This document shows, one piece after another, positions 1 to 64,000 of a stretch of 64,000 bases of DNA. The stretch lies in the NCBI GenBank assembly GCA_902633335.1, contig CACPFY010000005.1:1-64000 (forward strand), given 5' to 3'. Source of the stretch: an uncultured Pelagibacteraceae bacterium. Lineage in GTDB: Bacteria > Pseudomonadota > Alphaproteobacteria > Pelagibacterales > Pelagibacteraceae. How positions within the stretch are numbered: position 1 is the stretch's first letter; every line of letters starts with the position of its first letter. A model generated the notes under the pieces. That model saw only the letters and a list, made by a program, of their open reading frames with translations. It did no database searches and had not been told where the DNA came from. The position numbers and the translations under genes were made by a program.

Positions 1-651
1 AATAATTTCAAAAAAATTAATCTTACTAATAAATTTAAATTTTTGAATATATATAGAAAAAAAATTGATAAAACAATTTTTAGCAGCGTGGTTCCTAATG
101 TGTATAAAAATGTAAAAGGATCAATAAAGAAAAAACTAAGAGTAGAGGTCAAAGAGTTAAAGCAATTTAATTTGAAAAAAATATTAAAAATAGAAGTCAA
201 CACGAAACAGGTTGGATCAGATAGGTTAGCCAATGCTATTAGTGTTATAAATAATAAAGATAATTTCATTATTTTAGATTTTGGAACAGCTACAACTTTT
301 GATGTGATATTAAAGAATAAATACAAAGGAGGTATTATTGCACCAGGAGTAAATCTCTCTTTAAAAACTTTAATAGAAAAAGCAAAATTAATCCCTAATA
401 CTAAATTGACAAAAATAAAGAATATTATAGGAAAAAATACTCAAAATGCAGTTAGATCAGGATTTTACTGGGGTTATCAAGGTTTAATTGAAAATATGAT
501 AAACCTTATTGAAAAAAAATATAAAAAAAAATTTAAAATTATATTTACTGGAGGTCTTTCACACTTGTTTAAAGATACTACAAAAAAAAAAGTTAAAGTT
601 GATAGAGACTTGACGATTAAAGGTTTACTTAGATTGGCAGATTTAACATGA
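1..651 (+). CDS. coaX: Type III pantothenate kinase, 5'-truncated by window edge
   Basis: Frame stays open to base 1; SSVVP, DFGTATTFDV and GGIIAPGVNLSLKTL motifs typical of CoaX. Confidence 0.88.
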   Translation, partial: NNFKKINLTNKFKFLNIYRKKIDKTIFSSVVPNVYKNVKGSIKKKLRVEVKELKQFNLKKILKIEVNTKQVGSDRLANAISVINNKDNFIILDFGTATTFDVILKNKYKGGIIAPGVNLSLKTLIEKAKLIPNTKLTKIKNIIGKNTQNAVRSGFYWGYQGLIENMINLIEKKYKKKFKIIFTGGLSHLFKDTTKKKVKVDRDLTIKGLLRLADLT

Positions 652-2306
652 AGGAAAAATTATTATTTTGCCCTCTAGGAGGGTCCGGTGAAATCGGTAT
701 GAATATGAATCTTTATGCTTATGGAACTGAAGAAAATCAAAAATGGATAATTGTCGACATGGGAGTTACATTTGCAGATGAAACAGTTCCAGGTGTTGAT
801 CTTATTTACCCAGATGCTGGATTTATAGTAGAAAAAAAAGATGATCTGTTAGGCATAGTTTTAACTCATGCTCACGAAGATCACATTGGTTCTATTTCGC
901 ATATTTGGCCTAAATTAAAGTGTAAAATATATGCTACACCTTTTACTGCAGTTTTAATTCAAGAAAAATTTAAAGAAAAAAAAATTGATATTACAAATTA
1001 TTTAAAAATAGTTGATCTCAACAGTCAGATTAAGCTAGGACCCTTTGAAATTGACTTTGTAACATTAACTCATTCAATTTTAGAACCTAACGGATTAAGT
1101 ATTACAACACCCGAAGGAGTTGTTCTACACACAGGAGATTGGAAAGTTGATCCCAATCCCTTAATAGGAAAAAAAGTCGACGAAAAAAAACTCAGGTCTA
1201 TCGGTGAAAAAGGTGTAATAGCAATGATTTGTGATTCTACTAATGTCTTTAGCCCAGGTAGAGCAGGTTCAGAAAATGACGTTAGAGAAAGTTTACTTAA
1301 AATTATTTCAAATCAAAAAAAGAGAGTTTTAGTAACATCTTTTGCTTCAAACGTAGCTAGAATGGAAACTATTTTTTATATAGCAAAACAAACAAAAAGA
1401 AACATCTCATTAATTGGAAGGTCAATGCATAGAATTTATAAAGCTGCTAGACAATGTGGTTATTTAAAAAATTTAATTGAGCCAGTAGATCCTAGAGATG
1501 CAAGTAAAATATCAAGAGATCGTATAATACTTTTATGCACTGGAAGCCAAGGTGAACCGATGGGCGCTCTTAACAGAATAGCTAACGATGTTCATCCAGA
1601 TGTAAATATTGAAAGTGGAGATACAGTTATTTTTTCATCTAAAATTATTCCAGGAAATGAAAAAAAACTTTACGCTCTTCAAAACTCAATTGTAAAAAAA
1701 GATATTGAAGTTATAACTGAAGAAAATGCATTTGTGCACGTATCGGGCCACGCTAATAGAGAAGATCTAAAAGATATGTATCAATGGGTTAAACCTAAAT
1801 GTGTTATTCCTGTTCATGGCGAACATAGGCATATGAAAGAACACATAAATTTTTCAAAAGAAATGCAAATACCATTTAATTTAAAAGTTGAAAATGGAAA
1901 TATCATCAAAATTTCTAAAGATCAAAAGCCAGAAATTATAGACCAAGCACCTACTGGTAAAGTCTATTTAGATGGTAATGTAGCAGTAAGCCTAGATTCA
2001 TCCTCAATAAAAGAGCGAAAAAATATTTCAGTAAATGGTCTATTAGAAATTACACTAATTATATCTAATAATGGCAAGATGAAAAAACCTGTAGTGTCTT
2101 TTCGAGGTATTCCTGAAGAAGAGGTTAGTGAGACGTTTAAATTTGATCTTGAAGATGAAATTACAAAAACTTGCAAAAGTTTTGCTATAAATAATCATAA
2201 ACAAGAAAAAAATTTAATTGATACTATTAAACAAAATTGTAGAAAAATAATTAAAGAGAAAACTGGCAAAAGACCTTTTACGAATGTAAATATAGCTAGG
2301 ATTTAA
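648..2306 (+). CDS. rnj: Ribonuclease J (metallo-beta-lactamase/beta-CASP)
   Basis: HAHEDHIGS motif, beta-CASP region, GHANREDL, 552 aa. Confidence 0.93.
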   Translation: MKEKLLFCPLGGSGEIGMNMNLYAYGTEENQKWIIVDMGVTFADETVPGVDLIYPDAGFIVEKKDDLLGIVLTHAHEDHIGSISHIWPKLKCKIYATPFTAVLIQEKFKEKKIDITNYLKIVDLNSQIKLGPFEIDFVTLTHSILEPNGLSITTPEGVVLHTGDWKVDPNPLIGKKVDEKKLRSIGEKGVIAMICDSTNVFSPGRAGSENDVRESLLKIISNQKKRVLVTSFASNVARMETIFYIAKQTKRNISLIGRSMHRIYKAARQCGYLKNLIEPVDPRDASKISRDRIILLCTGSQGEPMGALNRIANDVHPDVNIESGDTVIFSSKIIPGNEKKLYALQNSIVKKDIEVITEENAFVHVSGHANREDLKDMYQWVKPKCVIPVHGEHRHMKEHINFSKEMQIPFNLKVENGNIIKISKDQKPEIIDQAPTGKVYLDGNVAVSLDSSSIKERKNISVNGLLEITLIISNNGKMKKPVVSFRGIPEEEVSETFKFDLEDEITKTCKSFAINNHKQEKNLIDTIKQNCRKIIKEKTGKRPFTNVNIARI

Positions 2307-2560
2307 TGAGTATAACTGGTTCAATTGTAGTGTACGTAATAATTTGGTGGATAATTTTTTTTTCTATTTTACCAATCGGCATTAAACACGGTGAAAAGCC
2401 TTTCAAGAGTAATTTAGAAGGTATAGACCCAGGAGCACCAAAAAATCCAAATATTTTAAAAAAATTTTTATACACAACCCTAATTACTACAGTAATTTTT
2501 GCTGGAATATATTATATAGTTATTAATGACCATTTTAATTTAAGAGAATTTATCAAATAA
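2306..2560 (+). CDS. DUF1467 family small membrane protein
   Basis: WWIIFFSILPIG...GAPKNP, two TM segments; conserved position before proS in alphaproteobacteria. Confidence 0.75.
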   Translation: MSITGSIVVYVIIWWIIFFSILPIGIKHGEKPFKSNLEGIDPGAPKNPNILKKFLYTTLITTVIFAGIYYIVINDHFNLREFIK

Positions 2561-3873
2561 TGTTTTTATCTAAATTATTTTTACCAATTACAAAAAATCT
2601 TCCAGCTGATGCAAAGATTAAATCACATCAATTGATGTTGAGATCTGGTATGATCAAACAATCATCGGCTGGTATTTATTCTTGGTTACCTTTAGGCTTA
2701 AAGGTAATGAAAAAAATTGAACAAGTTGTAAGAGAGGAGCAAAACAAAATAGGTGCACAAGAGTTACTTATGCCAACTATTCAATCGGCTGATATTTGGA
2801 AAGAAAGTGGCAGGTACAATGACTATGGCGAGGAAATGTTGAGAATAAAAGATAGGCAAGGAAGGGAAATGTTATATGGGCCCACAAATGAGGAGTTAAT
2901 AACAGACATATTTAGATCATCTATTAAGTCCTATAAATCCTTGCCACAAATGCTTTATCACATCCAATGGAAGTTTAGAGATGAGATAAGACCAAGATTT
3001 GGAGTAATGAGATGCAGGGAATTTTTTATGAAGGATGCATATTCTTTTGATCTAGATGACGCAAGCGCTAAATCTTCGTACAATAAAATGTTTTTTTCAT
3101 ATCTAAAAACTTTTAAAAGATTAGGTCTAGAGGCAATTCCAATGGCAGCAGATACGGGACCGATCGGAGGAGATCTATCACATGAATTTATAATTTTAGC
3201 TGAAACTGGAGAAAGCAAAATTTATACAGATAAAAGTATTTTTGAAATAGATTTAAATAATTATAGTTTTAACAATTCATCTTTAGAAAAAATGATTAAA
3301 GATTATTCATCAATTTATGCAGTAACAGATGATAAATTTAAAAAAAATGAATTCGATAAAAAGGTACCAAAACAAAATCAAATGGTTACAAAAGGTATTG
3401 AAGTTGGACATATTTTTTATTTTGGTGATAAATATTCAAAACCATTAAATTGTTTTGTTGATAGTCAGGATGGAAAAAAAAATGCTGTAAAAATGGGATC
3501 TTATGGAATAGGTGTATCAAGATTAGTTGGAGCAATCATTGAGGCAAAGTATAACAATGAGATAATGAAATGGCCAAAATCAGTGGCACCTTTTGAAGTA
3601 GTAATTATTCCAAGTATTAGTAAAAACAATAAAGAAAACCTATCAAAATCAATTAAAATTTATGAGGAACTAAAAAAACAAAATATTGACGTATTGTTAG
3701 ACGATGCTGATGAAAATATGTCTCAAAAATTTAAAAAACATGATTTAATTGGAATTCCTTATCAAATTATTGTTGGATCAAAATCAACAGAGGATAAAAT
3801 AGAATTTAAAGAAGTCAATTCTGAAAGTTCATTTGTCGATTTGAAAGATATTAAATCAAAACTTATAAGCTAA
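2560..3873 (+). CDS. proS: Prolyl-tRNA synthetase (short alphaproteobacterial form)
   Basis: Class II motifs, GPTNEE, MGSYGIGVSR; 437 aa without the large editing insertion. Confidence 0.94.
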   Translation: MFLSKLFLPITKNLPADAKIKSHQLMLRSGMIKQSSAGIYSWLPLGLKVMKKIEQVVREEQNKIGAQELLMPTIQSADIWKESGRYNDYGEEMLRIKDRQGREMLYGPTNEELITDIFRSSIKSYKSLPQMLYHIQWKFRDEIRPRFGVMRCREFFMKDAYSFDLDDASAKSSYNKMFFSYLKTFKRLGLEAIPMAADTGPIGGDLSHEFIILAETGESKIYTDKSIFEIDLNNYSFNNSSLEKMIKDYSSIYAVTDDKFKKNEFDKKVPKQNQMVTKGIEVGHIFYFGDKYSKPLNCFVDSQDGKKNAVKMGSYGIGVSRLVGAIIEAKYNNEIMKWPKSVAPFEVVIIPSISKNNKENLSKSIKIYEELKKQNIDVLLDDADENMSQKFKKHDLIGIPYQIIVGSKSTEDKIEFKEVNSESSFVDLKDIKSKLIS

Positions 3874-3874
3874 A

Positions 3875-5104
3875 TTGTTTACTCAAACTGAAAGATTAAT
3901 AGCAGTTAGAAATTTAAGACCAAAAAGGAAACAAGGTTTTCTTAAGATAATATCATTGTTTTCTTTTTTAGGAATAATGTTAGGCGTTGCTATTTTAATA
4001 ATAGTTATGTCTGTTATGAATGGATTTCGATCAGATTTAACAAATAAAATTATTGGTTTGAATCCACATTTAGTCATTCAGCCGTATAATAGCGATGATC
4101 TTAAAGAAATAAAAAAAAAAATAACCCAAAAATATAACGATACACATATAGCGGAGACAATAACCGGAGAAGGTATTATACTTACTAATAATAAAGCTAA
4201 AGGTATACTTATAAAAGGTATTAATGAAAAAGATAAGTCCCAATCTTTTTTGAATAAAGAAATTACAAAAGGAAGTTTAAAGGATTTTTCTGCAGGTAGA
4301 GTGATGATAGGAGGAGAACTTGCTTTTAATCTCAATTTGAAAATAGGAGATAAAATAAATATTGTTTCCTCGTCTTTTATAGAAACTCCATTTGGAAGTA
4401 TACCAAGACAAGAAAATTTTACTATTGCAGGTTTTTTTAACAGTGGTTTTTATGAATTTGATCAAAATCTGATTTATCTTGAACTTAATGATACTAGATC
4501 TATTTTTAACAAGGAAGATGGGAATCTGGATTTAGAAATATTTTTAACAGATCCTTTTTTAGCTGAAAAATATAAAAAAGAAATAGAAAAATTTAATCAA
4601 AATATTTTTATTTCAACATGGTCGGATACAAATAAATCTTTTTTTAATGCTCTCAAGGTTGAGAGAAATGTAATGTTTATAATACTTACCCTAATTATTG
4701 TAGTTGCAGCATTTAATATTATTTCCGGTTTAACAATTTTAATAAAAAATAAAACAAAGGAGATAGCTATTATTAAAACTCTTGGTTTATCTGAGAAATC
4801 AATTATTAAATCTTTTTTTTTAACAGGTTTTACAATAGGGTTTTTAGCTTCTATTACAGGTGTTATATTTGGATTATTATTTTCAACATATATAGATGAA
4901 ATAAGAAATGCTTTATCAATTTTATTTGGAATAAATATTTTTCCATCTGATGTTTATTATTTAGAAAAAATGCCTAGTGAAATTAATATCGTATCCGTAA
5001 GTGTAGTATTTTTTCTTTCTTTAGTAATTACCGCAATAGCGTCTTATTTTCCAGCAAAAATGATTTCTAAAATGAAAACAGGTGATGCTCTTAAATATGA
5101 ATAA
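3875..5104 (+). CDS. lolC: Lipoprotein-releasing ABC transporter permease LolC/E
   Basis: RPKRKQGFLKIISLFSFLGIMLGVAILIIVMSVMNGF N-terminus, FtsX-like C-terminus; TTG start. Confidence 0.88.
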   Translation: MFTQTERLIAVRNLRPKRKQGFLKIISLFSFLGIMLGVAILIIVMSVMNGFRSDLTNKIIGLNPHLVIQPYNSDDLKEIKKKITQKYNDTHIAETITGEGIILTNNKAKGILIKGINEKDKSQSFLNKEITKGSLKDFSAGRVMIGGELAFNLNLKIGDKINIVSSSFIETPFGSIPRQENFTIAGFFNSGFYEFDQNLIYLELNDTRSIFNKEDGNLDLEIFLTDPFLAEKYKKEIEKFNQNIFISTWSDTNKSFFNALKVERNVMFIILTLIIVVAAFNIISGLTILIKNKTKEIAIIKTLGLSEKSIIKSFFLTGFTIGFLASITGVIFGLLFSTYIDEIRNALSILFGINIFPSDVYYLEKMPSEINIVSVSVVFFLSLVITAIASYFPAKMISKMKTGDALKYE

Positions 5105-5783
5105 AACTATTTTGAATATTAAGAATCTAAAAAAAATTTTTTTGCATCAAAACGGTAAAGTTGAAGTATTAAAAAATTTAAACTTTTCAATTAAGAAAGG
5201 TGATCTTATTGCACTAACAGGCCCCTCAGGCTCAGGTAAATCTACATTACTTCATTTGATTGCCCTTTTAGAAAAACCATCTTCTGGGAAAATATTTTTT
5301 TTAGATAAAAACATAAACGATTTAAATGAAAATGAAATAAACAAGATTAGAAAATTCAATATTTCATTAATTTTTCAAAATAATAATCTCATTTCAGATT
5401 TAAATATTATTGAGAATGTAATGCTTCCACTTCTAATTAGACAAGAAAATTACAAAAAAAGTTATGAAAAATCTAAAAAAATTCTTTCTTTAGTGAACCT
5501 CTCAAAAAGATTGAATTTTTATCCAAGCGATTTATCTGGAGGCGAACAACAAAGAGTTGCAATAGCAAGATCTTTAATAGCAGAAACAGATTTAATTTTG
5601 GCAGATGAACCTACAGGAAATTTAGACTATCAAACATCAAAAGAAATATTTAACTACTTCTTAAAATTAAAAAAAATGAAAAAAACAATTTTATTTGCAA
5701 CTCATAATAGAGAACTTGCTAACAAAGCTGATTATAAGTTGAGTCTTTCTGATGGTAATATTAAAAGAGTGAATGGAAAATAA
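5097..5783 (+). CDS. lolD: Lipoprotein-releasing ABC transporter ATPase LolD
   Basis: Walker A GPSGSGKST, signature LSGGEQQRVAIARSL, Walker B DEPTGNLD; start taken at the inner ATG of the 5082 ORF. Confidence 0.88.
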   Translation: MNKTILNIKNLKKIFLHQNGKVEVLKNLNFSIKKGDLIALTGPSGSGKSTLLHLIALLEKPSSGKIFFLDKNINDLNENEINKIRKFNISLIFQNNNLISDLNIIENVMLPLLIRQENYKKSYEKSKKILSLVNLSKRLNFYPSDLSGGEQQRVAIARSLIAETDLILADEPTGNLDYQTSKEIFNYFLKLKKMKKTILFATHNRELANKADYKLSLSDGNIKRVNGK

Positions 5784-8700
5784 CGATAATTATTTTACTA
5801 ATCTTAAAATTCATTCTCAATATTCTATATGTGAAGGTGCCATTAAAATAGATGAACTAGCCGAATACTGCAAAAATAATAAAATTAAAGCAATAGGTTT
5901 GTGTGATAGTTCGAACTTATGCGGAGCTTTAGAGTTTGCAGAAAAAATAAGCAAAGTAGGCACACAACCAATCATCGGATCACAAATAAATTTTAAAATT
6001 GATAATATAATTGGCAAACTACCTTTATTTGCTAGAACTCGAGAGGGATATAAAAATTTAACAAAATTATCTTCTATGAGTTTTCTTGAAAGTGATGTTA
6101 CATCAGATCCTTACTGCAAGTTGGAAAATTTATATAATAATTCAGAAGGATTGACAGTTCTTTCAGGCACTGTGTATGATTTATTCGGTAAGCTATTTAA
6201 GTTAAATAAATTGAATCTTATTCAAAAATTATTAGAGGATCTAAACAAAAATTTTAAGAATAATTTTTATATTGAAATTCAGAGACATGGTGAGAAAGAT
6301 GAAAAAAATTATGAAGATTTTTTAATATCTTTATCTTCTAAAGTAAAGGCACCACTTATCTCTTCACAAGAAGTTTTTTATATCAAAGAAGAAATGGCAG
6401 AAGCACATGATGCATTGATTTGTGTTGGGGAAAAAACATTTGTAGAGGATAAAAATAGAAAAAAACTTAGAAATAACCATTTTTTAAGAAATTCTGATTA
6501 TTTGAAAGACTTATTTAAAGATATACCTGAAGCTTTAGAAAATAATTATAATTTTGCAAAAAAATTTAGCTTTAAACCGAAACACACAAACCCAATTTTG
6601 CCAAGTCTAAATCTAGGAAAAAATAAGACTGCGGAACAAGAATTATTAACACAAGCTCAGTTAGGTCTTAACAATAGGTTAAAAAATTTCATTTTGCCAA
6701 AGAGTTCTGAGAAGGATCAAAAAAAATTAGAAAAAATATATAAAGATAGACTTAACCATGAAATAAACATTATTAATTCGATGAATTACCCTAGTTATTT
6801 TTTAATTGTTTCTGATTATATAAGATGGGCTAAAAATAATTCAATTCCAGTAGGGCCAGGTAGGGGCTCAGGAGCAGGATCTTTAGTAGCTTATAGCTTG
6901 GATATAACAGATTTAGATCCTATCGAATTTAATTTAATTTTTGAAAGATTTTTAAATCCCGATCGTATCTCAATGCCTGACTTTGACATTGATTTTTGTG
7001 AAGAAAAAAGAGATCAAGTTTTTGAATACCTTAAACAAAAATATGGAAAAGGTGTTGCTCATATAATCACTTTTGGCAAATTAAAAGCCAGAATGGCTTT
7101 GAGAGATATAGGTCGGGTTTTAGGCTTACCCTACGGACATGTTGATAAAATTTGTAAAATGATTCCATTTGATCCCTCTCGTCCATTAACTTTGCAGGAG
7201 TCAATTAATAGAGAACCACGTTTTCAAAATGAGATTAATCAAAGCCCAAAAGTAAAAAAGCTGATTGAACTCTCTCTAAAATTAGAAGGTTTGAACAGAA
7301 ATATGGCCACACATGCAGCTGGAGTTGTAATTGCTGGTAAAGAACTCTCAGATCAAATACCTCTTTACATTGATCATTCTTCAAAACTTCCTTTGCCATC
7401 TACTCAATATGATATGTATTCATCAGAAAATGCTGGTCTTGTGAAATTTGATTTGCTTGGACTAAAAACTCTTACCGTAATTGATAAAACGGTAAAAATG
7501 ATAAATAAAAAAAATATAAATTTAGATATTTCAAAAATAAATCTAAAAGATAAAAAAGTTTTTGAACTTTTATCGACTGGTGAAACAACCGGTTTATTTC
7601 AACTTGAAAGCACTGGGATGAGAGAGGCCATAAAACAAATGAAACCAAATAAATTCGACGATATAATTGCATTGGTCGCTCTATATAGACCAGGTCCTAT
7701 GAGCAACATACCGCTATATAACGATTGTAAAAATGGTCTTAAACAACCTGAATATATTCATCCTAGTATTAAAAGCATATTAGAACCAACCTATGGAATA
7801 ATAATATACCAAGAGCAAGTAATGCAAATAGCACAAACACTAGCTGGTTTTTCTGCTGGAGAAGCAGACATTTTAAGAAGGGCGATGGGTAAAAAGAAAA
7901 GGGCTGAACTAGAAAGACAAAAAGAAAGATTTGTAAACGGAGCAATAAAAAAAGGTATTCAAAAAGATTTAGCAAACTATATTTTTACTAAAATCGAACC
8001 ATTTGCAGAATATGGTTTTAACAAAAGTCATGCTGCAGCTTACGCGTTAATAGCATATCAAACAGCATATTTAAAAACTTATTATAAAGAGGAATTCATT
8101 GCTTCCACAATGTCAACTGAGATGACAAATACAAATAAACTTAGAGAGTTTGTCGATGAATTGAAAAGATTAAAAGTAAAGGTTATTAGACCAGAGATAA
8201 ATGAATGTTTTTCAGATTTTAGAACTACTGAAAATACTATTTTATACGGATTAGGTGCTATTAAAAATGTAGGCAGTGAGGCTATTTCAAATTTGATTAG
8301 AGAAAGAGAAAAAAATGGAAAATTTAGATCACTCATGGATTTTATTAGAAGAGTAAATCCAAAAGACATAAACAAATTGCAATTAGAAGGATTAGTAAAA
8401 TCAGGCGCTTTCGATAATCTAGAAAAAAATAGAAGAGCAATTTTTGAAACAATACCAAAACTTATTCAACTTAATAAAATTTATCACGAAGAAAAAATTA
8501 GTAAACAAAGCAATCTTTTTGACTCGGAAGAAAAGAATAAAATAGAAAAATTAACATTAAATACTAATGAGTCTTGGAGCAATAAAGAATTTTTAAGTGA
8601 AGAATTTAAATCTCTTGGTTTTTATATCTCAGATCACCCTCTAAACAATTATGAAAATATTTTTGCTCAATTAAATATCAAACCTTACAAAGATTTTATA

Positions 8701-9183
8701 ATTGGAAAGAAAAATGATAGTTTAATAGCTGGTACTTTAATGTCCATTCAAGAAAAAAAAAGTTCAAAGGGAACACCATTTGCAATTGCAAAATTTAGTG
8801 ATAACTATGGCGAATATGAACTTTTTATATTTTCTGAATTACTTATTAAAAACAGGGATATTTTAAAAGAAGGAGAATCTTTTGTAATAACTTTATTTAA
8901 AGATATAAGCGGTGATCAAAGAAGAGTAAATGTAAAAAAAATAGTTTCTTTAGATACTTTAATCAATGATAATTATAAAAAAGTAAGCATAGAAATAGAT
9001 GACAAACTAAACTTTAAAGAACTACAAAAACTTTTAGAAAAAAAGGGTGAGACAGAAGTACAATTAGTTTTAAAACAAAAAGATACTAAATTCACAATTA
9101 AACTTGAAAATCCAAGAAAATTTGATTTAAAATTATTTAATGAAGTAAAAAATAGAGAATACGTAAAAAAAATAACTTTTTAA
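5773..9183 (+). CDS. dnaE: DNA polymerase III alpha subunit
   Basis: PHP domain N-terminus, PGRGSGAGSLVAYSLDITDLDP, PDFDIDF, 1136 aa. Confidence 0.96.
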   Translation: MENNDNYFTNLKIHSQYSICEGAIKIDELAEYCKNNKIKAIGLCDSSNLCGALEFAEKISKVGTQPIIGSQINFKIDNIIGKLPLFARTREGYKNLTKLSSMSFLESDVTSDPYCKLENLYNNSEGLTVLSGTVYDLFGKLFKLNKLNLIQKLLEDLNKNFKNNFYIEIQRHGEKDEKNYEDFLISLSSKVKAPLISSQEVFYIKEEMAEAHDALICVGEKTFVEDKNRKKLRNNHFLRNSDYLKDLFKDIPEALENNYNFAKKFSFKPKHTNPILPSLNLGKNKTAEQELLTQAQLGLNNRLKNFILPKSSEKDQKKLEKIYKDRLNHEINIINSMNYPSYFLIVSDYIRWAKNNSIPVGPGRGSGAGSLVAYSLDITDLDPIEFNLIFERFLNPDRISMPDFDIDFCEEKRDQVFEYLKQKYGKGVAHIITFGKLKARMALRDIGRVLGLPYGHVDKICKMIPFDPSRPLTLQESINREPRFQNEINQSPKVKKLIELSLKLEGLNRNMATHAAGVVIAGKELSDQIPLYIDHSSKLPLPSTQYDMYSSENAGLVKFDLLGLKTLTVIDKTVKMINKKNINLDISKINLKDKKVFELLSTGETTGLFQLESTGMREAIKQMKPNKFDDIIALVALYRPGPMSNIPLYNDCKNGLKQPEYIHPSIKSILEPTYGIIIYQEQVMQIAQTLAGFSAGEADILRRAMGKKKRAELERQKERFVNGAIKKGIQKDLANYIFTKIEPFAEYGFNKSHAAAYALIAYQTAYLKTYYKEEFIASTMSTEMTNTNKLREFVDELKRLKVKVIRPEINECFSDFRTTENTILYGLGAIKNVGSEAISNLIREREKNGKFRSLMDFIRRVNPKDINKLQLEGLVKSGAFDNLEKNRRAIFETIPKLIQLNKIYHEEKISKQSNLFDSEEKNKIEKLTLNTNESWSNKEFLSEEFKSLGFYISDHPLNNYENIFAQLNIKPYKDFIIGKKNDSLIAGTLMSIQEKKSSKGTPFAIAKFSDNYGEYELFIFSELLIKNRDILKEGESFVITLFKDISGDQRRVNVKKIVSLDTLINDNYKKVSIEIDDKLNFKELQKLLEKKGETEVQLVLKQKDTKFTIKLENPRKFDLKLFNEVKNREYVKKITF

Positions 9184-9208
9184 ATACTTGCTTTTTAAAC
9201 AAATAGAA

Positions 9209-9214
9209 TATAAT
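9209..9214 (+). promoter_or_regulatory. Candidate -10 element (TATAAT) for rpsB operon
   Basis: Exact TATAAT in the dnaE-rpsB gap with TTGCTT upstream (9188-9193; short 15-nt spacer). Confidence 0.45.
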
Positions 9215-9228
9215 AAAGCTTAATTTCG

Positions 9229-9294
9229 CACACAACTTTAAGGGTAATTACCCCCCGGTCCAATTGGAGCAGTTGTGGTGGATAAACCGGAAAA
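9229..9294 (+). ncRNA. Putative structured rpsB 5' leader (H-type pseudoknot capable)
   Basis: CACAACT 9231-9237 pairs AGTTGTG 9271-9277; CCGGT 9255-9259 in the loop pairs ACCGG 9286-9290; small inner palindromes GGGTAATTACCC and TCCAATTGGA. Confidence 0.6.
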
Positions 9295-10083
9295 ATGAAA
9301 GTACCAGAAGTTAATATAAAACAATTATTAGAAGCGGGTGTTCACCTGGGCCACAAGACTTTAAGGTGGAATCCAAAAATGAAGAATTTTATCTTCGGTG
9401 AAAAAAATTCAATTCATATTATCGACTTAACTCAAACAGTAAACTTTCTAAAATCTGCACTAGTTGAGGTTCACAAATGTATTGCATCTGGGGGAAAGAT
9501 ATTAATTGTATCTACAAAAAAACAAGCTTCGGAACAAGTAAGTACACTGGCTAAAGATACATCACAATATTTTGTCAATTATAGATGGTTAGGTGGTATG
9601 TTAACGAATTGGAACACAATTCAAAATTCAATTAAAAGATTAAAACAACTAGATGATCAACTATCCAAAGACAATATGGGGTTCACAAAAAAAGAAATTA
9701 TTAAATTTGGAAAAGAGCGAGATAAACTTCAAAGATCTTTAGGCGGAATATCAGAGATGAAAAAATTACCAAATCTAATTTTTATAATTGATACAAACAT
9801 AGAGTCTTTAGCAGTTAATGAAGCCAAAAAATTAGGTATACCAATAATAGCAATTTTAGACACCAACTCGGATCCAACAGGTATAGAATTTCCAATTCCA
9901 GGTAATGATGATGCTAGAAGATCAATTAATTTATACTGTGATTTGTTAAAAAATACAATTATGGATGCAGAAAAATTTATTGAGAAAAACGAGGGTGAAG
10001 AAAAAAAAACATCTAAGCAAGACGAAAAAAAAATTAAACCTAAATTAACTAAACCTGAAAAAAAAAATCTTAATAAAAAATAA
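9295..10083 (+). CDS. rpsB: 30S ribosomal protein S2
   Basis: LLEAGVHLGHKTLRWNPKM, YRWLGGMLTNWNTI. Confidence 0.97.
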   Translation: MKVPEVNIKQLLEAGVHLGHKTLRWNPKMKNFIFGEKNSIHIIDLTQTVNFLKSALVEVHKCIASGGKILIVSTKKQASEQVSTLAKDTSQYFVNYRWLGGMLTNWNTIQNSIKRLKQLDDQLSKDNMGFTKKEIIKFGKERDKLQRSLGGISEMKKLPNLIFIIDTNIESLAVNEAKKLGIPIIAILDTNSDPTGIEFPIPGNDDARRSINLYCDLLKNTIMDAEKFIEKNEGEEKKTSKQDEKKIKPKLTKPEKKNLNKK

Positions 10084-10100
10084 TTTTTAACTTTAATTAG

Positions 10101-10958
10101 ATGTCCAATACAGATTTATTAAAAAACATAAAAAAACTTAGAGAATTAACTGGTGTCGGTTTTAAAGATTGTAAAATTGCTATTGAAGAAAATAACGGAG
10201 ATATTGAAAAATCAATAGAGTTTTTGAGAAAAAAAGGGATAGCTAAAGCCTCAAAAAAGATGGAAAGAAACGCATCTGAAGGTCTCGTTCTTGTACACGA
10301 TCAAAATAACGAAGTAGCAGTCGTAGAGATAAATAGCGAGACAGATTTTGTTGCAAAAAATAAAGACTTTTTAGATTTTAGTAAAGAAATTTCAAAAATA
10401 AATTTTAAAGTATCAGGCGATATTGAAAAAATAAAATCATTTAATATGGACAACGGTAAGTCAGTAAATGACAATTTAATTTCAATGATTGCTAAGATTG
10501 GAGAAAAAATTACAATAAGGAGATCTAAGTTTTTTAATAATAAAGGTGGAAAAAATTATTTCTATATTCATTCTGCGGTAGAAAAAGAGGCTGGAAAAAT
10601 TGTTTCAATAGTAAAAATATTAAACAATGATAATAAAGAATTAGGTCAAAAAATTGCTATGCACATCGCTGCATCTAATCCATTAGCAATAGACAAAACA
10701 GGTATTAAAAAAGAAACTATTGATAAAGAACTTGAAATAATTAAAGCTGAATTAATAAACTCTGGCAAAAAAGGAGATATCGCTGATAAAATATCGAAAG
10801 GAAAAATTAATAAATTTATATCAGAGAATACACTTCTTGACCAAATATGGATTATGGATCCCAAAAAAAAAGTTTCTGATATACTCAAAGAAAATAAAAA
10901 AAATGATGATATTAAGATTATTGATTTTATTAGATTTAAAGTAGGCGAAGGAGTTTAA
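10101..10958 (+). CDS. tsf: Elongation factor Ts
   Basis: LRELTGVGFKDCKIAIEENNGD, INSETDFVAKN. Confidence 0.96.
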   Translation: MSNTDLLKNIKKLRELTGVGFKDCKIAIEENNGDIEKSIEFLRKKGIAKASKKMERNASEGLVLVHDQNNEVAVVEINSETDFVAKNKDFLDFSKEISKINFKVSGDIEKIKSFNMDNGKSVNDNLISMIAKIGEKITIRRSKFFNNKGGKNYFYIHSAVEKEAGKIVSIVKILNNDNKELGQKIAMHIAASNPLAIDKTGIKKETIDKELEIIKAELINSGKKGDIADKISKGKINKFISENTLLDQIWIMDPKKKVSDILKENKKNDDIKIIDFIRFKVGEGV

Positions 10959-11519
10959 ATGAGCTCAGAATTCAATGAAAAAAATTATTCTGTTAAAATG
11001 GATAAAACTATACAATCATTTAAAAAAGAAATTTCAACTTTAAGAACTGGAAGAGCTAATCCTTCAATGCTAGATATGATTAAAGTAGATGTATATGGGC
11101 AAATGATGCCAATCAATCAGCTTGGCACTGTTTCAGTTCCAGAAGCTAGATTAATAACAGTTCAAGTTTGGGATAAATCAAATGTTTCGCTAATTGATAG
11201 TGCAATTCAAAAATCTGATTTAGGTGTGAATCCTCAGATTGATGGTCAAATTATAAGAATTAGAATTCCTGATCTAACAGAGGAAAGAAGAAAAGAATTG
11301 ATAAAAATACTTAAAGCTATGACTGAGAAAAGTAAAGTCTCAATAAGAAATATAAGAAGAGAAGCTAATGAAGAATTAAAGAAAAAACTTAAAGAAAAAA
11401 AAATAACTGAAGATGAAAATAAAAACTTTGAAAAAAGCACACAAAAACTTACTGATGATCATATATCAAGTATAGACCAAATTACTTCTGAAAAAGAAAA
11501 AGAAGTTTTACAAATATGA
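10959..11519 (+). CDS. frr: Ribosome recycling factor
   Basis: LRTGRANPSMLDMIKVDVYG, full-length 186 aa. Confidence 0.96.
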   Translation: MSSEFNEKNYSVKMDKTIQSFKKEISTLRTGRANPSMLDMIKVDVYGQMMPINQLGTVSVPEARLITVQVWDKSNVSLIDSAIQKSDLGVNPQIDGQIIRIRIPDLTEERRKELIKILKAMTEKSKVSIRNIRREANEELKKKLKEKKITEDENKNFEKSTQKLTDDHISSIDQITSEKEKEVLQI

Positions 11520-12187
11520 ACAAACTTAACCACGTCGCATTCATTATGGATGGGAATGGACGTTGGGGAAATAAAAAAAATAAAAATAGAAATTCAGGAC
11601 ATTTTGCTGGTGTAAAAACAGTAAAAAAGATTGTCGAGGCATCAATAAAATTTAAAATACCGGTAGTCACATTTTATGTTTTTTCAACAGAAAATTGGAA
11701 AAGGCCTAAAACAGAAATAAATTTTTTATTTAATCTTATAAAGTCATATTTTAATTCCGAATTAAAAAATGTGATAAAAAATGGAATTAAAATTGAGATT
11801 ATAGGTGAAAATAGTAAATTACCAAAAAAATTAAAAACAATTCTTAAAGAGACTGTCAATAAAACAAAAAAAAATAAAAAAATCATTGTTAATTTAGCTT
11901 TAAATTATGGTTCAAAAAAAGAATTAATTAATACATTTAAAAAGGTTAAATTCAAAAAAATTACAGAAAAACTCGTGAAAAATAACCTTTATACAAAAGG
12001 TGTTCCAGATCCAGACATTTTAATTAGAACAGGTGGAAAAAAAAGATTAAGTAATTTTATGTTATGGCAATTAGCCTATTCAGAACTTTATTTTTTAGAT
12101 AAGTTGTGGCCTGATTTTACATCTAAAGATTTAAATAAAGTTTTAAAAAATTTTTATAAAATTAAAAGAAATTTTGGGGGAATTTAA
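11516..12187 (+). CDS. uppS: Isoprenyl (undecaprenyl diphosphate) transferase
   Basis: HVAFIMDGNGRWG, FSTENWKRP, PDILIRTGG..RLSNFMLWQLAYSELYF. Confidence 0.94.
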   Translation: MNKLNHVAFIMDGNGRWGNKKNKNRNSGHFAGVKTVKKIVEASIKFKIPVVTFYVFSTENWKRPKTEINFLFNLIKSYFNSELKNVIKNGIKIEIIGENSKLPKKLKTILKETVNKTKKNKKIIVNLALNYGSKKELINTFKKVKFKKITEKLVKNNLYTKGVPDPDILIRTGGKKRLSNFMLWQLAYSELYFLDKLWPDFTSKDLNKVLKNFYKIKRNFGGI

Positions 12188-12847
12188 ATGGATAGAGAAT
12201 TGTATAAAAGGATAAACACAGGGTTATTATTATTATTAATATTAATTTTAATGTTTATGAGTAAAATTATTTATCTTTTTGTATTAATAAGTATTTTTTC
12301 TTTATCATTTGTGGAATTTACCAAATTATCAAAAATATTTTTAAAAAAAAAATACGTATACCAATTTTTGGTTAATGCTGTTTTTGCTTTATATTTATTT
12401 TTGTTTTTATTGATTTGTATATTTGGCCTTAATGATATTCATTTTAAAATTATATTATTTGTCATTTTGTTAATATGTATATCCTCAGATATTGGAGGAA
12501 TTCTTTTTGGAAAAATTTTTAAAGGCCCTAAGCTTACAACTATCAGCCCGAATAAAACTATAGCAGGTTGTATAGGCTCTTTTGCACTATCTATGTTAAC
12601 GAGTTCATTATTATTAAAATATATTTTTAATACAGAATTAATAAATAATATTTTTTTAGGTTTATTTATATCAATGAGTGTACAAGCTGGGGATTTATTT
12701 TTTTCTTACCTCAAAAGGAAATCTTCAATTAAACACACGGGAAATATTTTGCCTGGTCATGGAGGTATTCTAGATAGAATTGATGGCATTTTATTGGGAA
12801 TGCCTGTAGGTTTGTTATACGTTTTAATATTAGTTTTTACAGGATGA
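12188..12847 (+). CDS. cdsA: Phosphatidate cytidylyltransferase (short)
   Basis: SDIGGILFGKIFKGPKL, C-terminal LPGHGGILDRIDG signature. Confidence 0.88.
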   Translation: MDRELYKRINTGLLLLLILILMFMSKIIYLFVLISIFSLSFVEFTKLSKIFLKKKYVYQFLVNAVFALYLFLFLLICIFGLNDIHFKIILFVILLICISSDIGGILFGKIFKGPKLTTISPNKTIAGCIGSFALSMLTSSLLLKYIFNTELINNIFLGLFISMSVQAGDLFFSYLKRKSSIKHTGNILPGHGGILDRIDGILLGMPVGLLYVLILVFTG

Positions 12848-14028
12848 AAAAAAAAATATCAATTTATGGGTGCACTGGATCAATTGGAGAAACAACACTT
12901 AAATTAATTGAAAATAAAAAAAAAAAATTCGATTATTATATATTCACTGGTAATAAAAATTATAAAAAAATTAAACATCTTATAAAAAAATATAAACCTA
13001 ATTTTTTCATTATATTTGACGACTTAACATATAAAAAAATTAAAAATGAAAATAACAAAAATAAGGTAAAAATATTAAATTCAAAAGAATATAAAAGTTT
13101 TAAGTTCAAAAAATCTGATATTTCTGTTTTAGCAATTCCAGGAATAGCAGGACTAGAGCCTACATTGAACGCAATCAAAATTAGTAAAAAAATTCTGATC
13201 GCAAATAAGGAGTCCGTAATATGTGGCTGGGACTTGATTAAAAAATTATTAAAAAAACACAAAGTTCAAGTATCTCCAATTGACTCTGAACACTTTTCAA
13301 TTAAAAAGTTAGTGCAGCATATTAAAAAGGACAATATTGAAAAAATTTATCTCACTGCATCAGGAGGTCCTTTTTTAAACTATCCAATAAATAAAATGAA
13401 TAATATAAAACCCTCCCAGGCAGTAAATCATCCTAAGTGGAAAATGGGAAAAAAAATATCAATAGACTCTGCAACTTTAATGAACAAAATTTTTGAAGTT
13501 ATTGAAGCTAATAAATTATTTGCTATAGACTTGAGAAAAATTGAAATATTGATACATCCACAATCCTTAGTTCATGCAATTGTTAAACTTAAAAATGGTC
13601 TTAATATATTTTTATATTTTGAAACAGATATGTCTATACCTATAGGGAATGAAATTTTTGAAAATAAATTTGAGTTTAAAAAAATAAAGAATATAAAGAA
13701 TAAATTTAAAAAAAATGAATATTCTAATAATTTGAATTTTTTTAAGGTAAATAAAATAAAATTTCCAGCTATTAAATTAAAACCTATATTGGACAAATAC
13801 CACTCTTTACCAATTATCTTGAATGCGGCTAATGAAATATTTGTTGATCAATTTTTGAAAAAAAATATGAGTTTTTGCTCAATAATCAATTACATCTTTT
13901 ATCTTTTAAAAGACCCAAAAATGAGAAAATATGCTATAAAAAAACCCACTAATTTTAAAACAATTCTATCTATTGATAGTTGGGCAAGAAAGAGAGCAAT
14001 GACAATTTTGAACGAACGTAGCAAATGA
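12844..14028 (+). CDS. dxr: 1-deoxy-D-xylulose 5-phosphate reductoisomerase
   Basis: GCTGSIGETTL, NKESVICGW, IDSEHFSI, TASGGPF, NHPKWKMGKKISIDSATLMNK. Confidence 0.95.
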   Translation: MKKKISIYGCTGSIGETTLKLIENKKKKFDYYIFTGNKNYKKIKHLIKKYKPNFFIIFDDLTYKKIKNENNKNKVKILNSKEYKSFKFKKSDISVLAIPGIAGLEPTLNAIKISKKILIANKESVICGWDLIKKLLKKHKVQVSPIDSEHFSIKKLVQHIKKDNIEKIYLTASGGPFLNYPINKMNNIKPSQAVNHPKWKMGKKISIDSATLMNKIFEVIEANKLFAIDLRKIEILIHPQSLVHAIVKLKNGLNIFLYFETDMSIPIGNEIFENKFEFKKIKNIKNKFKKNEYSNNLNFFKVNKIKFPAIKLKPILDKYHSLPIILNAANEIFVDQFLKKNMSFCSIINYIFYLLKDPKMRKYAIKKPTNFKTILSIDSWARKRAMTILNERSK

Positions 14029-16253
14029 AAAAATTTTTAATTCTTATATATCTACTATTTTTCACGAATTTTCTATCTGCAGAGATAATAAAAAATATTG
14101 ATATCTCTGGAAATGAGAGAGTAAGTGATGAGACAATTAAAGTATATGGAGATTTTTCTATCAATCAAAATATAGATAATTTTAAAATAAATGAGATTAT
14201 AAAAAATCTTTATTCTACAAATTTTTTTGAAGATATAAGTGTTTCAGTATCAAACCAAACTCTGTTTATTAAATTAATTGAATATCCTGTAATTAACGAA
14301 ATCATTATAGTTGGAGAAGATGCCAATAAATATAAGGAAGCTATTAAAAAAAATATTAAGTCTAAAAAAAATGGACCTTTTGTTAAATCACTGATAGCAG
14401 ACGATGAAATAATTATAAAGAAACTTTACTCTTCATTGGGATTTAATTTTTTAGATGTTAAGTCAAAGATAGAAACTTTTCCAAAAAAAAGAGTTAATCT
14501 ATATTTTGAAATAGAAAAGGGTAAAAAAACAAAAATTTCAAAAATAAATTTTAAAGGTGATAGAAAAATAAGAGATAGAAGATTAAGAGATATTATTACT
14601 TCACAAGAGGCGAATTTTTGGAAAGTATTAACAAAAAATATTTATTTAAATCAGTCAAATATTGACTTAGATAAAAGATTGTTAACAAATTATTTCAAAT
14701 CCGTAGGATATTATGATGTAAAAGTATTATCAGAAATAGTTGAACTAAAAGATGACTTTCAAGCCGAAATAACATTTAATATAAATGCAGGTACTAGATA
14801 TAAGATAAGTAAAATTAGTACAAAAGTTGATCCTGTTTTAGATAAAGAATTATTTTTACCTTTAAATAAAGTTTATAAAAATGTAGTTGGAAATTACTAT
14901 TCTCCATTTACTGTTAAAAAATTACTAGACGAATTAGATCTGATTATTGCTAATCAAGATCTTCAATTTATTGAACATAACGTTAATGAGATCTTGAATG
15001 ATAACTCTATTGAGTTAGTTATAAACGTTATCGAAGGTCAAAAAATTATTGTAGAAAAAATAGATATTGTAGGAAATACAATTACAAATGAAACTGTTAT
15101 AAGAAGTGAACTTCTTATAGATGAAGGTGACCCATTTAGTAAAGTGAAAATTGATAAATCTATAGCCCAGTTGAAGAGTAAAAGAATATTTGCTTCTGTT
15201 AAAGAGACTATAAGTGAAGGATCAATGCCAAATTCAAAAAGAATTAAAATAGCTGTTGAGGAAATGCCAACAGGGGAGATAAGTGCAGGGGCTGGTATAG
15301 GTACAGATGGTGGATCATTCTCATTTAGCGTTAAAGAAAATAATTGGTTAGGTAAGGGTGTGATTTTAGCTGCTAGTGCTGATGTAAGTGCAGAATCTTT
15401 AAAAGGCGCTTTATCATTTACAGATCCAAACTTTAACTTTACAGGCAAACAACTATCTTACTACGTAGAAAATATTAAAAATGAAGAGAGTGACTCAGGC
15501 TACGAAAATAGTGTTTTTGGCGCAGGTATAAGTTTGTCATACGAAAAATTTAAAGACATATATTTCTCACCGGGTTTAAGTTTGACTTTTGATGATTTAA
15601 AAACAGATAACTCTGCATCGGATTTACTAAAAAAACAAGCAGGAACCTCTACAGATTTAAAGTTTGATTATGGTCTGACCAGCGATAAAAGAGATAGAAG
15701 ATTTATGCCTACTGATGGATATGTATCAAGATTTTATCAAGAAATTCCCTTGTACTCAGAGCAACCTCATATAAAAAATAGTATTTCCTCAAATCATTAT
15801 AAAGAAGTTAGCGAGGACATTATTGGAGCTTTAAAATTTAGTATAACAGCGATAAATGGAATTGAAGGAGAAGATGTTAAGTTAAGTCAACGATTAAGTT
15901 TACCTTCGAGAAGATTAAGAGGCTTTGAGCAAGGGAAAGTAGGACCGAAAGATGGCGAAGACTATATTGGCGGTAATTATACATCAACTTTAAATTTGGA
16001 AGCAAATTTCCCCAATTTTTTTCCTGAAAAAAGTAATGCAGATATTGGATTATTTTTAGATGCAGGAAATGTTTGGGGTGTCGATTATAATGATACCATA
16101 GATGATTCAAACAAAGTACGATCTTCAGTAGGAATTAACACAAGTTGGTTGTCACCAGCCGGTCCTATGTCATTCATTTTTTCAAAAAATATTACTAAAG
16201 CTACCACAGATGTTACACAATCTTTTAATTTTAGGCTTGGAACAACTTTTTAA
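14025..16253 (+). CDS. bamA: Outer membrane assembly factor BamA
   Basis: Signal peptide, repeated POTRA domains, C-terminal Omp85 barrel ending in F. Confidence 0.93.
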   Translation: MKKFLILIYLLFFTNFLSAEIIKNIDISGNERVSDETIKVYGDFSINQNIDNFKINEIIKNLYSTNFFEDISVSVSNQTLFIKLIEYPVINEIIIVGEDANKYKEAIKKNIKSKKNGPFVKSLIADDEIIIKKLYSSLGFNFLDVKSKIETFPKKRVNLYFEIEKGKKTKISKINFKGDRKIRDRRLRDIITSQEANFWKVLTKNIYLNQSNIDLDKRLLTNYFKSVGYYDVKVLSEIVELKDDFQAEITFNINAGTRYKISKISTKVDPVLDKELFLPLNKVYKNVVGNYYSPFTVKKLLDELDLIIANQDLQFIEHNVNEILNDNSIELVINVIEGQKIIVEKIDIVGNTITNETVIRSELLIDEGDPFSKVKIDKSIAQLKSKRIFASVKETISEGSMPNSKRIKIAVEEMPTGEISAGAGIGTDGGSFSFSVKENNWLGKGVILAASADVSAESLKGALSFTDPNFNFTGKQLSYYVENIKNEESDSGYENSVFGAGISLSYEKFKDIYFSPGLSLTFDDLKTDNSASDLLKKQAGTSTDLKFDYGLTSDKRDRRFMPTDGYVSRFYQEIPLYSEQPHIKNSISSNHYKEVSEDIIGALKFSITAINGIEGEDVKLSQRLSLPSRRLRGFEQGKVGPKDGEDYIGGNYTSTLNLEANFPNFFPEKSNADIGLFLDAGNVWGVDYNDTIDDSNKVRSSVGINTSWLSPAGPMSFIFSKNITKATTDVTQSFNFRLGTTF

Positions 16254-16781
16254 ATGAAAAATTTATTTAAAATATTTTTATTAATATCTATATTTTTTTT
16301 AACAATAGAAAAAAAAGTATTTGCAAGTGATATTTATTTTATAGATTACTCTAAGGTAATGAACCAAAGTATAGCAGGTAAAAAGGCACAAGATTACCTT
16401 AAAAATCTTATGAAAAGTTCTAACAAAAAATTCAATGACAATGCCAAAAAATTAAAGGACGAAGAAAATAAAATTATTGGACAGAAAAATGCCCTTTCAA
16501 AAGAAGAATACAAAAAAAAAGCAGATGCATTAAGAAAAAAAGTATTTGAACTTAACAAAGAAAGAGAAAAATCTATTAGGGAGGTCGCCGCAAAAAGAAA
16601 AAAAGCTGGAGATCAAATGTTAAAAAATCTTAATCCTTTATTAGGCAAGTATATGAAGGAAAATAATATTGCTGTTGTTATTGATAAAAAAAATGTTTTA
16701 ATGGGTGATAAAAAGTTTGAAATTACTTCCCAAATTATTGAAATTTTAAACAAGGAATTTAAATCTATTAATTTAAATTAA
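16254..16781 (+). CDS. skp: OmpH/Skp family periplasmic chaperone
   Basis: Signal peptide, basic coiled-coil, position between bamA and lpxD. Confidence 0.8.
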   Translation: MKNLFKIFLLISIFFLTIEKKVFASDIYFIDYSKVMNQSIAGKKAQDYLKNLMKSSNKKFNDNAKKLKDEENKIIGQKNALSKEEYKKKADALRKKVFELNKEREKSIREVAAKRKKAGDQMLKNLNPLLGKYMKENNIAVVIDKKNVLMGDKKFEITSQIIEILNKEFKSINLN

Positions 16782-17743
16782 TGTCAAAAAATATTTTTTT
16801 TAAAAGCAATGGACCTTTTAAATTAAATATTTTATTTCCCAATCAATCAAATTCAAAAGTTAATATTAGAAACATCAAAACCTTGGATAAAGCTGAAAAA
16901 ACTGATTTAACATTTTTTGACTCTTTAAATTACAAATATTTGGCTGAAAAAACAAAAGCTAGCGCTTGTATTACCAAAGAAAATTTAAGAAAATACCTCC
17001 CACAATCTTGCGAAGCTCTTTGTGTTAAAAGTGTGTTATTTGAACTTGCAAAAGTAACATCAAAATTCTATCCAAACGCGGATTTAGATTATCCTGATAA
17101 TTCTCTTGAAACAGCAAAAAAATCCAAATTTCCTGGAGTAAAATTTGGTAACAATGTTTTAATTGGAAAAAATGTCAAAATAGGTAAATCAAGTATAATA
17201 GGAAGTAATACAATTATAGAACATAATGTTTTAATAGGTAAAAATTGTACAATTGGTTCACAAGTTATGATTAAAAACTCACTTATTGGCGATAGTGTTG
17301 TTATTCAAGATGGAACAAAAATAGGATTAAAAGGTTTTGGATTTATTCCTTTGAAAGATAAAAATTTTAGAATTCCTCACATTGGAAAGGTTGTTCTTGA
17401 AAATAATGTTGAAATAGGAGCTTCATGCACTATTGATAGAGGATCAATTGGTGATACCGTTATAGGTGAAAATACTTTTTTAGATAATCAAGTACATATG
17501 GCACATAACGTGAAAATAGGAAGAAATTGTATGATAGCTGGTCAGGTTGGATTTGCAGGCAGCTCTACATTAGGAAATAATGTTTCAATAGGTGGTCAAG
17601 CAGGAATTTCAGGACACTTAAAAATTGGAGATAATGTTAAAATTGGTGGAGGTAGTGGCGTAGTAAAAGATATAGCTGATGATACTATTGTTATGGGATA
17701 TCCAGCAGTTCCACTGAAAGAATTTTTAAAAAAAAGAGAATGA
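16781..17743 (+). CDS. lpxD: UDP-3-O-acylglucosamine N-acyltransferase
   Basis: Left-handed beta-helix hexapeptides, GFGFIPLKDKNFRIPHIGKVVLENNVEIGA. Confidence 0.92.
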   Translation: MSKNIFFKSNGPFKLNILFPNQSNSKVNIRNIKTLDKAEKTDLTFFDSLNYKYLAEKTKASACITKENLRKYLPQSCEALCVKSVLFELAKVTSKFYPNADLDYPDNSLETAKKSKFPGVKFGNNVLIGKNVKIGKSSIIGSNTIIEHNVLIGKNCTIGSQVMIKNSLIGDSVVIQDGTKIGLKGFGFIPLKDKNFRIPHIGKVVLENNVEIGASCTIDRGSIGDTVIGENTFLDNQVHMAHNVKIGRNCMIAGQVGFAGSSTLGNNVSIGGQAGISGHLKIGDNVKIGGGSGVVKDIADDTIVMGYPAVPLKEFLKKRE

Positions 17744-18195
17744 TAAAAAAAGATTCTATAAATAGAAAAGAGATCGAACAATTACTTCCTCATAGAGCGC
17801 CCATGTTGCTTATAGATAAACTCACCAAAATTGTTCACTTAAAATCTGCTACTGCAATTATGAATGTAAAAAAAGATGGATTTTATGTTCAAGGACATTT
17901 TCCAGGTCAACCAGTAATGCCAGGAGTTTTAATTGTAGAAGCCTTTGGTCAAGCAGCTGCAGCATTGACAGCATGCGGAATAGATCCAAAGGAGTACGAT
18001 AATAAATTAGTTTATTTAATGAGTGTCGAAAAAGCTAAATTTAGAAATCCAGTCTTACCAGATTGCGAACTTCATTTAGAAATAGAAGCAATAAGATCTC
18101 ACGGTAGAGTTTGGAAATATAAAGGAACAGCTAAAGTTGATGGAAAAAGAATGGCAGATGCAGAATGGTCAGCGACTATAGTAGACAGGAAATAA
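17740..18195 (+). CDS. fabZ: 3-hydroxyacyl-ACP dehydratase FabZ
   Basis: LLPHRAPMLLID, GHFPGQPVMPGVLIVEA. Confidence 0.95.
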   Translation: MIKKDSINRKEIEQLLPHRAPMLLIDKLTKIVHLKSATAIMNVKKDGFYVQGHFPGQPVMPGVLIVEAFGQAAAALTACGIDPKEYDNKLVYLMSVEKAKFRNPVLPDCELHLEIEAIRSHGRVWKYKGTAKVDGKRMADAEWSATIVDRK

Positions 18196-18196
18196 A

Positions 18197-18979
18197 ATGA
18201 TACATAGTTCGAGTGTTATAGATAAAAAAGCAAACATTGGGAAAAACGTTAAAATAGGTCCCTTTTGTTATATTGGACCCAACGTAGAGCTTCAACAAGA
18301 CGTAGAATTAATTTCTAATGTGCACATAGAAGGAAATACTAAAATAGGCAAAGGTACAAAAATTTTCCCATTTGCAAGTATAGGAACCAATCCACAGGAT
18401 TTAAAGTTTGAAGGAGAAACAAATAGCGTTTCAATCGGTGAGAACAACATTATTAGAGAATATGTAACAATAAATCCAGGCACAAAAGGAGGAGGAGGCA
18501 AAACTCAAATTGGAAACAATTGTCTATTCATGATCTCCTCACACATAGCTCATGATTGTAAAGTTGGTAATAATGTTGTCATAGCTAACAACGTTCCATT
18601 AGGAGGACATGTTACATTGGAAGATTCAGTTGTTATTGGAGGAAATTCAGCAGTACAGCAATTTACAAGAATAGGAAGATTGGCAATGATAGGAGGTATG
18701 ACCGGAGTACTTAAAGATGTTATTCCATTCGGACTATCATTTGGTAACAGAAATTACTTACAGGGTATAAATCTAATTGGACTGAGAAGAAAAAAATATG
18801 AAAACAAAAAAATTTTAGAATTAGATACAGCTTATAAAAAAATCTTTTCTTCTAAGAAACTTCACGAAAATTTAGCTAAAATAAACGGTGAATTTAAGAC
18901 AAATGATTTAGTTAAAGAGGTTATAGATTTTATAGCAAAGGATAAAAAAAGACCTATTTGCACACCATTATCTAAATAA
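18197..18979 (+). CDS. lpxA: UDP-N-acetylglucosamine acyltransferase
   Basis: Hexapeptide repeats, ASIGTNPQDLKFEGE, HIAHDCKVGNN. Confidence 0.95.
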   Translation: MIHSSSVIDKKANIGKNVKIGPFCYIGPNVELQQDVELISNVHIEGNTKIGKGTKIFPFASIGTNPQDLKFEGETNSVSIGENNIIREYVTINPGTKGGGGKTQIGNNCLFMISSHIAHDCKVGNNVVIANNVPLGGHVTLEDSVVIGGNSAVQQFTRIGRLAMIGGMTGVLKDVIPFGLSFGNRNYLQGINLIGLRRKKYENKKILELDTAYKKIFSSKKLHENLAKINGEFKTNDLVKEVIDFIAKDKKRPICTPLSK

Positions 18980-19773
18980 TGATTGGACTAATATTCGGAG
19001 ATACTGATTTTCCAAAAGAAATACTAAAAAAAATTAAAAGAAAAAAATTAAAATATTTAATTATAGATTTAAGTAAAAAAAGGACATTTAAAAAAGATAA
19101 AAACTCTAAAAAAGTATCTATTGGTCAATTTGGTAAAATTATAAATTTACTTAAAGAAAATAGATGCAAAAAGGTACTCTTTGCAGGAAAAGTAACAAAA
19201 CCCAATTTTTTTAAATTAAGATTAGACTTTAAGGGTGTTTATTACATGCCACGAATTATAAAAAGCTCTAGGATAGGTGATGCAGCTATTTTAAAAGAAA
19301 TAATTGAAATCTTTAAAAGAGAAAAGATTATTACCATAAGCTCTTTGTTTTTTAGTCCAGAGCTAACTTTAAAAAAAGGTATCTATACAAAAATTAAACC
19401 AAACAAAGTTGATAATGCTGATATTAATAAGGCTATTTTAATATTAAATAAATTGAATAAATATAACTTCAGCCAAGGCACAGTAGTCAGAAATAATAAA
19501 CTTATAGCTATTGAAGGAAGAGGAGGTACTCAAAATTTGTTAAAAAGATCAAAAAATAAGAAATTTAAAAATAATGGAGTACTAGTCAAATTTCCCAAAA
19601 AAAAACAAGACTTAAGAGTTGATTTACCAACTATTGGATTGAAAACTTTAAAACAATGTAAGTTAGCAGGCTTAAAAGGTATTGTTGTAAAGAATAAGCA
19701 AAATATTTTTTTAGAGAAAAAAAAATGTATTAATTTTGCAAATAAAAACAAAATGTTTATTTTATCAAAATGA
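18979..19773 (+). CDS. lpxI: UDP-2,3-diacylglucosamine pyrophosphatase LpxI (DUF1009)
   Basis: GTVVRNNKLIAIEGRGGTQNLL and LPTIGLKTLKQCKLAGLKGIVV; position between lpxA and lpxB. Confidence 0.85.
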   Translation: MIGLIFGDTDFPKEILKKIKRKKLKYLIIDLSKKRTFKKDKNSKKVSIGQFGKIINLLKENRCKKVLFAGKVTKPNFFKLRLDFKGVYYMPRIIKSSRIGDAAILKEIIEIFKREKIITISSLFFSPELTLKKGIYTKIKPNKVDNADINKAILILNKLNKYNFSQGTVVRNNKLIAIEGRGGTQNLLKRSKNKKFKNNGVLVKFPKKKQDLRVDLPTIGLKTLKQCKLAGLKGIVVKNKQNIFLEKKKCINFANKNKMFILSK

Positions 19774-20831
19774 AAAAAACGTTCTTATCACTTTTAATAT
19801 ATTTCACCTTTTCCTACTCATATTCATCAGAAATAAAACTTATCAAAATATTCGATGGATTGAACAAACCATGGAGTTTATCTTTCATTGATGAAACTAA
19901 TATTTTAATTACAGAAAAACCTGGAAATCTTTTACTTGTAAATTTAAAAGATAAAACAAAATCGGTCATTAAACATAATTTATCCGTATTTGAAGATGGA
20001 CAAGGTGGTTTGTTAGATGTTTTATTTTATGATGAATATGTTTATGTTTCATATTCTGAAAATAGAGGTAATTGGCATTCTAGCACGTCTGTTGCAAGAG
20101 GAGTATTCAACAATAAAAACATAAGTTTTAAAAATATTTTTAGAGCTGAACCCCCTATTAATTCTGGATACCATTTTGGTTCACGATTAGTTATAAAAAA
20201 AGACAAACTTTTTATTACAGCAGGGGAAAGAGGCGAAGGAATGATTGCCCAGGATCCTCAAAAGCATCCTGGTAGTATTATTAGAATAAATTTAGATGGG
20301 TCTATCCCAAAAGATAATCCAAAGTTTAAAAATAAAAATAATTGGTTACCTGAAATTTACCAGATAGGTGTAAGAAATCCTCAAGGAATGGCTTTATCAC
20401 CTTTTGATGATAAAATTTATTTAAGTAATCATGGCGCAAAGGGAGGTGACTGGTTTGGTACAGCAAACTATGGTGAAAATTATGGTTGGAAAATATTAGG
20501 ATGGGGTGGGACTAATTATAGTGGAACAAAAATTGGTCCAAAATGGAAGCCAGGATTTACCAAGGCTATAAAATACTGGGTACCATCTATAGCAGCAAGT
20601 GCAATTGCAATTTACAAAGGGGAAGAATTTAAGGAATGGAACGGAGATGCACTTGTTACAGCGTTAAAAGATCAGTCATTAAGAAAAATTAGTTTTAAAG
20701 ACTCATTTGTTGTTGAACAAATAATATTTAAGGGAAATATTGGAAGAATAAGAGATATTAAAATTCATAAAAAAACAGGAGAAATTTACTTAATTTCTGA
20801 TAACGGCAGTATTTGGAGAATGTTTAAATGA
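19770..20831 (+). CDS. PQQ-dependent aldose sugar dehydrogenase-like (YliI/GSDH beta-propeller)
   Basis: GLNKPWSLSFID, GGLLDVLF, GSIIRINLDGSIP, GVRNPQGMALSP; signal peptide. Confidence 0.85.
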   Translation: MKKTFLSLLIYFTFSYSYSSEIKLIKIFDGLNKPWSLSFIDETNILITEKPGNLLLVNLKDKTKSVIKHNLSVFEDGQGGLLDVLFYDEYVYVSYSENRGNWHSSTSVARGVFNNKNISFKNIFRAEPPINSGYHFGSRLVIKKDKLFITAGERGEGMIAQDPQKHPGSIIRINLDGSIPKDNPKFKNKNNWLPEIYQIGVRNPQGMALSPFDDKIYLSNHGAKGGDWFGTANYGENYGWKILGWGGTNYSGTKIGPKWKPGFTKAIKYWVPSIAASAIAIYKGEEFKEWNGDALVTALKDQSLRKISFKDSFVVEQIIFKGNIGRIRDIKIHKKTGEIYLISDNGSIWRMFK

Positions 20832-21958
20832 AGAAAATCTTTATTTTAACAGGTGAACCCTCAGGAGATAAATTAGCTGCTAAAGTTATCTCTAAACTAA
20901 AAATTAAAGATCCAAGCATCACCTATCTTTGTTTGGGTGGAGAAGAACTTAAATCTTTAGGAATAAATTCAATCTCAAATCTTAGCGAGGTAACATACTT
21001 AGGTTTTACTCGGGTATTACTTAACTTATTTACAATTAAGAGAAAAATAAATGAAACTTCTCGAAAAATATTAGAGTTTAAACCAGATATTTTGTTTTCA
21101 GTAGACAGTCCAGATTTCACATTACGAGTTGCTGAAAAGGTAAAAAATAATTCACCAAATATAAAAACAATACATTTTGTAGCCCCACAGGTTTGGGTGT
21201 GGAGAGAGGGAAGAGTAAAGAAAATTAAAAAATTTATCGATCATATTTTGCTTTTATTTAAATTTGAAAAAAAATATTGGGAAAAGGAAAATGTAAGTTG
21301 TGAGTTTGTTGGCCATCCACTTTTAGAAAACAACAAGGAAGACAAGATTGAACTTAACCAAGTTATCAAAAAAAATAAAGCAATTATATCTGTTTTTCCA
21401 GGAAGTAGAGATAGCGAAGTTAAAAAACTTACTCCAATATTATTAGACTTTGTTAAACTCATGAATGAAAAGTACGAAGATTTTTTATATGTTTTTCATT
21501 CGACAAAAGCACAAAGATCTAATTTAGAAAATATAATTAATAAAAGCCAAATTAATAATATTGAAATTATTTCTGATGATAAGATTAAAGATCATATACT
21601 AAAAAAATCAATTTTTGCTGTTTCAAAATCTGGCACTATTTCACTTGAAATAAGTAAAAGAAAAATACCTTCAATAATTATTTACAAGATGAATTTTATA
21701 AACTTTTTAATTGTAAAAATGTTAGTAAAAATTAAATATGCGAATATATTAAATATTGCTGCAGGACAGATGATTATTCCTGAATTATTACAATCAAAGT
21801 GTAACCCTAAAGAAATTTATAAATTAGTTTCTAGTTTTTTAGAAGATCAAAATAAAATAAAAAAACAAATTATTAATACTGAAAAAGTTTTAGAAAGCTT
21901 TAGAACCAAAAACCTCCCAACTGATTTAGCTGCGGACTCAATTAGGAAAAGTTTGTAA
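20828..21958 (+). CDS. lpxB: Lipid-A-disaccharide synthase
   Basis: TGEPSGDKLAA, VDSPDFTLRVA, FVAPQVWVWREGR, FPGSRDSEV. Confidence 0.95.
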   Translation: MKKIFILTGEPSGDKLAAKVISKLKIKDPSITYLCLGGEELKSLGINSISNLSEVTYLGFTRVLLNLFTIKRKINETSRKILEFKPDILFSVDSPDFTLRVAEKVKNNSPNIKTIHFVAPQVWVWREGRVKKIKKFIDHILLLFKFEKKYWEKENVSCEFVGHPLLENNKEDKIELNQVIKKNKAIISVFPGSRDSEVKKLTPILLDFVKLMNEKYEDFLYVFHSTKAQRSNLENIINKSQINNIEIISDDKIKDHILKKSIFAVSKSGTISLEISKRKIPSIIIYKMNFINFLIVKMLVKIKYANILNIAAGQMIIPELLQSKCNPKEIYKLVSSFLEDQNKIKKQIINTEKVLESFRTKNLPTDLAADSIRKSL

Positions 21959-22600
21959 TTTTAAATTACAAAGACTACATTCGTTATTTAAACTTGGGAT
22001 ATCACCTTCTAAAAAATCTATTACGTCAGTTATAAATTTTAAATATAAATCATCATTTCTTTTAATTTCAAAATATTGTGTAGACATCTCAAGTGCTGGT
22101 GTATTTTTTAATATTAAATTTTCTGGCTCAAAACAAAAAATTCCCAGGTTTTTTACTGGATCTAATTTTAAATAGTTTTGATCTGGTTTTTCAAACATAA
22201 TTGCATAACTATTTAATTGTGTCATGTATGTTAATGATTTTTTTTCATTTATGTTTGTTACCTTAAAATCTATTATTGAAAAAAAATCTTTATGATCAAT
22301 ATAAGCGTCGATTTTACCTCTTAATTGAAATGCTCTATCTTTATGGTCATAAAGGACTTCAGATTTATGTAGCTTGGCGTAATCTGTTTTAATTATTCCC
22401 TCAGGCACTTTATTAGAATTCAAAAATTTTGAGGATTTATTGTGATAAAATTTTTTTTGAATTGAATCTATTTTTGAAAATATAGACGGGAAACCAAAAT
22501 TTATTCTTACATCGTTTACCTTTAGATCGTAGTAACATCTTTTGCATCCTGAGTATCCAAATGCAAATTCACTTGGACTAAATAAATATGGGTTCGACAT
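21938..22600 (-). CDS. PD-(D/E)XK nuclease superfamily protein with CxxC...CxxC (Cas4/RecB-like)
   Basis: N-terminal SPSEF...CKRCYYD, core GKID / IIDFK / QLNSY (QxxxY), C-terminal ECSLC. Confidence 0.75.
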   Translation of the reverse strand: MSNPYLFSPSEFAFGYSGCKRCYYDLKVNDVRINFGFPSIFSKIDSIQKKFYHNKSSKFLNSNKVPEGIIKTDYAKLHKSEVLYDHKDRAFQLRGKIDAYIDHKDFFSIIDFKVTNINEKKSLTYMTQLNSYAIMFEKPDQNYLKLDPVKNLGIFCFEPENLILKNTPALEMSTQYFEIKRNDDLYLKFITDVIDFLEGDIPSLNNECSLCNLKLQTFPN

Positions 22601-23991
22601 TAGACTAATTTTTTTAACCTGTTTATTACAGTAGCTTTATCTAAAGATAAAATAATGTCATAAATACCAGGCCCAAATTTTGTACCAACTAAGCCAATTC
22701 TTAATGGTTGTCCAACACCTTTAAAGTTAGTTTTGTGTTTATCGATTAAATTTTTAATAATTGGCTCTAAGCTTGTTTTATTTAAATCTTTTAATGCCTC
22801 AAAGTCTTCTATGAAATTTTTGATAATATCTTTAGATTTTTTATCAATCAAAGATTTATCCTCACTTGATATCTTTAAGTTATCATTAAGTATATAGCCT
22901 GAGTTATTATAGATATCTTCAAGTGTTTTTGCTTTATTTTTTAAAAAATTTAATGACTTTAAGATTATGCTTTCTTTAGATTTATCAATATTTATTTTGA
23001 ATTTATTAGAAAATTCTAACAATTTATCGAACAATTTTTTTTCGTTCATAGATTTTATATAAGTTTCATTCATTGATAAAATTCTAGACATATCTAATTT
23101 AGAGGGTGATTTACCTATCCCCTCAAAATTAAATAACTCTATACTTTCTTTAAGTGAAAAAATTTCTTTATCTTTGTAAGACCAACCTAATCTTAATAAA
23201 TAATTTCTTAAAGCCTCTGGTATGATACCAATTTTAATATAATCATTTATTGTTGAGGCATTATCTCTTTTGGAAAGTTTTTTACCTTTCTCACTATGAA
23301 TTAAAGGTATATGAGCAAATTTAGGAACTTCCCATCCCATTGCATCATAAATTTGTTTTTGCTTAAAAGAATTAATCATGTGATCATCACCTCTTATCAC
23401 ATGAGTAATCTTCATCTCGTGGTCATCTACAGTTGCTGATAGCTGATAGGTAGGAGATTTATCTTTTCTTAATATGATAAAATCTTCAATAGTAGAATTT
23501 GAGATATTTCTTTCTCCTTGAACCAAATCTTTTATAATCGTATTTCCAGATATTTTACTTTTAAATCTTATTACTGGTTTAACATCTTTTGGTATTTTTA
23601 AATCTTTAGCGTCTCTCCATTTTCTATTATATACATATGGTATTCCTTGTTTTTTACATTTTTCTTTTTGTTCATTTATTTCTTCCTCTGAGCAATAACA
23701 TGCGTATGCAAAACCTTTTTTTATAAGATCTTCTGCTACAGTCACATGTTTAGAAATATTTTTTGACTGAATATATTCTTCACCCTCATGTTCAATGCCT
23801 AACCACGCTAATGATGAAATAATTTGTTTTTTAAACTCTTCCTTAGATCTTTCTTTATCAGTATCTTCTATTCTCAAAAAATATTTTCCTTTATTTTTCT
23901 TAGCCAACAACCAATTAAATAAAGCTGTTCTGACACCTCCGATATGAAGTGGACCAGTAGGGGATGGAGCAAACCTACAATTAAAAGACAT
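22600..23991 (-). CDS. gltX: Glutamyl-tRNA synthetase
   Basis: RFAPSPTGPLHIGGVRTALFNW, KLSKRD. Confidence 0.96.
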   Translation of the reverse strand: MSFNCRFAPSPTGPLHIGGVRTALFNWLLAKKNKGKYFLRIEDTDKERSKEEFKKQIISSLAWLGIEHEGEEYIQSKNISKHVTVAEDLIKKGFAYACYCSEEEINEQKEKCKKQGIPYVYNRKWRDAKDLKIPKDVKPVIRFKSKISGNTIIKDLVQGERNISNSTIEDFIILRKDKSPTYQLSATVDDHEMKITHVIRGDDHMINSFKQKQIYDAMGWEVPKFAHIPLIHSEKGKKLSKRDNASTINDYIKIGIIPEALRNYLLRLGWSYKDKEIFSLKESIELFNFEGIGKSPSKLDMSRILSMNETYIKSMNEKKLFDKLLEFSNKFKINIDKSKESIILKSLNFLKNKAKTLEDIYNNSGYILNDNLKISSEDKSLIDKKSKDIIKNFIEDFEALKDLNKTSLEPIIKNLIDKHKTNFKGVGQPLRIGLVGTKFGPGIYDIILSLDKATVINRLKKLV

Positions 23992-24010
23992 TCAGTATTT
24001 TTAGACTATT

Positions 24011-24703
24011 TTAATGAAAGTTTCTATATAAAGAAATTAATCTTCCTTGGATTTTTATTCTATTAGAAGCATATATTTTAGTATCGTAATTTTTGTTAGC
24101 GGCTTCCAAAGCAATTGTGTTACCTTTTTTTCTTATTCTCTTCAGGGTAGCTTCTTGTTCATCAATTAGCACTACAGCAATTTGCCCTGTGTCAGCAGTA
24201 GAAGTTTTTTTTATAATTACTGTGTCGCCATCATTTATTCCAGCTTCAATCATAGAGTCTCCTTTAACTTTTAAACCAAAATATTCGCCATTTTTTTGCA
24301 AATCTTCTGGTAAAGCAACTTTATCAACTTCATGTTGTATAGCTTCTATTGGAGTACCAGCTGCAATACTTCCCAATACAGAAACTTTAGAAGAGTTGCT
24401 TTTAGATTTATCTAAACCACCTTTAATTACGCTTGGTGTGAAAGAATTAAAAATATCATTAGCACTTGCATTTTCTGGGAGCTTAACCACTTCCAAAGCT
24501 CTTGCTTTGTGAGCCAATCTTTTAACAAAGCCCCTTTCTTCTAGAGCACTAATTAATCTGTGAATACCAGATTTCGACTTCAAGTTGAGTGAATTTTTCA
24601 TCTCCTCATAAGATGGTGAAATTCCTGAAGATCTAATTTTTTTATTAATAAATATTAATAAGTTTTTTTGTTTTTTTGTAAGCATAGAACAAACCTCGTA
24701 CAT
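24011..24703 (-). CDS. lexA: LexA repressor
   Basis: MLTKKQKNLLIFI HTH domain, AAGTPIEAI cleavage region, GDSMIEAGINDGD catalytic Ser; true start may be the inner ATG at 24685. Confidence 0.94.
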   Translation of the reverse strand: MYEVCSMLTKKQKNLLIFINKKIRSSGISPSYEEMKNSLNLKSKSGIHRLISALEERGFVKRLAHKARALEVVKLPENASANDIFNSFTPSVIKGGLDKSKSNSSKVSVLGSIAAGTPIEAIQHEVDKVALPEDLQKNGEYFGLKVKGDSMIEAGINDGDTVIIKKTSTADTGQIAVVLIDEQEATLKRIRKKGNTIALEAANKNYDTKIYASNRIKIQGRLISLYRNFH

Positions 24704-24707
24704 CTAT

Positions 24708-24722
24708 GTTCTATAAAAGTTC
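24708..24722 (-). promoter_or_regulatory. Candidate LexA (SOS) box
   Basis: GTTC-N7-GTTC (GTTCTATAAAAGTTC on +), i.e. GAAC-N7-GAAC on the lexA strand, immediately upstream of lexA. Confidence 0.7.
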
Positions 24723-24755
24723 TTTTTAAATTACAACTTCAAATAAGCCTTAGAT

Positions 24756-25547
24756 TTATTGAGTTATTTGAATTAATCTTTTCATTAATTCACCAGGTTT
24801 GTCGGATTTAAGAAGTGATTCTCCAATAAGAAAATTTTTAATACCTGTTTTTTCGTAAATGTATTTTGCGTCATTCTCATCCTTAATTCCGCTTTCAGAT
24901 AATAGAGGCCCTTTATGTGCTTTAACAATTTCAAAAATTGAGATCGTATTATTAATAGAAACATCTAAATTTTTCAAATTTCTATTATTTATTCCAATCA
25001 ATGCTTGATCGTATTTTAAAGCTATCTCAGCTTCTTTAAGATCATGCACTTCTACTATAACAGATAAATTATACTTTAAAGCCTCTGAATATATTTCATC
25101 AGCTTGACTACCATTTAAAGCAGCAATAATGATTAATATACAATCACTTCCATAACTTTTGGCTAAAGCTATTTGATAAGGATCGATGAAAAAGTCTTTT
25201 GCAAGAATAGGTATTTTAAATTTTTTTTTTATATCTTGAATATACTCTAATTTACCTAAAAAATACTTTTCTTCCGTTAATACTGAAAGGCAAGTAGCGC
25301 CGTTTTCAACATACATTTTTGCTATCTCCAAATGATTGAAATTATCAATAAGAACGCCGGCGGACGGACTTGCTTTTTTAATCTCAGATATTATGGAAAT
25401 ACCATTATTTTTTTGAATTGCTTCCTTGAAATTAAAAAAATTTTGATTTTTAATATTTTTTTCTAGCGCATCTAAAGACTTATCTTTTTTGATTAATTCT
25501 AAAGATTGTTTTTTATCATTTATAATTTTTTCTAATATATTTTTCAT
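24756..25547 (-). CDS. trpC: Indole-3-glycerol phosphate synthase
   Basis: ISEIKKASPSAGVL, GINNRNLKNLDV, SESGIK. Confidence 0.95.
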   Translation of the reverse strand: MKNILEKIINDKKQSLELIKKDKSLDALEKNIKNQNFFNFKEAIQKNNGISIISEIKKASPSAGVLIDNFNHLEIAKMYVENGATCLSVLTEEKYFLGKLEYIQDIKKKFKIPILAKDFFIDPYQIALAKSYGSDCILIIIAALNGSQADEIYSEALKYNLSVIVEVHDLKEAEIALKYDQALIGINNRNLKNLDVSINNTISIFEIVKAHKGPLLSESGIKDENDAKYIYEKTGIKNFLIGESLLKSDKPGELMKRLIQITQ

Positions 25548-26542
25548 TGGTTAGATTGAATTTTAGTTAAATGTTGAAACACTTTACCTGAATTCAAATG
25601 TTCTGTAGCATTTTTAAAAGATGTTTTAAAATCATTTTCTTTACCAGAAACAATTAAACCCGCAGCAACATTTAAAGCTACAGCTTGAGAAAATTCATTA
25701 TTTTTTCCTTGGTAAATTTCAATAATTTTTTCAGAATTATATTCAGCATTTCTTCCTTTTAAATTTTCTTTGTTAGTAGAATTTAAGCCAAGATTTTTTG
25801 GATCTACTGTAAATTGCGTTATACTGTTACCCTTTAGCTCCACCACATTTGTTTTTTCAAATGGTGAAATTTCATCCATTCCATCATCGCTATGCACGAT
25901 ATATGCATGGACAACACCATTTTCTTTTAAAGCTTCTGCAAATGGTTTCATCCATTTTTTATCAAATACTCCTACAACCTGCCTTTTTACTTGTGCAGGA
26001 CTACTCAAAGGACCGATTAAATTAAAAATTGTTTTTTTTCCCATTTTTTTTCTAGCAGGTCCAACATGTTTCATCGCTGAGTGATAATTCGGAGCAAACA
26101 TAAAAGCAAAATTAAATTTTCTAATACTTTCCTCGGCTTCTTGAGGATTCAAATTAATATTAATTTTTAAAGCCTCAAGCACATCTGCCGATCCACAATT
26201 TGATGAGACAGCCTTATTACCGTGCTTAGCAACTCTTACACCCATACTCGACAAAACTATAGCTGCAGCAGTAGAAATATTAAGTGAGTTCTGACCGTCC
26301 CCACCAGTACCGCATGTATCTATAGTATTTTCATCTGTATTTACTTTGATCGCTTTTTTTCTAAGTATGTAAATACCACCCGCAAGTTCATCTTTTGTTT
26401 CACCTTTCACTAAAAGATTTTCTAATATATCTATTATCGAACTTTCATCATGTTTCCCTTCCATAAGCTCTGAAAAAAGAATTTTACTTTCTTCAAAAGA
26501 AAGGTTTTGACCTTTTTTTAACTTTTCTTTGATATTTGACAT
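25544..26542 (-). CDS. trpD: Anthranilate phosphoribosyltransferase
   Basis: DTCGTGGDGQNSLNIST, KHGNKAVSSNCGSADVLEALK. Confidence 0.95.
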   Translation of the reverse strand: MSNIKEKLKKGQNLSFEESKILFSELMEGKHDESSIIDILENLLVKGETKDELAGGIYILRKKAIKVNTDENTIDTCGTGGDGQNSLNISTAAAIVLSSMGVRVAKHGNKAVSSNCGSADVLEALKININLNPQEAEESIRKFNFAFMFAPNYHSAMKHVGPARKKMGKKTIFNLIGPLSSPAQVKRQVVGVFDKKWMKPFAEALKENGVVHAYIVHSDDGMDEISPFEKTNVVELKGNSITQFTVDPKNLGLNSTNKENLKGRNAEYNSEKIIEIYQGKNNEFSQAVALNVAAGLIVSGKENDFKTSFKNATEHLNSGKVFQHLTKIQSNQ

Positions 26543-26543
26543 T

Positions 26544-27110
26544 TTAATTTTTTATAAAATTTTCAATTAATTTCATCCCTACTTTAGTACTAATACTCTC
26601 AGGATGGAATTGAAAGCCATGAATATTATAGAATTTATGCATTAGACCCATAATAGTCTTATTTTTTGTCTCTGCAGTAATTATTAGGTTTTTTGATAGT
26701 CTTTTACGATCAACTACCAAACTATGGTATCTTGTGGCTGCAAAATTATTTTTAATATTTTTAAATAATCCTTTTTTTATATGCTTAATTTTACTTGTTT
26801 TTCCATGCATCAAATTATTTGCACTCACTATCTTTCCACCAAAAGCCTGCCCGATAATTTGATGACCCAGACAAACACCTAAAATTGGAATTTTTTTGTA
26901 AACATCTCTTACGATTTTAAGACAATTTCCAGCTTGATTTGGATTGCCTGGACCTGGCGAAATAACTATTTTTTTATATTTTTTTTTTAAAATAGCTTTA
27001 CTATTTATTTTGTCATTTCTAATTACGTCCACATTTTTATTAAATCTAGAAATATAATGATATAAATTATAAGTAAAACTATCGTAATTATCTATTAATA
27101 AAACTTTCAT
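26544..27110 (-). CDS. trpG: Anthranilate synthase component II
   Basis: IDNYDSFTYNL, SPGPGNP, GVCLGHQIIGQAFGG, GFQFHPES. Confidence 0.94.
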   Translation of the reverse strand: MKVLLIDNYDSFTYNLYHYISRFNKNVDVIRNDKINSKAILKKKYKKIVISPGPGNPNQAGNCLKIVRDVYKKIPILGVCLGHQIIGQAFGGKIVSANNLMHGKTSKIKHIKKGLFKNIKNNFAATRYHSLVVDRKRLSKNLIITAETKNKTIMGLMHKFYNIHGFQFHPESISTKVGMKLIENFIKN

Positions 27111-28568
27111 TTAATCAACAGCTCTCATTAATGCTTTCGCTTTATTTACAGTTTCAGTAAATTCTTTTTCTGGTTTGCTATCAGCAACAATACCGGCTCC
27201 GGCTTGTACAAAAAATTTGTTATTTTTAATTAAAGCTGTTCTTAAAGCTATACATGTGTCAAATTCATTATTTGGAGTAAAATATCCAATACCTCCAGCA
27301 TATAAATTTCTTCTGTTTTTTTCTAATTCATCAATTATTTCCATAGCTCTAATTTTTGGTGCTCCACTTACTGTTCCTGCAGGAAAACCAGCTAATAATG
27401 CCTCAAATGAGGAAACTTTTTTATTAAACTTTCCTACAACGTTTGAAACTATGTGCATTACATGAGAATACTTTTCTATTTTGAAACTCTCTGTAACCCT
27501 TACGCTATTAATTTTTGAAACTTTACCAACATCATTTCTACCTAAATCTAATAACATTAAGTGTTCGGCTAACTCTTTTTTATCTTTAATTAAATCATTT
27601 TTAAATTTATTATCTTGTTTTATATTTTTCCCTCTAGGCCTTGTTCCCGCTATTGGTCTAATTGTAATTAAATCATTTCTTAATCTTACTAAAATTTCAG
27701 GACTGCTACCTAAAATTTTAAAGTCCTCAAAGTTAAAATAAAACATAAAGGGAGATGGGTTAGACTCCCTTAAATAGTTATAAATTTCTATGGGTTTTTT
27801 TTCAAATTTTCGTTCAAATCTTTGACTCAATACTACCTGGAAAATATCTCCTTTTTTTATATATGCTTTTGCTTTAATAACTTTATTTTTAAATTGTTTT
27901 TTTGTTATATTCGATTTAATTTTATTTTTATTAATTTTAAAAGTCAGTTTCTTTGGTAAATTAATTTCACCGTAAAAGTTAAGTACTTTAAATTCCTTTT
28001 TTATATTGTCGAATTCTTCAAAATAATTTGAAATTTTAGTATCAGAAAAAACATTACACAAATAAAAAATTTTTTTTTTCAAATTATCATAAATTATTAA
28101 ATTTTTTGGCCTAAGTATTCTAACGTCTGGTATTTTTAGATCATCTTTACAACGATCAGGGATTTTCTCGATATATCTTATAATATCGTAAGAGAAATAA
28201 CCTACTAACATTGAAGACATTGTAGGTATTTTTTTCGGTAAATTAATTTTAAAATTTTTTGTTAAATTATTTATATATTTTAAAGGGTTTACCTTTAAGT
28301 TTTTGATCTTGGAATTATTATAAATTTTGAGATTATTTTTTTTAAAATCCCAAATCTTATCTGGATTATATCCTATGATAGTATATCTGCCCCTATTTTT
28401 TCCCTTTTCAACAGACTCGAATATAAAGCTATTTTTTTTTGACAAAATTAAATTAAATATATTCTCAACCTTTTTATAATTTAAACATCTCTCTTCAACG
28501 AAAAGGATCTGACTCTTTTTTTTTTTATGGTTTTTTTTAAAATTTTCAAAACTAACGTTTATTTTCAT
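27111..28568 (-). CDS. trpE: Anthranilate synthase component I
   Basis: GDIFQVVLSQRF, SPEILVR, GTRPRGK, FPAGTVSGAPKIRAMEII. Confidence 0.95.
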   Translation of the reverse strand: MKINVSFENFKKNHKKKKSQILFVEERCLNYKKVENIFNLILSKKNSFIFESVEKGKNRGRYTIIGYNPDKIWDFKKNNLKIYNNSKIKNLKVNPLKYINNLTKNFKINLPKKIPTMSSMLVGYFSYDIIRYIEKIPDRCKDDLKIPDVRILRPKNLIIYDNLKKKIFYLCNVFSDTKISNYFEEFDNIKKEFKVLNFYGEINLPKKLTFKINKNKIKSNITKKQFKNKVIKAKAYIKKGDIFQVVLSQRFERKFEKKPIEIYNYLRESNPSPFMFYFNFEDFKILGSSPEILVRLRNDLITIRPIAGTRPRGKNIKQDNKFKNDLIKDKKELAEHLMLLDLGRNDVGKVSKINSVRVTESFKIEKYSHVMHIVSNVVGKFNKKVSSFEALLAGFPAGTVSGAPKIRAMEIIDELEKNRRNLYAGGIGYFTPNNEFDTCIALRTALIKNNKFFVQAGAGIVADSKPEKEFTETVNKAKALMRAVD

Positions 28569-29998
28569 TAAAAAGAATTTTTTATACGGTTCAAAGTTTT
28601 ACTATTGATTTCGACATTATACTTTCTGTTTAAGCTTTGGTCATAAACATTGTATATGTTGTTAGCAAGTCTCAATTTTGCTTTTAATTTAAAATTATCA
28701 AAATTTTGATTTTGTTTTTTTATTTTTGGTAATTTCGTATCTTTTGAATAAATTATAAAATTATCTTTTAACATATTGTCTGTTATTAAATTTATTGATT
28801 TATCGTCTGTTTCAAATATTCTTTTTATTACGCCCGGACTAAAAATACTATTTCCCTCTAATTTGGTTAAAGTAACAGACTCTATAGTAAGATTATTTTC
28901 TTTCGCAAAAATATCCATCTGAGATCTTGTAAATTTTTTATTTGTGATATCTTTAGCTAATTCGCTGTTTTTGTTAATTTTATTTTCTATATTAATTTGA
29001 GCCTTAATTGAGTCTCTTACTTCTTTATTGTTTTTATCTTTTTGGATCTGAGAAACTTTTGTCATTTGAACTACATAATATTTTTTTTCCAGGTTTATAA
29101 ACTCCACGATATTTTTATTTTCAATCTTAAAAAAAGTTTTAACAAGATTTGTATCTATTTTAGATTTATTTTCGTGATTAATTAATCCTGTCATACTCTC
29201 ATTTAAATTATAATCTTTTATTATTTGATTAAATTCTACACCATCTAAAATTTTATTTTCAATTTCATTAATCTTATTAAAGAAGATTTCATTATAATTA
29301 TTTTCACCAATTATATTTAGTGGAGACAGTTCAGCATATTTAAAATCTTTTAATGTCTCAGTATAAAAACTTTTATTTTTTTCATAAATTTCTGCAATCT
29401 TTTTTTCAGAGATGGGCTTATCATAGAATTTTTTTAAATTTATAAATTCAATTTTTTTATTTTGATTTTCCATGTTAAATTCGTATTGAACAAGAAAATT
29501 AGGAATTTCAATTCCGCCAGATAAATAACTTAACAATTGCCTTTTTTTTTCTTGTTCTGCCATGTTTGTTTCAAATAAAGGAGCACTCAAACTATTCGAA
29601 ATTAAAAATTTTTCATATTCTGTTCTTGAAAATTTATTATCTTTAAAAAATGTCTTATCGTTAATAATTATTTCTTTTAAAGATTTATCTCCAAGAATAA
29701 CATTTAAATCATCAAGCTCTAAAAGAAGAACTTTTTTACCTATATAATCTGATAAAATTTTTTCAATTAAATCTGTTTTTGACAAATTATTACGTTCCTG
29801 ATCACTTAAATTTAAAACATTTAAATAATTAACAAAATCTCTAGTACTGACTTTTTCCGAGTCAATTTTTGCTACTACATTCTGACTTCCTCCACTAAAA
29901 ACATCGCCCATACCCCAAAATAAAAAAGGCAATATAATTATTCCAACAAGAACTTTGAAAAAGAAGGTCTTTGAATATTTTTTTATTGAATTTAACAT
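28568..29998 (-). CDS. ppiD: PpiD/SurA-N-type membrane-anchored periplasmic folding factor
   Basis: N-terminal TM with FWGMGDVFSGG, SurA-N-like domain; parvulin active-site motifs not evident. Confidence 0.75.
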   Translation of the reverse strand: MLNSIKKYSKTFFFKVLVGIIILPFLFWGMGDVFSGGSQNVVAKIDSEKVSTRDFVNYLNVLNLSDQERNNLSKTDLIEKILSDYIGKKVLLLELDDLNVILGDKSLKEIIINDKTFFKDNKFSRTEYEKFLISNSLSAPLFETNMAEQEKKRQLLSYLSGGIEIPNFLVQYEFNMENQNKKIEFINLKKFYDKPISEKKIAEIYEKNKSFYTETLKDFKYAELSPLNIIGENNYNEIFFNKINEIENKILDGVEFNQIIKDYNLNESMTGLINHENKSKIDTNLVKTFFKIENKNIVEFINLEKKYYVVQMTKVSQIQKDKNNKEVRDSIKAQINIENKINKNSELAKDITNKKFTRSQMDIFAKENNLTIESVTLTKLEGNSIFSPGVIKRIFETDDKSINLITDNMLKDNFIIYSKDTKLPKIKKQNQNFDNFKLKAKLRLANNIYNVYDQSLNRKYNVEINSKTLNRIKNSF

Positions 29999-30062
29999 AT
30001 TAATATTTTAAATAATTAATAAATTATTAATTCAAAGAGATCAAACTCAATATAAAAATATC

Positions 30063-30806
30063 ATGAAATATTTTATAGGAAATTGGAAAATGTTCGGAAT
30101 TCCAAAGTCTATAAGAATACTCAACAAAATTAATTCATTTTACTCAAAAGACAAAAACCGAAATAAATACAAGGTAATTTTTACTCCCCCTTATACTTTG
30201 ATTGAGTCATACGCAAGATATTTTAAAAGTAAAAAAATTAATATTGGTTCACAAAATTGTTATCAAAAAGATCAATTTTCATCTAATACTGCGGCGATTA
30301 GCTCTTACATGCTTAGGAGTGTTGGAGCAAAGTATACTCTTGTTGGACATTCAGACAACAGAAGCGAGGGAGATAATGATAGTATCCTTAAAAATAAAGT
30401 TTATTTTGCTTTAAAAAATAATTTAAAGGTAATTTTTTGTATTGGTGAAAACAAAACTCATAAAAAAAATAAAAAAACTTTTAGTATCCTTAATAAACAA
30501 TTAACCAAAGTGCTTGAGAGAAAATTTAATAAAAATAATATTATAATTGCTTATGAACCAATTTGGTCAATTGGCACTGGAAAAATACCTTCCTCCCACG
30601 AATTAACAAGAACTATTTCTTATATAAAAAAAACTTTAAAAAATATTTTTAAATCTAAAAGTCCACCGGTGTTGTATGGAGGATCTGTTGATGGAAACAG
30701 TGTAAAATTGTTTAAAAAAATTGAAGAAATTGATGGTTTTCTGATAGGCGGAGCATCTAAATCATCAAAAAAATTTATTGATATAATAAGAAATTACTAT
30801 AGATAA
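30063..30806 (+). CDS. tpiA: Triosephosphate isomerase
   Basis: GNWKM, VGHSDNR, AYEPIWSIGTGK, LYGGSV. Confidence 0.95.
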   Translation: MKYFIGNWKMFGIPKSIRILNKINSFYSKDKNRNKYKVIFTPPYTLIESYARYFKSKKINIGSQNCYQKDQFSSNTAAISSYMLRSVGAKYTLVGHSDNRSEGDNDSILKNKVYFALKNNLKVIFCIGENKTHKKNKKTFSILNKQLTKVLERKFNKNNIIIAYEPIWSIGTGKIPSSHELTRTISYIKKTLKNIFKSKSPPVLYGGSVDGNSVKLFKKIEEIDGFLIGGASKSSKKFIDIIRNYYR

Positions 30807-30811
30807 GCATC

Positions 30812-31114
30812 ATGGAAAGCATAATTGTTGTTATAAATATTATACTTGCGATTGTTTTAGTTGTCGTCGTCTTGCTACAAAGATCAGAAGGTGGTGCTTT
30901 GGGACTAGGTGTTTCACAAGATAATTTCACGTCTTCTAGATCGGTTGGTACATTTTTAACAAAATTAACAACAATAATAGCTTCTTTATTTATAATTTGC
31001 AGTATTGTTTTAGTAGCTATCAATAGAGATGAAATTCGTAAAACCCAATCAGTTTTAGAACTAGAGGAAAGCCAAGATACAGGTTTGCCTCAAATACCAG
31101 AGTCTAATAAATAA
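30812..31114 (+). CDS. secG: Preprotein translocase subunit SecG
   Basis: VVVLLQRSEGGALGLG, two TM, located between tpiA and pyrG. Confidence 0.9.
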   Translation: MESIIVVINIILAIVLVVVVLLQRSEGGALGLGVSQDNFTSSRSVGTFLTKLTTIIASLFIICSIVLVAINRDEIRKTQSVLELEESQDTGLPQIPESNK

Positions 31115-31156
31115 AAAACTTTTTTTTTATAAAATTATCGGATATAACATACTTCC

Positions 31157-32779
31157 ATGGCGCGATATATTTTCGTTACTGGCGGCGTGGTCTCATCTTT
31201 AGGAAAAGGACTATCATCAGCTTCATTAGCTTACTTACTACAATCTAGGGGTTATAGAGTAAGAATAAGAAAATTAGATCCCTATCTAAATGTAGATCCG
31301 GGAACAATGAGTCCATTTCAACATGGAGAGGTTTATGTAACAGACGACGGTGCTGAAACTGATTTAGATTTGGGTCATTACGAAAGATTTTCTGGTATAT
31401 CCGCAAAAAGATCTGACAATATTACAACAGGAAAAATTTATAATGATGTTCTTAAAAGAGAGCGTCAGGGTAAATATTTAGGTAAAACTGTTCAAGTTAT
31501 TCCGCATATAACAAACAGAATAAAAGAGTTTATTAAAAATGATGTTTCAAAAGAGGATTTTGTAATTTGTGAAATTGGTGGAACAGTCGGTGATATTGAA
31601 AGTCTTCCATTCTTAGAAGCTATTAGACAGTTTTCTAATGAGATAGGGAGAAAAAATACCTTATTTATACATTTAACTTTAGTCCCATATATGAAGGCTT
31701 CTGATGAAATTAAAACAAAACCAACTCAACATTCTGTTAAAGAATTAAGAAGCATTGGTATACAACCTGATATCATAATCTGCAGATCTGAGAGAACTAT
31801 TCCATTAGATCAAAGAAAGAAAATTTCTTTATTTTGTAATGTGGCCATTGAAGATGTAATAGAAACAGTCGATGTTAAAACCATTTATGAAGCACCAATA
31901 AGTTTTAATAAAGAAAAATTAGATGAGAGAGTTTTAAAATTTTTTAAAATTAAATCAAAAAGCAAAGTAAACTTAAAACCCTGGAAAAAAATTACAAACC
32001 TTGTTTTAAAAACAAAAAATATTGTTCATATTGCAATTATAGGAAAATATGTTGAATTAAAAGATGCTTATAAATCTTTGGATGAAGCCTTAACACATGG
32101 AGGTATTGATAATAATTTAAAAGTTAATTTGATACGAATAGAATCCGACAAACTCAAACCAGATAAAATAAAAAATAAATTAAAAGATGTATCAGGAATT
32201 CTCATACCAGGTGGTTTTGGCAAAAGGGGGACTGAAGGAAAAATAGCAGCCATTAATTTTGCAAGAAAAAATAATATTCCATTTTTAGGCATATGTTTTG
32301 GAATGCAAATGGCAGTAATTGAATTTGCTAGAAACAAGTTAAATATTAAAAACGCAACTTCTAGCGAATTTGGCCCCTCAAAAGCTTCTGTTGTTGGCTT
32401 GATGAGTGAGTGGACAAAAGATGGAAAATTAATGAAAGGTACTGACAAAAATTTGGGCGGGACTATGCGTTTAGGTAGTTATGAAGCTAGACTTAAAAAA
32501 GACACAAAGGTAAGCAAAATATATAATTCTCTAAAAATAAATGAAAGACATCGTCACAGATATGAAGTCAATATTAACTATAAAGAGAAATTTGAGAACA
32601 AAGGTATGATTTTTTCAGGTCTATCTCCAGACAATAAATTGCCAGAAATAGTTGAATTAAATGATCACCCATGGTTCATTGGAGTTCAGTTTCATCCTGA
32701 ATTTAAATCTAGACCTTTAACTCCGCATCCATTATTCTCGTCATTTATAAAGGCAGCAAAAACTTATTCAAGAAAATGA
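31157..32779 (+). CDS. pyrG: CTP synthase
   Basis: [31 protein letters not shown]-like region, [10 protein letters not shown]. Confidence 0.97.
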
Positions 32780-33597
32780 AAAATCATAAAGTAAAATGCA
32801 ATAATTTTGAAATTGGAAATGATAAACCTTTCACTTTAATAGCCGGCCCATGTCAGCTTGAAAGCGAGACACATGCAATAAAAATTTCTACCGAATTAAA
32901 AAAAATTACAAATGGCTTAGGTATAAATCTTATTTATAAAACATCTTTTGATAAAGCCAATAGAACAAGTCTAAAAGGAAAAAGAGGATTAGGATTAGAT
33001 AAATCTTTATCTATTTTTGACAAACTAAGAAAAGACGTAGGAGTGCCAGTTTTGACTGATGTCCACACTGCTGAACAATGTTCAATTGTAGCAAATCATG
33101 TAGATGTTTTACAAATTCCTGCATTTCTATGTAGACAAACTGATCTGTTAGTAGCTGCAGCAAAAACAGGAAAAATAATTAATGTTAAAAAAGGACAATT
33201 CTTAGCTCCCTGGGATATGGCAAACGTTATAAAAAAAATAGAAGAATCAGGGAATAAAAACATTCTAATAACAGAGAGAGGAGCTAGTTTTGGATATAAT
33301 ACACTTGTTTCGGATATGAGAGCCTTACCAATAATGTCGAAATTTGGTTTTCCAATTATTTTCGATGCTACTCACTCAGTTCAACAACCAGGGGGCATGG
33401 GTGAAAAAAGTGGAGGACAAAGAGAATTTGTTCCTCATCTAGCCCGGGCTGCGATAGCAGTTGGAGTTAGTGCGATATTTATAGAAACTCATGAAGATCC
33501 AGATAACGCTCCTTCAGATGGACCTAATATGGTTCCACTTAATGAATTAAAAGGTTTATTAAAAAAATTAACTGAAATCGATAAATTAGTTAAATAA
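32776..33597 (+). CDS. kdsA: 3-deoxy-8-phosphooctulonate (KDO-8-P) synthase
   Basis: [33 protein letters not shown]. Confidence 0.96.
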
Positions 33598-33598
33598 A

Positions 33599-34810
33599 AT
33601 GTCAAAAATAAAAAGTGTAAAAGGCAGACAAGTCTTTGATAGCAGAGGTAACCCTACAGTTGAGGCTGAGATTATTTTACAAGATGAGACTATTGGTACT
33701 TCAATAGTTCCATCTGGGGCTTCCACAGGTCGTTATGAAGCTCATGAACTTAGAGATAAAAATAATGATTATTTGAATAAAAGTGTTTTTGACGCTGTAA
33801 AAAATATAAATAATAAAATTTCTAAAGCGTTACAAAATAAAGATTCAACAAATCAAAGTGAAATTGATAAAATTTTAATAAGTTTAGATGGTACAGAAAA
33901 CAAGTCAAACCTAGGAGCAAATTCCATTTTAGCAGTATCAATTGCAAATTTAAAAGCTGCCGCAAAATTTTCAAGAAAAGAAATATATGAATATATTAAT
34001 AATGAAAATAAACATTTTTGTATACCTTATCCTTTAATGAATATAATTAATGGAGGTGCTCATGCTAACAACTCACTTGAAATTCAAGAGTTTATGATTA
34101 GACCGGATGGGGCAAAAAATTTTAAAGAATGTATGCAAATGTCCTTCTTGGTTATTCAAAATTTAAAAAAAGATCTAGAAGGTAAAAAAATTTCAACAAG
34201 TGTAGGTGATGAGGGTGGATTTGCTCCATCCCTTGGATCTGATGAGGAGGCTATAGAAGTTATTATAAATTCAATATCCGCATCAGGATTTAAACCAGGT
34301 AAGGATATATCAATCTGTTTAGATGTAGCTGCAAATGAACTTAAGGTTCCCAAAGACGTTCAATATTTTTTAGATCTTGTAAAAAAATACCCAATTAAAT
34401 CTATTGAAGATCCTTTTTCAGAGGATGACTGGGATAATTGGAAAAATTTAACTGAGAAAATAAAAGCTCAAATTGTTGGAGATGATTTATTTGTTACGAA
34501 TAAAAAAAGACTAGAAAAAGGAATAAAAGAAAAATCTGCTAACACTATTCTAATCAAACCAAATCAAATAGGAACCGTAAGTGAAACACTTGAAACAATA
34601 AAACTTGCCAAAGATAACAATTTTAAAACTATAATTTCTCACAGATCTGGCGACTCAGAAGATACTTTCATAGCTGATTTAGCAGTTGGGACTAATTCTT
34701 CTCAAATTAAAACAGGTTCTTTGGCTAGATCAGAGAGGGTTGCTAAATATAATAGGCTTTTAAGAATAGAAGAGAAGCTTGGAAATCAGCCAAAAATGGC
34801 TAAAATTTAA
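33599..34810 (+). CDS. eno: Enolase
   Basis: VFDSRGNPTVEAE, GASTGRYEAHELRD, LIKPNQIGTVSETL, SHRSGDSED. Confidence 0.97.
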   Translation: MSKIKSVKGRQVFDSRGNPTVEAEIILQDETIGTSIVPSGASTGRYEAHELRDKNNDYLNKSVFDAVKNINNKISKALQNKDSTNQSEIDKILISLDGTENKSNLGANSILAVSIANLKAAAKFSRKEIYEYINNENKHFCIPYPLMNIINGGAHANNSLEIQEFMIRPDGAKNFKECMQMSFLVIQNLKKDLEGKKISTSVGDEGGFAPSLGSDEEAIEVIINSISASGFKPGKDISICLDVAANELKVPKDVQYFLDLVKKYPIKSIEDPFSEDDWDNWKNLTEKIKAQIVGDDLFVTNKKRLEKGIKEKSANTILIKPNQIGTVSETLETIKLAKDNNFKTIISHRSGDSEDTFIADLAVGTNSSQIKTGSLARSERVAKYNRLLRIEEKLGNQPKMAKI

Positions 34811-34812
34811 AT

Positions 34813-35109
34813 ATGAGACTTTTTAACTTTTTAACAAAAAAGAAATTGCTGCTATTAAATATTCTACTGACTTTATATATTGCAACAAATATGATTGGTG
34901 GTGAGAGAGGTTTAGTCTCATATTATGAGAAAGAAAAAAAACAAAAAAATCTTATTGAAAAAAAAAATATATTATCAGAAAAATTAAATGAATTTGAAAA
35001 AAAAAATAAACTTTTATCAACTAACCTGAATCTTGATTACGTAGATACATTATATAGAGAGAAACTAAAGTTTGGAAAAAAAGAAGAAATAATTATTAAA
35101 TTAAAATGA
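34813..35109 (+). CDS. ftsB: FtsB/DivIC septum formation initiator
   Basis: Short TM plus coiled-coil protein immediately after eno, ends Y-REKL pattern. Confidence 0.75.
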
Positions 35110-36053
35110 TAGACAGAGACAAAAGACACCCAGAAAAAGTTAACAAACCTTTTAATCCCATTAAAAGAAAACCAGAATGGATCAGGTCGAAGATTGTAGA
35201 CTCTCAGATTTTTTTTCAAACCAAACAAGTTGTTAATCAAAATAATTTAGTAACTGTTTGCCAAGAAGCCAATTGTCCTAATATTACAGAATGTTGGAGT
35301 AAAAAACATGCCACTTTTATGATTATGGGAGATACTTGTACTAGAGCTTGTGCTTTCTGCGACGTGAAAACTGGAAAGCCGAAAGCTCTTGATATTTTTG
35401 AACCTTTAAAAATTGCGAAAGCTGTAAAAAATTTAAATTTAAAACATGTTGTAATTACATCTGTGGATAGGGATGACTTAGAAGACGGTGGATCAGAACA
35501 TTTTTTTAAAGTCGTTGAAGCTACACGAGAAATGAATCCTCAAACATCAATTGAAGTTTTAACTCCAGATTTTTTAAGAAAGGGAGATTCATTTAAAAAA
35601 ATTTTAGAAGCTGATCTTGATGTCTTTAATCACAATATCGAAACTGTTCCGAGGCTATACACTACAGTGAGACCGGGAGCTAGATATTTTGCTTCACTAG
35701 AATTACTTAAAAACGCAAAAAAATTTAACAAAAAAGTTTTTACAAAATCTGGAATTATGGTTGGTCTAGGAGAAAATAAACAAGAGATTATTCAAGTTAT
35801 GGATGATTTAAGATCAGCGGAAGTAGATTTTATAACTATAGGTCAATATTTACAGCCTTCACCGAAACATCACCCTTTGTCTCGATATTATACTCCACAA
35901 GAATTTAAAGAGTTCGAAAGGATAGCAAAGACAAAAGGTTTTTTATTAGTTTCTTCGTCACCTTTAACTAGATCATCATACCATGCTGACGAAGATTTTA
36001 AAAAACTACAAGACACAAGAAATAGACAGCTTGAATGTCATCCGCATCTATAA
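35106..36053 (+). CDS. lipA: Lipoyl synthase (radical SAM)
   Basis: [37 protein letters not shown]. Confidence 0.96.
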
Positions 36054-36478
36054 AAAAAATTATACCCTGTAATAAAAATCAATTAATTAAAATGGTTCTT
36101 GATATTGAAAAATATCCTGAGTTTGTCCCTTGGTGTTTAGATGGCAAAATTCATACAAGAAAAGAGAGCAGTGATTTAGTTGAGATTAAAGCTGATTTAA
36201 AAGTTGGTAAAAGCATAATTAATGAAACTTACACAAGCCTTGTACATTATTATAAAGAAAAAGATAAAATTTTAGTTACAAATATTGAGGGTCCTCTTAC
36301 TCATTTAAAGAATGAGTGGAAATTTAAAGAAATTAATAATTCTACACAACTTGAATTTGATATTGATTTCGAATTAAAAAATAATTTGCTAAATGCAATA
36401 ATGAAAAGATCTTTTAATTTTGGTTTAAACAAAATTGCTGATGCCTTTGAAAAAAGAGCTTTAAAACTATACAAGTAA
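36035..36478 (+). CDS. RatA/COQ10-like START-domain protein
   Basis: [17 protein letters not shown]; conserved location after lipA. Confidence 0.85.
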
Positions 36479-36771
36479 TGTTTGGTACTATATCTCTTAT
36501 AATCATTTTTTTGGTTTTTTGGTGGTATTTAGTAGAGTATATTAAATATTTCAACACAGGAGACCCTAACGAAACAGATACAAATTACTGGAAATTTTCT
36601 TACGATTTTAAACCTAATAAAAAAGAGGATTATAGCCCTGATAAACCAAGAATTCTTAGAAGAAGAAGATTTAGAAACAGATTAGTTTTTTTACTTTATA
36701 TTGACGTGATAGCAATCTTTTTCTTAGTAAATATTTTGGCAGCTCAAATATTAGAGAAAATTATGAGTTAA
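36478..36771 (+). CDS. Hypothetical membrane protein, two predicted TM segments
   Basis: ORF starts at the ratA stop codon; N- and C-terminal hydrophobic segments flank a charged, Arg-rich loop. Confidence 0.65.
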   Translation: MFGTISLIIIFLVFWWYLVEYIKYFNTGDPNETDTNYWKFSYDFKPNKKEDYSPDKPRILRRRRFRNRLVFLLYIDVIAIFFLVNILAAQILEKIMS

Positions 36772-37218
36772 TTCTAAAGCCTTGTTTACTGTTGCTTTTT
36801 GAATGTAATTTCTTCCTCGATTTTTAAAGATATATTTATTCACTTTAACAATCTTGTCTTTCCTAATACCAATATAAACTAACCCAACTGGTTTTTTTTT
36901 AGATCCTCCTTTTGGACCAGCTATACCTGTTACAGAAATACAAACTTTACTTTTACTAATTTTACTTAAATTGTTAACCATAGATAAACAGCATTGAACG
37001 CTGACTGCACCATGATTTTGAATAATTTTTTTAGGTACTTTTAAGATATTTATTTTAGCTTGATTAGAATAAGTAACTAAACCCATTAAAAAGACTTTAG
37101 AGGCACCACTAACGGAAGTAATTGAACTTGAGAGCAGTCCACCAGTACATGACTCAGCTATGGCTAACTTAAGTTTTTTTTTAATAAGAATTGAAACTAT
37201 TTTTTTATTTAAACTCAT
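36751..37218 (-). CDS. CinA C-terminal family nicotinamide-nucleotide amidase
   Basis: AESCTGGLLSSSITSVSGASKVF, SVTGIAGPKGGSKKKPVGLVYIG. Confidence 0.92.
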   Translation of the reverse strand: MSLNKKIVSILIKKKLKLAIAESCTGGLLSSSITSVSGASKVFLMGLVTYSNQAKINILKVPKKIIQNHGAVSVQCCLSMVNNLSKISKSKVCISVTGIAGPKGGSKKKPVGLVYIGIRKDKIVKVNKYIFKNRGRNYIQKATVNKALELTHNFL

Positions 37219-37721
37219 GTGAAAAGGTTTGATTTGATAATCATAAAAACAATTAGGGTTAAAACAACATATAATCCTGCAATAACATCATCAATAATTA
37301 CACCAAAACTATTTTTATAATTTTTATCAAAAATATTGACTGGAAATGGTTTTTTAATATCAAAAAATCTAAACAATACAAAAATATAAATATAAAAGAA
37401 TATTGCTTCCTGGAAGTTTTTTTCTGAACCATGGGCTATCTCAAATAAATAAATTGGAATAGACTGGCCTATAACCTCATCTATAACAACTTCTCTAGGA
37501 TCTTTGTTTTCATTTTCTTTTATATAATCAGCTACAGCGTAAAAAGAATATAAAAAAACCAAAATAAGGAATAATAGAATTACATTATTAGAGAAATTTA
37601 AAATGTGAAATAAACTAAAAAGTAGAACAGTTGTAATTAAAGAAGTAATTGTTCCAGGAGCAAATCTTATTGTTCCTATGCCAAAAAAAGTAACAAATAA
37701 ATAATTAAAAGTTTTAATCAT
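37215..37721 (-). CDS. pgpA: Phosphatidylglycerophosphatase A
   Basis: FGIGTIRFAPGTITSL, VVIDEVIGQ, IDDVIAG. Confidence 0.88.
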   Translation of the reverse strand: MIKTFNYLFVTFFGIGTIRFAPGTITSLITTVLLFSLFHILNFSNNVILLFLILVFLYSFYAVADYIKENENKDPREVVIDEVIGQSIPIYLFEIAHGSEKNFQEAIFFYIYIFVLFRFFDIKKPFPVNIFDKNYKNSFGVIIDDVIAGLYVVLTLIVFMIIKSNLFT

Positions 37722-38859
37722 ATTTTACTACTGACGCTATAACTTCACATGCTATAGCTTTTTCTTTTCCGATAATACCTAATTTTTCTGTTGTTTTACC
37801 TTTTATATTAATTTGATTTTTAGAAATCCCACAAAGTTTAGAAATACTTTCTATCATCTTATTTTTATATTTTTTAATTTTTGGAGTTTGAGTAATAATA
37901 TTTATATCTATATTATTTACAAAATAACCCTTCGCTTTTATTTTTTCCATTACTTCTTGTAGTAAAATTGTTGATCTTATATTTTTAAATTTCTTACTTT
38001 TATCAGAAAACATTTGACCAATATCTCCCATTTTACAAGCACCAAGAATTGCATCTGTAATTGAGTGCAATACTGGATCTCCATCTGAATGACCTAATGT
38101 GCCTAAAGGTGATTTAATTTTTAATCCTGCTAAATAAAGTTTTCTTTTAGGAACAAGTCTATGAACATCAAAGCCTATTCCCACACTTTGTTTGGATTTA
38201 TAAATATTCTTTAAATTTTGAAAATCTGATTGATCCGTAATCTTAAAATTGTTTTTTTCTCCCTCAATAAACTTAATGTTATTTAAATCCATATATAAAG
38301 AAATGTCATCATCTCTATATTTAGCAGAATTAGTTTTGTGCAGATAATATATTTCTTTAAGATTAAAGGCTTGCGGAGTTTGGGTAAGAAATAAATTATC
38401 TCTTTTTTTGCCTAAAATATATTCGTTCAAACTAGAATCTATTTTTTGTTTTATTGCATCGTTTATATAAATTTTTGGGATAACAGCTTTAAAGCTTTTC
38501 ATTTTAGAAATTATATTATTTAGTAATTTTAAAGAAAAATTAGGTCTTGCTACATCGTGAATTAAAACTTTTGTGACACCTTTATTTTTAATTAAATATT
38601 TCAAAGCGTTAAAAGCAGATTGCTGTCTATTTTTTCCACCCAAAACCATTTTAATATTTCTTAGTTTTAGCGACTTGACTCTTTTGGAGTCTTTTTTATT
38701 ATAGACAAGAACTATCCTTTTAATTGCTTTAATTTTTCTTGCTTTATCAATATTTATCTCAACTAATGATTTACCAGCTATTTTTTGATATGGTTTGCCT
38801 ATATTAGACCTAAATCTATGGCTATTACCTGCAGCTAGAATGATTAAACAAAAACTCAT
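37714..38859 (-). CDS. ispDF: Bifunctional IspD/IspF (MEP pathway)
   Basis: IspD domain (LAAGNSHRF, HDVARP) fused to IspF domain (GIGFDVHRL, HSDGDPVLHSITDAILGA, TTEKLG). Confidence 0.95.
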   Translation of the reverse strand: MSFCLIILAAGNSHRFRSNIGKPYQKIAGKSLVEINIDKARKIKAIKRIVLVYNKKDSKRVKSLKLRNIKMVLGGKNRQQSAFNALKYLIKNKGVTKVLIHDVARPNFSLKLLNNIISKMKSFKAVIPKIYINDAIKQKIDSSLNEYILGKKRDNLFLTQTPQAFNLKEIYYLHKTNSAKYRDDDISLYMDLNNIKFIEGEKNNFKITDQSDFQNLKNIYKSKQSVGIGFDVHRLVPKRKLYLAGLKIKSPLGTLGHSDGDPVLHSITDAILGACKMGDIGQMFSDKSKKFKNIRSTILLQEVMEKIKAKGYFVNNIDINIITQTPKIKKYKNKMIESISKLCGISKNQINIKGKTTEKLGIIGKEKAIACEVIASVVKYD

Positions 38860-38899
38860 TGTATAAACTTATATTATATTTATATAAATAATTAACTAT

Positions 38900-40666
38900 A
38901 TGTTTAAGATAATAAAAAATTTTAATTGGATTATTTTATCCTCTTTTACTTGTATTTTTCTCGGAATTTTAACATTTCTAACTTTTATAAACGAGGGTTT
39001 CGTGCCTCTTACTGAGCAAAATATACTAATATTGCTCTCATTAGATATTATTTTATTATTAATTTTTTTTTATTTGATATTTAAAAATTTTTTTCGATTT
39101 TATTCAGCTGGAAAAAAAAATAAATCTGGATCCCAAACTAATATCAAGTATATTTCATTATTTTCAATTTTCACGTTAATTCCATCTTTAATTGTTGCTT
39201 TTTTTTCACTAGTTATTTTCAATTTTGGTTTACAAAAATACTTTGATGACCAAATTACACAAGCAGTCAATAACTCTAATGATGTAGCAAAAAATTACCT
39301 TGAAGAAATAAAAAAAAATATAAAGTCCGACGTAATATTAATGAGCGTTGGATTAAATAGAGCATCAAATTTTTATTATTCAAATCCTAATCAATTTTTA
39401 AGAATAGTAAGCGCTGAAAAAATTCTAAGAAAAGTTGATGATATTTACTTAATCGATAGTGCGGGAAATATTTTGCTTTCTGAAACAGGAGTTACTTCTA
39501 GCGACCTTTCTTTTCCAGGTGAAGAAACCTTTGATGAAGCTTTAACTGGAGTACCTGTTATCGTTCCAGGAAATTTTGAAAACAAAACTTCAGCAATGAT
39601 AAAATTAAATTCTTTTGTTGATACATTTCTTTATATATCTAGAGATATTGATCCTAGTATCTTAAAGTATTTAAACGAAACTGAGAAAGCAGTAGATTTT
39701 TATTATTCTGTTGAGAACAGTCAAACCGGAATTAAACTCACTTTTGCAATTATTTATATTATAGTTGTTACGTTATTATTGTTTTTATCTACCTCAGTGG
39801 CAATTACCTTTGCTAGAAGACTGACGAAACCGATAATTAATTTAATAAGCGCTTCAGAGAGTATAAGTAAAGGTGAGCTTGATGCAAAAGTCCCGGATAT
39901 AGAATCTGATGAAGAATTTAAAAAACTTAATCAGAATTTTAATAATATGATCACTAGGTTGAAGAGACAACAAGATAAACTGCTCGTTACCGAAAGGTAT
40001 GAGGCATGGGAGTCAGTAGCCAGGAAACTTGCACACGAAATTAAAAATCCTTTAACACCAATTCAATTATCTATAGATAGATTAAGAGAAAAATATTCTT
40101 CGAAAATTGGTAAAGATGAATCTCAATTTAATGAGTATTTGCAAACTATTAATAGACAAATAAAAGATATTGAAAAACTTGTTAATGAATTTTCTAATTT
40201 TGCGAGAATGCCTAGACCGATTATTAAAAAAATAGATTTAAATAAAGTGATAAATCGTTCCATAGATTTTTTAAAAGTTTCTCTTAAAAGCCAAGTATTT
40301 TTTAAACAAAATAAAAAATCCAATTTAATCATGGGTGACGAAGATCAGCTTAACAGAGTTTTTATCAACATTATCAAAAATGCAGACGAGTCAATTATAG
40401 AGATTTTAAGTAAAAAGCCTAAATATATGGGAAAAATTGACATAGATATTCTTAAGAATAATGATTATATAGTCACTGTTATAAAAGATAATGGTGAAGG
40501 GATTTCAGATACAAAAAAAGTTATGAAGCCTTATTTTACCACAAAGAAAAAAGGAACAGGGTTAGGTCTTCCGATAGTTAATAAAATTATTAATGAACAT
40601 TCTGGTGAATTAGTTATTAAAAAAGATAATGGAACAAAAATTGAAATTTGGCTACCAAGTATTTAA
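38900..40666 (+). CDS. ntrY: NtrY-like sensor histidine kinase
   Basis: Multi-TM N-terminus, HAMP, LAHEIKNPLTPIQLSIDRL, GTGLGLPIV. Confidence 0.88.
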   Translation: MFKIIKNFNWIILSSFTCIFLGILTFLTFINEGFVPLTEQNILILLSLDIILLLIFFYLIFKNFFRFYSAGKKNKSGSQTNIKYISLFSIFTLIPSLIVAFFSLVIFNFGLQKYFDDQITQAVNNSNDVAKNYLEEIKKNIKSDVILMSVGLNRASNFYYSNPNQFLRIVSAEKILRKVDDIYLIDSAGNILLSETGVTSSDLSFPGEETFDEALTGVPVIVPGNFENKTSAMIKLNSFVDTFLYISRDIDPSILKYLNETEKAVDFYYSVENSQTGIKLTFAIIYIIVVTLLLFLSTSVAITFARRLTKPIINLISASESISKGELDAKVPDIESDEEFKKLNQNFNNMITRLKRQQDKLLVTERYEAWESVARKLAHEIKNPLTPIQLSIDRLREKYSSKIGKDESQFNEYLQTINRQIKDIEKLVNEFSNFARMPRPIIKKIDLNKVINRSIDFLKVSLKSQVFFKQNKKSNLIMGDEDQLNRVFINIIKNADESIIEILSKKPKYMGKIDIDILKNNDYIVTVIKDNGEGISDTKKVMKPYFTTKKKGTGLGLPIVNKIINEHSGELVIKKDNGTKIEIWLPSI

Positions 40667-40669
40667 TAT

Positions 40670-42040
40670 ATGAGTAAAGAAGTTCTTGTCATAGACGATA
40701 ATCCAGACATAAGATATTTAATTTGTAACATCTTAAAAGAAAAACATTTTAACGTTAGATCTGCCGCTAATTATGATCAGGCAGTAGTTGAGATAAATAA
40801 AAAGCTACCTGATTTAGCAATAATAGATATTAAACTTGATAGAACAGACAAAGATGGGATTGATTTATTAAAACTCTTAATAAAAAAAAATAGTGCAATA
40901 CCAGTAATAATGATTTCTGGTCATGCTACTGTTCAAGTAGCACTTAATTCTCTTAGACTAGGGGCCTATGAATTTATAGAAAAAGGTGCGACTTTTTCAA
41001 TAGACAAATTATTAAATTATGTAAATAGAGCTTTAGAAACTGCAAATTTAAAAGAAGAAAAAGATATTATAGAAAATAGATTATTTCATTCATTCGAACT
41101 TATAGGTAAAAGTCCATCAATTACAAAAGTAAAGAGAATTATTGAAAAATTATCAAATACTGATAGTAGAGTTTTGATTACTGGACCAACAGGTTCGGGT
41201 AAAGAATTGGTAGCTAGAAAAATTCACAAACTATCTTCAAGAGAAAAAAAACCCTTCATTGTCATCAATGCGGCCTCATTAAGTGAGACAACCTATGAAA
41301 AAGAATTATTTGGACAAGAATTTAGCGACGGGACAGTGTCTTTTGGAGTTCTCGACAGAGCTAATAAAGGAACTTTATTAATTGATGAAGTAACAGAAAT
41401 GCCAATTAAAACTCAGGCAAATATTTTAAGGGTGTTAATAGATCAAAAATATAAAAGAATTGGTGGAAAAAAAGATGTTAATGTTAATATAAGAATAATT
41501 TCTTCATCCTCAAAAAATTTGCAAGAAGAAGTTGAAGCTGGTAAATTTAGAGAAGATTTATATCATAGGTTGAACGTTGTCCCTGTTGAGCTAAGTCCAC
41601 TAATTTCTAGAACTGAAGATATTCCAGAATTAATTAATTACTTTAAAAGAAAAATTTCTGAAATAAACGGAGTTCAAGAAATTAATATAGATACTAAAAA
41701 TGACCAATTATATACATACAACTGGCCTGGAAATGTTAGAGAGTTAAGAAACTTAGTTGAAAGAATTACTATTGTTTCAGCTAATGAGAGCAAAGAAAAT
41801 ATTGAAAAATCAATAAATGATATACTCAATAACAAAAGGCCAATCAAAAATAATTCAGACTTCCAATTAACATTTTCATCTCCATTAAAAGAAGCAAGGG
41901 AAAAATTTGAAAAAGAATATCTAACAATACAATTAAAAAAAAATCATGGAAATATTTCAAAAACTGCTGATTTTATTGGCATGGAGCGTTCTGCATTACA
42001 CCGGAAACTTAAACAACTCGGTATAAAGGGTATTAATTAA
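40670..42040 (+). CDS. ntrX: NtrX-like AAA+ response regulator lacking GAFTGA
   Basis: Receiver domain VIDDNPDIRYL, Walker A GPTGSGKELVAR, Walker B TLLIDEV, C-terminal Fis HTH. Confidence 0.9.
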   Translation: MSKEVLVIDDNPDIRYLICNILKEKHFNVRSAANYDQAVVEINKKLPDLAIIDIKLDRTDKDGIDLLKLLIKKNSAIPVIMISGHATVQVALNSLRLGAYEFIEKGATFSIDKLLNYVNRALETANLKEEKDIIENRLFHSFELIGKSPSITKVKRIIEKLSNTDSRVLITGPTGSGKELVARKIHKLSSREKKPFIVINAASLSETTYEKELFGQEFSDGTVSFGVLDRANKGTLLIDEVTEMPIKTQANILRVLIDQKYKRIGGKKDVNVNIRIISSSSKNLQEEVEAGKFREDLYHRLNVVPVELSPLISRTEDIPELINYFKRKISEINGVQEINIDTKNDQLYTYNWPGNVRELRNLVERITIVSANESKENIEKSINDILNNKRPIKNNSDFQLTFSSPLKEAREKFEKEYLTIQLKKNHGNISKTADFIGMERSALHRKLKQLGIKGIN

Positions 42041-42043
42041 AAA

Positions 42044-43411
42044 ATGAATATAATTATATGTGGTGCCGGAAAAGTAGGCTTTTCAATAAGTAAACAGCTT
42101 TCTTCACAAGGACATTCAGTAACAGTCATTGATCAATCTTCAGAAGATATTAAAAGAATAAATGATACTCAAGATGCAAAAGGTATTGTGGGAAGAGCTT
42201 CATTGCCGTCAGTATTAGAAAATGCAGGTGCAGAAAATACAGATATGATAATTGCTGTAACAAGAAATGATGAAACTAATATGGTTGTATGTCAATTAGC
42301 TAGCTCCTTGTTTAATATACAAAAAAAAATTGCAAGAATTAGAACAAAAGATTTTTTAGAAGGAAAATGGAATAAACTTTATAACAAATCAAATATTCCA
42401 ATAGATGTTATTATTTCTCCTGAAAAAGAAGTTGCAAAATCATTATTCAGAAGATTAGAGGCACCTGGGGCATTAGACAATGTTCCTTTTGCTGGGAACA
42501 AAGTTAAAATGCTCGAAATCGCAATTGAAAAATCTTGTCCGATTATAAATACTCCGTTAAAAAAATTGACCGAAAAATATCCAAACTTTAGAGCCAACAT
42601 TGTAGGCTTAGAAAGAAAAGAAAAATTTCAATTTCTTAAAAAAGAGGATAAATTAATGGAAGGCGATAACGTTTATGTTGTTGTAAGCAGCGATCAATTA
42701 AATGAAATTCTTAAAGCTTTTGGTCATGAAGAAAAAACATCCAAAAAAATCCTTATTATAGGGGGTGGAAATATTGGTTTTCATTTAGCTAAAATGGTCG
42801 AGGAAAATTTTGAAGGAGCAAGAATAAAGATTATAGAAAAAAATAAAGCTAGAGCTGAGGAAATTGCGGCTGAGCTTTCATCATCAATAGTAATCAATGG
42901 TGACGCACTAGATGAAGAAATATTAAAAGAAGCTAACTTGGAAGAATCTGAAACTGTTCTAGCATTAACAAATGATGATGAGAATAATATTATGGCTTGT
43001 GTGCTTGCTGAAAAAACTGGACAAACTAAGAGAACTATAGCTATTGTAAATAAATCCAATTACAGTTTATTGCAAAGCTCACTAAATATTGATGACTTGG
43101 TTGATCCTAGAATGACTACAGTTTCAAGAATAATGGAGCATGTACATAGAGGAACCATTGCCACCGTATATTCTTTATTAGATGGAGAATATGAATTCGT
43201 GGAAGCCAAAGTTTTAGAAAAGTCTGAACTATTAAATAAAAAAATCAAAGATAGCGATTTACCTGAAAACATTAGGATTGGAGCAATAGTAAGAGGAAAG
43301 CAAGTTATTATACCTAGGGGGGATACTATTTTCGAAAAAGATGACTTAGTAGTATTACTTGCAAGCAAAGACCAATTAGGCGAAATTGAAAATATTTTTA
43401 GTACTATTTAA
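42044..43411 (+). CDS. trkA: Trk system potassium uptake protein TrkA
   Basis: Two RCK-N (GAGKVGFSI, GGGNIGFHLAK) and RCK-C domains. Confidence 0.94.
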   Translation: MNIIICGAGKVGFSISKQLSSQGHSVTVIDQSSEDIKRINDTQDAKGIVGRASLPSVLENAGAENTDMIIAVTRNDETNMVVCQLASSLFNIQKKIARIRTKDFLEGKWNKLYNKSNIPIDVIISPEKEVAKSLFRRLEAPGALDNVPFAGNKVKMLEIAIEKSCPIINTPLKKLTEKYPNFRANIVGLERKEKFQFLKKEDKLMEGDNVYVVVSSDQLNEILKAFGHEEKTSKKILIIGGGNIGFHLAKMVEENFEGARIKIIEKNKARAEEIAAELSSSIVINGDALDEEILKEANLEESETVLALTNDDENNIMACVLAEKTGQTKRTIAIVNKSNYSLLQSSLNIDDLVDPRMTTVSRIMEHVHRGTIATVYSLLDGEYEFVEAKVLEKSELLNKKIKDSDLPENIRIGAIVRGKQVIIPRGDTIFEKDDLVVLLASKDQLGEIENIFSTI

Positions 43412-44393
43412 TTTTTTTTTCCCAATCGATCGCAGTCTTAAGAATATATTTAATGTTGTTAAATCTTGGTTTCCAAGAGAAAAAACTATTAAATTTATCA
43501 GTGTTTGCCACAATCATTTTACTATCACCACTTCTTCTTGGACCAAATTTAAATTCAATTTTTTTCTCTAATATTTCATTTAAATTATCTACAACTTCCT
43601 TAACGGAATAACCTTTGCCATAACCACAATTAAATATTTCAGACTCTCCATTTTTAAGTAAATATTCTGTAGTAATTAAATGGATATCAGACAAATCTGA
43701 TACATGAATAAAATCTCGAACTGGTGTTCCATCTTTTGTGTCATAATCATTTCCATTAATTATTAATTCATTTCTTTTTCCCACTGCAACTTCGCAAGCC
43801 CTTTTTATTAGATGGGTTGAAAATTTGGAGATTAAACCACTCCGAAGTTTTTCATCAGCACCAGCAACATTAAAATATCTTAATATAACATATTTGATAT
43901 TTGTTTTTTTAGATTTTTCTATTAAAAATTTTTCTAGGTTAAGCTTAGAAAGTGCATAAGGATTTAGAGGATTTAATGTATCGCTTTCTAAAACTTTTTG
44001 TTTATTAGGATTTCCGTAAACGGATGCAGACGAAGAAAAAATAATCTTATCTATTTTATTTTTAAAACAAACATTAAAAAATTTTTTTGATTTTTCAAAA
44101 TTAAATTCATTATATTTTGTTGGCTCTTTAATTGACTCATCGACTCTTATTAGACCAGCGAAATGTATTACTAAATCAATATTTTTATCGTTTAGTATTT
44201 TTTCTATTTTTTTTTCGTCCGCGATATCACAGATTACTAATTCTGCTTTTATTGGCACTAATTCTTTATTACCAGTAATTAAATTATCTACAACAGTAAC
44301 TTCAAACCCTTTATCTAAAAGTAAATTACATACATTGCTACCTATATATCCAGCACCACCAGTTACTAAAATTTTTTTATTATTTCCATCCAT
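43404..44393 (-). CDS. galE: UDP-glucose 4-epimerase
   Basis: VTGGAGYIGSNVCNLLL, SSSASVYG, YALSK, GTPVRDFIHVSDL. Confidence 0.92.
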   Translation of the reverse strand: MDGNNKKILVTGGAGYIGSNVCNLLLDKGFEVTVVDNLITGNKELVPIKAELVICDIADEKKIEKILNDKNIDLVIHFAGLIRVDESIKEPTKYNEFNFEKSKKFFNVCFKNKIDKIIFSSSASVYGNPNKQKVLESDTLNPLNPYALSKLNLEKFLIEKSKKTNIKYVILRYFNVAGADEKLRSGLISKFSTHLIKRACEVAVGKRNELIINGNDYDTKDGTPVRDFIHVSDLSDIHLITTEYLLKNGESEIFNCGYGKGYSVKEVVDNLNEILEKKIEFKFGPRRSGDSKMIVANTDKFNSFFSWKPRFNNIKYILKTAIDWEKKIK

Positions 44394-45135
44394 ACTTTTT
44401 GAGAGAGTTAATGCTTATAAAAATTAATGATTTCAAATTAGTTAAAAAATTAAGTTTATTTTGCATTTTGTTTATATTCCATAAACTACAAATGTTCTTT
44501 AATTTATTAGACGATCTATTATTTTTGTTAATCCTATAAAAAACATAAGTATCTTTCACTTTAAATGCTTTTTCTCCTTTTCTAAGTAGATCACATTTAA
44601 ATAAATAGTCTTCTTGTTCAACTTGTTTAAATTTGATGTCGCCTAAAATTTTTCTCGAAATTATTATTGAAGAAGTGCTCATAGAAGAGTGTAGTATAAA
44701 GTTTTTGAAATCTAAAAATAAAGGTAATTTTGAAGTTTTTATATTTTGGATTTTGTCATGAAAGAAAAAATTATAGTCAGTATAAGTAAAGTTATAACCA
44801 TTCTTAAACATATTATTTATTTGTTTTTCCAACTTATCTTTGGGCCAAAAATCATCAGAGTCCATAAAAGCTATAAATTCAGAACTAGATTTTTCAATTC
44901 CTAAGTTTCTACAATATGATGGTCCTTTATTTTCTTTTAAAAAAAATAAATTAATGTTGTCAAAATTTTGATAATTTTGCAAAATTTCCTTAGAATTATC
45001 TTTTGAATTATCATCAACTAAATATATATTCCAACTTTTATAAGTTTGAGATAATATCGACTCTAAGCACTGGTTAAGATATTTGGCTTTATTATAGTTG
45101 GGAATTATTATATCTATAATTGGTTGTTTGACCAT
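44380..45135 (-). CDS. Family 2 glycosyltransferase
   Basis: IIPNYNKAKYLNQCLESILSQTYK, FMDSDDFW. Confidence 0.9.
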   Translation of the reverse strand: MVKQPIIDIIIPNYNKAKYLNQCLESILSQTYKSWNIYLVDDNSKDNSKEILQNYQNFDNINLFFLKENKGPSYCRNLGIEKSSSEFIAFMDSDDFWPKDKLEKQINNMFKNGYNFTYTDYNFFFHDKIQNIKTSKLPLFLDFKNFILHSSMSTSSIIISRKILGDIKFKQVEQEDYLFKCDLLRKGEKAFKVKDTYVFYRINKNNRSSNKLKNICSLWNINKMQNKLNFLTNLKSLIFISINSLKKYGWK

Positions 45136-45170
45136 AAACGGTTAAAAGTTTATAAAAAGATAATGTATTT

Positions 45171-45452
45171 ATGATGAAGTCAGAAAGCAATTTAAAAATC
45201 TTTTTTATTAAATTAGTTGCTATAACATTTGCATTCATAATAATAATAAATGTTTTTTATAATATATTTCTTGCTGATAAACTTGAAATATTAAATAAAA
45301 TATCAAATCTCGATAAAAGCACTGCTGAAGTTCTTAAAGATAAGATAAGGTCAGAACTTAAAAGCGGTATAGAAAAAGATAAAATCCTATCAGATGAAGA
45401 CGCAGTTTTAATTAAAAAATTCATAGAAAAAATTTCATCTGAATTAAAATAA
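45171..45452 (+). CDS. Small single-TM protein of unknown function
   Basis: 93 aa; one N-terminal TM and a charged helical C-terminus; 8 bp upstream of the GT-C gene. Confidence 0.55.
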   Translation: MMKSESNLKIFFIKLVAITFAFIIIINVFYNIFLADKLEILNKISNLDKSTAEVLKDKIRSELKSGIEKDKILSDEDAVLIKKFIEKISSELK

Positions 45453-45460
45453 AAATTATA

Positions 45461-47017
45461 TTGAAAAAATATTTAACACTTTTACAAAAAAAAGAAGAAA
45501 TAATTAAAATTATATTAATTACCTATACAGTATATTGCGCTTATAACATTGGTATGTCTTGGGATGAAGGGTATCACCAAGAAATAGGAAAAATTAATTT
45601 AAATTATCTTCTTTCTTTTGGTTTAATAAATGAACCTTTTTTATATAAATATAAATATTCTACTTTGTATTGGTCTTTATCAAGTTTCATTAGTCAGATT
45701 TTTCCAAAAAAATATATATTAGAAGTTTTTCATGTAATAAATGCTTTTTTTGGATTAATGATAATTGTCGGCCTATATAAAATAAATAAAATCTTATTTA
45801 ACAAGTCAATTGCTAAAGTGGCGTCCTTATTTCTTTTTTTTATTCCTTTTTTTTTTGGTCACTTAGCTATCAATAACAAAGATATTATTTTGGCATTCGC
45901 ATACGTCTGGATCATTTACTACTTATATAAATATACATACTTTAAATATAAATTTAAAAAAAAATTACTTTTAATTTTCAAAATTTCTCTTCTATCAGCT
46001 TTAGGAACCGGTGTTCAATTATTATTTTTGGGATCTTTAATTCCTATTGTGATTATTTTTTTAACCATAATATTATTCAATAAAGTCAAAAGTTTAAAAA
46101 TCATCTTAACTGATTTTATCTTATTTTTTTTATTTTTTTATTTTGTATTAGTTTTATTTTGGGTTGACACTCATAGCAATATAATACTTATGCCGATTGA
46201 GCTTTTTATTAAATCGTTTTCAATTGAAGTAGGCTGGCCTTTCAATTTATTAAATGGTGTTTATTTTAATACAAATGAGGTACCTAACTATTATCTTTTG
46301 ATAAATTATTTTTATAAACTTCCTGAGTTTATTATTTTTTTATACATAATTACTGTTCCTATAATATATTTTAATAGAAGATATTTAAAAAAAAATTTTA
46401 AAAATTTCAAAACGTTAATTATTCTTATTCTTACGTTATTGATTTACCCAAGTTTAATAGTGATCTTTATTCCTTATCCAATTTACGATGGTGTTAGACA
46501 TTTTTTATGGAGCGCGCCATATTTAGTTATTATTCCGTCTATAACAACATATCTTATATTTTCGAATAAGGGTTATATTTATAATACTACTAAAATTACT
46601 TTATCGATTTTATTTTTATTTCATATTTTTAATTTTTTAACCATTACTCCTTACCACTATACATTTCTTAATTATTTTTCAGGTCCTAAGGAATTGAGAT
46701 ATCAAAAATTTGAAAATGACTATTGGTCTACTAGTTTAAAGGAATTAATAATGAATTCTAATTTGAATGAGGAGAAGATAAATTTCTTCTCTTGCGGTGT
46801 CAATTCTGGAATAGTAAAAATTTATATGAAACAGAAATATAAAAGGTCTGAATTAACAAAAAAGGAAGAAGCTTCCTATGTTATAATGACAAATAGAACA
46901 TTGTATTCGGATAAAAAACAAAGTATTTCAAATTGTTATGATGAGTATGACTTAGAAAATGTTGCAGAAGTTAAAAGGAATGGTTTAGTTCTATCTGCTA
47001 TAAAAAAAATAAAATAG
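45461..47017 (+). CDS. Polytopic GT-C glycosyltransferase (GT39/ArnT-like)
   Basis: Loop-1 MSWDEGYH acidic motif, many TM helices, DGVRHFLWSAPYLVIIPS; TTG start. Confidence 0.78.
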   Translation: MKKYLTLLQKKEEIIKIILITYTVYCAYNIGMSWDEGYHQEIGKINLNYLLSFGLINEPFLYKYKYSTLYWSLSSFISQIFPKKYILEVFHVINAFFGLMIIVGLYKINKILFNKSIAKVASLFLFFIPFFFGHLAINNKDIILAFAYVWIIYYLYKYTYFKYKFKKKLLLIFKISLLSALGTGVQLLFLGSLIPIVIIFLTIILFNKVKSLKIILTDFILFFLFFYFVLVLFWVDTHSNIILMPIELFIKSFSIEVGWPFNLLNGVYFNTNEVPNYYLLINYFYKLPEFIIFLYIITVPIIYFNRRYLKKNFKNFKTLIILILTLLIYPSLIVIFIPYPIYDGVRHFLWSAPYLVIIPSITTYLIFSNKGYIYNTTKITLSILFLFHIFNFLTITPYHYTFLNYFSGPKELRYQKFENDYWSTSLKELIMNSNLNEEKINFFSCGVNSGIVKIYMKQKYKRSELTKKEEASYVIMTNRTLYSDKKQSISNCYDEYDLENVAEVKRNGLVLSAIKKIK

Positions 47018-47032
47018 TGAAAATAAATTAAA

Positions 47033-47746
47033 ATGAAAAATAAAATTTCAATAATATTATGTTCTTACAATGAGGTAAAATACATTGAAAATACAATTAA
47101 TCAGCTTGAAAAACACATACCTAATCTTGAACTAGTAATTGTGGATGACTCTTCTAATGATGGGACTATAGAATTATTAAAAAAACTTAATGTTAACAAT
47201 AGGTTTAAATTAATATTTAGAAAGAAAAGCAAAGGTTTGGCATCAGCTTTCTCAAGGGGTTTAATAGAAACAACAGGTGAATATATTGGCTGGATTGACA
47301 CTAACATGGGTGAAGTTGCAATTAAATTTACTGATATGATAAATGAATTAAATAATAATTCTGACCTAGTAATTCTATCAAGATATGTAGCAGAAGGGGG
47401 AGACGAAAGGATACTTTTAAGATCTTTAGGTAGCAAAATTTTTAATACATTTTGTAGGATATTATTTAGAATACCAATAAAAGACTTAACTAGTTCTATT
47501 TTTTTAATGAAACGGAATATTTTAGATGAAATAACTTTTTTATGTTACGGTCATGGAGAGTTTTTTTTAGAATTCTTATATAATACACATAAAAAAGGTT
47601 TTAAAATTAAAGAAATTCCTTATGTGCAGAAAAAAGATGAAAATGATAAAGATAGCAAATCTGCACCAAATTTAGTAAAGTTTTTTTTTCATGGTATAAT
47701 GTATGTTTTAAGAGCATTTGTAACAATTTTTCGTAGAAAAAACTAA
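47033..47746 (+). CDS. DPM1-like family 2 glycosyltransferase
   Basis: ILCSYNEVKYIENTINQL, IVDDSSNDGT, SRYVAEGG, DLTSSIFLMKR. Confidence 0.87.
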   Translation: MKNKISIILCSYNEVKYIENTINQLEKHIPNLELVIVDDSSNDGTIELLKKLNVNNRFKLIFRKKSKGLASAFSRGLIETTGEYIGWIDTNMGEVAIKFTDMINELNNNSDLVILSRYVAEGGDERILLRSLGSKIFNTFCRILFRIPIKDLTSSIFLMKRNILDEITFLCYGHGEFFLEFLYNTHKKGFKIKEIPYVQKKDENDKDSKSAPNLVKFFFHGIMYVLRAFVTIFRRKN

Positions 47747-47749
47747 ATT

Positions 47750-48184
47750 ATGATTGAAAAAATTATACATAAAAAAAAAATGTTAGCACTTATCGTAAGA
47801 GGTAAGTACAGAGGCAAAAAAGGAATTCACTTTTTTACCCCCGAGAGTGCCACTCAACAATTTGGCTACATGAAACATAATAGAAAACATATTATAAAAC
47901 CACATTTACACCAGAAACGCTTAACAAAAATTTTATCAACTACCGAAGTGATTTTAGTTATGAAAGGCGTGTTAAGAGTTGACTTTTACAATCAAAAAAA
48001 AAGATATCTTTATAGCAAAATTTTAAAAAAAGATGACATTATCATGTTAGTACATGGAGGTCATGGATTTAAAGTTTTAAAAAATGTTGAAATGTTAGAA
48101 ATTAAACAAGGTCCCTACAGCGTTTCTAAAGACAAAGTAAAATTTGAAAATATTGATGAAAACAATATCAAAATCAAAAAGTAA
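47750..48184 (+). CDS. Cupin-like protein, sugar-pathway associated
   Basis: KPHLHQ metal-ligand-like motif, beta-rich VMKGVLRVDFYNQKKRYLYSKILKKDDIIMLVHGGHGF; sits before a DegT aminotransferase. Confidence 0.65.
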   Translation: MIEKIIHKKKMLALIVRGKYRGKKGIHFFTPESATQQFGYMKHNRKHIIKPHLHQKRLTKILSTTEVILVMKGVLRVDFYNQKKRYLYSKILKKDDIIMLVHGGHGFKVLKNVEMLEIKQGPYSVSKDKVKFENIDENNIKIKK

Positions 48185-49298
48185 ATTTATTCCAGTAAAC
48201 ACACCAAAGATTTACAAAGATGAAAAGAAATATGTTAATAAGTGTCTAACTACAGGTTGGATTTCATCTGAGGGTAAATATGTAAAAGAATTTGAAAAAA
48301 GATTTTCAAAATACATTAATAAGAGATACGGAGTTGCTGTATCAAGCGGTACGGCTGCTCTTGAAATAGCTATGAAGTCTTTGAATTTAAAAAAAAAAAG
48401 TGAAGTTATTATCCCAAATTTTTCAATAATTTCTACTGCACTTTGTGTTGTTAAATTAGGTTTAAAACCTGTTTTAGTGGATGTTGATCCTAAAACGTGG
48501 AATATGAATCCAAAAGAAATAATTAAAAAGATTAACAGAAATACTAAAGCTATAATAATTACACATATTTACGGCTTTCCAGTTGAAATGAGAGAAGTTC
48601 TAGCTGTTGCAAGAAAAAGAAAAATTAAAATTATCGAAGATACCGCAGAAATGATAGGACAAACTTATAATAAAAAAAAATGTGGAAGTTTTGGAGATTT
48701 AAGCACTTTTAGTTTTTATGCGAATAAACATATTACTACTGGGGAGGGTGGAATGATTTTGACCAATGATAAAAAACTTTATTCCAAATGTATATCTTTA
48801 AGAAATTTATGTTTTGGTTCTAAAAATAGATTTGATCATGATGACATTGGCTGGAATTATAGAATGACAAATTTACAGGCTGCGATGGGATGCGGTCAAT
48901 TGAACAATATCTCAAAAATTTTAAAAAGAAAAAGAGAAATTGGAAAACGATACATTTCAATTTTAAAAAAATGCAAAAAAATTACAATTCAACCATATAA
49001 AAATAAATATGCGACTAATATATTTTGGGTATTTGGAATTTTATTAAAAAATAATAAAACAATCTCTAGAAATAAAGTTGTCCTTCAATTAAAAAAAAGA
49101 AATATTCAAACTAGAAATTTCTTTTATCCAATGTATAAACAAAAAATTTTAAAAAAACTAAAAATTTTTAAAAAAAATCAAAAATTTCAAGTGTCTGATG
49201 ATTTATCGACGAATGGATTTTATCTACCATCTGGTTTAGGCTTAACGAATTCAGAAATTGACTATGTAGGTAAAACCCTCTTAAAAATACTTCAATAA
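48144..49298 (+). CDS. DegT/DnrJ/EryC1 (ArnB-like) sugar aminotransferase
   Basis: SSGTAALEIAMKSL, HIYGFPVEM, EDTAEMIGQ, SFYANKHITTGEGGM (PLP Lys), GWNYRMTNLQAAMG. Confidence 0.92.
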   Translation: MKILMKTISKSKSKFIPVNTPKIYKDEKKYVNKCLTTGWISSEGKYVKEFEKRFSKYINKRYGVAVSSGTAALEIAMKSLNLKKKSEVIIPNFSIISTALCVVKLGLKPVLVDVDPKTWNMNPKEIIKKINRNTKAIIITHIYGFPVEMREVLAVARKRKIKIIEDTAEMIGQTYNKKKCGSFGDLSTFSFYANKHITTGEGGMILTNDKKLYSKCISLRNLCFGSKNRFDHDDIGWNYRMTNLQAAMGCGQLNNISKILKRKREIGKRYISILKKCKKITIQPYKNKYATNIFWVFGILLKNNKTISRNKVVLQLKKRNIQTRNFFYPMYKQKILKKLKIFKKNQKFQVSDDLSTNGFYLPSGLGLTNSEIDYVGKTLLKILQ

Positions 49299-49304
49299 AA
49301 ATGG

Positions 49305-49377
49305 TGCCCTCACACGGACTCGAACCGCGAACCTATTGATTACAAATCAATTGCTCTACCAATTGAGCTATGAGGGC
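49305..49377 (-). tRNA. tRNA-Thr (TGT)
   Basis: Cloverleaf on minus strand, anticodon TGT, acceptor GCCCTCA/TGAGGGC, encoded CCA at 49302-49304. Confidence 0.95.
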
Positions 49378-49415
49378 TTAGTAATGACATTAAATATACT
49401 AAAAAAGAAATACAA

Positions 49416-50204
49416 TCAATTTTTTTTATTATTAATAACTTTATTAATATGGTGACATACTATAGCTACTGAGTTAGCTATATTTAAACTTTCCATTTTT
49501 TTACTAATATTTATTTTAAATATAAAGTCAGAATTAGTTACTGTATTTTTGTTCAATCCAAAACCTTCTGAACCAAATAATAACACGTTTTTTCCTATCC
49601 ACTGGTTTTCTGTAAAATCTTTTTTTGACTTTGAGTCGAACGCACTAACCCAGAATCCTTGTGTTTTTAAAAATCTTAGAGTTGTATTTATATTTGATAC
49701 TTTAAAAATATGTAAATGCTCCATTCCACCGCTTGCACTTTTAAATAATAATTTACTTTTAAAAGGAAAAGACCTCTCTTTAACAATTAAGCCGTCTAAA
49801 TCAAAACTAATTGCGCATCTAATAATCGAACCGATATTTCTTGGGTCAGTTACTTCTTCTAAGGCTAAAAAATTAAGATTTTTTTTATTATTATTTTTTA
49901 AAAAATCTTTCATATTTACCTCATCAAAATTTTCTATTTCAGCCACAATGTTTTGGTGAGAAATATCTTCTTTCCCGCACAAATTATCTATTTCCTTTTT
50001 AGATTTATAAAAAACATGAACTTTTTTGAGTAAATTCACATCTTGATTATCCCTATTTAGCTTTTTTAGAGCATCTTCCGTAATAAATAAACGGTGTACT
50101 TTTCTTAGGGGGTTTTTTAACGCTTCGGTCACTGCGTGCCTTCCAACTATTAAAAAAGTCGACTTTTTCATAAAAATATAAGTTTTTTTCCAAATAATTA
50201 GCAT
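49416..50204 (-). CDS. rlmB: 23S rRNA methyltransferase RlmB-like (TrmH/SpoU family)
   Basis: GRHAVTEALKNP, LEEVTDPRNIGSIIRCA, LFGSEGFGLN, SLNIANSVAI. Confidence 0.92.
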   Translation of the reverse strand: MLIIWKKTYIFMKKSTFLIVGRHAVTEALKNPLRKVHRLFITEDALKKLNRDNQDVNLLKKVHVFYKSKKEIDNLCGKEDISHQNIVAEIENFDEVNMKDFLKNNNKKNLNFLALEEVTDPRNIGSIIRCAISFDLDGLIVKERSFPFKSKLLFKSASGGMEHLHIFKVSNINTTLRFLKTQGFWVSAFDSKSKKDFTENQWIGKNVLLFGSEGFGLNKNTVTNSDFIFKINISKKMESLNIANSVAIVCHHINKVINNKKN

Positions 50205-50305
50205 ATTTTAAAGCAAAATGATTTATTGCATTTATTGTACAAATGCTTATAAAACCCTTGTTGTTGAATGCTTTTTAAGTTAGTGGGTATCCCTAAAGAA
50301 AATTT

Positions 50306-50388
50306 GGAGGGGTACCAAAGCGGTCAAATGGGGCGGGCTGTAAACCCGTTGACTTCGGTCTTCGAAAGTTCGAATCTTTCCCCCTCCA
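50306..50388 (+). tRNA. tRNA-Tyr (GTA)
   Basis: Long variable arm, anticodon GTA, GGAGGGG/CCCCTCC acceptor, encoded CCA 50389-50391. Confidence 0.95.
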
Positions 50389-50437
50389 CCATACTTAAAA
50401 TCGTTTGATAATTAAGAGCGTGATAAGTTTGGATTTT

Positions 50438-50508
50438 GCGGGTGTAGTTCAATGGTAGAACGCTAGCCTTCCAAGCTGGATGTAAGGGTTCGATTCCCTT
50501 TACCCGCT
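50438..50508 (+). tRNA. tRNA-Gly (TCC)
   Basis: GCGGGTG/TACCCGC acceptor, anticodon TCC, encoded CCA 50509-50511. Confidence 0.95.
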
Positions 50509-50537
50509 CCAAAAAAAAATTAAAAAAGGAAAAAAAA

Positions 50538-51728
50538 ATGTCGAAGGAAAAGTTTAATAGAAGTAAACCGCATTGTAACATAGGAACAATCGGACACGTA
50601 GATCACGGTAAAACAACACTAACTGCTGCTATTACAAAAGTACTTGCAGAAGCAGGGGGAGCAAAATTTGTAGCTTATGATCAAATCGATAAAGCTCCTG
50701 AAGAAAAAGAAAGAGGTATTACTATATCTACAGCACACGTAGAATATGAAACTGCAAAAAGACACTACGCACACGTTGATTGTCCAGGACATGCTGACTA
50801 CGTAAAAAATATGATCACTGGTGCAGCTCAAATGGATGGAGCTATTTTAGTTGTTAATGCAGCAGATGGTCCAATGCCACAAACTAGAGAACACATTCTA
50901 TTAGCTCGTCAAGTTGGAGTTCCTGCTATTGTAGTTTTTCTAAATAAAATAGATACTGTTAAAGACAAAGAGTTAATCGACCTAGTTGAGGAAGAAATAA
51001 GAGAACTATTAACCTCTTACAAATTTCCAGGCGACAAAATTCCAATTATAAAAGGTTCAGCGTTAAATGCAGTCGAAGGAAAAGACGAAGCGACAGGTAA
51101 AAATGCGATTATGGAATTAATGAAAGCAGTTGATGAAACAATTCCACAGCCCGATAGACCAAAAGATAAACCTTTTTTAATGCCGGTAGAAGATGTTTTC
51201 TCTATTTCAGGAAGAGGAACAGTAGTTACTGGAAGAGTTGAACAAGGGGTAATTAAAGTCGGTGAAGAAATTGAAATAATAGGAATAACAGATACTAAAA
51301 AATCAGTTTGTACTGGCGTAGAAATGTTTAGAAAACTTTTGGATAGCGGTGAAGCAGGTGATAACATTGGTGCATTGTTAAGAGGTGTTGAGAGAGATGA
51401 TGTGCAGAGAGGACAAGTTCTTGCTAAACCAGGTTCTGTTACACCACATACCGAGTTTGAATGCCAAGCATACATTCTTAAAAAAGAAGAGGGTGGAAGA
51501 CATACTCCTTTTTTCACTAAATACAGACCTCAGTTTTATTTTAGAACAACTGATGTAACTGGAGAAGTAACTCTTCCATCAGGCACAGAAATGGTAATGC
51601 CTGGGGATGACGGAAAATTTAGTGTAAAATTAATTACTCCGATTGCTATGAGCCAAAACTTAAATTTTGCCATTAGAGAAGGTGGAAAAACAGTAGGAGC
51701 TGGCGTAGTAACAAAGATAATTAAATAG
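50538..51728 (+). CDS. tuf: Elongation factor Tu
   Basis: [47 protein letters not shown] stop. Confidence 0.98.
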
Positions 51729-51799
51729 GAGCGTAGCTCAATTGGTAGAGCGCCGGTCTCCAAAACCGGAGGCTGTGGGTTCGAGTCCCTCCGCTCCTG
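51727..51799 (+). tRNA. tRNA-Trp (CCA)
   Basis: AGGAGCG/CGCTCCT acceptor, anticodon CCA, encoded CCA tail 51800-51802; 5' end lies within the tuf stop codon. Confidence 0.95.
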
Positions 51800-51816
51800 C
51801 CAATTAAATTAGTATT

Positions 51817-52008
51817 ATGAGAAATCCTTTAAAATTTTTACAGGAAGTAAAACAGGAGGCTTTTAGAATTTCTTGGCCTACGAAAAAAGATACTATGACT
51901 GGTGCGTTAATGGTATTTGGACTAGCCTCGATTGCGGCGATTTTCTTTTTGCTTTTAGACCAAATATTAAGATTTTTATTAAATATAGTACTTAACTTAA
52001 GCTTTTAA
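51817..52008 (+). CDS. secE: Preprotein translocase subunit SecE
   Basis: FLQEVKQEAFRISWPTKKDT, single TM, before nusG. Confidence 0.94.
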   Translation: MRNPLKFLQEVKQEAFRISWPTKKDTMTGALMVFGLASIAAIFFLLLDQILRFLLNIVLNLSF

Positions 52009-52533
52009 ATGAATTGGTACATTGTACAAGCATACTCCGGTTTTGAAAAAAAAGTCGTTGAAAGCATTAAAGAGGAGCTTAAAAGACATAAACTAGAAGG
52101 TAGTTTAGATCAACTCCTAATTCCAACTCATCAAGTAACTGAGGTAAAAAAAGGAAAGAGAACAAAAAAAGAAAAAAAATATTTTCCTGGATATGTTTTA
52201 ATAAAAATTGAACTCACAAAACAGATTTATCATTTAATTAAAAATTTACAAAAAGTTAGTGGCTTTTTAGGATCATCAGATAAACCAACACCAATATCTG
52301 ATAATGAAATTAAAAGAATTTTAGGTCAGGTATCAGAAAGTGCAATCAACCAAAAATCTGGTATAAGCTTTGAAATTGGAGAAAAAGTCAAAGTTTGTGA
52401 CGGACCATTCGCTTCTTTTACTGGTTTGATTGAACAAATTGATGAAGAAAAGTCTAGACTAAAGGTATCAGTTTCGATATTTGGTAGGGCTACTCCGGTA
52501 GATTTAGAATTTAACCAGGTAGAAAAGAATTAG
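52009..52533 (+). CDS. nusG: Transcription antitermination factor NusG
   Basis: [32 protein letters not shown]. Confidence 0.96.
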
Positions 52534-52535
52534 TT

Positions 52536-52961
52536 ATGGCAAAAGAAATAACAGGATATGTGAAGCTACAAATTAAAGGTGGACAGGCAAATCCAGCTCC
52601 GCCAGTTGGTCCCGCTCTTGGACAAAGGGGTATAAATATAATGGAATTTTGTAAAGCCTTTAACGAGAAAACAAAATCTTTCATGGGCAAACCAGTACCA
52701 GTCGTAATTACGGTTTATAAAGATAAAAAATTTGACTTTGTAATTAAATCTCCTCCAGCATCACATTTTATTAGAGAAGCTGCCAAGTTAAAAAGTGGAT
52801 CAAAAGAACCTGGTAGAGTTGTAGCAGGATCAATAACCATGAAACAAGCTGAAGCAATAGCTAAAGAAAAAATGAAAGATTTAAATGCCTTTGATTTGAA
52901 AGAAGCTACGAAAATTATTTGTGGCTCAGCTAGATCAATGGGTATAGAGGTAAAAGAATGA
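52536..52961 (+). CDS. rplK: 50S ribosomal protein L11
   Basis: [28 protein letters not shown]. Confidence 0.97.
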
Positions 52962-53644
52962 AAAAAAAATCAAAAAGATTTAAATTATTAGAAAAGAAAA
53001 AAATTAAAGAAAGACTATCATTAGACAAATCTATAGATTTAATTAAAGAAACATGCACTTCAAAAATGGAAGAGTCTATCGATTTATCAATTAGAATAAA
53101 CACAAAACAATCAAAAGGTGGAGATTTTAACTTAAGAACAGTGGTAAAATTACCCCATCCAAATGGAAAAAAATTTAAAATTGCTGTTTTATGTGAGCAA
53201 GAAAAAGTAGAAGAAGCAAAAAAGATTGGTGCAGATATAGCCGGTTCTCAGGAATTGTTAGATCAAATTTCAAGCGGTAAATTGAATTTTGATAAATTAA
53301 TTTGCACACCTGGAATGATGAGCAAAATTGGGAAACTAGGAAAAATTCTTGGACCAAAAGGACTAATGCCAAATCCGAAACTAGGTACTGTTTCTAATGA
53401 TCTCAAGAAATCAATAACAGATCTTAAAACAGGTTTAGTAGAAATTAAAAATGACAAAGATGGTAATTTGGCTTTATCTATTGGAAGAAAAAAATTTTCA
53501 AAAGAAAAATTACAAGAAAATTATAATTTTTTTGTTGATTTTTTAAAAAAAGAAAAGCCTGAGAATATAAAAGGAGAGTTTATAAAAAATATCTTTTTAA
53601 CATCAACAATGGGAATATCTTGTAAAATAGGGAGCAAAAACTAG
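52958..53644 (+). CDS. rplA: 50S ribosomal protein L1
   Basis: [18 protein letters not shown]. Confidence 0.96.
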
Positions 53645-53646
53645 TT

Positions 53647-54159
53647 ATGATGAGTAAAGAAAATAAAAAAAGCTATATTGAAGAAATGAAAAAAAATTTT
53701 TCTTCAAATAATTCTGTTATGATTGCTCAGTATCAAGGTTTAAATGTTAAAGAACTTGATGAATTAAGAAAACAATTAAGAGAAAAAGGTATACTTTTTA
53801 AAATAACAAAAAACAGGATTACAAAAATTGCAATAAAAGAAACTCCTGTAAAAGATCTAGAAAAATATTTTTCTGGTCCCACAGCTGCAGCTCTTTCATC
53901 TGATCCAATAACTACGGCAAAAATTCTTACAAAATTTGCAAAATCTCATGAAAAATTAAAAATAATAGCTGGCTTTATGGATGGTAAGGTTTTAGATCAA
54001 AAAGAGGTGGCTATTATCGCCACATTACCTTCTTTAGAGGAAGCAAGGGCTAAAATTGTAGGTATTTTGTCATCACCTGCTCAAAAATTAGTAAGTATTT
54101 TACTTGCACCTGGCTCAAAAATTGCTAATTTAGCGCGCGCAAAGGCTTTAAAAAAATAA
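53647..54159 (+). CDS. rplJ: 50S ribosomal protein L10
   Basis: LDELRKQLREKGILFKITKNRI. Confidence 0.95.
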   Translation: MMSKENKKSYIEEMKKNFSSNNSVMIAQYQGLNVKELDELRKQLREKGILFKITKNRITKIAIKETPVKDLEKYFSGPTAAALSSDPITTAKILTKFAKSHEKLKIIAGFMDGKVLDQKEVAIIATLPSLEEARAKIVGILSSPAQKLVSILLAPGSKIANLARAKALKK

Positions 54160-54174
54160 TTACAAGGATCACTA

Positions 54175-54543
54175 ATGTCAGACTTAAACAAAATTATAGA
54201 AGATTTATCAAAATTAACTGTTGTAGAGGCAGCAGAACTTTCAAAACAATTAGAGGAAAAATGGGGTGTAACTGCAGCAGCTCCTGTTGCAGCAGCAGCA
54301 GCACCGGGTGCAGCACCAGCGGGTGAAGAAAAATCAGAATTTTCACTTTTTTTAGCAGCCGCGGGAGATAAAAAAATTAATGTTATTAAAGAAGTTAGAG
54401 CCATAACAGGTTTAGGTTTAAAAGAGGCAAAAGATTTAGTTGAAGGAGCTCCAAAAGAAATTAAAGCAGGTGTTCCTAAAAAAGAAGCCGACGAATTTAA
54501 GAAAAAACTTGAAGCTGCCGGCGCTAAAGTAGAATTAAAGTAA
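54175..54543 (+). CDS. rplL: 50S ribosomal protein L7/L12
   Basis: Ala-rich hinge, [28 protein letters not shown]. Confidence 0.97.
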
Positions 54544-54562
54544 ATTAAAATTTAAGACTAGA

Positions 54563-54588
54563 TTATTACGAGGTTGATTTCGTAATAA
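54563..54588 (+). promoter_or_regulatory. Perfect 9-bp hairpin in rplL-rpoB gap (attenuator/processing candidate)
   Basis: TTATTACGA (54563-54571), 8-nt loop GGTTGATT, TCGTAATAA (54580-54588). Confidence 0.65.
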
Positions 54589-54598
54589 AAATTAATTA

Positions 54599-57500
54599 AT
54601 GGAATTATCTTTTACTCAAAAAAAAAGTATTAGAAAAAGTTTTGGTAAACTTAAAGAAGGTTTATCAATCCCAAACTTAATAGAAGTTCAAAAAAATTCA
54701 TATCAAGAATTTTTATCCTCTAAAGCTCTTAACGAACAAATGGATATCCTTTCAAAAGGTATCGACAAAGTCTTCAAAAGTATTTTTCCTATTGATGATA
54801 ACTCGGATAAATCTACTCTTGAATACATTTCATACAAATTAGAAAAACCTAAGTTTGATGTTCTTGAGTGCAAGCAAAGAAGCTTGACGTATTCTGCATC
54901 TTTAAAAGCCAATCTTAGATTGGTAGTTTATGACATTGATACAGAAAATAATACAAAACAAATTTTATCTGCCAAAGAACAAGAAGTTTTTATTGGGGAA
55001 TTGCCCTTAATGACTCCTAGCGGTACTTTTGTTGTAAACGGCGTAGAGAGAGTAGTAGTCAATCAAATGCATAGAAGTCCTGGTGTTTTTTTTGATCACG
55101 ATAAAGGAAAAACCCATTCAAGTGGTAAATTATTGTTTAATTGCAGAATAATTCCAGGTAGAGGATCGTGGTTAGATTTTGAATTTGATCCAAAAGATAT
55201 TCTATATTTTAGAATTGATAGAAAAAAAAAGCTTCCAATAACAACAATATTATTTGCATTAGATTTATCAAAGGAAAAAATTATCAAAAGTTTTTATACA
55301 ACAAATAAATATAGTTTCGATGAGAAAAATAATAAATGGATTACAAATTTTGATGTTGATAAATTTAAAAGACCAGTGAAGTTAGGTTTTGATTTAGTTG
55401 ACGCAAAAACTAATAAAAAAATCTTATCAAAAGGTGAAAAATTAAATATTGTAATTGCAAGGAAACTTGAAGAAAAGGGTTTAAAAGAAATATTCATTAC
55501 TAATGAAGAGTTAATTAGTAAATATACCGCGAAAGATATTGTAGACAAAAATAATAATTTGATACTCTCATCAGGATCAGACTTAAACAATGAAGTGATC
55601 GAAAAAATTAGAAATGAAGAGTTAAAAATTTTAGAGCTAGTTAATATTGATCCTATTAACAAAGGACCATATTTACTTGAAACATTAAAAATTGACAAAA
55701 ATTCAAATAAAGCCGAAGCCCTTAATGATATTTACAAAGTATTAAGACCAGGCGAAGCTCCGACAATTGAAATTGCTGAAGATGTTTTTAAAAACTTATA
55801 TTTTAATAAAGATAGATACGATCTATCTGAGGTAGGAAGGGTTAAATTAAACTCAAAACTAAATTTAAAAAGAGACGCTAAAGATAGCACTTTAAATTCA
55901 GAAGATATAATCGCAATTATTAAATTTATGCTCGATTTAAGAGATGGAAAAGGCGAAGTTGATGATATCGATCATTTAGGTAATAGAAGAGTGAGATCAG
56001 TTGGTGAACTCGTTGAAAATCAATTTAGAATTGGCCTTTTAAGGATGGAAAGAACTGTTAAAGAAAAAATGTCCACTTTTTTAGAAATTGAGTCCGCGAT
56101 GCCTCAAGATTTAATTAACGCTAAACCTATAACAACCTCTTTAAAAGATTTTTTCGCAACTTCTCAGTTATCTCAATTTATGGATCAAACTAATCCACTA
56201 TCAGAGATTACCCATAAAAGACGGGTTTCAGCGTTAGGACCTGGAGGTCTGACAAGAGAAAGAGCTGGGTTTGAAGTTAGAGATGTTCATCCTACCCATT
56301 ATGGAAGAATATGCCCAATCGAAACTCCTGAAGGTCCAAACATAGGATTGATTAACAGTCTAGCAACATACTGTAGAGTAAATAAATTTGGTTATATTGA
56401 AAGTCCTTATAAAAAAGTTATTAAAGGTAAGGTGACTAATGAAATTAAATACCTTTCAGCTATTGAAGAGGAGAAGTTTACAATCGCTCAAGCTAATTCA
56501 GTTTTAGATAAAAATGGATCTTTCGAAGAAGAGTTAGTTGCTTGTAGAAAAAATTTAAATTTTCAATTATCAAATAAAGATAATATAGACTACATTGACG
56601 TATCTCCAAAACAACTAGTCTCAGTAGCAGCAGCTTTAATTCCTTTTCTTGAAAATGATGATGCTAACCGCGCACTAATGGGTTCAAATATGATGAGGCA
56701 AGCAGTACCCTTATTAAAACCAGAGTCACCTTTAGTTGGAACAGGCATAGAATCCGATGTTGCTTTAGATTCTGGTGTAACAATTGTTGCAAAAAGAAGC
56801 GGTGTAGTAGACAAAATTGATGGAAAAAGAATTGTTGTTAAAGCAACTGAAGTTAAAGATCTATCACAGTCTGCTGTTGACATATATAATCTTTCTAAAT
56901 TTAAAAGATCTAATCAGAATACATGTATAAATCAAAAACCTTTAGTTAAAGTTGGTGATGAAATTAAAAAAGGAGATATAATCGCAGACGGTCCTGCAAC
57001 TAAACTTGGTGAATTAGCTTTGGGAAAAAATGTAACAGTAGCATTTATGCCATGGCAAGGTTACAACTTTGAAGACTCTATTTTAATATCAGAAAGGTGT
57101 GTAACTGACGATGTCTTTACCTCAATTCATATAGAAGAATATGAGTCTATGGCTCGTGATACAAAGTTAGGAGCTGAGGAGATAACAAGAGATATTCCAA
57201 ATGTTAGTGAGGAAAGTTTAAGAAATTTAGATGAGTCCGGAATAGTTTATGTTGGTGCTGAAGTAAAACCAAGTGATATATTAGTAGGAAAAGTTACCCC
57301 TAAGAGCGAAACTTCATCTAGTCCGGAGGAAAAACTTTTAAGATCCATTTTTGGAGAAAAAGCTACAGATGTAAGAGACTCCTCTTTGAAGCTCCCTTCT
57401 GGAAGCGCAGGTGTTGTTATTGATGTTAGAGTTTTCAATAGACATGGTATTGAAAAAGACGAAAGATCCATAGCAATAGAAAGATCAGAAATTGAATTAG

Positions 57501-58690
57501 TTCAAGAGGATAGAAAAGTTGAAGAAGAAATTTTAAACAGGAATATAAAATCCAGAGCTACAGATTTATTAAAAAACCAGTCTATTGACAAAAGCTATAA
57601 AGAGCTAAAAGCCGGCTTAACATTGAATGAGAATGATCTACAAAATTTAGGCCTTAAAGATTTATGGAAAATTTCATTCAAAGACGAAAAAATTAGTGAA
57701 AACATTTTAAAACTTAAAAACCAATATGAAAATGCTTTAGAAGACATTAATTTACGGTTTGACGACAAAGTTAATAAGATACAGCAAGGTGATGATTTAT
57801 TACCAACGGTTATGAAAGTAGTAAAAGTTTTCGTAGCAGTAAAAAGAAGACTAATGCCAGGTGATAAAATGGCAGGAAGGCATGGCAATAAAGGAGTTGT
57901 TAGTAAAATAGTTCCTGTTGAAGACATGCCATATATGGAAAATGGAAAACCTGTAGATATAGTTTTAAATCCTCTTGGAGTGCCAAGTAGAATGAATGTG
58001 GGCCAAATACTTGAAACGCATCTTGGATGGTCTTGTTCTGAATTAGGCGATCAAATTAAATCTCATTTAAAAAACTTCGAAAATGAGTTTGAAGCGCTTA
58101 AAAATAAGTTAAAAGAAATATATGGAAAAGAATATTATGATAACGTTATATCCAAATTATCAAAAAAAGAAATATTTGAATTAGTGCAAAATATTTCTAG
58201 TGGTATACCGATTGGCACACCTGTCTTCGACGGCGCATCGACTAAAGATATTACAAAGATGTTAGACCTAGCTAAACTTCCATCTAGCGGACAAACTAAT
58301 TTATGGGATGGAAGAACTGGAGAGCAATTTGATAGGCCTGTAACAGTTGGGACTATTTATATGTTAAAATTAAATCATTTAGTCGAAGATAAAATTCATG
58401 CGAGATCAACAGGACCTTATAGCTTAGTAACACAACAACCCTTAGGAGGAAAAGCTCAATTAGGTGGACAAAGATTTGGGGAAATGGAAGTTTGGGCTTT
58501 AGAAGCCTACGGGGCCTCATATTCTCTTCAAGAAATATTAACAGTCAAATCAGATGATGTAGCTGGACGAACCAAAGTATATGAAACTATCGTCAAAGGA
58601 AATAATAATTTTGAATCTGGAGTACCAGAGTCTTTCAATGTATTGATAAAAGAAATTAGAGCTTTAGGACTTAATATCGAACTAAATTAA
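54599..58690 (+). CDS. rpoB: RNA polymerase subunit beta
   Basis: [44 protein letters not shown], 1363 aa. Confidence 0.98.
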
Positions 58691-58691
58691 A

Positions 58692-61600
58692 ATGGAAAAA
58701 AATATAACTAAAAATTTTGATAATAAAAATCTTGCATCAGAGAATAATTTTGGAAGTATAAAAATTACTTTAGCTAGCCCTGATAAAATCAAATCTTGGT
58801 CATTTGGTGAAATAAAAAAACCTGAGACTATAAACTATAGAACTTTTAGACCAGAAAAAGACGGTCTATTTTGCTCAAGAATATTTGGTCCTGTAAAAGA
58901 CTATGAGTGTCTTTGTGGAAAGTATAAAAGAATGAAGTTTAGAGGAATAATTTGTGAGAAGTGTGGTGTAGAAGTCACTAAATCAAATGTTAGACGTGAA
59001 AGAATGGGGCACATTGATTTAGCATGTCCTGTGGCTCATATTTGGTTCTTAAAATCACTTCCAAGCAGAATTTCGCTAGCTATCGATATGAAATTAAAAG
59101 AAGTTGAAAAGGTTCTTTATTTTGAGAGCTTTATAGTCATTGAACCAGGTTTAACAAAACTTAAAAAAGGACAACTTTTAAATGAAGAAGAACTCATAAA
59201 ATCCCAAGATGAATTTGGAGAGGATGCTTTTACTGCTGGCATAGGAGCTGAAGCAGTAAGAGAAATACTTATCAATCTTGATCTCCAGTCCGAACAAAAA
59301 AAGCTTAGAGAGTCATTAAAAGAAGTTAAATCAAAAGTAACCGAAGAAAGAACGATAAAAAGATTAAAATTAATAGAGTCTTTTATTAATTCTGGAAATA
59401 AACCGGAATGGATGATTTTGACCACTGTCCCAGTTATTCCACCAGAACTTAGACCATTAGTTCCTTTAGATGGTGGAAGATTTGCTACCTCAGATCTTAA
59501 TGATTTGTATAGAAGGGTAATTAATAGAAATAATAGACTTAAGAGACTTCTAGATCTTAAAGCTCCAGATATAATAGTAAGAAACGAAAAAAGAATGCTT
59601 CAAGAGTCTGTCGACGCCCTGTTTGATAACGGAAGAAGAGGTAGAGTTATCACTGGAACAGGAAAAAGACCTCTAAAATCTTTAGCTGAGATGCTTAAAG
59701 GTAAACAAGGAAGGTTTAGACAAAATTTACTTGGAAAAAGAGTAGATTATTCCGGAAGATCGGTAATAGTTGTAGGTCCGGAACTTAAATTACATCAATG
59801 CGGACTTCCTAAAAAAATGGCTTTAGAGCTTTTTAAACCTTTCTTGTATGCAAGGTTAGATAAATTGGGTTTAGCCACTACTATTAAGCAAGCTAAAAGA
59901 TTGGTGGAAAAGGAAAAAAGTGAGGTTTGGGATGCGCTAGAATACATTATAAGGGAACATCCTGTTATATTAAATAGAGCACCAACTCTACACAGATTGG
60001 GCGTTCAAGCATTTGAAGCAAAGTTAATAGAGGGAAATGCTATTGAACTTCACCCATTAGTATGTGCAGCATTTAATGCAGATTTTGACGGAGATCAAAT
60101 GGCAGTTCATATACCTTTAAGTCTTGAAGCGCAACTAGAGGCTAGAGTGTTAATGATGTCCACAAATAATATATTAAGCCCTTCAAACGGTAAACCTATT
60201 ATTGTTCCCAGCCAAGACATTGTGTTAGGAATTTATTATTTATCACAATCTTCAAAATCTGATAAGCCCAAAGGAATATTTTCGAATATTGATGAAATTG
60301 AACAAGCTTTAGAAAATAAGTCTATAAGTCTTCACACTAAGATTATATCAATATTTGAAACAGTTGATCAAAATAATAAAGTTATAAAACAAAAATACTC
60401 TAGTACAGCAGGAAGGTTTTTATTAGCTAACTTGTTACCAAAAAATTCAAATATAAAATTCACTTTGGTTGATAAACTACTAACAAAAAAAAATGTTTCA
60501 GAGGTAATAGATACAATATTTAGATATTGCGGACAAAAAGAAACTGTTATTTTTTGCGATAAAATTAAAACATTAGGTTTTAAGCATGCATTTAAGGCTG
60601 GAATTTCTTTTGGTAAAGATGATCTAATTATACCTAAGACAAAAGAAAATTTGATAAATGACACAAAGAAAAAAATTGAAGAATATGAAAAACAATATTC
60701 AGATGGATTAATTACTAGAGGTGAAAAATATAATAAAGTCGTAGACATATGGTCTAAATGTACAGATACGGTGGCTAATGAAATGATGAGGGAAATTTCA
60801 TCAGCAGAAAAAGTTTACGAAAATGACAGGATAGAGACTAATTCTGTATATATGATGGCTGACTCTGGCGCTAGAGGCTCACAAGCACAAATGAAGCAAC
60901 TTGCTGGAATGAGAGGTCTTATTGCTAAACCTTCAGGAGAAATTATAGAAACACCCATTATATCAAATTTCAAAGAAGGTCTGTCAGTTCTAGAATATTT
61001 TAATTCTACTCACGGAGCAAGAAAAGGACTAGCTGATACTGCATTGAAAACAGCAAACTCCGGATATTTAACTAGAAGACTTTGCGATGTAGCTCAAGAC
61101 ATTCAAATAACTTCTGCAGAATGTGATATTAAAAAAAGATCCTCAATTAATATTTCTGAAATAATTGAAGGTGGAAATATCTTGGTTAGCCTATCTGAAA
61201 GAGTTTTAGGAAGAGTTATAGCTGAGAATATTAAACACCCTATAAGTGGTGAAGTTTTAATCAACAAAGGAAACCTCATTGATGAATCAGATTGTGAAAA
61301 AATAGATGCAGCCGGAGTAAAATCTGTCCAAGTATATTCCGTTATTACTTGTGCATCACAAAAAGGAGTATGCGCAACGTGTTATGGAAGAGATTTATCA
61401 AGAGGAAAACTTGTAAGTATAGGTGAAGCAATAGGTATGATAGCCGCTCAATCAATTGGAGAGCCAGGAACTCAATTAACAATGAGAACTTTCCACGTGG
61501 GTGGAACAGCACAAATTAAAGAAGAGTCTCAAATTGTCTCTCAAACAAAAGGTAAATTAAAGATTATTAACAAAAATTTAATTGAAGACTCTAAGAAAAA

Positions 61601-62864
61601 TATAATAGTTATGGGAAGAAACACGCAACTAAGTATAGAGGACGATAACAAAAGGCAATTAGCCATATATAAAGTAAATTATGGTTCTAAACTATTTTTC
61701 AAAGACGGAGATACAATAGACAAAGGAAAAAAAATTGCTGAGTGGGATCCTTATACATTACCAGTAATTGCTGAAACCTCAGGTAATGTTAATTATATGG
61801 ATTTAGTTGAAGGTACATCTATTACAGAAACTTTAGACGATGCCACAGGTATATCGTCCAAATCAGTTACTGATTGGAAGTCAGTTAGCAAAAATTCTGA
61901 ACTAAAACCTAGACTTACATTGAGAAGTGACAAGGGTGAAATCATAAAAAAAGCTGATGGTAATGAAGCGAGATATTATTTAGTACCTGATACAATTCTT
62001 TCAGTAAAAGACGGTCAAAAAGTTTCAGCTGGTGATGTATTAGCTAGATTACCCAAAGAAACTTCAAAAACAAAAGATATAACTGGAGGTTTACCAAGAG
62101 TAGCAGAATTATTCGAAGCCAGAAGACCAAAAGATAGTGCTATAATAGCTGAAAATGACGGAGTAATTGAATTTGGAAAAGAAGTAAGAGGTAAACAAAA
62201 AATTTCTATTGTTTCCTCTAAAGGCGAAACATCTAATTATTTAATCCCTAAAGGAAAGCATGTAAATTTTAATCAAGGAGAAAAAATAAAAAAAGGGGAA
62301 TATCTATTAGATGGAAGTCCCGCCCCACATGACATTCTTAGAATATTAGGTGTAGAAAAATTAACAGAATATTTTGTAAGTGAAGTTCAAGAGGTATATA
62401 GACTACAAGGGGTTGTTATTAACGATAAACACATTGAAACCATAGTTAGACAAATGCTTAAAAAAGTTGAAGTAAAAGACCCAGGTGACTCTGAACTTTT
62501 ATTAGGTGAAATTATTGATTTAATTGATATAAAAAATATTAATGAAAAATTATCAAATAGTAAGAAAAAAATAGTTTCATTTGAGAGAGTTCTACTTGGT
62601 ATTACAAAAGCTTCTTTACAAACAAACTCATTTATTTCTGCGGCTTCCTTCCAAGAAACTACTAGAGTATTAACCGACGCCTCAATTAAAGGTAAGGTCG
62701 ATAACTTAGAAGGTCTCAAGGAGAATGTTATTGTTGGTAGATTAGTTCCAGCAGGCACAGGCTTAACAAAAATGGGCTGGGACAAAGAGGCACAAAAAGA
62801 AGATAAGCTAAGATTAGAGGAATTAAAAAAAGAAGAGCAAGAAAGTGCTCCTGCAACCGAATAA
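58692..62864 (+). CDS. rpoC: RNA polymerase subunit beta'
   Basis: [12 protein letters not shown] catalytic motif, zinc-binding [22 protein letters not shown]. Confidence 0.98.
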
Positions 62865-62900
62865 TCCTTAATTTTTAACTAATAAAATAGCCAAAAAACG

Positions 62901-62906
62901 TTGACT
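62901..62906 (+). promoter_or_regulatory. Candidate -35 (TTGACT) for the rpsL operon; weak -10 TAGTTT at 62923-62928
   Basis: TTGACT, 16-nt spacer, TAGTTT in the rpoC-rpsL gap. Confidence 0.4.
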
Positions 62907-62949
62907 TTTCTAGCTTCGATGCTAGTTTAGCGCAATTTTGAAAGTTAGA

Positions 62950-63026
62950 AGTAAGGTTGGATTTAGCCTTAAACACTAACCAAGACCTCAAAGAGGCTAT
63001 CCTTTCTTTTACTTCAAAATAAAATT
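62950..63026 (+). ncRNA. Putative structured rpsL 5' leader with competing helices
   Basis: GGAT[TT]AGCC 62959-62968 pairs GGCTATCC 62995-63002; alternatives TAAGG/CCTTA, GGTTGG/CTAACC, CCTC/GAGG. Confidence 0.5.
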
Positions 63027-63398
63027 ATGCCGACTATTAACCAGTTGATTAAAAAAGGAAGAGTTAAACCTTTAATGAGAAATAAGGTTCCTGCTTTACA
63101 AAAACAACCTTTAAAGAGAGGTGTTTGTGTAAAAGTATATACAACAACTCCAAAGAAGCCTAATTCGGCATTAAGGAAAGTTGCAAGAGTTAGACTGTCT
63201 AATGGATTTGAGGTTACAGCTTATATACCTGGTGAAGGACATAATTTACAGGAGCACTCTGTAGTGATGATAAGAGGTGGAAGAGTAAAAGATTTACCTG
63301 GAGTACGATATCATATCCTAAGAGGTAATCTTGATACACAAGGTGTGGCGAATAGAAAGAAAAGACGTTCACTATACGGAACTAAAAAACCTAAATAA
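63027..63398 (+). CDS. rpsL: 30S ribosomal protein S12
   Basis: [32 protein letters not shown]. Confidence 0.98.
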
Positions 63399-63402
63399 AA
63401 CA

Positions 63403-63873
63403 ATGTCCAGAAAAAGAAAAGCCCCTATAAGAAAAATATACCCTGATCCAAAATATAGATCTGTGGTGGTTTCAAAATTCATTAATTCTATAATGTATGA
63501 TGGAAAAAGATCAACAGCAGAAAAAATCTTATACGATGCTTTAGACAAAATTAAACAAAAAGGCAATGAAGATCCAATCAAAGTATTTAACAATGCAATT
63601 AGCAATGTTAAACCAAACTTAGAAGTTCGATCAAGAAGAGTTGGAGGTGCTACTTACCAAGTGCCAGTAGAAGTAAAACCTAATAGAGGTCAAGCTTTAG
63701 CTTTAAGATGGCTTATAGATGCCACGAGAAAAAGAAAAAACAAAACTATGTCCGAAAAACTTTATTTTGAAATATTAGATGCATCTCAAAATAAAGGTTC
63801 AGCAATAAAAAAAAGAGAAGATACTCATAAAATGGCTGAGTCAAATAAGGCTTTCGCACACTTTAGGTGGTAG
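63403..63873 (+). CDS. rpsG: 30S ribosomal protein S7
   Basis: [16 protein letters not shown]; start set at the inner ATG of the 63331 ORF. Confidence 0.96.
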
Positions 63874-63876
63874 TTT

Positions 63877-64000
63877 ATGGCAAAAAAATATTCATTAGAT
63901 AAATATCGTAACATAGGTATCATGGCTCATATCGATGCCGGTAAAACAACTACTACCGAGAGAATTTTATACTATACTGGTAAAAGTCATAAAATTGGTG
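63877..64000 (+). CDS. fusA: Elongation factor G, 3'-truncated by window edge
   Basis: [41 protein letters not shown]. Confidence 0.95.

Follow-up and report, generated by a model that had tools for sequence, protein, structure and literature searches.

A stand-alone four-cysteine Cas4-like nuclease encoded behind lexA and gltX in SAR11 bacteria

We analysed a 64,000-nt stretch of DNA from an uncultured Pelagibacteraceae bacterium (the window), in which lexA, gltX and an ORF of 220 aa with an ATG start follow one another on the minus strand and face a convergent lpxB (Table 1). The genes are tightly packed: a gap of 19 bp separates lexA from gltX, the gltX stop and the ATG of the ORF overlap by 1 nt, and the 3' end of the ORF overlaps lpxB by 21 bp. 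These positions agree with a preliminary description of the locus, which had placed gltX about 20 bp after lexA and the start of the ORF at the gltX stop, and the five motifs it had read in the protein (CKRC, GKID, IIDFK, QLNSY and ECSLC) are all found there. The names lpxB, lpxI, umuDC and HDAC-like used here for neighbouring genes come from reading the sequences, without a family search. A 353-aa gene between lpxI and lpxB (window 19770-20831), likewise named from its sequence, resembles sugar dehydrogenases; it is present in many loci and absent in several (L073, L087-L092).

Table 1. Coordinates of genes and sequence elements in the window.
Feature	Position	Strand	Remarks
Four-cysteine PD-(D/E)XK (Cas4/RecB-like) nuclease, window-type subfamily S220	21938..22600	-	PF12705, invariant residues, model, dN/dS
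gltX, 463 aa	22600..23991	-	lexA-gltX order in 40/40 genus genomes
lexA, listed 230 aa	24011..24703	-	likely true start 24685 (MLTKKQ)
lpxB, convergent; far edge of variable slot	20828..21958	+	
N-terminal pair C19-x2-C22 (CKRC codons)	22536..22547	-	nearly invariant in 37 relatives
C-terminal pair C208-x2-C211 (CSLC codons)	21968..21979	-	invariant in 37 relatives
Catalytic D111-F-K113 (D-x-K of nuclease core)	22262..22270	-	D111 and K113 kept in all 37 relatives
LexA-type box GAACTTTTATAGAAC upstream of lexA	24708..24722	-	GAAC-N7-GAAC conserved there

The same lexA-gltX-nuclease/lpxB arrangement recurs in other Pelagibacteraceae genomes with nucleases of 86-99% identity, and in one further locus (L019) with a window-type nuclease of 68% identity. 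Median dN/dS was 0.076 for the nuclease, 0.071 for gltX, 0.098 for lpxI and 0.015 for lexA; by these ratios the nuclease gene is under strong purifying selection, comparable to that on gltX. The high identity in a kept arrangement, together with the low dN/dS, indicates that the ORF is a genuine gene and not a chance reading frame.

The protein matched the PD-(D/E)XK nuclease superfamily (PF12705; 3.5e-6, 27.6 bits against a cut-off of 22). Cas4 models matched it weakly, with the Cas4 equivalog TIGR00372 below threshold (17.9 bits against 65), and PF12684 gave no match to the window protein. Across a profile of 37 relatives, reaching down to ~18% identity, the residues P66, G95, D98, D111, K113, Q128, Y132, C208 and C211 are invariant. 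An AlphaFold2 model built from the same alignment reached a pLDDT of 89.7 and a pTM of 0.85; a first model built on six sequences (pLDDT 44.5) was discarded as useless. The top fold match in the PDB was SSO0001, a Cas4 of the archaeon Sulfolobus (4ic1; E 5.5e-6, TM 0.54-0.58), followed by Finegoldia DinG, ACE1 and RecE and then by MGME1, AddAB and lambda exonuclease, and a sequence-profile search likewise returned SSO0001 (6.8e-5) and then ACE1 (6.6e-4) as the best solved relatives. SSO0001 carries a 4Fe-4S cluster and acts on single-stranded DNA as a 5'-3' exonuclease (PMC3466216). At 220 aa the window protein is a single domain without a joined SF1 helicase. Sequence and model together lend good support to its fold and active site, in line with the stand-alone RecB/Cas4-like nuclease of the preliminary description, which had proposed to check the core D/DxK/QxxxY and the cysteines for conservation and the PD-(D/E)XK fold by structure prediction: core and cysteines are conserved in the 37 relatives, the first cysteine pair nearly so, and the confident model has a Cas4 as its best match.

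The cysteines form two C-x2-C pairs, one near each end, in the window protein and in nearly all of the 37 relatives. In Cas4 and AddB a single cysteine is N-terminal and three are C-terminal (PMC3466216), and the earlier remark that the layout is unlike that of a usual Cas4 is borne out (2+2 versus 1+3). In a weak, local profile alignment to the Cas4 structure 4r5q, C19 and both C-terminal cysteines find counterparts, which makes C22 the apparent substitute for the missing fourth ligand. Zinc is held by four cysteines in the structure of a Cas4-related DUF3799 nuclease (PMC3466216), and the 2+2 layout is compatible with either an Fe-S cluster or zinc. The two pairs probably bind a single metal centre, Fe-S somewhat more likely than zinc, through which the domain is held together.

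Among the nearest known systems are the solo-Cas4 nucleases described by Hudaiberdiev et al. (2017; PMC5704561), which the window protein resembles in several respects: a stand-alone, four-cysteine, Cas4-like PD-(D/E)XK nuclease in an environmental bacterium with a small genome and no CRISPR, with relatives adjoining restriction-modification genes, mostly vertical inheritance and purifying selection. That study centres on COG1468 and COG4343 and leaves aside the PF12705 branch to which the window protein belongs, and it mentions neither linkage to lexA, nor swapping within a slot, nor Pelagibacter. The window nuclease lies outside CRISPR and has the Cas4 fold, but scores far under the Cas4 equivalog cut-off and has its cysteines 2+2 rather than 1+3. 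With SSO0001 it shares the D, D/E-x-K and QxxxY core, although identity is only ~12% and SSO0001-type cysteines are 1+3 (PMC3466216). The iron-staple domains of AddB, Dna2 and Bad also place four cysteines around a RecB-type nuclease core (PMC7430649), and AddAB chains are among the fold matches; those proteins are helicase-nucleases with 1+3 cysteines, whereas the window protein is 2+2 and has no helicase domain. ACE1, an Argonaute-associated Cas4-family protein (PDB 9iab/9iac), owes its tie to Argonaute to its deposited name, and our general survey of neighbours, which was not specific to Argonaute, recognised none beside the genes covered. DUF3799 nucleases (PDB 3L0A) share the RecB-type core and the four cysteines, but their crystal structure holds zinc (PMC3466216) and their family model, PF12684, is the one that fails to match the window protein. 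Overall, the window nuclease is a variant of the Cas4/AddB-type stand-alone nucleases, resembling known solo-Cas4; the 2+2 layout and a swapped nuclease slot behind lexA-gltX appear to be new, as far as the literature searched shows.

Where CRISPR-associated Cas4 has neighbouring cas1/cas2 or an array, we found no close direct repeats of at least 20 nt in the window and no Cas1 in the window genome or 40 relatives (41 genomes), consistent with the preliminary description, which had seen no CRISPR. In the same 41 genomes a search limited to AddA returned no match above the cut-off and no ORF of AddA or RecB size; partial AddA matches in relatives, within ORFs of at most 755 aa, were rejected and read as UvrD-like. 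Sister genera mostly lack both the nuclease and AddA, so the absence of AddAB does not force the presence of the nuclease. Sequence searches of viral contigs, phages and plasmids found no relative, and a phage origin of the gene is therefore unsupported, though viral Cas4-like folds exist.

A lexA-like ORF lies 18-19 bp before gltX in 40 of 40 genus genomes checked. In all 40, and in 18 of 18 loci collected earlier, the pattern GAAC-N7-GAAC (GAACTTTTATAGAAC or near variants) stands upstream of lexA; in the window it lies 23 nt ahead of the likely LexA start. About one match to this pattern is expected by chance in the window, and the box is credible because of its position and its conservation. 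Genome-wide, the pattern occurred 9 times against 12 for a reversed control, which is no enrichment, and the pattern by itself does not suffice for listing a regulon. The linkage to lexA noted in the preliminary description is real and conserved, and the LexA-type box it pointed to is credible. It had also suggested following lexA-gltX-nuclease synteny across SAR11; the lexA-gltX part is constant, but the nuclease in the slot mostly comes from a second subfamily.

The lexA-gltX-nuclease stretch showed no obvious terminator between the genes and no convincing promoter of the nuclease's own, and the 19-bp gap and 1-nt overlap make co-transcription plausible. In our view all three genes probably share one transcript that starts at a LexA-controlled promoter. 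Since the lexA-gltX order is retained whatever occupies the slot, SOS control of the nuclease is argued from tight packing; gltX intervenes, and the nuclease may lie outside the control of the box. In two loci (L021 and L086) a box of this type adjoins umuD. The slot behind gltX in L086 (genome G086) holds umuDC instead of a nuclease, and 5 bp separate umuD from a LexA-type box; going by its sequence, this is another SOS function at the site downstream of gltX.

The genus sample comprised 101 genomes, of which 76 had a gltX match, and the DNA downstream of gltX was inspected in 60. A four-cysteine nuclease followed in 56 of these: the window type directly behind gltX in 9, a different nuclease of ~255 aa (motifs C-x2-C, GGIDD, VDYK, QMDxY and C-x2-C) in 41, islands with distant window-type members in 3 and divergent 255-type members in 3. 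Four slots held no nuclease within the stretch inspected (L050, L086, L091 and L093); lpxB directly follows gltX in L091 and L093, and one of the four genomes (G024) has partial 255-type matches on other contigs. The two types are homologous over their full length (hhalign probability 98.9, E 3e-17), and the 255-type matches PF12684 weakly, below the cut-off (1.2e-4). Searching whole genomes revealed the window type in 13 and the 255-type in 60 of the sampled genomes, with both together in none; among the 76 gltX-bearing genomes the counts were 13 and 58, so that 71 have one or the other. The probability attached to this mutual exclusion (5.6e-11) ignores shared ancestry and is descriptive only, as the window-type slot belongs to one clade.

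In the gltX tree, window-type genomes form a single clade (100/100) beside a large clade mostly with the 255-type. The nuclease tree groups the window type with island genes from L021-L023 (100/99) and places the 255-type among other accessory types. Together, the two trees fit at least two separate recruitments of nucleases into the slot, putatively from defence islands, the direction of transfer being our reading of the trees. When 399 genomes from across the phylum were searched with a profile, only the window genome matched, and most sister-genus genomes lack the nuclease; the phylum-wide result marks it as a patchy gene rather than an ancient proteobacterial one. That related versions have taken the same place in sister species suggests that the pared-down cells of SAR11 require an enzyme of this kind, either to repair DNA or to resist viruses.

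Relatives in both subfamilies lie beside restriction, defence and recombination genes. Their neighbours include an MT-A70 methylase, a ResIII helicase and an HNH-like protein (L026), BglII with MT-A70 (L083), a C5-methylase (L028), HerA (L033), a DUF4011/MTES_1575 protein (L031), a McrB-like protein (L126), GmrSD (L128), RmuC with an ExoI-like protein (L132), an AAA_11/12 helicase (L134), an ATP-dependent DNA ligase (L022 and L030) and umuDC (L021). PDC-S37/Hhe occurs among the neighbours of distant relatives, and Mza-type components occupy the gltX-lpxB gap in L050 and L051.

We give about an even chance to the following reading: a stand-alone exonuclease of the Cas4/AddB type, probably SOS-co-transcribed and drawn from defence islands, acts on the ends of broken and foreign DNA and so serves both repair and defence. 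Sequence analysis establishes the fold, the invariant active-site residues, the selection, the position, the LexA box and the mutual exclusion of the subfamilies; catalysis, polarity, metal, co-transcription and cellular role are our inference. In outline, the proposal runs as follows. DNA damage or phage attack would trigger the SOS response, and the level of the nuclease, a putative PD-(D/E)XK exonuclease without a helicase motor, should rise because it is probably transcribed with lexA-gltX from a LexA-controlled promoter. During infection of SAR11 by one pelagiphage, recA, lexA, umuD and umuC are up-regulated (PMC12753301). In cells that appear to lack CRISPR, AddAB and RecBCD, the enzyme would then, most likely, trim or degrade single strands and DNA ends; end trimming could feed RecA-dependent repair, and foreign or restriction-cut DNA may be destroyed. 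The slot itself would have been filled by recruitment of nucleases from defence islands, at least twice. A bolder version, which we hold only tentatively, is that SAR11 keeps a dedicated, SOS-controlled slot for interchangeable 2+2-cysteine Cas4-like nucleases from defence islands that do the end-processing and foreign-DNA degradation of AddAB/RecBCD.

It is possible, if doubtful, that the protein is instead mainly an anti-phage effector, working with restriction systems or kept as a spare part of them and swapped at a gltX-lpxB defence hotspot for which the lexA-gltX neighbourhood is merely convenient. Restriction-modification islands do occupy the same gap (L026 and L083, with the Mza-type loci L050 and L051), distant relatives lie near HerA, PDC-S37/Hhe, McrB-like and GmrSD proteins, the subfamilies substitute for each other in the slot, and a Cas4-like nuclease limits RSF1010 plasmids in Synechococcus (PMC10653904). 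However, the nuclease is on its own in the window clade and, for the most part, in the sister clade, with no restriction genes alongside, no relatives were found on phages or plasmids, and a stable single-copy gene with a dN/dS of 0.076 contrasts with defence genes, which usually turn over faster.

Near-universal, single-copy presence in the genus, under purifying selection like that on gltX, would suit a pure housekeeping nuclease of repair or recombination, trimming single strands or flaps at forks or breaks in the manner of Dna2, RecJ or MGME1 and unrelated to defence. The fold matches to MGME1, RecE and lambda exonuclease and the relatives adjoining RmuC, ExoI-like, DNA ligase and umuDC genes point the same way, but a conserved enzyme is seldom replaced by 20%-identical relatives from restriction islands and most sister-genus genomes do without it, and we regard this explanation as unlikely. 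A functionless mobile-element remnant in a permissive gap, for which the variable slot, the island relatives and the few genomes with lpxB right after gltX (L091 and L093) might speak, is highly improbable and largely refuted by purifying selection (dN/dS 0.076), with no internal stop codons among the matches listed, catalytic residues invariant at 20-30% identity and a nuclease in 71 of the 76 gltX-bearing genomes of a streamlined genus.

Environmental microbes with small genomes carry more than their share of solo-Cas4 nucleases, whose role there is a general puzzle (PMC5704561). The locus described here ties a Cas4-like nuclease to the SOS regulator in a bacterial group that ranks among the most abundant in the ocean, and a setting in which neither CRISPR nor AddA/RecB was found makes the solo-Cas4 puzzle testable. 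Related nucleases replacing one another in one chromosomal slot also link repair and defence in a streamlined genome.

Several further observations concern the neighbourhoods of the relatives. A cassette at L021:7989-10624, L022:7989-11302, L023:2544-6219 and L030:7977-11400 joins a four-cysteine nuclease to an ATP-dependent DNA ligase (450 aa), with two unknown proteins of ~199 and ~233 aa in L022, L023 and L030; in L021, near the end of the locus, just the ~199-aa protein is present. The partners share 66-82% identity between L022 and L030 but the nucleases only 28%, which points to a probable exchange of the nuclease within the cassette. A protein of 161-167 aa (phrog_38866; L030:7492-7977 and L130:952-1455, 51% identical to each other) lies directly ahead of the window-type nuclease in L030 and of the 255-type in L130, and is distantly CII-like in L033. 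In another genus within the family, a 315-aa protein (L133:2777-3721) encoded near a 255-type relative reached the Cas_Cas4 cut-off (PF01930; 27.4 against 22.7 bits), placing two Cas4-like nucleases in one neighbourhood. Finally, proteins that combine long Pro-Glu repeats with a hydrophobic segment (L049:4370-5029, L052:4530-5228 and L083:2208-2873) occupy the nuclease-lpxB gap in the sister clade, adjoining a histone-deacetylase-like gene.
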